Positions 1 through 36,836 of a DNA stretch of 36,836 nt are shown here, one piece after another (position 1 is the stretch's first letter; every line of letters begins with the position of its first letter). This DNA is from Planctomycetes bacterium GWF2_41_51. GTDB taxonomy: Bacteria; Planctomycetota; Phycisphaerae; Sedimentisphaerales; UBA12454. The stretch covers positions 1 through 36,836 of the forward strand of contig MHXZ01000041.1 in NCBI GenBank assembly GCA_001825665.1, in the 5' to 3' direction. The position numbers and the translations under genes are program-made. The notes under the pieces are model-generated. The model was not told the DNA's origin. It saw nothing but the letters and a program-made list of their open reading frames with translations, and searched no databases.

Positions 1-155
1 GGGAAATACGGATGCAGCCAAGCTCGCTCGTTTGGTTGCCGCTTGCATCACGATAGTACTGTTCTGCATAAATCCAGAAGCGGGCAAGCAATTCATTGAT
101 TAATATCAGTTGCCGATGTATCAGGCTGTTTGCCATTGGCAAGCCATTCTTGCTG
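1..155 (-). pseudogene. Tyrosine recombinase/integrase remnant (N-terminal part, frameshifted, runs off window)
   Basis: Read on the minus strand, about 139-155 down to 100 gives EWLANGKQPDTSATDI. A one-base frame change near 95-105 then gives INELLARFWIYAEQYY and ASGNQTSELGCIR. Both pieces match, from memory, the N-terminal arm of tyrosine integrases common in planctomycetes, in which an EWLANG segment is followed by an INEL-type SAM-like helix and a YY...SE segment. The frame change leaves a stop (TGA) in the first frame, so the gene looks broken, and the catalytic domain would lie beyond base 1. No convincing N-terminus is visible above about 155, and positions 156-391 show nothing else I can support. 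A family search of the two joined fragments would settle the call. Confidence 0.5.
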
Positions 156-391
156 ACGACATACACTCCTGCCTTCTGCTCCTTCATTTCTTCTCAAGTA
201 GTCAGAACATCAGAGGTAAAACTAATTCAAGGACAAAATAGCTCGGATGCAAACGTACAGAGGGCTGTTGAGGCCTTGGAGAAGATGTGGGTTTGGGAAA
301 ATTGTTCAAATTTAACAGATTGCTAAGTCTTTAGCTTGACAGCAAATTTATAGTCTGGAAATAGTACTATATATCCGTTTTTCATCCGTTA

Positions 392-532
392 TCAATTTTG
401 CATATAGTTCATTCCGCCTTTATCCTTGACATCAGCCCATGTAGGAAAATTCTTTGGTGTGGGTTGTTCATCACTTAATTCCCATACATCAGGATATTCG
501 TTAGCTTTCAGAACCATTAATAAAGTTTTAAT
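392..532 (-). other. In-frame extension of the TPR gene beyond a TGA stop
   Basis: Immediately after the TGA that ends the TPR gene (533-535), the same reading frame stays open for 46 more codons to a second TGA at 392-394. It encodes IKTLLMVLKANEYPDV followed by WELSDEQPTPKNFPTW and ends GGMNYMQN. The composition looks like genuine protein. The simplest reading is that the ancestral gene ran to 392 and a codon such as TGG became TGA. UGA recoding is unlikely because another intact gene in the window ends in TGA. Confidence 0.5.
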
Positions 533-1330
533 TCAAGAGTTCACAATCTCAGTTAGCAACTCCTTGGCTTTGTCGAGATTCATCTCTAAATCGCTTACTA
601 AAAAAATCTTGTCTTTTATCTTCTTTGCAATTTTTTTGGCTTTTCTTCCATTGCCAGCCAAATAATAGAAATGGCAAATCTTAAACTGTAAAGAGATTGG
701 TTTAGGTTTAAGCCTTACCTTCAAATACCACTCTAACGTCTTGTCATATTCTTTTTTATCATAATATATATTACCTTTGAATTCTAAAGCATAGTTGTTA
801 TTTGGTTCATTCAATAAGATTTCATCAATCAGACGTTCCGCTTCCCGACGTTCACCTTTGAAATATTTGGCATAGGCAAGATGTCGTCGTGCATCACTAT
901 CTTTGGGATTCTCATTCAAAACCTTTTTAGCTAATTCTTCCTTTTCGTCAAGATTATCTGTAGCTGCCGCTAGACTCATCAGATTTGAATGTGAAGGGTT
1001 TAGTTTTACTGCTTCGTGTATCAACTTAAGACTTTCTTCCTTTTCTCCAAAAAAATCTAAAGCGATACCAAGAAGAGACAGGTAAATATATTCCGGCATA
1101 TTACCTTTTGTTAACCGGCTTGCAATATCAATTAAATGTCTGTTTTTCTTAGCAATCGCTGCCAAGATAGTTGCCAATAAAGTGTAATAACTTGGACTTT
1201 CATTTTCCAACCAGATAGCTTTTAACCTTCTGATTCTATAACTCCTTAACTGTTTTATCCATTCAGAAGGAGCCAAAGCAATTTCTTCTTTCATAAGCTT
1301 GCGAGGTAAGAAATTAAATTTTTGTTTCAT
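533..1330 (-). CDS. TPR-repeat protein, possibly truncated at its C-terminus
   Basis: The product is about 265 residues, with helical tandem repeats typical of tetratricopeptide scaffolds: ALDFFGEKEESLKLIHEAVKLNP, then an AYAKYFKGERREAERLIDE type repeat, then a GNIYYDKKEYDKTLEWY type repeat. Each ends in a Pro-containing turn such as LNPSH, ENPKD and NEPNN. TPR arrays mediate protein-protein contacts, and no partner can be named. No signal peptide or membrane segment is visible. I chose the ATG at 1330 (MKQKFNFL) because the alternative start seven codons upstream reads into the intergenic hairpin region. The TGA at 533 is followed in frame by plausible coding sequence, so the protein may have lost about 46 residues. 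Confidence 0.72.
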   Translation of the reverse strand: MKQKFNFLPRKLMKEEIALAPSEWIKQLRSYRIRRLKAIWLENESPSYYTLLATILAAIAKKNRHLIDIASRLTKGNMPEYIYLSLLGIALDFFGEKEESLKLIHEAVKLNPSHSNLMSLAAATDNLDEKEELAKKVLNENPKDSDARRHLAYAKYFKGERREAERLIDEILLNEPNNNYALEFKGNIYYDKKEYDKTLEWYLKVRLKPKPISLQFKICHFYYLAGNGRKAKKIAKKIKDKIFLVSDLEMNLDKAKELLTEIVNS

Positions 1331-1380
1331 ACTACTTCTCGGACTAAGCAAGTGCAGAAGGTCTGTATAATGCGTTTCAT

Positions 1381-1395
1381 AGGGGCTACGCCCCT
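1381..1395. terminator. Short GC-rich hairpin between the TPR and SUMF1 genes
   Basis: AGGGGC-TAC-GCCCCT is a perfect 6-bp stem with a 3-base loop, lying about 65 bases past the stop of the minus-strand SUMF1 gene at 1460. It is not followed by a clean T-run on the minus strand, so it is a weak terminator candidate. It could equally be a copy of a short dispersed palindrome. Confidence 0.35.
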
Positions 1396-1459
1396 GTTTT
1401 CAAAAAAGTGTAAAAGAACAAAGAGCAAAGAGTTACTGAAAATCCAGAAAGAGAAGGAC

Positions 1460-2311
1460 TCAACGACAAACCCGAAATCCGTAATAGCCGTACATGTCGT
1501 TCGGGTAGTCGAAGTTACTGAACGAGACAGTACAGTTGCTGACGCTATAGAGCCAGCAACCGCCGCGGATAACGCGAGAGATATCGAAGACTGTGCTTGT
1601 CCACTCATAGACATTTCCTGCCATATCACACATCCCATAACCATAAGTTCCAAAAGCACCAACAGCGGTTGTGCCATTTGGATGCATCGAATTATAATAG
1701 TTAGCAATGCTGTTGTTTATTGTAGTGCCGCAACCATAGGTGTAACTGCCGTTATAGTCAGCTACTGCTTGCCATTCCCATTCGGTCGGGAGCCGCCAGC
1801 CGTAATAGTTACAGAAAGCTGTTGCTCCATACCAGCTTATATAAGTAACAGGATGGTTCCCAAAGCCAGAATCAACCGTGAACGAGCTACCTGACCAGTT
1901 AATTCTTGCCGCTCCGCCGTAAGTGGCTCCATTGGAAGTATCACCGGCACCAGCAAGATAATAATAGTTCCTACCGGAATAAGAACCGCTAGCCCCTACG
2001 ACATAGCTGCCGCTGATGGTTATATCACCTGAAGCATAGGCGGCGTTGAGATACTGACAATACTGAGCATTGGTGGTCTCATATTTGCTCATTTCTCCGA
2101 TAAAGCCCTCATGGCCGGGAACACCTGTGTCGCTAATAGCGACCCAACTTATATCAGGCTCAGGTATCCCCTCATCCAGCCATTGTTCAGCAAACTTGGC
2201 AAAATCTGCAAAGCCAACTTGGCAGTCACCCGTAAAATCCATTGATGGGCATGCAGCAAAAGATGGAACTGTTATGAAACTAATAAGCATAATTAAAAAT
2301 ATTTTATTCAT
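1460..2311 (-). CDS. Secreted SUMF1 (formylglycine-generating-enzyme-like) domain protein with N-terminal dockerin-like segment
   Basis: A signal peptide (MNKIFLIMLISFITVPSFA) is followed by a planctomycete dockerin-like segment, DFTGDCQVGFADFAKFAEQWLDEG. A SUMF1 fold covers the rest: YETTNAQYCQYLNAAY, VTYISWYGATAFCNYYGWRLPTEWEW, MCDMAGNVYEW, RVIRGGCW and a terminal GYYGFRVCR. True sulfatase-activating enzymes carry a specific Cys pair near this C-terminal region. Here the cysteines do not sit in an obvious copy of that motif, so activation of sulfatases should not be assumed. No sulfatase gene is in the window. The ATG at 2311 is preceded by a strong GGAGGAAGG ribosome-binding site. The protein is probably exported and may attach through the dockerin-like segment. 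Confidence 0.82.
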   Translation of the reverse strand: MNKIFLIMLISFITVPSFAACPSMDFTGDCQVGFADFAKFAEQWLDEGIPEPDISWVAISDTGVPGHEGFIGEMSKYETTNAQYCQYLNAAYASGDITISGSYVVGASGSYSGRNYYYLAGAGDTSNGATYGGAARINWSGSSFTVDSGFGNHPVTYISWYGATAFCNYYGWRLPTEWEWQAVADYNGSYTYGCGTTINNSIANYYNSMHPNGTTAVGAFGTYGYGMCDMAGNVYEWTSTVFDISRVIRGGCWLYSVSNCTVSFSNFDYPNDMYGYYGFRVCR

Positions 2312-2341
2312 TTTTCCTTCCTCCAAAAAAATTCTATAAGA

Positions 2342-2961
2342 TTATTTCTTTCTTCTAAATGCTAATAGACCTAAGCCCAAAAACGACAATGTTGCAGGCT
2401 CTGGAATAGCAGCCGCTAAATGCTCTGGTCTAAATGCCTCGGACGGACTCATTGATAGGCTTTGATTCATTAAAGTCTCGCCATTGCCGCCCCACGATTC
2501 GGCAGATGGTCTTGTCGTCCATAATAGGTAGAACCATCTGATGCTATATACAAACTGAAGCGTTCTACCCCCGTGGTGAATTGAAAAGCAGGAATTGCTA
2601 TTGTAAATGGATTTCCATCAATTGTGTATGACATCTGACCTTGAGGACAGGAATCAATTGCGTTTAAACCATTTGAGTTAAAATTTAAAACAAGATAGTT
2701 GCTGGGGCCATTATAATTAAGGGGACGATTGTTTGTTCCAATTAAACTCCAATAATTTTGATTATGATATTCCCATGCCAATTCAGCAATATCTGTTTGC
2801 TTTCCTATAAGGTCAATTATCATAAAATGGTAGTTTACATTCGGTAATGCTGCTATACCGCTGACTCCGGAATTCACTGATTTGGGAGTAGAAGAAACGG
2901 CCTGAGCGAATACCGTTGATAACAGTAAGATTGTTGTAGAACAGATAGCTAATTTCTTCAT
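2342..2961 (-). pseudogene. PEP-CTERM exported protein gene with a frameshift separating the body from the sorting tail
   Basis: The first frame (2470-2961) has a signal peptide (MKKLAICSTTILLLSTVFAQA) and a body of about 140 residues without a recognised domain, ending out of context as NRGAAMARL. Shifting by -1 at about 2517 gives a codon-clean continuation, TTRPSAESWGGNGETLMNQ, then AAIPEPATLSFLGLGLL and AFRRKK, stopping at 2342. That is a complete PEP-CTERM anchor: the PEP motif, a hydrophobic helix and a basic tail, recognised by exosortase systems. The body alone would be secreted without its sorting signal. One deleted base explains the change. It is part of a row of small PEP-CTERM genes, and no exosortase gene is visible here. 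Confidence 0.72.
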
Positions 2962-2980
2962 TTTCTCGTCCTGCCAAAAA

Positions 2981-3478
2981 TTAATCGAAGTTAATCTTTC
3001 TTCTTAATGTTAATAGACCTAATCCGAGAAGGGAAATAGTTGCGGGTTCAGGGATAAAGATTTTGCCCATATCATACATAACAAAATATTCATCAATCAT
3101 GTACATAATAACATTGACCGAATTTATACCTGAAGCAAGGTTTACATTAGCAGTAAGCCATTCGCCATCATCATATGGCCAAGGTCGGGAATCTATCATC
3201 GCCCAAAGCTCACCTTGACCAAAATAAGGAAAATCTGGTAACAATTCTTCATTAGTACAGGCGAAACATGAATCAAGAGGGGCATCTGTTCCTCTTTGAA
3301 AATTACTCAACTGCCCTTTAGTTGAGTTAATAGCGAGTCCAATATACACTATTCCGCCATTTTGTACAAATACTGAAACTTTTTCTGTATTGGCATTGTA
3401 GGTCCCAGTAACTATTGGCATTGCAGTACTTAAGGATGTTACGAAGATAATTAACAACAAAAATAGAATCTTCTTCAT
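2981..3478 (-). CDS. PEP-CTERM exported protein, unknown function
   Basis: The product is 165 residues. It has a signal peptide (MKKILFLLLIIFVTSLSTA), a short beta-rich body containing QNGGIVYIGLAINSTKG and a closing anchor IPEPATISLLGLGLL plus TLRRK. This is the intact member of four small neighbouring genes with this architecture. PEP-CTERM tails are processed by exosortase (EpsH-like) systems and send proteins to the envelope or extracellular matrix. The body resembles nothing I can name; regular substitution of G and N with aromatic residues suggests a beta-sandwich. The neighbours downstream and upstream share the same strand and close spacing. Confidence 0.8.
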   Translation of the reverse strand: MKKILFLLLIIFVTSLSTAMPIVTGTYNANTEKVSVFVQNGGIVYIGLAINSTKGQLSNFQRGTDAPLDSCFACTNEELLPDFPYFGQGELWAMIDSRPWPYDDGEWLTANVNLASGINSVNVIMYMIDEYFVMYDMGKIFIPEPATISLLGLGLLTLRRKINFD

Positions 3479-3499
3479 TTTCTTTCCTATTAAATTAAT

Positions 3500-4164
3500 T
3501 TATTTTTTTCTTAATGCTATTAGACCTAAGCCAAGAAGTGAAAGGGTCGTGGGTTCTGGGATAGGTACACTTACAAACGATTCATAGCCATTTGAAAACT
3601 CACAGTAAAATCCAATTCTGAAAGCACCTGTGTTGATAGCATTTTCAATTCCGTACGAACCTGTAATTACATTTGTACTTAACTTTAAATAAAGAGTTTG
3701 GCCGCCGTGAAGACCATACGCCGGGCTTGATGTATCTGGTATCCTCCCTATTCAAAATCATTATGAAATAACGGTGTAACGTTGGAGTACCCCGGAAGCG
3801 ACTGCTGTGGCGACGTAATAAAATCAAAAACCATACTATAATAATTCAAGTCCCACATCCCAGCTCCTACATAGTGAATATCACTTGGTAAATCCAAAAC
3901 AATCCTCTTTACAGTCATTGACGAAGAGCCGCTATTATGAAATCTAAAGAAAATGCTGGTAGGTGTACCGCTTGGCCATCGGCTATAATCTATATTATCA
4001 GTTGTTGTTTCAAACCAGATTCCATTCTCGCCTGCCAAAGAATTTGCGATATTGTTGTTTGTTATACTCTGTACATGATGAGTATGCCAATTAACAGCAT
4101 AAATTGTGTTATTGCCTAAACTACTCAAAATGAACAAAATAAAAATCAATTTGGAATTCTTCAT
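3500..4164 (-). pseudogene. PEP-CTERM exported protein gene, frameshifted
   Basis: The first frame (3748-4164) starts MKNSKLIFILFILSSLG, a signal peptide. It carries IWFETTTDNIDYSRWPSG and TSIFFRFHNSGSSSMTVKRI, and stops at TAG after LFHNDFE. A -1 shift at that point reads IGRIPDTSSPAYGLHGGQ, TLYLKLSTNVITGSYGIE and IPEPTTLSLLGLGLIALRKK, stopping at 3500. The continuation is about 80 codons, free of stops, and ends in a canonical PEP-CTERM anchor, so the two parts clearly belonged to one gene of about 220 residues. The body looks like a beta-sandwich with no named family. A single-base deletion near 3749-3752 explains the break. Confidence 0.72.
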
Positions 4165-4182
4165 TTTCTTCTCCTTAAAAAA

Positions 4183-4864
4183 TTAGTATTTCTTTCTTCT
4201 TAATGCCAATAGACCCAACCCCAAAATCAAAATCATCGTTGGCTCTGGAATAGGGTAAAATCTATTTCATCCAAACCATTCATTTCCGCAATATCAATAT
4301 AATTATAAGTTCCATTTTGAAGAAGTTTGATGTGACGAATTTTCAAACGTACCACCTCAAAATCAGGAAAATATAACGTTTGCGGAAGTGGTTCAGCCGC
4401 AGAAAATGTGCTTGCATCATAATCTTTAAGTTCAAGCGAAAACACATAAGGATTTACAGGCGGGCTATAAGCTGACCAAGAATGGTACAATCGAAAACTA
4501 TCTATAATTTGTCCATCTCTAAGATAATTATTCTCAACACCGCATCCGGCATGTTCAAAATAGCCTCGGCTGTCGTTATAATTTCGATAAAAAATGTTAG
4601 GGCCAAGCTGAAGCGACCAAGAATAAATGTTGTAGTTGCACAGTGTGCGTGGTTTTGCGTTGTTGGCAGAAAGCCATCCACTCGAAGTGTCATATGTAAA
4701 TTGTCCAAAGATTTGCTGACTGTTATATGTTCCAGACGGCAATTCGGATTCCATGCCCGGTAGAACTCTTAGTGGTGCGTTCCATTGTATAGTCACCAGT
4801 TTGGGGCAGATGTATAATTTACCAATGGAACTAAAATACACAATAAAACGCTTAAGTTTTTCAT
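4183..4864 (-). pseudogene. PEP-CTERM exported protein gene with two frameshifts
   Basis: The natural start is the ATG at 4864, giving the signal peptide MKNLSVLLCILVPLVNYTSA, which runs into TGA after PNW. A -1 shift there continues as VTIQWNAPLRVLPGMESE into a long body of about 180 residues containing FGQFTYDTSSGWLSANN and FSLELKDYDASTFSAAEP. The body frame ends shortly after MNGLDEIDF. A second -1 shift at about 4246 gives YPIPEPTMILILGLGLL and ALRRKKY, stopping at 4183. Thus the export signal, the body and the anchor lie in three frame segments, each disrupted by one missing base. A start for the body alone at about 4880 would lack any signal peptide and is not believable. Confidence 0.72.
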
Positions 4865-4889
4865 TGTCTCTTCCTTCCAAAAAAATATT

Positions 4890-5756
4890 TTATTTCTTTC
4901 TTCTTAAAGCTATTAAACCTAAGCCGAAAAGGCAAAGGGTTGTGGGTTCGGGGATTACAGCAATTCGAAAACCAGTAAACATGCCTTCATAAGTATCGTT
5001 ATTATAGCGTTGATTGGACGCAGCAAGTCCCGCAGAACCGGAACCGCTCCATGCTCCACCGCAAATATAAACAACTCCACGAACAGGATAAGCTGTTTCA
5101 TTCCATTCCCAGACATTGCCCATCATATCAAATGTACCATTCTGTTCCTGTAAGCCCATACCAACATTCCACGGTGATGAATAAATACTGTAACAAGCTT
5201 CACTTGTTGAAGGTATTGTATTTGTTCCATTGGCATAAAGTGTATAGCTACTACCGTCTGATTTGTAATAAGCAGCTTTATACCATTCATTTATAGTCGG
5301 GAGGACATAAACTTTGCCGTAAGTCTGCTGTGCTGTTTCGCGATTGATACCTTGAAAGTTACCGGGATTAGTGTTATTACCACTGAATTGATATGCACCT
5401 TTGCTCTTGTCGCCGCTTGTTAGATAATTGCAAAATTGAATGGCCTCGTACCAACTTATATTATTAACCGGCTGCTGAGAACCGGTGAAATATGGACTAC
5501 CATCATAAGCCCCATGCGTATTGCCTGTAGGAACGCCGACGGCTGTGATAAAATTATTCCACTGGTCATTAGTTATTTCATATTTGCCAATACGATAATT
5601 ATAGCCAACCGCCCCCCAGCCGGGAGTGCCGTCAATATCAGCAACATTACCTGCATGGTAGATATTTACGAAGTCAATGCTAATGCCCCTGATAACATCT
5701 GCGGAACATAAATTAGAAATGAGAACTATCCCAACAAATATAACAATCTTTTTCAT
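4890..5756 (-). CDS. Secreted SUMF1-domain protein with PEP-CTERM anchor
   Basis: The product is 288 residues with a signal peptide (MKKIVIFVGIVLISNLCSA). It has a SUMF1-type fold: IGKYEITNDQWNNFITA, VNNISWYEAIQFCNYLTSG, YVLPTINEWYKAAYY, GTFDMMGNVWEWNE, a VRGVVYICGGAW strand, and GFRIAV. It ends in IPEPTTLCLFGLGLIALRRKK. The lineage is that of formylglycine-generating enzymes, but most planctomycete copies that carry export and PEP-CTERM signals have no proven enzymatic role, and the Cys pair of true FGE is not evident. A strong AGGAGG ribosome-binding site lies at 5763-5768 and a TATAAT-like box (5778-5783, minus strand) sits upstream. It is probably the first gene of the minus-strand run of PEP-CTERM genes. 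Confidence 0.82.
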   Translation of the reverse strand: MKKIVIFVGIVLISNLCSADVIRGISIDFVNIYHAGNVADIDGTPGWGAVGYNYRIGKYEITNDQWNNFITAVGVPTGNTHGAYDGSPYFTGSQQPVNNISWYEAIQFCNYLTSGDKSKGAYQFSGNNTNPGNFQGINRETAQQTYGKVYVLPTINEWYKAAYYKSDGSSYTLYANGTNTIPSTSEACYSIYSSPWNVGMGLQEQNGTFDMMGNVWEWNETAYPVRGVVYICGGAWSGSGSAGLAASNQRYNNDTYEGMFTGFRIAVIPEPTTLCLFGLGLIALRRKK

Positions 5757-6097
5757 CTTCCTACCTCCTAAAAAATAATTATAGAATTTCTCTGTATTAG
5801 ATTAGTTAGGGAAATGAAAACTTTTCTCCGCCTCCCAGCAGTTAAAGCCTCATTTACAAACAAAGATATATTCTATTCTCTTTTATGAGTTATTCAAGTT
5901 AAAAGTGATTTTCTAAAAGAATTGACTCTGAACCTTCTTCTCTTCTCTCCTCAAATAATCATATAAAAATAGACTGTCAGAGCACTACCTAATTACTAAA
6001 AGTGGGGTAAAGCCGGACGCTGGAACCTAAATTGAGTGAGTTATATACCTATAAAAACATTAAAAAACTTGATTTTTGAAGCAGAAATGAAGATTTT
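5757..6097. other. Intergenic stretch without a recognisable gene
   Basis: This AT-rich stretch contains the ribosome-binding site and a possible -10 box of the downstream SUMF1/PEP-CTERM gene at its left edge and reaches the tRNA fragment at its right edge. I see no open reading frame, repeat or RNA structure between them that I can support. Confidence 0.5.
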
Positions 6098-6271
6098 TTA
6101 GTGGGCGGTACAGGACTTGAACCTGTGGCCTCCTGCGTGTCGAGCAATGCCCGTTTCAAATTCCTGTTTTTTAGCATTTTGTCGTAACTCATTTAACAAC
6201 AATGAGCTACATTTCTCGACTAATTGCAAGTTGTTTCTGAAAAGCTTTGCATTTATTGCGTGGGATTGCAT
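6098..6271 (-). CDS. Small ORF whose C-terminus is encoded by the tRNA fragment; doubtful gene
   Basis: There are 57 codons from the ATG at 6271, reading MQSHAINAKLFRNNLQLVEK and QNAKKQEFETGIARHAGG, and ending HRFKSCTAH inside the tRNA-like sequence. Tails of the type GGHRFKSC are the usual translation of tRNA T-arms. Integrase genes can read into their tRNA attachment site, so this may be the tail of a recombinase fragment. No strong ribosome-binding site is visible, and the start lies within a direct repeat. Confidence 0.25.
   Translation of the reverse strand: MQSHAINAKLFRNNLQLVEKCSSLLLNELRQNAKKQEFETGIARHAGGHRFKSCTAH
6101..6141 (-). other. 3' half of a tRNA, candidate integration (att) site
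   Basis: The minus strand contains GACACGCAGG, then AGGCC, then a perfect T-arm (ACAGG-TTCAAGT-CCTGT) and an acceptor 3' strand ACCGCCC followed by A. This is everything from an anticodon loop to the 3' end of a tRNA. The D-arm, the acceptor 5' strand and the 5' half of the anticodon stem are missing, because the sequence on the other side of the loop does not pair. By position the anticodon would be GAC (Val), though the U33 position is not T, as expected if crossover occurred in the anticodon loop. Tyrosine recombinases typically regenerate or leave such 3' tRNA halves when elements integrate or excise. Confidence 0.6.
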
Positions 6272-6281
6272 CTATTGCGTG
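6247..6281. repeat. Tandem 16-bp direct repeat beside the tRNA fragment
   Basis: TTGCATTTATTGCGTG (6247-6262) and TTGCATCTATTGCGTG (6266-6281) match at 15 of 16 positions with a 3-base spacer, giving a 19-bp period. They lie about 105 bp from the tRNA 3' half. Directly repeated short sites flanking an attachment core are characteristic of integrase arm-binding sites. That role is an inference. Confidence 0.5.
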
Positions 6282-6451
6282 TAATTACGCGCGCAAAGAG
6301 TAGACTACTTCTGGACAACAGAGGTGAGAATTAGAAAACATATCGGTTGTGTCATCGAATTTTGATGTGATCTGGTGATTATTGTTGAATCATTTAAAAC
6401 ATTTTCATATTTTAGCTACCTTCAATCTGTTTTTTCAGCCTGCGGCATGTA

Positions 6452-6767
6452 TTACAATTCTTCTGCTGTCATTAACTTCAAAACACCAAAACCTGTTGTC
6501 GCTCTAATCAGAAGACTATCGTGATTATTAAACCACTGTCTGCCAAGGCACGTCTTTATCTTCTGATATTGCTGAACCTGTATCCGCTGGGCAAGCATTG
6601 AAAACGGGCCATCATATTCGAAACTGGGAACGATGTCGTCTTTTGACTGATATAGCAATTTTAAACGCCTGCCTCATCACCGAAAACATATTAAGACTGA
6701 CAGGCACATACATATTCGCCTCCCATGGATCAAAAAAGATACCATACATTTCGGGCGCAAAATAATA
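6452..6767 (-). pseudogene. Decayed C-terminal gene fragment, possibly an alpha-galactosidase-like glycoside hydrolase
   Basis: From 6767 one frame reads YYFAPEMYGIFFDPWEANMY then VPVSLNMFSVMRQAFK. After a one-base shift at about 6660 it continues LLYQSKDDIVPSFEYDG and PFSMLAQRIQVQQYQK, then RQWFNNHDSLLIRATTG and LKLMTAEEL, stopping at 6452. The run of W-(F/W)-x-N-x-(D/P)-(S/D)-x-L-(L/V)-R followed by KLMTAEE resembles the segment of GH27/GH36 and related TIM-barrel hydrolases in which WWxNDPDxLLxR precedes the TLDE helix. It begins just past the aminotransferase stop, with no start codon or N-terminus, so it is a remnant. The family call is tentative. Confidence 0.4.
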
Positions 6768-6807
6768 TTAATTTTTGGAACTAAATCCTGTATTAAGATA
6801 AATATTT

Positions 6808-8172
6808 CTATTTCCGCAAATCTTTAATCGTCTGGCGAATCACACCGCATCCTTCGATAAGTGCATCTTTGGTTATACACAGAGGCGGAGCTATTTTAAC
6901 ACAGCCGCCGCCAAGGCCCACCGGTGCAAATAACAACAAACCTTTTTGGAAACAAGAATAGATAATATTCCAAGCTAAATCATAATCCGGCTCTTTTGTG
7001 CCTTTCTTTATCATTAGTAAACCGCCGACCAAACCTTCAGCAGGGGCAAAACCGACAACATCAGAAAATTCTTTCTGTATCGATGCAAGCTCACTTTTCA
7101 AAGTTTTGCCAAGCTCCGCGGCATTTTGCACGAGCTTCTCTTGTTCAATTAATTTGATGTTTGCCAAAGCGGCCGAGCAGCAGATAGGATTTGCCGAATG
7201 AGTGCTTGTCATTTCGTTCGGACCATAAAGCTCCATAACATCTGCTCTGCCTATAACGCCGCTAATTGGAAGCGAGCTGCTGAACCCTTTGCCCATACAG
7301 AATAAATCTGGATCAATGCCGTAATGCTCGAACCCCCACCATGTTCCGCATCTGCCGAAGCCTGCCTGAACTTCATCGAAGCAAAGTAACGCCTTGTGAG
7401 CATCGCACCAATTCCGAAGTTTTTGGGCGTATTCTTTCGGCATAAAGTTAGGACCAATACCCTGATAAGTTTCGCTGATAACGCCTGCGACATTGTCAGG
7501 ATTTATTTTCAACTTTAAAAGAGTCTCTTCAAACAAATCGAAACTTATATTCTCATTTCTAAAGCCGTCCGGGAAAGGAACATGAACAATTTCAGGATCG
7601 AGATTTTTTATCCAGGCCCTGCCGCTGCCCAGCGCTCCCATCTGCTGCGAACCAAGAGTTCGGCCGTGGAATGAATCCATGAATGAAACGATGATGTTTT
7701 TTGCATCCGAAATGCTTCTGCCGTAAGTTCTCATCAGTTTCAATGCGCATTCCGTCGATTCGGCGCCGGTGCTCAGGAGAAATACTTTATTGAGTTTTTT
7801 TGGAGAAATATCAACAAGCTTTTGTACCAAATCAATACGCGGCTGATTTGCAAAACAGTAAGTTGTGAGTAAAGGCTTAGATGCCTGTTCAATAATCGCA
7901 TCTGCGATTTCTTTGCGGCCGTGACCGGAGTTGGTAATGAGAACGCCTGACGAAAAATCGAGCCATTTATTTCCATAAGCATCGAAAACATTAATGCCCT
8001 CCGCGTGGTCCCAGATAATCGGAAGCTGTCCCCGCATACTGCGAGCTTCAAACTGGCGCAGTCTGTTTAATTGTTCAATCGTTTGATTATTCGGGATTTT
8101 ACCAGAAATTTTTCTATATTTAGTTTCTACAGGTTTTACATCAACCGACTCAAGTGGAAATTCCTTTGCCAT
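6808..8172 (-). CDS. Class III PLP-dependent aminotransferase
   Basis: The product is 454 residues, normal for the ornithine/4-aminobutyrate aminotransferase fold. PLP-binding signatures are present: STGAEST (134-140), SFMDSFHGRTLG, the FDEVQAGFGR motif with the cofactor Asp near 266, and MGKGFSSS with the Schiff-base Lys near 295. The family moves an amino group between an omega-amine or amino-sugar-type donor and a 2-oxoacid, usually 2-oxoglutarate/glutamate. Specificity cannot be read here. It is the last gene of the gntR-gdhA-oxidoreductase operon. A 23-bp gap to the oxidoreductase and glutamate dehydrogenase in the same operon suggest that glutamate cycles between the enzymes. No signal peptide, so cytoplasmic. 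Confidence 0.9.
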   Translation of the reverse strand: MAKEFPLESVDVKPVETKYRKISGKIPNNQTIEQLNRLRQFEARSMRGQLPIIWDHAEGINVFDAYGNKWLDFSSGVLITNSGHGRKEIADAIIEQASKPLLTTYCFANQPRIDLVQKLVDISPKKLNKVFLLSTGAESTECALKLMRTYGRSISDAKNIIVSFMDSFHGRTLGSQQMGALGSGRAWIKNLDPEIVHVPFPDGFRNENISFDLFEETLLKLKINPDNVAGVISETYQGIGPNFMPKEYAQKLRNWCDAHKALLCFDEVQAGFGRCGTWWGFEHYGIDPDLFCMGKGFSSSLPISGVIGRADVMELYGPNEMTSTHSANPICCSAALANIKLIEQEKLVQNAAELGKTLKSELASIQKEFSDVVGFAPAEGLVGGLLMIKKGTKEPDYDLAWNIIYSCFQKGLLLFAPVGLGGGCVKIAPPLCITKDALIEGCGVIRQTIKDLRK

Positions 8173-8195
8173 CTCTAAATAATGCCTTTCTTATA

Positions 8196-9434
8196 TTAGT
8201 TTTTAAGTTTTACTCCGGCGTTTCTGCCGTAAATAATTTCAACTTCCTTACCATCATTCAATATAGAAAGCCTTCCCGCTTCCATTACAAGTTCGTTATA
8301 GGAACTATTGGCGGGAGTAGCCATAACACCATGTTCATCAAACTCCTTTATGAGTTTTTGTCTCTGTTGCAAATCCATGCCGAGACATTTACATATATTT
8401 TTAGTAATAAATTCAATTGAGCGGTAACCATATCCTACAGGAGTAAGACCGCCGTCGCCTAAGTCGATATATTTAAAATAATCGGGACTCGGCTCGTTAT
8501 AATATTTGTTCGATGTGCGTTCATCTTTTACGGCATAACAATATTCAAGACCCCTGTATTGATCGTTATGTACGAGCATTGCGCTTCTATTGTCGCCGGC
8601 GCAATACATTCTTAAACCCTGGAAATTACCTCCCGGCCCATCATCCGGATAACCCATAATATCAGTTACATGCAGGCAGGCGCCATTTTCCCAGATTACC
8701 CTGCCATCCGTCCACAGATAACCTTCTTTGCCGTTCGGATATTTATCCTTTATGCCGTACACCGAAACAGACTTCGGTAAAAGACCCGTTATAAAATGTA
8801 CCTGATCGATATAATGACATCCGACATAAGTAAACATATCCGAATTTTCGCAGGTACACCAATTCTGAAAATTAGAATGCCTGTAATAATAAGGTTCGTT
8901 CATTTCGGCATGTCCGATTTTAAATTCGCCGAACAATCCTTCTCTGTATTGTCTGCGGGCGATTAATGCGCGGTCGTCAAGGCGTTTGTGGTATTCAACT
9001 CCTATAACAAGGCCTTTTTCAAACGCTTCTTTTTCAATTTCAATCGCCTGATTATATTTCAATACCAGCGGCTTTACGCACATTATATGCTGGTTATTAG
9101 CTATAGCTTCCTTCAAAACCATATAATGAAGCTGGTCAGGCATTGCGACTATTACAATGCTGTGTTCCGGTAATTCGGCAATTGCCTTTTTAAACAAGTC
9201 CGGCTGATTTAGAGTGGGGTCGCTGTCAAGTGAAGGCAAAGCATTAAAGTTATGTCCCGGAAATGCTTTTTTTAAATCTTCATCCTCGGCAAGAATTTTT
9301 AGCGGCGCGCTGTTTAAAGCACATACGCTTACATCCCCGACAAGTCCCTGTCTTTGCAGATGATAAACACTCGGCAGTATCTGCACCTGCGTTATCATTC
9401 CCCCGCCAACTATTAATACCTGAGGCTTATTCAT
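8196..9434 (-). CDS. Gfo/Idh/MocA-family NAD(P)-dependent oxidoreductase
   Basis: The product is about 412 residues from the ATG at 9434, which follows an AGGA ribosome-binding site; an upstream in-frame start would overlap gdhA. It opens with a Rossmann nucleotide-binding turn, PQVLIVGGGMI. The second dinucleotide-fold section contains HSIVIVAMPDQLHYMVLKEA and the family's C-K-P-L stretch (HIMCVKPLVLKYNQA), and the C-terminal alpha/beta domain includes GVEYHKRLDDRALIARRQYREG. Family members oxidise or reduce hydroxyls of sugars, inositols and amino-sugar derivatives. In this operon it would create or remove the keto group used by the aminotransferase. Cytoplasmic, no signal peptide. Confidence 0.88.
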   Translation of the reverse strand: MNKPQVLIVGGGMITQVQILPSVYHLQRQGLVGDVSVCALNSAPLKILAEDEDLKKAFPGHNFNALPSLDSDPTLNQPDLFKKAIAELPEHSIVIVAMPDQLHYMVLKEAIANNQHIMCVKPLVLKYNQAIEIEKEAFEKGLVIGVEYHKRLDDRALIARRQYREGLFGEFKIGHAEMNEPYYYRHSNFQNWCTCENSDMFTYVGCHYIDQVHFITGLLPKSVSVYGIKDKYPNGKEGYLWTDGRVIWENGACLHVTDIMGYPDDGPGGNFQGLRMYCAGDNRSAMLVHNDQYRGLEYCYAVKDERTSNKYYNEPSPDYFKYIDLGDGGLTPVGYGYRSIEFITKNICKCLGMDLQQRQKLIKEFDEHGVMATPANSSYNELVMEAGRLSILNDGKEVEIIYGRNAGVKLKN

Positions 9435-9453
9435 TAGTAATCCTTTCAATTTA

Positions 9454-10716
9454 TTACGGTAGCGCACCCATTGCATATGTCGCTTCAACCACTCTGCTCA
9501 CTGCCATATCCATTGCTGCCTGACGCATTGTTAAATTATTCAGCTTTGAATAATTATAGACATCATTAAACCTGCTGACAATTCGATTGTTCAGTCTGCT
9601 GTTAACTTCTTCAAGTGTCATCTGCTCACGCTGCGTCTCCTGTGTATATTCAAGATAAGAAACAAAAACACCGCCTGAATTGCATAAAATATCCGGTATG
9701 ATGAATATTTTCTTCTTATCAAGAATTTCATCCGCATCGGGCGTTGTCGGCGAATTCGCTCCCTCGGCTACTAATTTTGCTTTTATTTCATTTGCTATAT
9801 CAGACGTTATTACAGACTGTGTGGCGGCCGGCACAAGAATATCACAATTACAGGTAAGCACATCTTCGTTAGTGCAATCTTTTGCGGAAGGATAACCATA
9901 TACTTGTCCGCAATCTTTTACAAAATTCATCAGATGTTCTATGTTAATTCCTTCCTCATCTATAACCCCGCCTGTAACATCTGAAACTGCTATGATTTTT
10001 GCTCCAAGTTCCGAGAGAACCATTGCCGCTATTGAACCGACATTGCCGAATCCCTGCACAGCAATACGAGATTTCTTTATATCAAGACCAAGCTTCTCGC
10101 ATGCCGCAACGATTGTATATGCAACGCCCCTTCCTGTTGCTTCTTTCCTGCCTAATATCCCGCCTATTATTACAGGTTTACCAGTAACGTAACAGCCGTC
10201 AGTTACAGATTTACCCCATGAATAAGCGAGGCAGTCTCTGATATGACCCATATCGGTTTCATTTGTTCCCATATCCGGCGCAGGTACGTAAACTTCGGGA
10301 CCGATATGCCTCATCGCACCTCGTGTAAATGAACGGATTATTATTTCCTTATCCTCTGCCGTAATTTTAGATGGATCAAAGCATATACCCGATTTGCCCC
10401 CGCCGAAAGGTACACCTATCAGGGCTGTTTTCCACGTCATTTCCATTGACAATCCCTGAATATCGTCCATCGTAACATTTGGAGACATCCTGATACCGCC
10501 CTTCGCCGGGCCAAGTGCATCTCTGTGCCGGACAATAAATGCCTTGACTTGCATATGTTTATTACTGCTTAAAGTAGGATTTAATGTTATTTCTATTTTT
10601 TCCTTCGGCTCGAGAAGTCGTTTAAACATTTGCTCTTCAAGATGGAGTCTTTCCGATGTTTGTTCCAAATTTAATCTTGCAGTTTTCAAAATTCCGTACA
10701 CTTGTTTTGTTGACAT
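9454..10716 (-). CDS. gdhA: Glutamate dehydrogenase (Glu/Leu/Phe/Val dehydrogenase family)
   Basis: The product is 420 residues, the usual length of the hexameric enzyme. Hallmarks are RHRDALGPAKGGIRMSP, the catalytic-lysine region TWKTALIGVPFGGGKSGI, VPAPDMGTNETDM, GRKEATGRGVAYT, the Rossmann turn VQGFGNVGS, and VAEGANSPTTPDADEIL. It interconverts glutamate with 2-oxoglutarate plus ammonium using NAD(P). Placed between a GntR regulator and an oxidoreductase/aminotransferase pair, it could supply or drain glutamate for transamination or capture ammonium from amino-sugar breakdown. Cofactor preference cannot be assigned by eye. Other family members act on leucine or phenylalanine, but the sequence reads most like true GDH. 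The next gene starts 20 bases downstream. Confidence 0.92.
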   Translation of the reverse strand: MSTKQVYGILKTARLNLEQTSERLHLEEQMFKRLLEPKEKIEITLNPTLSSNKHMQVKAFIVRHRDALGPAKGGIRMSPNVTMDDIQGLSMEMTWKTALIGVPFGGGKSGICFDPSKITAEDKEIIIRSFTRGAMRHIGPEVYVPAPDMGTNETDMGHIRDCLAYSWGKSVTDGCYVTGKPVIIGGILGRKEATGRGVAYTIVAACEKLGLDIKKSRIAVQGFGNVGSIAAMVLSELGAKIIAVSDVTGGVIDEEGINIEHLMNFVKDCGQVYGYPSAKDCTNEDVLTCNCDILVPAATQSVITSDIANEIKAKLVAEGANSPTTPDADEILDKKKIFIIPDILCNSGGVFVSYLEYTQETQREQMTLEEVNSRLNNRIVSRFNDVYNYSKLNNLTMRQAAMDMAVSRVVEATYAMGALP

Positions 10717-10727
10717 TGTTTTTCCCC

Positions 10728-11396
10728 TTAAGATTTAACACTTTCTAAAATATCATTCAGATGGTTAGCAAGAATTTTGACACCGGCTTTTTTTTGTTTA
10801 TTTTTTATCGCGGCATAAATTTTCTTGTGATATTTCATCGCTTTTTCTTCTTCGCCTTCGTGAACGCTGGTATATACCTGTGAATACTTAAGATATTCGG
10901 ATATCGACTCGAATGCGGTTACAAGAACCTTGTTCTCGCTCGCTGAAACAACGGTCTGATGAAACAGCATATCATATTTAAGAAATTCAGGTAAATCGTC
11001 AATTGACTGTTCCATCTTGATAATATGATTTTTTAAAATAGCTATTTTATCCTTACCCGCTTTTTCACAGGCAAGCGCAACTGCCGGTATCTCTATTATT
11101 TTGCGGGCATTGACGATATCGTGCAGGCTTATGTTTTTGAAATTTGGAGGCAAAATTCCCTTCGGCAGCTTTTTATCGGAATATTTTTTTATATAAATAC
11201 CACTTCTTGGAACAATTTTAACAACTCCCATGCTATCCAAATCGGCAAGACCCTGCCGCAGCGTCCCCCTGCTGACCCCGAGCTGTTCGCATAATTTCCT
11301 TTCCGCAGGCAGTTTCCTTTCGGGGCGATAAACGCCGGTAGATATCAGCGATATCATTTTTCGAACAACTTTTATGCCTAATAATTCTTTATCCAT
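10728..11396 (-). CDS. GntR-family (FadR-type) transcriptional regulator
   Basis: The product is about 222 residues. It has an N-terminal winged helix with GVYRPERKLPAERKLCEQ, LGVSRGTLRQGLADLDSMG and a wing VVKIVPRSGIYIKK. An all-helical FCD-type effector domain follows, with HDIVNARKIIEIPAVALAC, KYDMLFHQTVVSASEN and HKKIYAAIKNKQKKAG. FCD regulators sense small carboxylates or sugar acids. I take the ATG at 11396 (MDKELLGIKV); an upstream non-ATG start at 11411 would reach into the operator. The gene heads the minus-strand operon with gdhA. Operators at 11413-11433 and 11493-11513 suggest it represses itself and the divergent deacetylase. Confidence 0.9.
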   Translation of the reverse strand: MDKELLGIKVVRKMISLISTGVYRPERKLPAERKLCEQLGVSRGTLRQGLADLDSMGVVKIVPRSGIYIKKYSDKKLPKGILPPNFKNISLHDIVNARKIIEIPAVALACEKAGKDKIAILKNHIIKMEQSIDDLPEFLKYDMLFHQTVVSASENKVLVTAFESISEYLKYSQVYTSVHEGEEEKAMKYHKKIYAAIKNKQKKAGVKILANHLNDILESVKS

Positions 11397-11412
11397 ATCA
11401 AATCCCAGCAAT

Positions 11413-11433
11413 CTGGTACAATTAATATACCAG
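11413..11433. promoter_or_regulatory. GntR operator 1
   Basis: CTGGTA and TACCAG flank a 9-base AT-rich centre, an almost fully palindromic 21-bp site. It overlaps the -10 element of the gntR promoter. The same palindrome recurs at 11493-11513. Confidence 0.75.
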
Positions 11434-11453
11434 AAATATCATTTGATTGTCAA
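11424..11453 (-). promoter_or_regulatory. gntR-gdhA operon promoter
   Basis: On the minus strand a perfect TTGACA (11448-11453) and TATATT (11424-11429) are separated by 18 bp, about 28 bp upstream of the gntR start. The -10 lies inside operator 1, which implies repression by blocking RNA polymerase. Confidence 0.7.
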
Positions 11454-11474
11454 GTGATAGTTAAAAAAATATAT

Positions 11475-11502
11475 TTGCCTGAAAAACAATATTTGGTATA
11501 AT
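11475..11502 (+). promoter_or_regulatory. Promoter of the NagA-like gene
   Basis: TTGCCT (11475-11480) and a perfect TATAAT (11497-11502) are separated by 16 bp, 38 bp before the start codon. The -10 is embedded in operator 2. Confidence 0.65.
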
Positions 11503-11513
11503 CATTGTACCAG
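11493..11513. promoter_or_regulatory. GntR operator 2
   Basis: TTGGTA and TACCAG surround a 9-base centre. Reading operator 1 on the opposite strand gives nearly the same sequence, so both are copies of one binding site. It overlaps the -10 box of the deacetylase promoter. Confidence 0.75.
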
Positions 11514-11539
11514 TTAAATAATATTAAGGAAATAATTTA

Positions 11540-12448
11540 ATGAAATTAATAGACCTCCAGGTCAATGGATATATGGGCGTGGACTTTTCAAGCCCGCAGC
11601 TAAGCGAGTCTGATTTTGTTATGGCTTGCTTAAAAATAGTAAAACACGGCGTAACAGCTTTTTTACCAACATTAATCACAAGTTCGGAAAAGCTGTACAA
11701 GAGAAATCTTCCCATAATTGCAAGGGCTTCAAACAGACCCGAATTAAGAAAACATATTCTCGGCATTCACGCTGAAGGACCTTTCATTTCCAATTTGCCC
11801 GGTTCTGTCGGCGCTCATAACCCAAAATGGACAAGAGAACCGGACATAAATTTTTTAAAAAAGATGCATGATTGGGCCGAAGGTAAAATAAAAATCCTCA
11901 CCATTGCAGCAGAATTGCCCCGCTCCGCGAAGCTATGCGAATACGCCTGCAAAATCGGCATAAGCGTTTTTCTCGGACATCAAAACGCCGAATTAAGCGA
12001 CCTTGAAAAATTAGCAAAAGCCGGAGCCAAAGCCATAACGCATTTAGGCAACGGCATTCCAAATATGGTCAATAGACATAACAATATTCTGTTGTATGGA
12101 TTAGCATGCGATAAATTAGCCGCTACAATTATAACAGATGGCCATCATTTGCCCCCACATCTTATCAAAACAATCATCCGCGCCAAAGGCATAGAAAACA
12201 TAATTATAATCAGCGACGCTTCCCCTCTCGCCGGTTTACCTGCCGGAAAATATAAGATGTTGGGCAATAACGCGATACTTGAAAAGAACGGCTTCCTCCA
12301 TAATCCGAAAAAAAAATGCATGGTAGGTTCGTCTTCGACGATGGTTGAATGCGTAAAATATCTCGAAAGCCTTTCATTGCTGACAAAACAGGAGCTAAAA
12401 AAAGTTGTTTATTCCAATCCTCTGAAATTTATAAATTCTAATATCTAA
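11540..12448 (+). CDS. Short N-acetylglucosamine-6-phosphate deacetylase-like amidohydrolase
   Basis: The product is 302 residues. NagA signatures run in order: IDLQVNGYMGVDFS at the N-terminus, HAEGPF (77-82), GHQNA (146-150), THLGNG (167-172), TDGHHLPP (199-206) and ISDASP with the catalytic Asp near 226. The reaction of the family is removal of acetate from GlcNAc-6-phosphate in the cytoplasm. Typical NagA is about 380 residues; this one starts directly in the TIM barrel and lacks most of the small beta-sandwich built from both ends of the chain. Metal and substrate residues are kept, so it may be a compact, active family branch with shifted specificity. A GlcNAc or GalNAc substrate is inferred. 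No nagB deaminase is in the window. It is divergent from gntR and convergent with the CBM9-like gene, 9 bases apart. Confidence 0.82.
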   Translation: MKLIDLQVNGYMGVDFSSPQLSESDFVMACLKIVKHGVTAFLPTLITSSEKLYKRNLPIIARASNRPELRKHILGIHAEGPFISNLPGSVGAHNPKWTREPDINFLKKMHDWAEGKIKILTIAAELPRSAKLCEYACKIGISVFLGHQNAELSDLEKLAKAGAKAITHLGNGIPNMVNRHNNILLYGLACDKLAATIITDGHHLPPHLIKTIIRAKGIENIIIISDASPLAGLPAGKYKMLGNNAILEKNGFLHNPKKKCMVGSSSTMVECVKYLESLSLLTKQELKKVVYSNPLKFINSNI

Positions 12449-12457
12449 TTATATAAC

Positions 12458-13444
12458 CTATTTAAATTCAAGTATGCCAAAATATTGAGGAAGATGAAAG
12501 TTTGGCGTTGGATAATCAACTGGCGACCATGTCAGCCAATGCGGATGCGAGCTCAAGTCTGCGCATTTATAAAAATTGGCATTCCAGAACACACCTGATT
12601 CGGGTTTCTGAATTTTACCGTATTTGGAAATAATACTAAGGGGGAGTCTATAACTCACATACCAAACCGTCGGCGTTGTTATTTCTTCTTGTATAAGTTT
12701 TGGAAGCGAATGATAAACTTCTATTTTTTTACAGTCCGAGATTTCCACAAGCTTTTTAATGTCATTTTGCAGGTCATTATAACGAAAATACATTGTGCCG
12801 CCGCAATTTGTTTCAAGATTAAAATATACATCTTTCTGATTTGTGTCAGGTGCAAAGAAAAATTCCACGCAACTGTCCCGCCATACGGGGCCATGAGTCT
12901 GTTGGGCTGCAGAGCAAACGTAATTGTCCTCTACCTTGAAGAAAACATATATATTATTACTATCATAAAGAAGCTTAGCTTGAGTCTTTGGAAAATGCTT
13001 CGGCTTTTCTCCCATATAATTTTGAATTTCAAGAATATTCGCCTTTGCCCATTGTCCTTCGTCCCAATTACCGTTTAATTTTACAGCACCGGCAGTTTTT
13101 TTGACTTTGTATTTCATTTTTTTATCATGCAGAACGTCCGGCTTTTGTTTGCTAATAAGAAACTCATCAAAAGAGGCGAAACTGTTAACATCAGGTGCCC
13201 AGTCCTGAGTATTTCCACCATGAAAAGTAGAAAAGAGAAATGAATCAATAGCTCCCATGTCGCCAAGTCTAAAACGAATATCAGACTTTGATAAAACTTT
13301 TCTGCCATCTTCGCAAAGCTCAAAATCTACTCGCGTTATATAATTATCCGCGTCTTGTGTGTATCCGCACTGAATTATCAGAAAAAATACAGGAACTGCA
13401 AAGAATAAAGATTTTCGCGTCAATTGTTCTGCTCCCGATTGCAA
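12458..13444 (-). CDS. Exported CBM9-like carbohydrate-binding protein with a lyase-like N-terminal segment
   Basis: A hydrophobic export signal (KSLFFAVPVFFLIIQCGYTQ) is followed by about 75 residues resembling the end of a jelly-roll polysaccharide lyase (FELCEDGRKVL, FLFSTFHGGNTQDWAPD, FASFDEFLIS). From about residue 115 comes a CBM9/DOMON-like beta-sandwich: VKLNGNWDEGQWAKA, AKLLYDSNNIYVFFKVEDN, WRDSCVEFFFAPD and the closing W-SPVDYPTPNFHLPQYFGILEF. The module binds sugar ends. The lyase-like piece is too short to be catalytic. The gene starts inside the 3' end of the lyase gene, a 25-bp overlap, from a TTG at 13444 or 13420, so translation is probably coupled. It is the last gene of the operon. 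Confidence 0.72.
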   Translation of the reverse strand: MQSGAEQLTRKSLFFAVPVFFLIIQCGYTQDADNYITRVDFELCEDGRKVLSKSDIRFRLGDMGAIDSFLFSTFHGGNTQDWAPDVNSFASFDEFLISKQKPDVLHDKKMKYKVKKTAGAVKLNGNWDEGQWAKANILEIQNYMGEKPKHFPKTQAKLLYDSNNIYVFFKVEDNYVCSAAQQTHGPVWRDSCVEFFFAPDTNQKDVYFNLETNCGGTMYFRYNDLQNDIKKLVEISDCKKIEVYHSLPKLIQEEITTPTVWYVSYRLPLSIISKYGKIQKPESGVFWNANFYKCADLSSHPHWLTWSPVDYPTPNFHLPQYFGILEFK

Positions 13445-15192
13445 AAAGTAGTTTTCATTTTAAAATATCCTTTGGCTTTGACATTTATCAGTATTTGGAT
13501 GTTCTGCCTGTGACCAAAATCGACAAAGCATCTTCCATGGTTAAAAATTATACCAGATTCAGAGCCGTTATAAATATCAAAATCAAGGCGTAAACGAGTT
13601 TTTTCGTTATCGAGCAGATAATAATGATTGCTGCTTTCAACTTTTACGTCTGGATGCAAGTTGAATATAAAACATAATTCTTTGCCATCGGCCTTTTCAA
13701 TCATGTCTGTAATAACAAGACAATCCGACCAGATGCTTAATTCTCTGCCCCATGTAACGTTTTTCCATTCCGGCATATTGCTAGTAAGCTGTGAAAGAAT
13801 TGTATAATTATTTTCATTTTCTTGCCAATCATGACAATCAGCAGAAGAATAATTTTTCCAGTTATAAACGCCTATTGCTTTGCCGTCACCCTGACCGTTA
13901 ATTAACAAACTGCTATGCGCCTGTGGGCATTTGTACCAGTCGGCAAAGAGGTTATCGTCATAATTGCAGCATCCGCTGTCAATAAAAAATGGCTTATTAT
14001 TAAACCAATAAGATACAGCGTTTTTTCCGGAATGATAGTGGCTTTGCTCGCCAGTAAATTTGGACGCATCAAAAAGTAAATAAGACTTATCATCTTTATA
14101 AACAGCAATTTTCGCATCTTTGAACAAAACGGCCTTTGGAAATTTATCGCTGCATTTATAACCTTTCAATGATTTCAGAAAGGGGTCCAAATAAAGAGCG
14201 TAACCATCATTTATTACCGGAGTGCAACCGTCAGGCTGTTTTATCTTTTCTATGAAAGAAACTGCTTTAGCAAGTTTTTCACGAAATTTTTCAGCAAATT
14301 CCGGACATAATTTTCTCAGCAATAATTCTGCATCTCTCATATGCCATGTTTCAAAACAATGATATGACGGGCTGTTTTCGGCCAATGTCCCATCATCGCA
14401 AAAATCATTTTCTATATGAAAATCACAAATTTTACTTCCCATTTCGAAAAATTCATTCCATTTGCCATAATTTTTGAATAACAAAGCGGCATAAAGTAAA
14501 ATCAAGCCTCTTAACGATTGGTGATTGCTGGATTTTTGCAGTTTTAAGAAGTTTGATTCCTCAATCCATATTAATTCAGCATGCTCATAAAGACTTTGGC
14601 ATATTTCATGAAGCTGCGAATCGGAAAATTCCCCTATATCTTTCAAGAAATAGAGGCAGTATAAGATATGTAAAAATCTGCTCGCGGGCTGAAAATCATA
14701 CCACATATAAGGAACTTCAGTATCATCGCGAAGATTCTCTTCAAACGTCCGACGGTTATACTCTTTTCTTATGTTTGAAATGCGATTCAGATGTCTTTCA
14801 ATCTGCTCAATGCCTTTTGGAGAAGGATATTTTCTAATAAAATCGAGTATGATTTTTTCTATTAGTTTTGATATTTGTGAATCGCCGGTTTTCCAGCAAT
14901 GCCGTGACAGGGATGCCGCGAAATAAAAACGCGTAAGCCAGCAACTTTGTTCAATCGACCTCCAGCGTTCAAACTTCGTGAAATCCAAATCGGCGAGACC
15001 GCCCCATTCGGCCAGAATATTCTGATTGATAATCTTATTAGCAATTTCGGCATCATTAATAGTTTCAACAATTTGATTATGTATGTAAGCACCGCCACCA
15101 TCATAAGGATAAAGCTCAAAGAAATTATTATTCCGCAGAAGTTCTGCGTTTAAAGGAATTACTTCTTCTATTCTTTTTATGAAGTCATGCAT
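13420..15192 (-). CDS. Heparinase II/III-family polysaccharide lyase
   Basis: The product is 590 residues. An N-terminal alpha/alpha toroid carries SSNHQSLRGLILLYAALLF (candidate catalytic Asn-His near 223-224) and DGTLAENSPSYHCFETWH (candidate Tyr near 277). A beta-sandwich domain opens with FDASKFTGEQSHYHSG (His 385/387) and continues FFIDSGCCNYDD and PQAHSSLLINGQG. These are the landmarks of the PL12/15/17/21 group, which cleave uronate-containing glycans such as heparin, heparosan, hyaluronan or alginate by beta-elimination. No signal peptide is present (MHDFIKRIEEVIPLN), so it probably acts inside on imported oligosaccharides. It starts 10 bases after the GH42-like gene. Exact family and substrate cannot be decided by eye. 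Confidence 0.85.
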   Translation of the reverse strand: MHDFIKRIEEVIPLNAELLRNNNFFELYPYDGGGAYIHNQIVETINDAEIANKIINQNILAEWGGLADLDFTKFERWRSIEQSCWLTRFYFAASLSRHCWKTGDSQISKLIEKIILDFIRKYPSPKGIEQIERHLNRISNIRKEYNRRTFEENLRDDTEVPYMWYDFQPASRFLHILYCLYFLKDIGEFSDSQLHEICQSLYEHAELIWIEESNFLKLQKSSNHQSLRGLILLYAALLFKNYGKWNEFFEMGSKICDFHIENDFCDDGTLAENSPSYHCFETWHMRDAELLLRKLCPEFAEKFREKLAKAVSFIEKIKQPDGCTPVINDGYALYLDPFLKSLKGYKCSDKFPKAVLFKDAKIAVYKDDKSYLLFDASKFTGEQSHYHSGKNAVSYWFNNKPFFIDSGCCNYDDNLFADWYKCPQAHSSLLINGQGDGKAIGVYNWKNYSSADCHDWQENENNYTILSQLTSNMPEWKNVTWGRELSIWSDCLVITDMIEKADGKELCFIFNLHPDVKVESSNHYYLLDNEKTRLRLDFDIYNGSESGIIFNHGRCFVDFGHRQNIQILINVKAKGYFKMKTTFCNREQNN

Positions 15193-15202
15193 ATATCAAG
15201 AT

Positions 15203-17770
15203 TTATTTTACTTCAAACAATTTATGAAATTTGCGGCCTGTCATCAAGTCTTCAACTTCAATCTTCCATTTTCCGGGCTTATCATTCTGGCCGGCAGTAA
15301 ACTCAATAGAGCATACACCGCCCTTCGCTGAATAATAATTGCTGAATTCTGAATTGCCGCCGATATGGTCTGTTATCTTTATGTTCAAAGGTTCGACGCC
15401 TGAAATCAATGAGCCATCTGCATCCTTAATAAGAATATCAAACTTGTATGTCTTTGTACGATTCAAAACATCAGGAATGTTAATATCTATTTTTTCAGGT
15501 TTACCGTGCATAAATGCAATAATCTTCCCCCCTGCCGCCGGTAAATTTATATTGAAAACTATTTTCTCTTGAGTCCTCGAACAAGATAATTCTTTATGCT
15601 CGATTATATCATAGATAAAAAGTTTTTCTTTGGCAGAATTCAAAGTAATTTTTGCGGTCTGACTGACACCCTTTTCAAGTATAGCTTTGTACTCTCCAAG
15701 ACGCTGGTCATAAGCACGTTTATCATTTATCACGAATAGATATTTTACTCTATCTTTTTTGAGCATATTCAATAGGACTGTCGGACTTGAACATTCCACA
15801 TCTTTATTGATTTTGTCTTTAAGAGCCGCATCGAGCTGCGCGGCATAGGATTCCATTATTTTCTGGTCTTCGTCGGCGGTTACGCCTTTGACTTCCAGCA
15901 GGTTTGCCTTGCGGGTTTCGTTATCTGTTTTTTCAGCATAATCCTTTTTCTCAATCAGTGCTTTTGCCGAGACGTTATTGCGATATGTAAAATCGAAATC
16001 AAATTTAACCGCGCCGGGAATTTCTGCCCGCAAATACTGGTCGGAAACTACCAATCCGCCTTTGCGCTGAAAATTCAGAATTTTATCGTAAACAGTTTTT
16101 GTTAGAGTATCGCATTTGGGTAAAACTAAAACTCTATAATCATCTAATCCGTATTTCGTGATAGTTTCGTCAAAAACGATATCCGCAGGGATATGTATCA
16201 TATTCAATAATGAGTAAAAGCAATAAGCCTGATAATTGCCATAATGTCCGAGCAGGCGAGGCGATGCAGAATAAACATCCGATGATTCAGACGAAAGCAC
16301 GGCGATCTTGCGAGGCGACCTTTTCAGCTCTCTTATCATTGGGCCATAAGGTATAACTATCTCTTCGACAAATTGCTTTAGAGCATCAAACGTCGGAGGG
16401 TATTGCTGATAGGGATAACTTGCGGGCGGAACATTCGTTACGCCTCCGGTTTGACTTCCGGCCGGATAACCGGGATTAAACGGGTCAAGGCCGCTTCCAA
16501 TATAATAGCTCAGACCATCAGGATTACGTGATAAATTTATCCAACTTGTTTCAATAAGCCTATCAGGCCCCATCAGAACCCAGCCATTATGTTCCGGAGC
16601 AACCGAGCCGGGATAATTCAGCAGTGTTATCGTATGCATGACACCCTGATTAAACGGCTTGCCATTTGCTATCAGGGTCTCAACATACAACATATATTTA
16701 GGGTCGGGGTGTGTATAAGTCCATGTACTTATAGCGTTGGTTCCTCTAAATCTTTCATAAACAGATGTTCTTCGCAACGGGTCGCTGAAAGCAAAAATAT
16801 CCGGCCTGTATTTGTGAACCATCGCTGCCGCACGCTCATTCGCGGCTGACAATCCATCGCCCCATTTATACTGAAATAACCTTTTTACATAACCTTCGTC
16901 ATTATCGGCTATAACGCCGGGAGCTATGAATTTGTGCGCCGAAGTATTTACATCATAATTTTTTCTCGAGTACGGAAGTTCACTAATCAGGTTGTCCTCT
17001 ATCTCACTTTCCCAGAAGCAAACCTTAATCCCCGGAAAATACTGAATAACCTGCATTATATTTTCATTGATTTGATTTTGTTTGGCCGCAACGGCAGGAT
17101 GGTAAGGATTCGTCATAACCGTTTTACCGAAATAAGGGCGGATGGGTTTGAACAAAGCTGCGGGTTCATTTATATTGAGATTGAAACCATCGGATACGCC
17201 AATCCCCATTTCCCATCCTCTGGAAAGAGCGTAATCGTATAAAGCGAATTTATCCGGCGTAAAACCGCCATAGTTTAAATCGAGCCCTACGCCGCCGCCA
17301 GGCTGAAAACTGTTAAATCCTTTATCCGCATACCAATCCAACTGCCTTTTCGCTTCATCATCCAGTTTATATACATTTTGACCAAATTTGCGATGAGGCC
17401 AAAGCCAAACTCTCATTCTGTCAGGATTCCACTTGCGGGCAATCACTATAAAATGCTCAATCGCTGAAATAGTATCATCATTTTTTTTGAGCTGACAAAT
17501 TACTTTGTATCGGCCGGATTTCAGTTTGTTTGTATCTATCTTGAATTTGTTCACACAAACGGCATTAGATTCCATTAAAATCAAATCACCGATATTTAGG
17601 CTAATCGCTGCGTCTTTTAATTCATCTGCAGAAGATAATAATTCATATTCCAATACCGCTTTTTCGCCTCGCCAAAATGCGTGACGTATATTTTTATCGA
17701 TAATCTGCGCAGCATTTGCCGATAAAACAATGAAATTCAAAATCAAAAGAAGGATACATTTTTTAATCAT
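15203..17770 (-). CDS. Exported GH42-like (beta-galactosidase A4-type) protein
   Basis: The product is about 855 residues from the ATG at 17770, with signal peptide MIKKCILLLILNFIVLSANA. An N-terminal beta-domain precedes a TIM-barrel region (RVWLWPHRKFGQNVYKLDDE, GFNSFQPGG, CFWESEIEDN, and SWINLSRNPDGLSYY). A GATase-like middle domain reads PRKIAVLSSESSDVYSA, FDETITKYGLDDYRVLVLP and FQRKGGLVVSDQYL. This pairing is that of GH42 enzymes, where the middle domain is the trimerisation domain. C-terminal beta-domains end with GKWKIEVEDLMTGR. CFWESEIE is the most acid-like active-site stretch, but the usual catalytic pair is not certain. The start overlaps the symporter stop in the string ATGATTAA, which indicates translational coupling of uptake and degradation. 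Confidence 0.68.
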   Translation of the reverse strand: MIKKCILLLILNFIVLSANAAQIIDKNIRHAFWRGEKAVLEYELLSSADELKDAAISLNIGDLILMESNAVCVNKFKIDTNKLKSGRYKVICQLKKNDDTISAIEHFIVIARKWNPDRMRVWLWPHRKFGQNVYKLDDEAKRQLDWYADKGFNSFQPGGGVGLDLNYGGFTPDKFALYDYALSRGWEMGIGVSDGFNLNINEPAALFKPIRPYFGKTVMTNPYHPAVAAKQNQINENIMQVIQYFPGIKVCFWESEIEDNLISELPYSRKNYDVNTSAHKFIAPGVIADNDEGYVKRLFQYKWGDGLSAANERAAAMVHKYRPDIFAFSDPLRRTSVYERFRGTNAISTWTYTHPDPKYMLYVETLIANGKPFNQGVMHTITLLNYPGSVAPEHNGWVLMGPDRLIETSWINLSRNPDGLSYYIGSGLDPFNPGYPAGSQTGGVTNVPPASYPYQQYPPTFDALKQFVEEIVIPYGPMIRELKRSPRKIAVLSSESSDVYSASPRLLGHYGNYQAYCFYSLLNMIHIPADIVFDETITKYGLDDYRVLVLPKCDTLTKTVYDKILNFQRKGGLVVSDQYLRAEIPGAVKFDFDFTYRNNVSAKALIEKKDYAEKTDNETRKANLLEVKGVTADEDQKIMESYAAQLDAALKDKINKDVECSSPTVLLNMLKKDRVKYLFVINDKRAYDQRLGEYKAILEKGVSQTAKITLNSAKEKLFIYDIIEHKELSCSRTQEKIVFNINLPAAGGKIIAFMHGKPEKIDINIPDVLNRTKTYKFDILIKDADGSLISGVEPLNIKITDHIGGNSEFSNYYSAKGGVCSIEFTAGQNDKPGKWKIEVEDLMTGRKFHKLFEVK

Positions 17771-19733
17771 TTTTATTCTCCGCTGCATCTTCACCGACAT
17801 TATGATGATTAATTACCGTACCATCATCAGATTCATTTCTTTTAATTGTTTTAAGAAGGTTAAACATTTTTTTCAGGTCAATAAGGCCGCCCACTGTAAA
17901 CCATAGTGTTGTAATTATTGAAAGCACAAGAGTCAGGAGCGTATAATACCGCCAAAATACTATCCAGCTTTGAGTTTTAACATCCACGACAAAATTGTAT
18001 ATAGTACCTGCTATAAAAATAGTTATCCACAAACCTGTCCATGCAAAGGTTGAAATGTAAAGAATCTTATCTTTACGAGTAAATTCGCTGCTCATGCCAA
18101 TAATCGAACCGAACCATCCAACCTTTCCTTTTAATGCCGTATTTTCAAGCTTTAAAGAATACTTTCCTCGATGAAGCATCATATCCATATTAAACGACGT
18201 TTTTTTGCCCATCAACGATACTACAATATAAACAACGATAGCACTTATTGACGCAAAGAAACTCAGGATTGCACCGTTGCGCGTAGCGATATAACTCATA
18301 ATAGAATTTGCAAAAGGATAAGATTCATTGATCTGCTTTAAAACCATTCCTGAAACCGCCAAAACAGATCCAGTTATCATCGCTGACCAGGCAGCAGCAG
18401 TCGTACCTCTTTTCCAATACAATCCTCCTATCACAACAGCTCCGGCGCCGCCGGTGAAAATCGCACCGGTAATCATAAAAAACATATAGATATATTCAAT
18501 CTGCCTGAATATGAGACTGAAGAAAAAGATAAAGACTGCCACACCAAAAATTGAAATCTTAAGAAGGTTAAGATGCTGCCTTTGCGTAAAAGGTTTTTTC
18601 CTGAAAGGCATAACAACATCCTGTATGAAGATGCTGCCCCACGAATGCAAATACGTATCATGGTTGCCTATAAACGCCGCCAGCATAACCGCAGCCATCA
18701 TACCTACAATTCCCTTTGGCAGAAAATGCCTCATGGCTATTACTGTAGTCATCTGTTTTTGTATCTGACCATTTGCAATCGAACCTATCGCATCCTGAGC
18801 TTTTTGTGCCGATTCTGCGAAATTGGTATGATGCATAAAAGTATAGGCGCATATTGGTATAATCATCATAAATAAATTCAAAGATAAAATACGCCAGGTA
18901 CTTAATATTTTTCCCATTCTGGCTTCGTGCGCGTTTAATGCTGCCGCGTTATACCCAGCCGACCCCTGCCATACGAGACCTGAATAGAAATATCCAAAAG
19001 CCACAATAAGATAAAACCATATATTGAAATCTTTTGCGTTCTGAGTTTGGAAAGGATGCAGCATCGATGACCCCTGTTGAGCTATTGAAAGCGTTTGAGT
19101 GATTTGCGACCAGTCAAACTTCAATATAACAATGACCATAATGATGACAAATGCAATATTTGTATATACACCCTGCATAAAATCGGTAACGATAACCGCA
19201 ATTTGTCCGCCTACAAATGTAAAATAAAGCGCGAAAACAAGCAATATCGCCATAACAATTGCGTACATAGCGGTGGTATCTGGGAATCCGCAAAAATGTA
19301 TAAAAAATCTCGCGCCGACAGAAGGAAAAATTCCGAAATTTATTACGCCTGAAAGCCATCCAAGCAGACCCGTAAATATTCTGAAGCGTTTGCTGTAACG
19401 TATTTCAAGAAACTGGGCAAGAGTCAAAGCCCGCGTCTGTCGAAACCGATATACAATCCAGCCAGAAAGAAAAACAATTGTAGTTACAAAAATCATTATC
19501 AATTGCCACCAGGCAGCGGTAAATCCTGCCTGATAATACAATTCAAATCCCGCGATAAGACTTATCGAACCAACTCCCGCCATTCCCTGGGAAACACAAA
19601 TCAAATACCTGCCGGCACAGCGATTAGCCGCTAAGAAATCAGCGACGCTTTGTGTATATTTTTTTGTAAAAATCGCCGCTAATGTTATCGCAATCAGTAG
19701 ACTCAAAACGATAACCCAGTCAATCAAATACAT
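17763..19733 (-). CDS. Sodium:solute symporter (SSS family)
   Basis: The product is about 656 residues from the ATG at 19733 (MYLIDWVIVLSLLIAITLAA). At least 13 hydrophobic segments are visible. SSS landmarks include the discontinuous TM1 region around VADFLAANRCAGRYL, GMAGVGSISLIAGFELYY, RQTRALTLAQFLEIRYSKRFR (the conserved R-x-TLAQFLExRY stretch) and GIVGMMAAVMLAAFIGNHDTYLHSWGS with the sodium-site region. SSS carriers import sugars, uronates or amino-sugar derivatives with Na+. It overlaps the GH42-like gene by 8 bases. Its presence instead of a TonB/SusCD pair suggests uptake across the inner membrane of small products. The substrate is inferred only from the neighbours. Confidence 0.9.
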   Translation of the reverse strand: MYLIDWVIVLSLLIAITLAAIFTKKYTQSVADFLAANRCAGRYLICVSQGMAGVGSISLIAGFELYYQAGFTAAWWQLIMIFVTTIVFLSGWIVYRFRQTRALTLAQFLEIRYSKRFRIFTGLLGWLSGVINFGIFPSVGARFFIHFCGFPDTTAMYAIVMAILLVFALYFTFVGGQIAVIVTDFMQGVYTNIAFVIIMVIVILKFDWSQITQTLSIAQQGSSMLHPFQTQNAKDFNIWFYLIVAFGYFYSGLVWQGSAGYNAAALNAHEARMGKILSTWRILSLNLFMMIIPICAYTFMHHTNFAESAQKAQDAIGSIANGQIQKQMTTVIAMRHFLPKGIVGMMAAVMLAAFIGNHDTYLHSWGSIFIQDVVMPFRKKPFTQRQHLNLLKISIFGVAVFIFFFSLIFRQIEYIYMFFMITGAIFTGGAGAVVIGGLYWKRGTTAAAWSAMITGSVLAVSGMVLKQINESYPFANSIMSYIATRNGAILSFFASISAIVVYIVVSLMGKKTSFNMDMMLHRGKYSLKLENTALKGKVGWFGSIIGMSSEFTRKDKILYISTFAWTGLWITIFIAGTIYNFVVDVKTQSWIVFWRYYTLLTLVLSIITTLWFTVGGLIDLKKMFNLLKTIKRNESDDGTVINHHNVGEDAAENKND

Positions 19734-19767
19734 TAAATTTCTCCGTTGTCTATATTTTATAAATTTG

Positions 19768-19803
19768 CGACATAGCACCTGACTAATAACAGATGCTATG
19801 TCG
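19768..19803. repeat. Perfect 10-bp inverted repeat in the operon, upstream of the symporter
   Basis: CGACATAGCA (19768-19777) and TGCTATGTCG (19794-19803) form a perfect 10-bp stem with a 16-base loop, in the gap between the GH18-like gene stop (19842) and the symporter start (19733). No U-run follows on the minus strand, so a simple terminator is unlikely. An mRNA-processing or stability hairpin, or an operator, are alternatives. Confidence 0.6.
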
Positions 19804-19841
19804 AATTATAAATAATAAGTAATTAAATTTAAGTTATTTTT

Positions 19842-20912
19842 TCACCATGCAGCCAGCCAGTATCTGCCCCACCACCACCAATCGGTAGAATAATTCGCGT
19901 AATTGTCACCGCCAGTGCCATCAGTATGAAGATACAAAAAACCAGCTTTGAAATAGTTTTCAGAAGGGTCACTTGCGTCAGCCTCTAAATCATCGAGACC
20001 TTCAAGAGTGCCCAGAGCCGCATACCTTGCATTCTCGTAAGCAGGATTATGGGAAGCAGAAGCCGGGTAAGCAGGAAAACCGATTAAAATCTTTACGCCA
20101 TTGGTCGGAACCGGATGTGCCTCATCATCCCAATACTTTCCTGAAACTGCTCTTAAAATATAATAAGTCTGATCTCCTATCCAAGTTTGATATGCAGCAG
20201 CAGAACTGCTGTTGCTGTTATATGTCATTGCAGCTATAAAGTTCACTCTTCTTGCCATATAATAATAATAAACAGGACTCCAGTGATATATCGAGCCTGT
20301 CCCGTATTTATGGGCACATACCGATGTCAGTTTGCTGCTCAAACCAGATGCGTTAAAAGAAGCCCTGATATCGTCCATCAGCGTTTTATAATGGTTGTAA
20401 TAAGTATCATCATTTCCCGATGGTTCGATATCCATTGAAATACCATCAAAAACTCTATTTGCTCCCGAAACATAACTGCCCGGCACAGTTGCCGAGACAA
20501 ATTTCTTACATTCGCTTACTATAGCAGAACGAATCGCAGAATTGGAAATCGCAAGGTTGTTTTTGTCTCCGCTTATCCACCCTATAACAATGAATTGAAA
20601 GCCGCTCGAATTTTCATAGGTTTTCACCGCATTTAGAAAATCCTTTACCTTTGCGAGTTCAGTTGCCGCGTTGGTAATTACTCCGTTGGAATTGAGCATT
20701 CCTGCGTTTACAAATAAGTATTTGCATCTGTAGTTTACGTTCATATTATAACCAAGCGTCGGCACAAGGTTAACATAAGACTGGTATTTAACATAGTTGT
20801 GACTTAGAAAGACCCCGTTTTGGGTAAAATCTCCCGCATCTGCAGCAAAAACAATGGAGTTTGATAATGTAAAAACCAATAAAAACACATACACACTTTT
20901 CCTGGCATCCAT
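19842..20912 (-). CDS. Exported GH18-like glycosidase, paralogue A
   Basis: The product is 356 residues with signal peptide MDARKSVYVFLLVFTLSNSIVFAA. The barrel-strand motif VFDGISMDIEPSGND (around 155-167) matches the GH18 DGxDxDxE consensus with Asp161 and Glu163 kept but Ser in place of the first internal Asp. A later strand FIAAMTYNS matches the GH18 MxYD/N strand, and VKILIGFPAYPA is typical of the following barrel strand. GH18 enzymes use the Glu as acid and the substrate's N-acetyl group as nucleophile, so the expected substrate is an N-acetylhexosamine linkage. A highly similar copy lies directly upstream. The C-terminus is unusually Trp-rich (STDWWWWGRYWLAAW). Function as chitinase, endo-glucosaminidase or other GH18 is open. 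Confidence 0.68.
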   Translation of the reverse strand: MDARKSVYVFLLVFTLSNSIVFAADAGDFTQNGVFLSHNYVKYQSYVNLVPTLGYNMNVNYRCKYLFVNAGMLNSNGVITNAATELAKVKDFLNAVKTYENSSGFQFIVIGWISGDKNNLAISNSAIRSAIVSECKKFVSATVPGSYVSGANRVFDGISMDIEPSGNDDTYYNHYKTLMDDIRASFNASGLSSKLTSVCAHKYGTGSIYHWSPVYYYYMARRVNFIAAMTYNSNSSSAAAYQTWIGDQTYYILRAVSGKYWDDEAHPVPTNGVKILIGFPAYPASASHNPAYENARYAALGTLEGLDDLEADASDPSENYFKAGFLYLHTDGTGGDNYANYSTDWWWWGRYWLAAW

Positions 20913-20957
20913 AATAATACTCCTTTCAAAAAAAACTACATTCCTTTATTTCATACA

Positions 20958-22007
20958 TTAAGGCTTTAACCAGAATTGCCTGAATTGCTGCCAATCTGTT
21001 GTTTCACTGGAGTAGTTGTCTTTTCCTGTTCCATCGGTATAAAGATACACCGCCGCACCCAAAAAATATTTATGTGATAGATTTTGCTTATCTTCATTCA
21101 GTTTATTCAAGCCTTTCTGAACACCCAAAGATGCATTTTTGATATTTTCAAACTCAGGCTTATGGTATTTTGAAGGCGGATAGCCGGGAAATCCGAGCAT
21201 TACTTTGACATTATCATTTAAAGCCGGATGATTGCTGTCCTGCCAATATTTTCCGCTAACAGATTGCAAAATGGTTTTTGTCTGCTCATCCATCCAGTTT
21301 TGATATTCGAGGTCTGTATTGCTGCCGCTGTTGTACGTCATAGCGATAATTAAATCCACACTGCCAGCCATACGATAATAATATTCAGGATACCATTGCC
21401 ACGCGTTTTGAGTTCCATATTTATGAGTGCAAGCAGAAACGATTTTATCTTTATCGAGAGCCTTCGAAATTTCATCAAACAGCAGCACAAAATTTTCAAA
21501 AAAGACATCGTCTTTTCCCGCCGGCTCCATATCGAGGCAAATTCCATCGAATTCTCTTTTGCTGCCGGAAATAAAACTGCCGTTCACATCAGAGCTAACA
21601 AGTTTTATGCAATCATTTACGATATTCTGACGAACCTCGGGTTTGCTTATATCTGTTTTTCTGCTGTTGCCGTTGTGCCAGGCGAGAACCTTGAAGTGGT
21701 AATCTTTTGCTTTTTCATAGTCGGCAATCGTATTCAGCAACTGCGAAGCTTTTGCAAGCTCTTCGGAGCTTTTTATGAACAAACCCTTTGCATCCATAAA
21801 ACCGGCGTTGACAAACCAATACCTGCAATCATATTGTTTCACCATTTTATCAGCCAGATCAGGAACTTTATCAATTACCGATTGATATTTGACGTAGCTG
21901 TGTCCGAGGAAGACTCCGTTATCCTGATAATTATCAGCAAAAACGGCAGTACAATATAGAGTGGCCAATGTAATAACAGCAGATAGGTAGTTTTTTTTTA
22001 TGTTCAT
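20958..22007 (-). CDS. Exported GH18-like glycosidase, paralogue B
   Basis: The product is about 349 residues from the ATG at 22007 (MNIKKNYLSAVITLATLYCTAVFA); longer in-frame starts would overlap the pseudopilin and spoil the signal peptide. It aligns along its length with paralogue A: QDNGVFLGHSYVKYQS, FVNAGFMDAKG, REFDGICLDMEPAGKDD (Cys at the position of the first internal Asp, Asp159 and Glu161 kept), SACTHKYGTQNAWQWYPEYYY, AMTYNSGS and LYTDGTGKDNYSSETTDW. The two copies arose by tandem duplication and have diverged. The gap is 45 bases to paralogue A and 5 bases to the pseudopilin gene. Export points to action in the periplasm or outside. Confidence 0.68.
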   Translation of the reverse strand: MNIKKNYLSAVITLATLYCTAVFADNYQDNGVFLGHSYVKYQSVIDKVPDLADKMVKQYDCRYWFVNAGFMDAKGLFIKSSEELAKASQLLNTIADYEKAKDYHFKVLAWHNGNSRKTDISKPEVRQNIVNDCIKLVSSDVNGSFISGSKREFDGICLDMEPAGKDDVFFENFVLLFDEISKALDKDKIVSACTHKYGTQNAWQWYPEYYYRMAGSVDLIIAMTYNSGSNTDLEYQNWMDEQTKTILQSVSGKYWQDSNHPALNDNVKVMLGFPGYPPSKYHKPEFENIKNASLGVQKGLNKLNEDKQNLSHKYFLGAAVYLYTDGTGKDNYSSETTDWQQFRQFWLKP

Positions 22008-22012
22008 ATTAA

Positions 22013-22798
22013 CTATCTTTTCCCGGGACCATCTGTGAACCAAAAGACACTTGATGGGGTGGCCAGATTCTTCCACCAATCAGGTTCCTTAAAATAACTT
22101 GTATGCGAGTCCGCAAATACTATATTGATGCCTTTGTTATGACGAAACATCTTATATTTGAACTCCCCCGAGTACTCTTCCACTATTTTTTTCCATTTTT
22201 TATATTCAATCGTACCATCTGTTATATTGCCGTTAGGAGTAAATCTGGTCTTGAGAGATTTTTCTCCAAAATAAAAATCAAACACCACACCAAAATTGCC
22301 AGGCTGTTTAATAGATACCAGTTTCGCAGTATTATCAATTGTATTCATCCCTCCAGAGGAAGACCTTACGGTTATATTTCCTCCCGGATATTTTTGAAGA
22401 CCATAATCTGTGGCATTATAAGCATAATTGTTTTCTGTTCCAAAATCTCTAACAGCCTGCCCCGATGGACATCGCATAAATGCACCTAATTTATGGCCTT
22501 GCCCTTTCACTGCGCCAATATACGGTCCAATTCTGGAAAACCAGTGGCCGTTAGGATCGCTAAGCCCGCCGGAACCGAACATCCAGTCCTGTGTAACATA
22601 TAAACCATTATTATTTTCAGCATAAAGGTTCACAGCCAAAGCAAACTGCTTCATACGCGATTTACAGACCGTTGACTTGGCTTGCTCTCTGGCTTTAGAC
22701 ATAGCCGGCACCAAAACCGCAAGCAATATCGCTATTATTGATATAACCACCAGTAACTCTACAAGTGTAAAGCCTGACTTTGATTTTTTGCTTTTCAT
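22013..22798 (-). CDS. Type II pseudopilin-like protein with H/D C-terminal motif
   Basis: The product is 261 residues. It opens with a type III prepilin signal, [33 protein letters not shown], where cleavage by a prepilin peptidase leaves an N-methylated hydrophobic helix. The C-terminal globular part contains CRMKQ-type cysteine residues, [17 protein letters not shown]-like loops and the closing [14 protein letters not shown], which resembles the 'FADGHA' module of the planctomycete pseudopilin expansion. Such proteins are plentiful in Phycisphaerae and usually lie outside secretion-system loci. It sits between the modular glycosidase and the GH18 pair with 15- and 5-base gaps, so it is co-translated with glycan-degrading genes. 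A role in substrate-specific export or surface display is inferred. Confidence 0.82.
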
Positions 22799-22813
22799 AT
22801 TAATTTCCTATCC

Positions 22814-25800
22814 TTACTGACATTGTAAATCTTCCGGATTTTCGCATTCCATCCAGTTCTCAGCCATTGTCGCAAAGTCAAACATATTAATTTTGCCATC
22901 AGAAATACCAGTCGGCCCGCTTATGTCCGCACCGCCCGGAACGAAACGATAACACTTGACCGCCAAAGGCGCAAGCGTCACTGAGAAATTATCTCCGTTC
23001 ATAGCTGCATAGTCGGTCGAATCAAATATATCCTGCCGGCGTATCGTCTCCGTGGGAAGACCGCTTATATTTACAGTAACGTCGCTGTTTGCCGAATTGA
23101 CAAGGAACAGGTAACGCGCTCCGGTTGTATCCGCAATATTGGCATAATTAATGGACGAAGCGGTATAAGCCTCAGGAGTAGTCATACTTGCCGTCGCTGG
23201 GCCTGACATTATTGTTACAGAAATATCGCTTCTACGCTGGCCAAACAGAAATACATGGCCAAGATTTAAATCTCCATTCAATTCCCTGGCGACAGAAGCA
23301 TATCCCTGATAATACTCGTCAAAATAATTAGTCAGTTCCGGTCTTCTCCATCCGGAGAAAATTTCTACACCTTTAGCTCCCGTAATTAACGACAAATAGA
23401 CATCGTGCCTTGCCCATATCGGAATCAAATACGCAAACTGAGCATCAGGATCCACGAACATTTCCGGCACTGCAATCGCTGTTGCCGATGGATTTGACAA
23501 TCCAATAGCGTTCAGTTCCTGTTCAATCGTCCATTTGCAATAAATTCGATTATTCTGGTTGCCTGTGAAATTGGTGTACATACCTTTGCCGCACAAATCC
23601 TGATGCGCGACCGAAACCGCAAGATGGTCATCAGTACGATTATTTGTTTCATACATCCATACAGGTCTGCCTTGTGCAGAATCCGCTGCTCGTATCGCAT
23701 CAGCGGCTACTTGTAAATAATGCATCTGGTTTGGCTGATTGTACTTTAGTTCTTCAGGCTGAATTGCCCAAACAGCGATTGTATTATCGTTCTTAACGGC
23801 ATTTACCTGAGCTGTAACAGCAGATTGAATTTCAGAATCGCTCGGCAGTACAAAATTCTCAGGGTCAAGTCCCGTCATTCCGACATGATAGAAATATTTT
23901 AAGCCAAGGCTGTTTGCTTCATCAAGATAATTGCCCGGAGTACTTCCGTAATACGGCCCCATAGCTGTAAAGCCGTCATTTTTAAGATTATAAATATCCG
24001 GCTCCGTTACAGAATAAAAACTGAATCCGAATATTTTTCCGTTTGGATACAATTTATCATCATCGTATCCGACACTATAATCAGGTGCCGCGTCAAAAAA
24101 TGAGCCATATTCGCCATTCAGCCATTCTTCTGCCAATAAAGCGACATCATAAAAATCGATATAGCAGTCAGGCTGACCTTCCGGGCCGGAAATATCGCCC
24201 TGCGACCACATGGGCAAATTCGCCAAATCGCAATCGAAAGAATAGTTGTATGCATTGTTACTGATTCGGGCATTATCTATAGTGCCGTCAAATGTCCAAT
24301 AAGCCGCTCCAAGCCTCTGCCCAACTCGAAGGTTCTGTGTACTATTTGCGATTTGCATACCTGGGCTGCTGACAGCAGCAACGAGATTTCCACTACGATA
24401 AAGTTTGGCAGTATCGCTGTTTGCATCCCATGTTCCTGCCACATGATACCATTTGCCTTGTTCCCAACTAAGAACTTCTGAAACACCAACTGTAGTAGTT
24501 CCGTCACCGGTTACAAAATGCAATCTATAATCAGGCGTTGCAATGCCGGGGTCAGCAATCTGGTCTCTGGACAAATACATTTTGAATCCATTTTTATCCG
24601 CATACTGCTTGTCAAATATATATTGAATACTCTGTCCCGAGACATCATTTATATTGAGCCAGCATTCGACGGAAAGACTCGAATCGCTGCCCGACGGAAA
24701 TATTCCTGCTCCGCCGCCGATGACCTGAGTATAATCCAACCCGTTCTGGTCGCCCGGCAGATGCAGTCCCCAACTGAATTTTCCTTCTGTAACAATCGTC
24801 GGCGAGCCATAAAGATATAATTTCTGGGTGTCGCCAGTTATCACATCTTTTGCAGACTGTCCTGTTCCTAAGCCGCTGGCATGGGGAGTATCAAAATTCC
24901 ACAGAGCCACCGAATATGCGTCGGTTCCATTATAATCATTCAACCAGTCGTAATAAGGACCGGTTACCGGCGGCGGCGGCGGAAGGACATACTTCAATGC
25001 CGCCCTGCTGACTTTCAAATCATCTATTACACCATTAAAGGTTCCAAAAGCACTGCCAATCCGGTTACCTACACGGAGCAAATACATTGTTGCGCCATTA
25101 TAACCGTCACTTGGTCGATAAATCTTACCGGCATCAGTTGCGGCTGCAATTTGAGCGCCATCTTCATAAAGTCTTAAAGTGTCATCATCTGCATCCCATA
25201 CCATCGCCAAATGTGTCCACTGGCCAACAGTAAGGTTAGTAATATTTGTTTGCGCCTGTACTCTTGCACCTGCTGTTGTACCGATGACAGCTCTCAAATA
25301 AACAGAACTGTTTGAATTTTCATACCAAAGATACATTTGGTAGCCGGCGATCGGTGCATGAGAATTAGCCTTGTCAAATATCATTTGCCTTGGACTAGCC
25401 GATGTTGGCAGCTGATTTGGCTTAACCCAAACGCCAATTGAAAGATTTGGGTCAGAACCGGCAGAATCCATATCAACGCCCCACATACCACCAATATTAT
25501 TTGCTATCTGCCAATAATCTGTTGAAGCTGCTCCGCCGGGACACAAGGCACCATTGCCAAATTTCCCAACGTCATAACCCATCAAACCATATCTGTATAA
25601 CGGCAGACCGCCCGGAACCGCGCTATTAGCGTTGCCGGAAGATTCATTCCAATGCCACAATCCAATAGTCTTGTCATCAACAATTTCTTCGTTTACCCAG
25701 CCGTAATAATCACCATCCTCTACAACGGGAATATAAGGTGCGTAATCAACTGCGATTTTACTTATTTTAAGATCATCTACTTTTCCACTAAAACCACCGT

Positions 25801-26527
25801 AAACTGTACCTAATCGTTCGCCGATACGAAGAACTCTCGGATTCGTACTGCCTTGTATGCTCGGCGCATAAACGCTTCCAGCGGAAGCAGTGCTTCCCAA
25901 TAAACTGCCGTCCTGATAAACCTTGAGAGTATCAGTCGCGGCATTCCATGTCATCGCGATATGACTCCATTTTCCAAGGTAAAGATAAACAACCCTGCTT
26001 TCCTTAACAGGCGTCCCGGAAGTTGTGCCGATAGCAACTTTCAAATAAGTAACACCAGAAGCATACCAAAGATACATCGTATAACCCGCGTTCGGGTCTG
26101 TTGAATAAGCTTTATCAACCAGTACCTGACGCGGATTCTCAGTCGTGGGCAGAACATCTGGTTTAATCCAAACAGCAACAGATAAACTTGCATCAGATTC
26201 TAATGCATCGAGATTGTAGCCATTATTGCTGTCATTTGAGATTTGCCAGTAATCTGTTCCTGTAATTGTGCCCGGACAATTTGCTCCGTTTCCAAATTTT
26301 CCTCCGCCAACTGAATAATCCGCAATGCCGTTAGGATATAAAGACAATCCTCCAATAACTGAATTGGCGGCATTACCTGAAGATTCATTCCAGTGCCACA
26401 AGCCAATAGTGTCTGAATCAACAGTTTCTTCGCTTTGCCAATCACTATATGAAGCTAAAGAGATTTGGCATGTTGAAATAATTAGTAACATTGCGAAAAG
26501 CAGAGTCATTCTGATTTTATTATACAT
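22814..26527 (-). CDS. Large exported protein: three LamG modules, two dockerin-like modules and a glycosidase-like domain
   Basis: The product is about 1,237 residues from the ATG at 26527, with signal peptide MYNKIRMTLLFAMLLIISTCQISLA and GGAG upstream. Three concanavalin A/LamG modules lie near residues 30-265, 276-515 and 525-765, each with WHWNESSGN-type starts, W-H-LAMVWD strands and a repeated 'RIG...F.G.IDDLKIS' end. A dockerin-like segment (about 775-812, GDISGPEGQPDCYIDFYD, LLAEEWL) is followed by a catalytic-looking domain (about 820-1200; GFTAMGPYYG, YFYHVGMTGLDPENF, VWAIQPEELKY, GVEIFSGWRRPEL). A second dockerin-like tail (SDGKINMFDFATMAENWM) closes the protein. It is probably attached at the surface and may bind insoluble glycan. 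The catalytic family was not recognised. The alternative longer start at 26578 lacks a clean signal. Confidence 0.78.
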   Translation of the reverse strand: MYNKIRMTLLFAMLLIISTCQISLASYSDWQSEETVDSDTIGLWHWNESSGNAANSVIGGLSLYPNGIADYSVGGGKFGNGANCPGTITGTDYWQISNDSNNGYNLDALESDASLSVAVWIKPDVLPTTENPRQVLVDKAYSTDPNAGYTMYLWYASGVTYLKVAIGTTSGTPVKESRVVYLYLGKWSHIAMTWNAATDTLKVYQDGSLLGSTASAGSVYAPSIQGSTNPRVLRIGERLGTVYGGFSGKVDDLKISKIAVDYAPYIPVVEDGDYYGWVNEEIVDDKTIGLWHWNESSGNANSAVPGGLPLYRYGLMGYDVGKFGNGALCPGGAASTDYWQIANNIGGMWGVDMDSAGSDPNLSIGVWVKPNQLPTSASPRQMIFDKANSHAPIAGYQMYLWYENSNSSVYLRAVIGTTAGARVQAQTNITNLTVGQWTHLAMVWDADDDTLRLYEDGAQIAAATDAGKIYRPSDGYNGATMYLLRVGNRIGSAFGTFNGVIDDLKVSRAALKYVLPPPPPVTGPYYDWLNDYNGTDAYSVALWNFDTPHASGLGTGQSAKDVITGDTQKLYLYGSPTIVTEGKFSWGLHLPGDQNGLDYTQVIGGGAGIFPSGSDSSLSVECWLNINDVSGQSIQYIFDKQYADKNGFKMYLSRDQIADPGIATPDYRLHFVTGDGTTTVGVSEVLSWEQGKWYHVAGTWDANSDTAKLYRSGNLVAAVSSPGMQIANSTQNLRVGQRLGAAYWTFDGTIDNARISNNAYNYSFDCDLANLPMWSQGDISGPEGQPDCYIDFYDVALLAEEWLNGEYGSFFDAAPDYSVGYDDDKLYPNGKIFGFSFYSVTEPDIYNLKNDGFTAMGPYYGSTPGNYLDEANSLGLKYFYHVGMTGLDPENFVLPSDSEIQSAVTAQVNAVKNDNTIAVWAIQPEELKYNQPNQMHYLQVAADAIRAADSAQGRPVWMYETNNRTDDHLAVSVAHQDLCGKGMYTNFTGNQNNRIYCKWTIEQELNAIGLSNPSATAIAVPEMFVDPDAQFAYLIPIWARHDVYLSLITGAKGVEIFSGWRRPELTNYFDEYYQGYASVARELNGDLNLGHVFLFGQRRSDISVTIMSGPATASMTTPEAYTASSINYANIADTTGARYLFLVNSANSDVTVNISGLPTETIRRQDIFDSTDYAAMNGDNFSVTLAPLAVKCYRFVPGGADISGPTGISDGKINMFDFATMAENWMECENPEDLQCQ

Positions 26528-26565
26528 ATCTATCTCCAGTAATATCTTCGCGCAGTTTTCCAAAA

Positions 26566-26624
26566 CGTATGACAACATACGGAAGGGTTATTTATTTTTT
26601 AGAAACTTCGTGCCTAAGCACGAA
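26566..26624. promoter_or_regulatory. Two hairpins between the LamG/PEP-CTERM gene and the triple-LamG gene
   Basis: TTCGTGC-CTAA-GCACGAA (26607-26624) is a perfect 7-bp stem 4 bases after the LamG/PEP-CTERM stop and is followed on the minus strand by a short T-rich stretch. CGTATG-ACAA-CATACG (26566-26581) is a second perfect stem closer to the next start. The first could be a leaky terminator that lowers expression of the following 1,237-residue protein. Confidence 0.45.
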
Positions 26625-26627
26625 AAC

Positions 26628-27467
26628 TTATTTACGTTTTCTAATTAAGGTCAAACCAAGAGTGATAAGTGCTATTGTTGCAGGTTCTGGAACTGCGTAT
26701 TGAATCGCAATATCATTGATTTTAAGGTCATCTATTGCCCCATTGAAAGTGCCGTAGCTGCTGCCGATTCTATTTCCTACACGCAACAATTGTGGATTTG
26801 TACTTCCGGTAACGCTCGGAGCATAAACGCTTCCTGCTGAGACGGTACTTCCGAGGACCTCTCCGTCCTGATACATCATTAAAGTGTCTGCATCAGCATC
26901 CCAGACAAGAGCAAGATGTGTCCATTCTCCTGAAACAAGACTGATAACACTGTTTTGCAGAACAGATGTGCCGGCCGTCGTTCCGATAGCCGCTTTTAAA
27001 TAGATATTGCTACTAATACTGTCATACCATAAATATAGTTCATATCCCGCGCTCGGTGTATTTGAATATGCTTTATCGAAAATAACCTGTCGAGTTGAGG
27101 CTCCTGTAGGTAATACGTCTGGTCTTATCCATACTGCCGCAGACAAACTTGAGTCCGGCCCAATAGCATCCATACTACGCCCATTGCCGTTGTCATATCC
27201 AATCTGCCAATAATCTGTAGAAGCTACTCCGCCGGGACTCAAGGCCCCATTACCGAATTTACCTGCCGTGTAGCCCATATTGCCTGTTCGATTTAAAGAT
27301 AATCCGCCAGACACCGAATTGACTGCATTGCCTGATGAAGCATTCCACTGCCATAAACCGACTGTTCCTGCGGTAACGGTCTCAGCTTCCATCCAACCAT
27401 AGTATGGCACAGCCGAAACAATCGTACTCAATACTATAACGAACAATAAAACATAATTCTTTTTCAT
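26628..27467 (-). CDS. LamG-domain protein with PEP-CTERM anchor
   Basis: The product is about 279 residues from the ATG at 27467, preceded by GGAGGAAG. The signal peptide is MKKNYVLLFVIVLSTIVSAV. A single LamG/concanavalin A-like domain (WQWNASSGNAVNSVSGG, SLSAAVWIRPD, EWTHLALVWDADADTL, RVGNRIGSSYGTFNGAIDDLKI) ends in VPEPATIALITLGLTLIRKRK. The domain is close in sequence to the LamG modules of the next gene, indicating recent shuffling or duplication of the module. LamG folds bind carbohydrate or protein. The PEP-CTERM tail directs it to the envelope or matrix. It follows the regulator by 42 bases on the same strand and is likely co-transcribed from the lacI promoter. Confidence 0.85.
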   Translation of the reverse strand: MKKNYVLLFVIVLSTIVSAVPYYGWMEAETVTAGTVGLWQWNASSGNAVNSVSGGLSLNRTGNMGYTAGKFGNGALSPGGVASTDYWQIGYDNGNGRSMDAIGPDSSLSAAVWIRPDVLPTGASTRQVIFDKAYSNTPSAGYELYLWYDSISSNIYLKAAIGTTAGTSVLQNSVISLVSGEWTHLALVWDADADTLMMYQDGEVLGSTVSAGSVYAPSVTGSTNPQLLRVGNRIGSSYGTFNGAIDDLKINDIAIQYAVPEPATIALITLGLTLIRKRK

Positions 27468-27509
27468 AACAACTTCCTCCGTCCAAAAAAATAACAATTT
27501 CTTCTTCTA

Positions 27510-28526
27510 CTATTTACTTTTAACGGCAGCCGACGACTGCCTGACTATCAGATTGACCGGCATAACTATACTTTCACCATAATCCTGCCCATCAATTATT
27601 CTCATCAAAGCATCGACAACAGTTTGAGCATATTTATCACAAGTTCTGTCCACTGTAGTTAGTGACGGCGAAAATAACCGAGCGATCGGTAAATTATCGA
27701 CGCCAACAACGCTTATATCGCCGGGAACATCGATGCCGGCATCTTTTAATTCAGCAATGATTCCCATCGCCAGCAAATCACCGGCGGCGAAAACAGCCGT
27801 TGGCCGATTTTTCATATCAATAATTTTGCGAGCTGCTGTTTTTCCTTCTTCCATATCGAAGCTTGATTCTATAACCAATTGTTCATCACTTCCAAGCCCG
27901 GCAACCGCCATAGATTGGCAATAACCATCATGCCTTCTCATGGCCGCTTCGTTTGAATGTTTGCCGATAAAAGCAATTCGCCTATGTCCGTTCGAAAGCA
28001 GATGAGTAATTACCTGTCTCGCTCCGTCCGCATCGTCCAAAAGAACACAACTGACTTTTTTAGCAAAGATATTACGGCCGAGAACAACAGTAGATACCGG
28101 ACTTTCATAAAGCGCCTGACGGTCCTCTTTGTCATTAACACTACTGCCAAGAATTATTCCGTCAACTCCATAGCCTCTTACTTCATCCAACACTTCTTTG
28201 ACCGGCATAGCAGAAACAGAACTGTGAAAGAATGTCTTATAACCATAAGCAGATATCGTCTGGGAAATATAATGAAATAATTCGACATAAGAAATGTCGC
28301 GCGCTAATTCAACCGAAGAAAAATTGAATACAAATCCTATGGTTTTGGTTTTGCCCTTTACTAATCCTCGAGCAAGATGATTTGGTTGATAGCCGAGTTT
28401 CTTGGCGGCGCCGTGAATTTTTTTCCTGGTAAGATCAGATACACGGCCGCTTCCCTGCAAAGCCATAGAGACCGTTGCTGCGGATGTCCCTACCTTTTTA
28501 GCTATGTCATAAATTGTAACTGCCAT
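27510..28526 (-). CDS. LacI-family transcriptional regulator
   Basis: The product is 338 residues. It opens with MAVTIYDIAKKVGTSAATVSMAL, the LacI helix-turn-helix, followed by GYQPNHLARGLVKGKTKTIGF at the hinge and a periplasmic-binding-protein-type effector domain (DGIILGSSVNDKED, VLLDDADGARQVITHLLSNGHRRIAFIG, AVFAAGDLLAMGIIAELKDAG, DISVVGVDNLPIA). It binds a sugar and loses DNA affinity. Palindromes TTAATCGATTAA (28573-28584) and relatives flank its own promoter and that of the divergent GH2 gene, so it probably controls both. The downstream LamG gene is 42 bases away, so the regulator may be the first gene of the whole operon. Confidence 0.92.
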   Translation of the reverse strand: MAVTIYDIAKKVGTSAATVSMALQGSGRVSDLTRKKIHGAAKKLGYQPNHLARGLVKGKTKTIGFVFNFSSVELARDISYVELFHYISQTISAYGYKTFFHSSVSAMPVKEVLDEVRGYGVDGIILGSSVNDKEDRQALYESPVSTVVLGRNIFAKKVSCVLLDDADGARQVITHLLSNGHRRIAFIGKHSNEAAMRRHDGYCQSMAVAGLGSDEQLVIESSFDMEEGKTAARKIIDMKNRPTAVFAAGDLLAMGIIAELKDAGIDVPGDISVVGVDNLPIARLFSPSLTTVDRTCDKYAQTVVDALMRIIDGQDYGESIVMPVNLIVRQSSAAVKSK

Positions 28527-28547
28527 AACTTACTTGTCCTGCTTTAT

Positions 28548-28584
28548 CTAATCAATTGAGCTAACGAATAATTTAATCGATTAA
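28548..28584. promoter_or_regulatory. LacI-type operators at the lacI promoter
   Basis: TTAATCGATTAA (28573-28584) is a perfect 12-bp palindrome with a central CG, typical of LacI-family operators, and it covers the spacer and -10 of the lacI promoter. CTAATCAATTGA (28548-28559), with 9 of 12 matches, lies between the promoter and the lacI start. Confidence 0.65.
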
Positions 28585-28598
28585 GCAAAATATGTCAA
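28570..28598 (-). promoter_or_regulatory. lacI (whole-operon) promoter
   Basis: On the minus strand a perfect TTGACA (28593-28598) is followed after 17 bp by TAAATT (28570-28575). The palindrome at 28573-28584 overlaps it. Given the tight downstream gene spacing it may drive the whole 16-kb operon. Confidence 0.6.
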
Positions 28599-28787
28599 GC
28601 AATATTTTTTAAAAAATATCTCAGGCTATTAATGATGTTGTTTTGCATTTAATAAGCGTATTCCTATAACATATTATATTACAAGAACTTAATTGTTGTA
28701 TCTCAATTTGCAAAATAAAAGAAACATTTAATATTACATGTAGCTAAAACTAATCTATATAATAGTATAAGAATGAGCCCGATAATT

Positions 28788-28799
28788 CTAATCGGTTAA
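28788..28799. promoter_or_regulatory. LacI-type operator beside the GH2 promoter
   Basis: CTAATCGGTTAA matches the TTAATCGATTAA palindrome at 10 of 12 positions and ends 2 bases before the -35 of the GH2 promoter. Confidence 0.55.
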
Positions 28800-28801
28800 A
28801 C

Positions 28802-28830
28802 TTGACATTCACTAAACTTGCGGGTATATT
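28802..28830 (+). promoter_or_regulatory. Sigma-70-like promoter of the GH2-GH20 pair
   Basis: A perfect TTGACA (28802-28807), a 17-bp spacer and TATATT (28825-28830) lie 32 bp before the GH2 start. From the lacI start to here nothing else is recognised apart from the operators. Confidence 0.7.
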
Positions 28831-28861
28831 CGTAAGAACCTGATTTCTATAATTTAACGAG

Positions 28862-31360
28862 ATGTATATGGACAAAAAACTGCCTGATATTTTTATTATT
28901 CCTGATTGTGACCATTCTAAAATAACGGTATGTTTTACTTCATTGCCGGAATACACAAACCTTCACTGGTCAGTTATGGATGGGACAGAGCTTTTCTCTA
29001 AAGGCCTGTCTACAATCAAACCGAATAATAAAATCTGTTTTGACATTGATATGTTTAATTTTATACCGTGGTCTCCGGAACATCCGTGTTTATATACACT
29101 CAAGTTAAAATTCTCCGGCAATTACGACAACCTTGAAGTTTCCAAACATTTTGGTATGCGGAAGTTTTCCATAGAAGGAAAACAAATATATTTGAATAAT
29201 CAACCACTCTTTATTAGAGGTTACATTCGCGGCCGAGATGCTCATGACCATCCCAACTTATTAAATCTTCCACCTGCACAATTCTACGCTAAAAATATCA
29301 GGATGGCCAAAGAACTCGGTTTCAATTTTGTTCGTTTTCATTCACGTGTGCCTTCGAAAGAATTCTTTGAAGCCGCCGATGAACTTGGTATGCTGATTCA
29401 GATTGAGCTTAGAAACTATGATGCGGCAGAACATAATGATTTTCTGACAGACCAGGGGCAAATGCTTGACAAACAAAGATGGATTCAAATTATACAAGCT
29501 CTTCGCAATCATCCATCTTTAATGGTTTATTGCATGGGCTGTGAAATACCCAATAACGGGAAAAATCCCTACACACTCGAAATTTATAATCTTGTCAAAC
29601 AAATGGACCCGACGAGAATTTTTCTCGATAGCTGCGCAAGGGGTGAATTTGATCGCAGTGCTACCGATATAGATGTTCAGCATATGAGCTATTTTTATCC
29701 TTATGGAAAAAACAGAAATATGTTCGAGGATTGCTATAATTGGTCAGTGAACGGTTCAACAAGGGACTTAGAACTGATTACCGAATTCGGCCAGCAGCAC
29801 ATTTGCAAGGTTAAAAGAAATTTATGTACTTCAAGACCGATTATAGCTCACGAAATTTGTCATTATACAGCTTTGCACGATTTGGACAATTTGGAACAAA
29901 AGTTTTCTAAAGCTAATCAGGCAAAACCCTGGTGGCTTGACGAATTGAAAAAACTGGTAAATTTGAAACATTTAGAAAACGATTATCCAATGCTGTTTAA
30001 AGCAAGCAGACATTTCCAGTTCCTTAGCTGGAAATTAGGTCTCGAGGCTGTAAGAATGAGCAAATTACTCTGCGGCTTTCATTTTCTGCAGCTTTCAGAC
30101 ACTGAGAAATATGAAAATAGCAATGGATTATTGGATTGCTTCGATGACCTCCAATTACTGACTCCAGAAAAATTCCTGCAATTCAACGGCCCCACTGTCG
30201 TACTCGCCGATTTGCCGCTAAGGACATTTTTGGAAAAAGAATTTCTGCAAATCCCTGTTGTTCTTTCGCATTTCGATTCGAAAATTAAAGGAACTGCTAA
30301 TTTCTCTTTTACCTTATATGATAAAATCAAAAATAAAATAATAGCCTCCGGCCAGATGGAAAAATTTGATATGAATAAGTTAGGCAGATACGAAATCTGC
30401 CGGGTAGAAATCGAATTGCCCGCAGCAGCCGAGCCGAAAGCATTATCAATTATTTTCAATCTTTCGAATGACGCGAAAACATTTAAAATCGAAAATTCGT
30501 GGGACATCTGGGTATATCCGAACAGGGCCTTAGAAATCGCTCCTTTGGCCTGCACATTTTTAGCGGATATCAATATCACCGGCCGATACCCGCAGATAAA
30601 ATCCTGCGGTTCTGCCGAGAATCCGCAAAAACTGATTATCGCCAATAATTTTAGCAAAGAAATATTTAATCACCTGTCTGATGGAGGTGATGTGTTGATG
30701 TTGTACCGAGTCGGGCAAACACGAGACAGAAAAACTAAAGCACAGAAAGAAAAGTATTATCTGCCGACAACATGGGACAGATTTAAAGCGGTTATATGGG
30801 ATCGTGGAACAAATTGCGGCGGATTTATCAGACAAAGTAATGCGTTAAACAATTTTCCGCATCAGGACTTTATCGATATGCAGTTTTTCGGCCTTATCGA
30901 TGATTGCGACAAAATCGTTCTCGATGATTTCCCCTGCGATATCGAACCTATAATTCAAGGAGTCGATAAAGCGGCACGCGATCGTTTTGATGTTCATACA
31001 TATAAGCTTCGTGGACTTCAACCCAAATGGACTTTAAGAAAATTCGCTTATATGTTTGAAATAAGAGTTGGCCTCGGAAGATTATTCGTAACTGGATTTA
31101 ACTTTACAAAGCTTTCGGAAGGAATTCCCGAAGTTTGCGCGATGTTTGAATCGATTATTAAATATATTAGCTCAGACAGCTTTGCTCCAAAAACATCCAT
31201 CAATCCTGACGAACTGGAAGATTATCTGCTTCGAAAAGGTAAAGAGCCTGCTATTAAAGAACGAAAAATGACTCAGTTCTGGCAGCTCGATGAAGAACCT
31301 CTGGAATCACAGGAATACTGGCATCAAGCTGAACAATATGTTGATGAATCTCCTTGTTAA
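28862..31360 (+). CDS. GH2-family glycoside hydrolase, N-terminally reduced
   Basis: The product is 832 residues and cytoplasmic, because no signal peptide is visible. A short Ig-like domain (about 20-100, SPEHPCLYTLKLKFSG, FGMRKFSIEGKQIYLNNQPLFIRG) leads into a TIM barrel: GFNFVRFHSRVPSKEFFEAADELGML, LRNHPSLMVYCMGCEIPNNG (acid/base Glu228) and TSRPIIAHEICHYTA (nucleophile Glu331). These match the GH2 consensus of beta-galactosidase, beta-glucuronidase and beta-mannosidase. The N-terminal jelly-roll usual in GH2 is absent; an in-frame TAA shortly before the ATG argues against a longer start. The C-terminal 400 residues carry beta-domains. A weak ribosome-binding site precedes the start. The GH20 gene follows 51 bases downstream. 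Confidence 0.85.
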   Translation: MYMDKKLPDIFIIPDCDHSKITVCFTSLPEYTNLHWSVMDGTELFSKGLSTIKPNNKICFDIDMFNFIPWSPEHPCLYTLKLKFSGNYDNLEVSKHFGMRKFSIEGKQIYLNNQPLFIRGYIRGRDAHDHPNLLNLPPAQFYAKNIRMAKELGFNFVRFHSRVPSKEFFEAADELGMLIQIELRNYDAAEHNDFLTDQGQMLDKQRWIQIIQALRNHPSLMVYCMGCEIPNNGKNPYTLEIYNLVKQMDPTRIFLDSCARGEFDRSATDIDVQHMSYFYPYGKNRNMFEDCYNWSVNGSTRDLELITEFGQQHICKVKRNLCTSRPIIAHEICHYTALHDLDNLEQKFSKANQAKPWWLDELKKLVNLKHLENDYPMLFKASRHFQFLSWKLGLEAVRMSKLLCGFHFLQLSDTEKYENSNGLLDCFDDLQLLTPEKFLQFNGPTVVLADLPLRTFLEKEFLQIPVVLSHFDSKIKGTANFSFTLYDKIKNKIIASGQMEKFDMNKLGRYEICRVEIELPAAAEPKALSIIFNLSNDAKTFKIENSWDIWVYPNRALEIAPLACTFLADINITGRYPQIKSCGSAENPQKLIIANNFSKEIFNHLSDGGDVLMLYRVGQTRDRKTKAQKEKYYLPTTWDRFKAVIWDRGTNCGGFIRQSNALNNFPHQDFIDMQFFGLIDDCDKIVLDDFPCDIEPIIQGVDKAARDRFDVHTYKLRGLQPKWTLRKFAYMFEIRVGLGRLFVTGFNFTKLSEGIPEVCAMFESIIKYISSDSFAPKTSINPDELEDYLLRKGKEPAIKERKMTQFWQLDEEPLESQEYWHQAEQYVDESPC

Positions 31361-31411
31361 TTTGACAGCTTAAATTATAATTAAATATTTCGCAGATTGG
31401 ATAAAACACAA

Positions 31412-33001
31412 ATGATCGGCTTTCACATTGATATGAATATTGGGCAATTCACGGCAGCCTATCTTGAAAAATGGCTGAAAGAATTCGCTGCTTTAGGTTA
31501 TGACGCCATAATTTGGGAAGTTGAAAATAATATACAATGGCAAACTTGTCCCGAATGCGCATCGCCGGATGCTTTCACAAAAAATGAATTCAAAGACATA
31601 CTAAAACTGTGTAAAAGTCTCGGGATGGAAAGCATTCCGCTTCTTCAGACATTAGGACACTGCGAATACGTTTTAAAAAATAGTAAGTATAAATATCTTG
31701 CGGAATTGCCGGATAAGATAGACCAGTACTGCCCTTTGCACCCGCAGTTAACCGATTTTCTACATCAATGGATTGATGAATATCTTGATTTGTTCGGCCC
31801 AGTTCGTAAATTTCACATCGGTGCCGATGAAGCAAGCAATTTAGGCCAATGTCCGCGCTGTAATGAATTTGTACAAAACCATTCGCTGTCCTCCTTGTAT
31901 GCTCAACACATTAATAATGTCAGTCAATATTTGATAAATCGCAACATTCAGCCGATTGCCTGGGCTGATATGATTCTGAAGCATCCGGAGGAAATAAATA
32001 AACTTTCTAAAAAAATTATTATTGCAGACTGGATGTACGATATCTATCGAGGCAGCGGAAAAGTCTGGGTTTGGGGCAAAGGTTTACAAACAAATGAGCA
32101 GTTAGATGACAAAACACTTGATACGTTCGGCAGATTTTTGTTTCCTGACGGTGATGAACCCGGCAAAGAACCGGAAACTTTTTATACAGCTGATTTCCTT
32201 GCAGCCAATGGTTTTGCGACAATAACTTGTCCTTCGTCAAGCTGCTATGGCGACAACGTCTTTGCACCAAGGGCTTATTATCATATGAAGAATATTTATG
32301 ATTCTATCAGAAAAGGCTGCGATGACGGCATTTCTGGTTCAATTTTAACAAGCTGGACAATTCGTCTTTTCCCATGGGAATTACAAAGAATGTGTATCGA
32401 AATGGCTCCAGCCATAGCAACTAACACTGCTGTTACGCTTGAGGAACTTGAACAAATGTTTTTAAAAAAACATTTTGGCGTTACCGATAAAAGTTTCTTC
32501 AAAGCTTGCGGATCGCTTTCAAAATCCTGCCTGTTTTCATATAATGGCAGTTTAGGATTCGATAAAGATGCTGAGCCTGTATCTCCTGAACACATTGATA
32601 AAACCATCAAAAAATTAATTAATGACAATCTTCTCGAAAAAGAATTAGACAATTGCCTCAAAAGGCTTAACGAATATGAGCAGGGTCTGAATCTTTTAAA
32701 TGATTTTATGAACGTTGCTAAAAAAGGACATGAACAAATTCAGTACTGGCAGCTTGCCGCCCGAAATCTTATTAACAGGGCTCAAGCAGCGATTTGTTTG
32801 CTGAAAAATGCAAATCAACCGACCGATGCAGATTTACAAAAAATACCATCTGTATTAGATGCGTTGCGCCAACTGAAAATCGAAACCCGAAATATGTATG
32901 AGCCCACTATCAAATCGTCAAGACTTAATGATTTTCTGCATTGGATATACGATGCAGTTGAGAAGGACTTATACAACGGCCTTAAAAAACTGCGCTCGTG
33001 A
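31412..33001 (+). CDS. GH20-like beta-N-acetylhexosaminidase
   Basis: The product is about 529 residues from the ATG at 31412 (MIGFHIDMNIGQFTA); a TTG start at 31397 adds five residues. It is a TIM barrel with the GH20 catalytic Asp-Glu pair in KFHIGADEASNLG (Asp139/Glu140 from the ATG). ECASPDAF, PLLQTLGHCEYVL and SILTSWTIRLFPWELQ are further landmark strands, and a helical C-terminus follows. GH20 enzymes remove terminal GlcNAc or GalNAc by substrate-assisted catalysis. There is no signal peptide, so the released N-acetylhexosamine would arise inside the cell, next in sequence to the deacetylase pathway. Close spacing with GH2 suggests sequential removal of sugars. The common N-terminal GH20b domain is absent, which fits the 'short' family branch. 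Confidence 0.82.
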   Translation: MIGFHIDMNIGQFTAAYLEKWLKEFAALGYDAIIWEVENNIQWQTCPECASPDAFTKNEFKDILKLCKSLGMESIPLLQTLGHCEYVLKNSKYKYLAELPDKIDQYCPLHPQLTDFLHQWIDEYLDLFGPVRKFHIGADEASNLGQCPRCNEFVQNHSLSSLYAQHINNVSQYLINRNIQPIAWADMILKHPEEINKLSKKIIIADWMYDIYRGSGKVWVWGKGLQTNEQLDDKTLDTFGRFLFPDGDEPGKEPETFYTADFLAANGFATITCPSSSCYGDNVFAPRAYYHMKNIYDSIRKGCDDGISGSILTSWTIRLFPWELQRMCIEMAPAIATNTAVTLEELEQMFLKKHFGVTDKSFFKACGSLSKSCLFSYNGSLGFDKDAEPVSPEHIDKTIKKLINDNLLEKELDNCLKRLNEYEQGLNLLNDFMNVAKKGHEQIQYWQLAARNLINRAQAAICLLKNANQPTDADLQKIPSVLDALRQLKIETRNMYEPTIKSSRLNDFLHWIYDAVEKDLYNGLKKLRS

Positions 33002-33056
33002 TTGGCGACTTGCGAAGTAAGATCATTTTAAAACTACTTTCATCCGGAAAATCTTA

Positions 33057-33224
33057 TTATTCTTGTCTCAGCAATCGCACAGGGCCGAGCATACCTTCCG
33101 AAACGGGCTGTCTGTCCCCGTAAGGCACAAAAATTCATAGCTCCGGACATTTTTGCTTGTCAAGGCTGTAAAAAATCCCTTTTAAATGAATATTTTCTTC
33201 GTGTCTATCTATATAATACTGCAT
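33057..33224 (-). pseudogene. C-terminal gene remnant with an in-frame TGA
   Basis: From the ATG at 33224 the frame reads MQYYIDRHEENIHLKG and IFYSLDKQKCPEL, then TGA, then IFVPYGDRQPVSEG and MLGPVRLLRQE to a TAA. Both halves look coding and share the frame, which suggests an Arg codon (CGA) turned into TGA. The 'EGMLGPVRL' ending resembles C-termini of some jelly-roll glycosidases, but I cannot name the family. No gene body lies upstream, so it is a remnant, most likely the end of a gene that once stood here. Confidence 0.35.
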
Positions 33225-33263
33225 TGTGCATCGCGCAAGTCTTAAATGTAAAAAATGTTAAAA

Positions 33264-34298
33264 TTATTTTTTAGAAACGGCACTAGAATAACAATGTACA
33301 GCATCTCTCATAGCAAAAATACGATCAAGTGGTACATTCTCACCAAGGTTATGGTCACTTGCAACTATATACCCGCCATTATTCCAAAGTTTTTCTATAT
33401 GTGTTTTTACTTCAGTTTCAACCTGTTTCGGCGTTCCATTGACCAAAATATCATAAACTGAAATATTGCCATGAAATGCTATTTTTGAACCATATTTTTT
33501 GCTAAGTTCATAAATATCCTGAGTACCACCACAGGTTTCGATCGGATTGATTATATCAACTCCCAAGTTGATAATATCTTCAATAATGTCTTTAATACAA
33601 CCATCTATATGTACTGAAACTAAAGCACCATGAGCTTTTACAATAGATATAATATTCTCCAATGATGGATAATAAAACTCTCGAACAACAGCTTTTGAAT
33701 ACATCAGGCCGGTCTTCATACATAAATCTAAAGGTATATGTATCACATCAGCCCCCAATTTCCAATGCAGTTTGAAGTTCTGCCACACAATACTCAGATG
33801 CAATTTTCTGAAAGTCTTTTATGAAATCTGGGCTGTCCATTAAACTCATACTATAATCTAATGGCCCAATTGCCATACTCACAGTTTTCGGAACAAAATT
33901 AACCGCATAGATTAGACCCAGACACGCTTCATAGCAGTGTTCATAAACACTTTTTATTCTTTCTTTAACCTGACTTATATCCGGAAGTATAACTTGTTCA
34001 AGAGCCGCTCGTGTCTTGATTTCTCCATCAACATAACATCTTCTTCCGTGCGCATTCATAAGGTTTTTTCTACCAAGTTCCCACAGATTGGCAAGATAAA
34101 CCATATCACAGCCCAATACTGTATAAAGTTTTACAATGTCGCCTGCAGGAATATCATAAGATCGCAAATCAGGCGTAAAGTTGGTATCTAATAGCCTGTT
34201 TACATTAATATATCAGGGTCATTTTCTTGGAAAGGAACCCCATCGACTGGCAACCTTTTAACGCTATTAATAAATCTGGATTTATCCGGCTTTCTCAT
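33264..34298 (-). pseudogene. Uroporphyrinogen-decarboxylase (URO-D/MtaA-like) family gene with two frameshifts
   Basis: The ATG at 34298 gives MRKPDKSRFINSVKRLPVD, GVPFQENDPD and then a stop. A -1 shift near 34210 continues YINVNRLLDTNFTPDLR into RSYDIPAGDIVKLYTVLG, CDMVYLANLWELGRK and RRCYVDGEIKTRAALEQV. A second shift near 33755 joins ELQTALEIG to ADVIHIPLDLCMKTGLMYS, HGALVSVHIDGCIKDIIED, NPIETCGGTQDIYELS, IAFHGNISVYD and NLGENVPLDRIFAMRDAV. This is a full URO-D-type barrel of about 345 residues, the family that includes uroporphyrinogen decarboxylase and corrinoid methyltransferases. In planctomycetes such genes are often secondary-metabolism or methyl-transfer related. Two indels make it a probable pseudogene. 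Confidence 0.75.
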
Positions 34299-34401
34299 GG
34301 ATATTAATTCCTATAATTTTTATTACAATTTAATTGATCGGTTTTTAGATCGAGAAATCTAATATTTTTCCTGATGCCTCAAAATATAATTGTCCTATTC
34401 A

Positions 34402-35034
34402 TCAAAATTCTCTTTTTTTAATCGGCTTAGATGGGACACCTCCCATGATTGTGTATGGAGGCACATCTTTAGTAACTACGGTTCCTGCAGCTAAAATAGA
34501 ACCCTCTCCAACAGTCACACCATCTAAAATGGTAACATTTGAGCCAATATAAACATCTGAACCAATATTGATCCCTTTACTTGTAACTCCCTGTTTGAAA
34601 ATTGGAACATCGCGAGTTGTAAATACATGTTCTGAAGCAAGAATTACGGTGTGTGGCCCAATTCTAACACCATTACCTAACTTAACTGGTCCAGCAATCA
34701 TAGAGTATTGGTGAAGAGTGCAATCATTGCCTAAAACGATACCATCTCCATAGGAGCGAAGCCAAGCAAATGCGTCAATGGAGGAATTTGCACCTATTAC
34801 AATTTTTTCGTCTGGACTAATAGGAAGCCCACCTCTTTTCCATCCATGGATAAATTCGATATGTGCCAATGGCGAAATTTCAGCAGTTGGGTCAACTTCT
34901 AAATTGCCAGCTACTTTGGAAAGCGGAAAAGGATTCTTCAGGAAACGGTCTTCATGTAATTCATCAAAAAATTCAGGATCTTCTTTCGAAATCTCTCTAA
35001 GCATCTTTTTTAATCGTGTTTTGTCAATTTCCAT
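34402..35034 (-). CDS. Hexapeptide-repeat acyltransferase (LbH, maltose-acetyltransferase-like)
   Basis: The product is 210 residues with left-handed beta-helix repeats: VDPTAEISPLAHIE, IVIGANSSIDAFAWL, GIVLGNDCTLHQYSMIAG, VKLGNGVRIGPHTVILASEH, GINIGSDVYIGSNVTILDGVTVGEGSILAAGTVVTKDVPPYTIMGGVPSKPI. These enzymes transfer acetyl or succinyl groups from CoA to sugars and related small molecules. The catalytic His is probably that in HTVILASEH or nearby. The N-terminal helical stretch MEIDKTRLKKMLREISKEDPEFFDE is typical of sugar O-acetyltransferases. It is intact even though the genes either side are degraded. Substrate and partner are unknown. Confidence 0.88.
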   Translation of the reverse strand: MEIDKTRLKKMLREISKEDPEFFDELHEDRFLKNPFPLSKVAGNLEVDPTAEISPLAHIEFIHGWKRGGLPISPDEKIVIGANSSIDAFAWLRSYGDGIVLGNDCTLHQYSMIAGPVKLGNGVRIGPHTVILASEHVFTTRDVPIFKQGVTSKGINIGSDVYIGSNVTILDGVTVGEGSILAAGTVVTKDVPPYTIMGGVPSKPIKKREF

Positions 35035-35065
35035 CTTAATACCTCATTTATATAATCAGGAAAAA

Positions 35066-35305
35066 TTAGTTTAACAATCCTTCATAAACCTTAAACCGGC
35101 ATGCAGTCTTTCCAAGCTTCTGATCGTAACGTTCTGCGTTACAATAACGTTTGGGCCTCTGCATTGAGCATGTCATTGAGGGGCTCCTCGACCGTCCTGT
35201 GGACCAGGCCATCAAGGTGGTCCTTGACCCGTGCTCATCAATTTTGAAAACTTTGCTAAAGTCCTGACCGTCATTGTCCGATACATTCTGTTGCGAATTT
35301 TTCAT
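35066..35305 (-). pseudogene. IS256-family (mutator-type) transposase 5' remnant, frameshifted
   Basis: From 35305 the frame reads MKNSQQNVSDNDGQDF and KVFKIDEH. Two frame changes are then needed to recover the transposase-like stretches HRTVEEPLNDMLNAEAQ and NAERYDQKLGKTACRF. The order of a short N-terminal leader, (R/T)VEExLNxxLxAEA and AERYxxxxGRxxYRxGxYE is that of the conserved N-terminal region of IS256-family transposases. Only about 75 codons remain and the DDE region is absent, so the element is dead. The 16-bp inverted repeat at 35311-35364 directly precedes it. Confidence 0.55.
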
Positions 35306-35565
35306 TTTTAAGGTTCTCCAATTAGGGTTAATAAAAAATGTTAATCGTCCTAATTGGAGAACCTCTTTTTTATACCCTAAAAAAGCGAGTAATATCTTAC
35401 GTTATCTGAACACATTAAATATCTCATTTTTTAGAATCTTATATAGTAACAGCACTTTTTTATCGTTTCTTTAATTCAGTTAAAATTTTTTTTTATTTGG
35501 CTTTGGATAAACACTTACAACTTTTCACGCGAAAAATCACTGTAATCTACTTTAACAATCAATTC
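35306..35565. other. Intergenic region before the sialidase-like pseudogene
   Basis: Apart from the inverted repeat at 35311-35364 I see no gene, promoter or RNA in this AT-rich stretch. Positions 34299-34401 and 33002-33056 likewise hold nothing I can name. Confidence 0.4.
35311..35364. repeat. Perfect 16-bp inverted repeat upstream of the transposase remnant
   Basis: AGGTTCTCCAATTAGG (35311-35326) and CCTAATTGGAGAACCT (35349-35364) are exact reverse complements separated by 22 bases. It lies 5 bases before the transposase ATG. On the plus strand it is followed by a T-run (CTTTTTTATA), so a terminator is an alternative. Terminal repeats of an IS, or a terminator hairpin, both fit. Confidence 0.7.
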
Positions 35566-36836
35566 TTAATAATTTGAACCTTGGAGACTCGTTGAAACAG
35601 TCCATGTCCAGATATTTGCATCTGGAACTTTTGAAACATCTTCTAATGTAGAACCTCTTGATGTCCAAGAAACATAATCTTCATACCAACTACCATAAAA
35701 TTGACTGCCGTAATCACCATAATAGACACCTTCCTCTTCAATGAATGGACTTATGCATTAACGTCAACACTGACCGTGAATACTTTTACTCGAGTCTAAA
35801 TAATAAATATTCGCTGAACTAACGAAGGAAAGTTATGATCGTAATTTGTAAGAACCCTAAAAGTCGACCAGTCATTAACATCTTTATCAGCTAGAACAGA
35901 CTCACTGGAGGACTCTAACCGTCTTATATAATGGTTATATTAGAATCTAAATCCAGCATAGCCAACATTTGCTTGGGCGATCCTAATACCAGTGTTATAC
36001 ATTTCACCTACACCGCCTTTAAATTTAAATTCAATAGTTGATGGAACGTTTGTATTAATTTTATATGTTCTCCATTGCGAATTCGCATTTGATGAACTAT
36101 CTCCAGATGTAAATGTCTCATACACACCATCATTTATGTCCGCCGTTGCAAACGTCAAGCCTGGCGTATATTCTACATATTTAAAAACATCCCCTTCTTC
36201 ATGAGAAATATAGTCAGAAGTGAATTCTTCAGGAAACTCATTGCACTCCCATATATAATCCCAATAAATATTTGGGTCAGATTCCCTATTTGCAGTTATA
36301 TTAAGATAAAATAAACGATTATTTCCGTCAAATCTATATATTTCATCAAAATCACTTTCAGTTGTCACAAGCAAAATTTTATTTTGCTCAACTTCAGCTA
36401 TAGATGCATAGCTACAGCCCCAGCCTGTATTAGGACCGTTTTCCGGTTCGTAGTCCCAATAAGGCCAACTAACCTTCTTCCAATATTTTCCAGTACCGCT
36501 GAAATCTACAAAAATATCATGGCCAGGACGTGTTCCTGCATGAGCAAGTAATGCTCCATTAGAAAGCAATGTAACATCTGGAGCAACGCCACGCTGGCTA
36601 CCAGGTAAAGGCATCGGACTTGACCAGGTATCCCCTCCATCAGTAGAATAACATTGATTTATGGGCTTTGTAGCTCCGGTCCTATATAAGCATAACAGTG
36701 AGTTATCTTTTAATCTCACCAAAACAGGCTCACCAAAATCAGCTGCTTCGTTTAAATCAGATGCTATAGTGTTTGCCGTCAGGAGAAATGGCACAGTATA
36801 GTCTCTTAAGCTAAGAGAGGGTTTAATGGGTTCTTC
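35566..36836 (-). pseudogene. Sialidase-like (BNR/exo-glycosidase-like) gene with premature stops, 5' end beyond the window
   Basis: The open frame runs off base 36836 (EEPIKPSLSLRDYTVPF...), so the 5' end is missing. It contains ASDLNEAADFGEPVLVRLKD, LLCLYRTGATKPINQ, CYSTDGGDTWSSPMPLPGSQ (a BNR/Asp-box), LLSNGALLAHAGTRPGH and WGCSYASIAEVEQNKILLVT, then ends at TAA after GYAGFRF (35940-35942). The same frame continues YNHYIRRLESSSESVLADKD and VNDWSTFRVLTNYDHN. Frame changes then lead through SSANIYYLDSS, VFTVSVDVN and SPFIEEEGVYYGDYGSQFYG to SLQGSNY, stopping at 35566. BNR folds degrade sialic acid or other sugar polymers or simply bind them. One stop codon and several frame changes mark it as a pseudogene. 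Confidence 0.65.

Follow-up and report, generated by a model that had tools for sequence, protein, structure and literature searches.

Net -1 frame changes separate body from sorting tail in three neighbouring PEP-CTERM genes of a planctomycete contig

Introduction

PEP-CTERM proteins are the substrates of the exosortase (EpsH) system and, in the published account (PMC1569441), are composed of a signal peptide, an orphan body and a C-terminal PEP motif with a hydrophobic stretch and a basic end. The same parts are found in the genome analysed here, which holds 98 tail matches (E up to 10) as well as two exosortase genes (PF09721 matches, E 6.5e-53 and 1.1e-48). The present case differs in that the tail of three neighbouring genes, termed A, C and D, lies out of the frame of the body.

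Bacterial frameshift pseudogenes of the ordinary kind carry small indels, stand among intact neighbours, are found among orphan genes and are accompanied by damage to other families on the contig, all of which is seen here. Genes A, C and D differ from them in having no in-frame stops beyond those made by the shifts. Programmed -1 ribosomal frameshifting shares the net -1 direction with these genes, which differ from it in that no consistent slippery site or stimulatory structure was found.

Results

Organisation of the contig and the gene run

The window (36,836 nucleotides) corresponds to contig C41 in full and belongs to a genome of 4.83 Mb in 138 contigs. Six genes follow one another on the minus strand in the order E, D, C, B, A, F, separated by short gaps that contain start-site leaders (leader repeat D2); judged from these gaps and leaders, the run is probably operon-like. 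Its genes are as follows.

Gene E, 4890-5756, minus strand: FGE-sulfatase domain and PEP-CTERM tail; intact; first gene of the run.
Gene D, 4187-4864, minus strand: orphan PEP-CTERM protein; net -1 change after the signal peptide and another ahead of the tail (4235-4266).
Gene C, 3490-4164, minus strand: orphan PEP-CTERM protein; about 60 body-like residues and the tail follow a net -1 change at 3748-3751.
Gene B, 2981-3478, minus strand: small PEP-CTERM protein of 165 aa; intact.
Gene A, 2342-2961, minus strand: orphan PEP-CTERM protein; the frame of the body (2470-2961) differs from that of the tail (2348-2410) owing to a net -1 change near 2517.
Gene F, 1460-2308, minus strand: FGE-sulfatase domain without a PEP-CTERM tail; intact; last gene of the run.

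The bodies of A, C and D had no Pfam match. Further along the contig, a repeated element of about 270 nt was located at 6127-6395, with a copy at C132:227-506 (87%) and a partial one at C119:2468-2612. It lies beside a stretch resembling the 3' half of a tRNA near 6.1 kb, which was considered as an integration site and rejected, as ARAGORN at default settings found no tRNA in the window and Rfam gave no credible match within 5700-7000. Two other regions, 17815-19672 and 29616-31167, are paralogous with contig C34 (L160) at 83% and 71-78% identity, respectively, and represent a duplicated gene cluster.

Frame changes in genes A, C and D

Three-frame translation combined with interval analysis identified four minus-strand frame changes, all of them net -1. 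In gene A, the body frame ends with a stop at 2472-2470 and the tail frame is open from 2617 (an overlap of 145 nt); a codon model placed the change at 2517, with 2491-2526 lying within 2 nats. The change in gene C is confined to about one codon, since a stop at 3750-3748 closes the body frame directly next to position 3751, where the tail frame becomes open (overlap 1 nt). For gene D, the tail change falls in the interval 4266 to 4235 (31 nt), and the head change in the interval 4889 to 4795 (94 nt), or 4795-4864 if it follows the ATG. The shifts themselves created the only in-frame stops seen in A, C and D.

The tails of the three genes each retain the PEP motif, the hydrophobic stretch and the basic cluster, and scored 28.1 (A), 27.5 (C) and 26.3 bits (D) against the Pfam PEP-CTERM cut-off of 20.7. 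In B and E, the tail continues the frame of the signal-peptide-bearing body; in A, C and D it does not. The preliminary description had claimed that three of four small PEP-CTERM genes were split by a -1 change, that D bore an additional one just after its signal peptide, and that the displaced tails were still perfect anchors; the two methods agreed on the first point, and the D head interval and the tail scores bore out the other two. The count of three in four applies to A-D, as the flanking FGE-type gene E is also an intact PEP-CTERM gene.

PEP-CTERM genes across the genome

An in-frame start and a signal-peptide-like stretch were present in 85 of the 98 PEP-CTERM matches. The other 13 comprised A, C and D, four truncated by the edge of a contig or of the stretch examined, one that we judged spurious, one with a signal peptide that lacked a usual start codon, two remnants of tails, and another two genes with a broken frame (C40:834 and C34:31144). 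The two remnants, L082 (C37:5416-5484) and L095 (C125:97201-97266), are PEP-CTERM tails without a proper gene start that lie behind other genes, and they look like leftovers of former genes; they are 5.4 kb and about 23 kb from contig ends.

Once the edge cases (four) and the spurious match had been set aside, 93 assessable matches were left. Frame-broken genes made up three of six on this contig, compared with two of 87 on the other contigs (Fisher p = 0.0015). All five were situated within 5 kb of a contig end (5/32 vs 0/61, p = 0.004, with the cut chosen afterwards); cuts of 1.5, 3 and 10 kb gave p = 0.06-0.08, and the 5-kb contrast without this contig was 2/27 vs 0/60 (p = 0.09).

Damage at the other end of the contig

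Frame damage was also observed in two genes outside the PEP-CTERM family, at the opposite end of the contig.

UroD-family gene, 33264-34280, minus strand: frame changes of -1 (about 34212) and +1 (33760-33752).
BNR-domain gene, 35320-36794, minus strand: open over 35940-36794 (284 aa), followed by stops and one or more frame changes.

The UroD-family gene is readable in three pieces, and the stretches on either side of its +1 change match adjoining parts of a single intact relative (L197). The genome has 13 further UroD matches, all of them within open frames of 333-458 aa. Relatives of the BNR-domain gene span its intact part alone, so its frame changes could not be mapped by homology. The final 71 nt of the contig have a 96% match at the beginning of contig C27.

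No frame change was seen in the 25.6 kb of coding DNA between the two damaged zones. If the six counted changes were spread evenly through the coding DNA, all of them would fall at the two ends with P = 8e-5 (post hoc); the BNR damage comes on top of them. In the two damaged zones, neither the genes with conserved domains nor gene B had been hit, for which the chance was 0.024 in the left zone and 0.008 in both (post hoc, with BNR left out); computed for A-D alone, the chance was 0.41 (post hoc). Among the 39 GFO_IDH_MocA matches in the genome, 37 were open over at least 288 aa, one was cut by a contig end and one ran into unrelated DNA near a contig end.

Contig-end scan and the possibility of consensus error

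A consensus sequence may retain uncorrected single-base indels locally, here at the two ends of the contig, with the genes intact in the organism. This is the strongest alternative to gene decay and a serious one, which we hold to be somewhat short of an even chance. It is consistent with changes at both ends and a clean interior, with the opposite signs of the two changes within the UroD gene, with the lack of in-frame stops in A, C and D other than those due to the shifts, and with the location of every frame-broken PEP-CTERM gene of the genome, five in all, no farther than 5 kb from the end of its contig.

An error of this kind acting generally near contig ends was examined by scanning 60 other ends (900 kb) with a detector that recovered 124 of 400 simulated deletions. 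The scan returned 40 candidate frame changes over the full range of distances, including 13 in the outermost 5 kb (300 kb). By distance, the first kilobase held six (60 kb), the second two and the third one, followed by 0.03-0.06 per kb. Corrected for sensitivity and with all candidates counted as real, the background is about 0.14 per kb, compared with four changes in 2.5 kb here; the other ends are far below the density found at 2.3-4.9 kb of this contig, which speaks against consensus error. An earlier version of the scan, with 16 candidates, gave the same answer. A general contig-end error with a steep excess in the first kilobases was rejected, as the 60-end sample showed no steep rise.

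The small rise in the first kilobase was not trusted in view of the candidates inspected: L166 is a CRISPR-like direct-repeat array at the start of its contig (C8, first 1 kb), L128 is a broken transposase-like frame and L140 looks intact. L127 is real: within the last 2 kb of C119, an epimerase-like gene has a -1 change 1 kb from the end, which favours consensus error, and a MocA-type gene is truncated. The same contig has two intact UroD genes at a distance of 0.2-1.3 kb from its start, and, like the intact conserved genes within the end zones of the present contig, they argue against consensus error.

Relatives and literature

The preliminary description had proposed a comparison of orthologues, and this was carried out in 59 genomes; it yielded no useful relative of the bodies. 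At E 0.001-0.01, the bodies of A, C and D had none in these genomes, except for a weak 36-residue match to C (E 0.0039). Gene D had no relative in a genome contig collection from which records close to the source genome may be missing. Relatives of gene E elsewhere (among loci L032-L050) had no small PEP-CTERM neighbours within 2-3.7 kb, as judged by a text pattern. Eight relatives gave 336 PEP-CTERM matches; among the matches listed, four tails were in frames shorter than 100 aa, of which three were situated at a contig end and the fourth had a transposase-like frame for a neighbour, and no body and tail arrangement resembled that of A, C and D.

Among the papers searched, none joined PEP-CTERM with frameshifts and none dealt with contig ends together with frameshifts, and four mentioned PEP-CTERM along with phase variation. 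For frameshifting and sorting signals, a single paper on localisation prediction surfaced.

Signatures of recoding and phase variation

Programmed -1 ribosomal frameshifting would set the ratio of free to anchored protein. The -1 direction of all four changes and the undamaged appearance of the tails accord with this, as does one in-phase X_XXY_YYZ heptamer, C_CCA_AAC, at 4805-4799 in the D head interval. It was the only one in the four intervals, and 0.63 such heptamers are expected by chance over the 90 overlap codons, based on 48 in 6842 codons of the intact minus-strand genes of the window. The earlier statement that the four change points share no obvious slippery heptamer needs amending for this one site, and the count is not above chance. 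The one-codon interval of gene C contains no slippery site, and the downstream sequences folded no better than their shuffles (z = -0.79, 0.97, 1.36 and 1.33, pseudoknot-free). A change right after the signal peptide would give no choice between free and anchored forms, the UroD and BNR genes are broken as well, and there was no similar case in the eight relatives among the matches listed. Programmed frameshifting is very improbable.

Phase variation, in which slippage at repeats or DNA recombination would move the tail in and out of frame, is equally hard to credit: a 67-nt direct repeat common to the four tails (72-81% identity to the reference copy) makes inter-tail recombination conceivable, and one report places PEP-CTERM genes in the set that is enriched near invertons of gut bacteria (PMC11892184), but no tandem repeat was detected at score 30, the longest run within genes at the change intervals was 5, the inverted repeats were imperfect, measured 15-17 nt and lay some 1 kb or more from each other, and recombination within the aligned tails would preserve the frame. 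It is likewise highly unlikely that the -1 changes act as a population-level or translational switch between release and exosortase-dependent membrane sorting of the neighbouring surface proteins. Among the explanations offered at the outset, decay and sequencing error fit the data, and recoding or phase variation found no support in the heptamers, folds or repeats or in the damage outside the PEP-CTERM family.

Discussion

The reading that we favour, at about even confidence, is that A, C and D lost their frames through accidental, unprogrammed and recent gene decay. The fact that the 60 other ends show no general end effect and that the conserved genes in the damaged zones were spared leads us towards it. 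It is further supported by the breakage of non-PEP-CTERM genes (UroD, -1 and +1, and BNR) while the 13 other UroD matches are open, by PEP-CTERM decay elsewhere in the genome in the form of two remnant tails and another two genes with broken frames, by bodies that, the one weak C match aside, have no relatives in 59 genomes, and by the repeated element of about 270 nt that borders the left zone. Other observations argue against decay. With four indels and no other in-frame stop, A, C and D show few substitutions; six changes, together with the BNR damage, are gathered at both ends of a single contig, as they would be in local consensus error; and no frame-broken PEP-CTERM gene is farther than 5 kb from a contig end.

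Under gene decay, A, C and D would be fast-turnover orphan PEP-CTERM genes in accessory DNA, in which small indels (net -1) cut the bodies off from their sorting tails. The losses would be recent, since the tails still look perfect. The products of A and C would be secreted without an anchor, and that of D would be a short peptide ending just past the signal peptide. We infer that the changes are present in the DNA of the organism, rather than being an artefact of the consensus, and that the organism can do without the proteins.

Were the switch true, it would be a new route for choosing between free and anchored secretion. If the frame breaks are due to decay or error, their importance is minor, and they would show that frame breaks clustered in a draft assembly ought to be verified in the reads before recoding is invoked. 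Should the changes prove real, the PEP-CTERM model (PMC1569441) would predict that the A and C bodies are exported anchorless and bypass the two exosortases, and that D gives only a short peptide. For the PEP-CTERM family, decay or error would point to a quick turnover of its genes.
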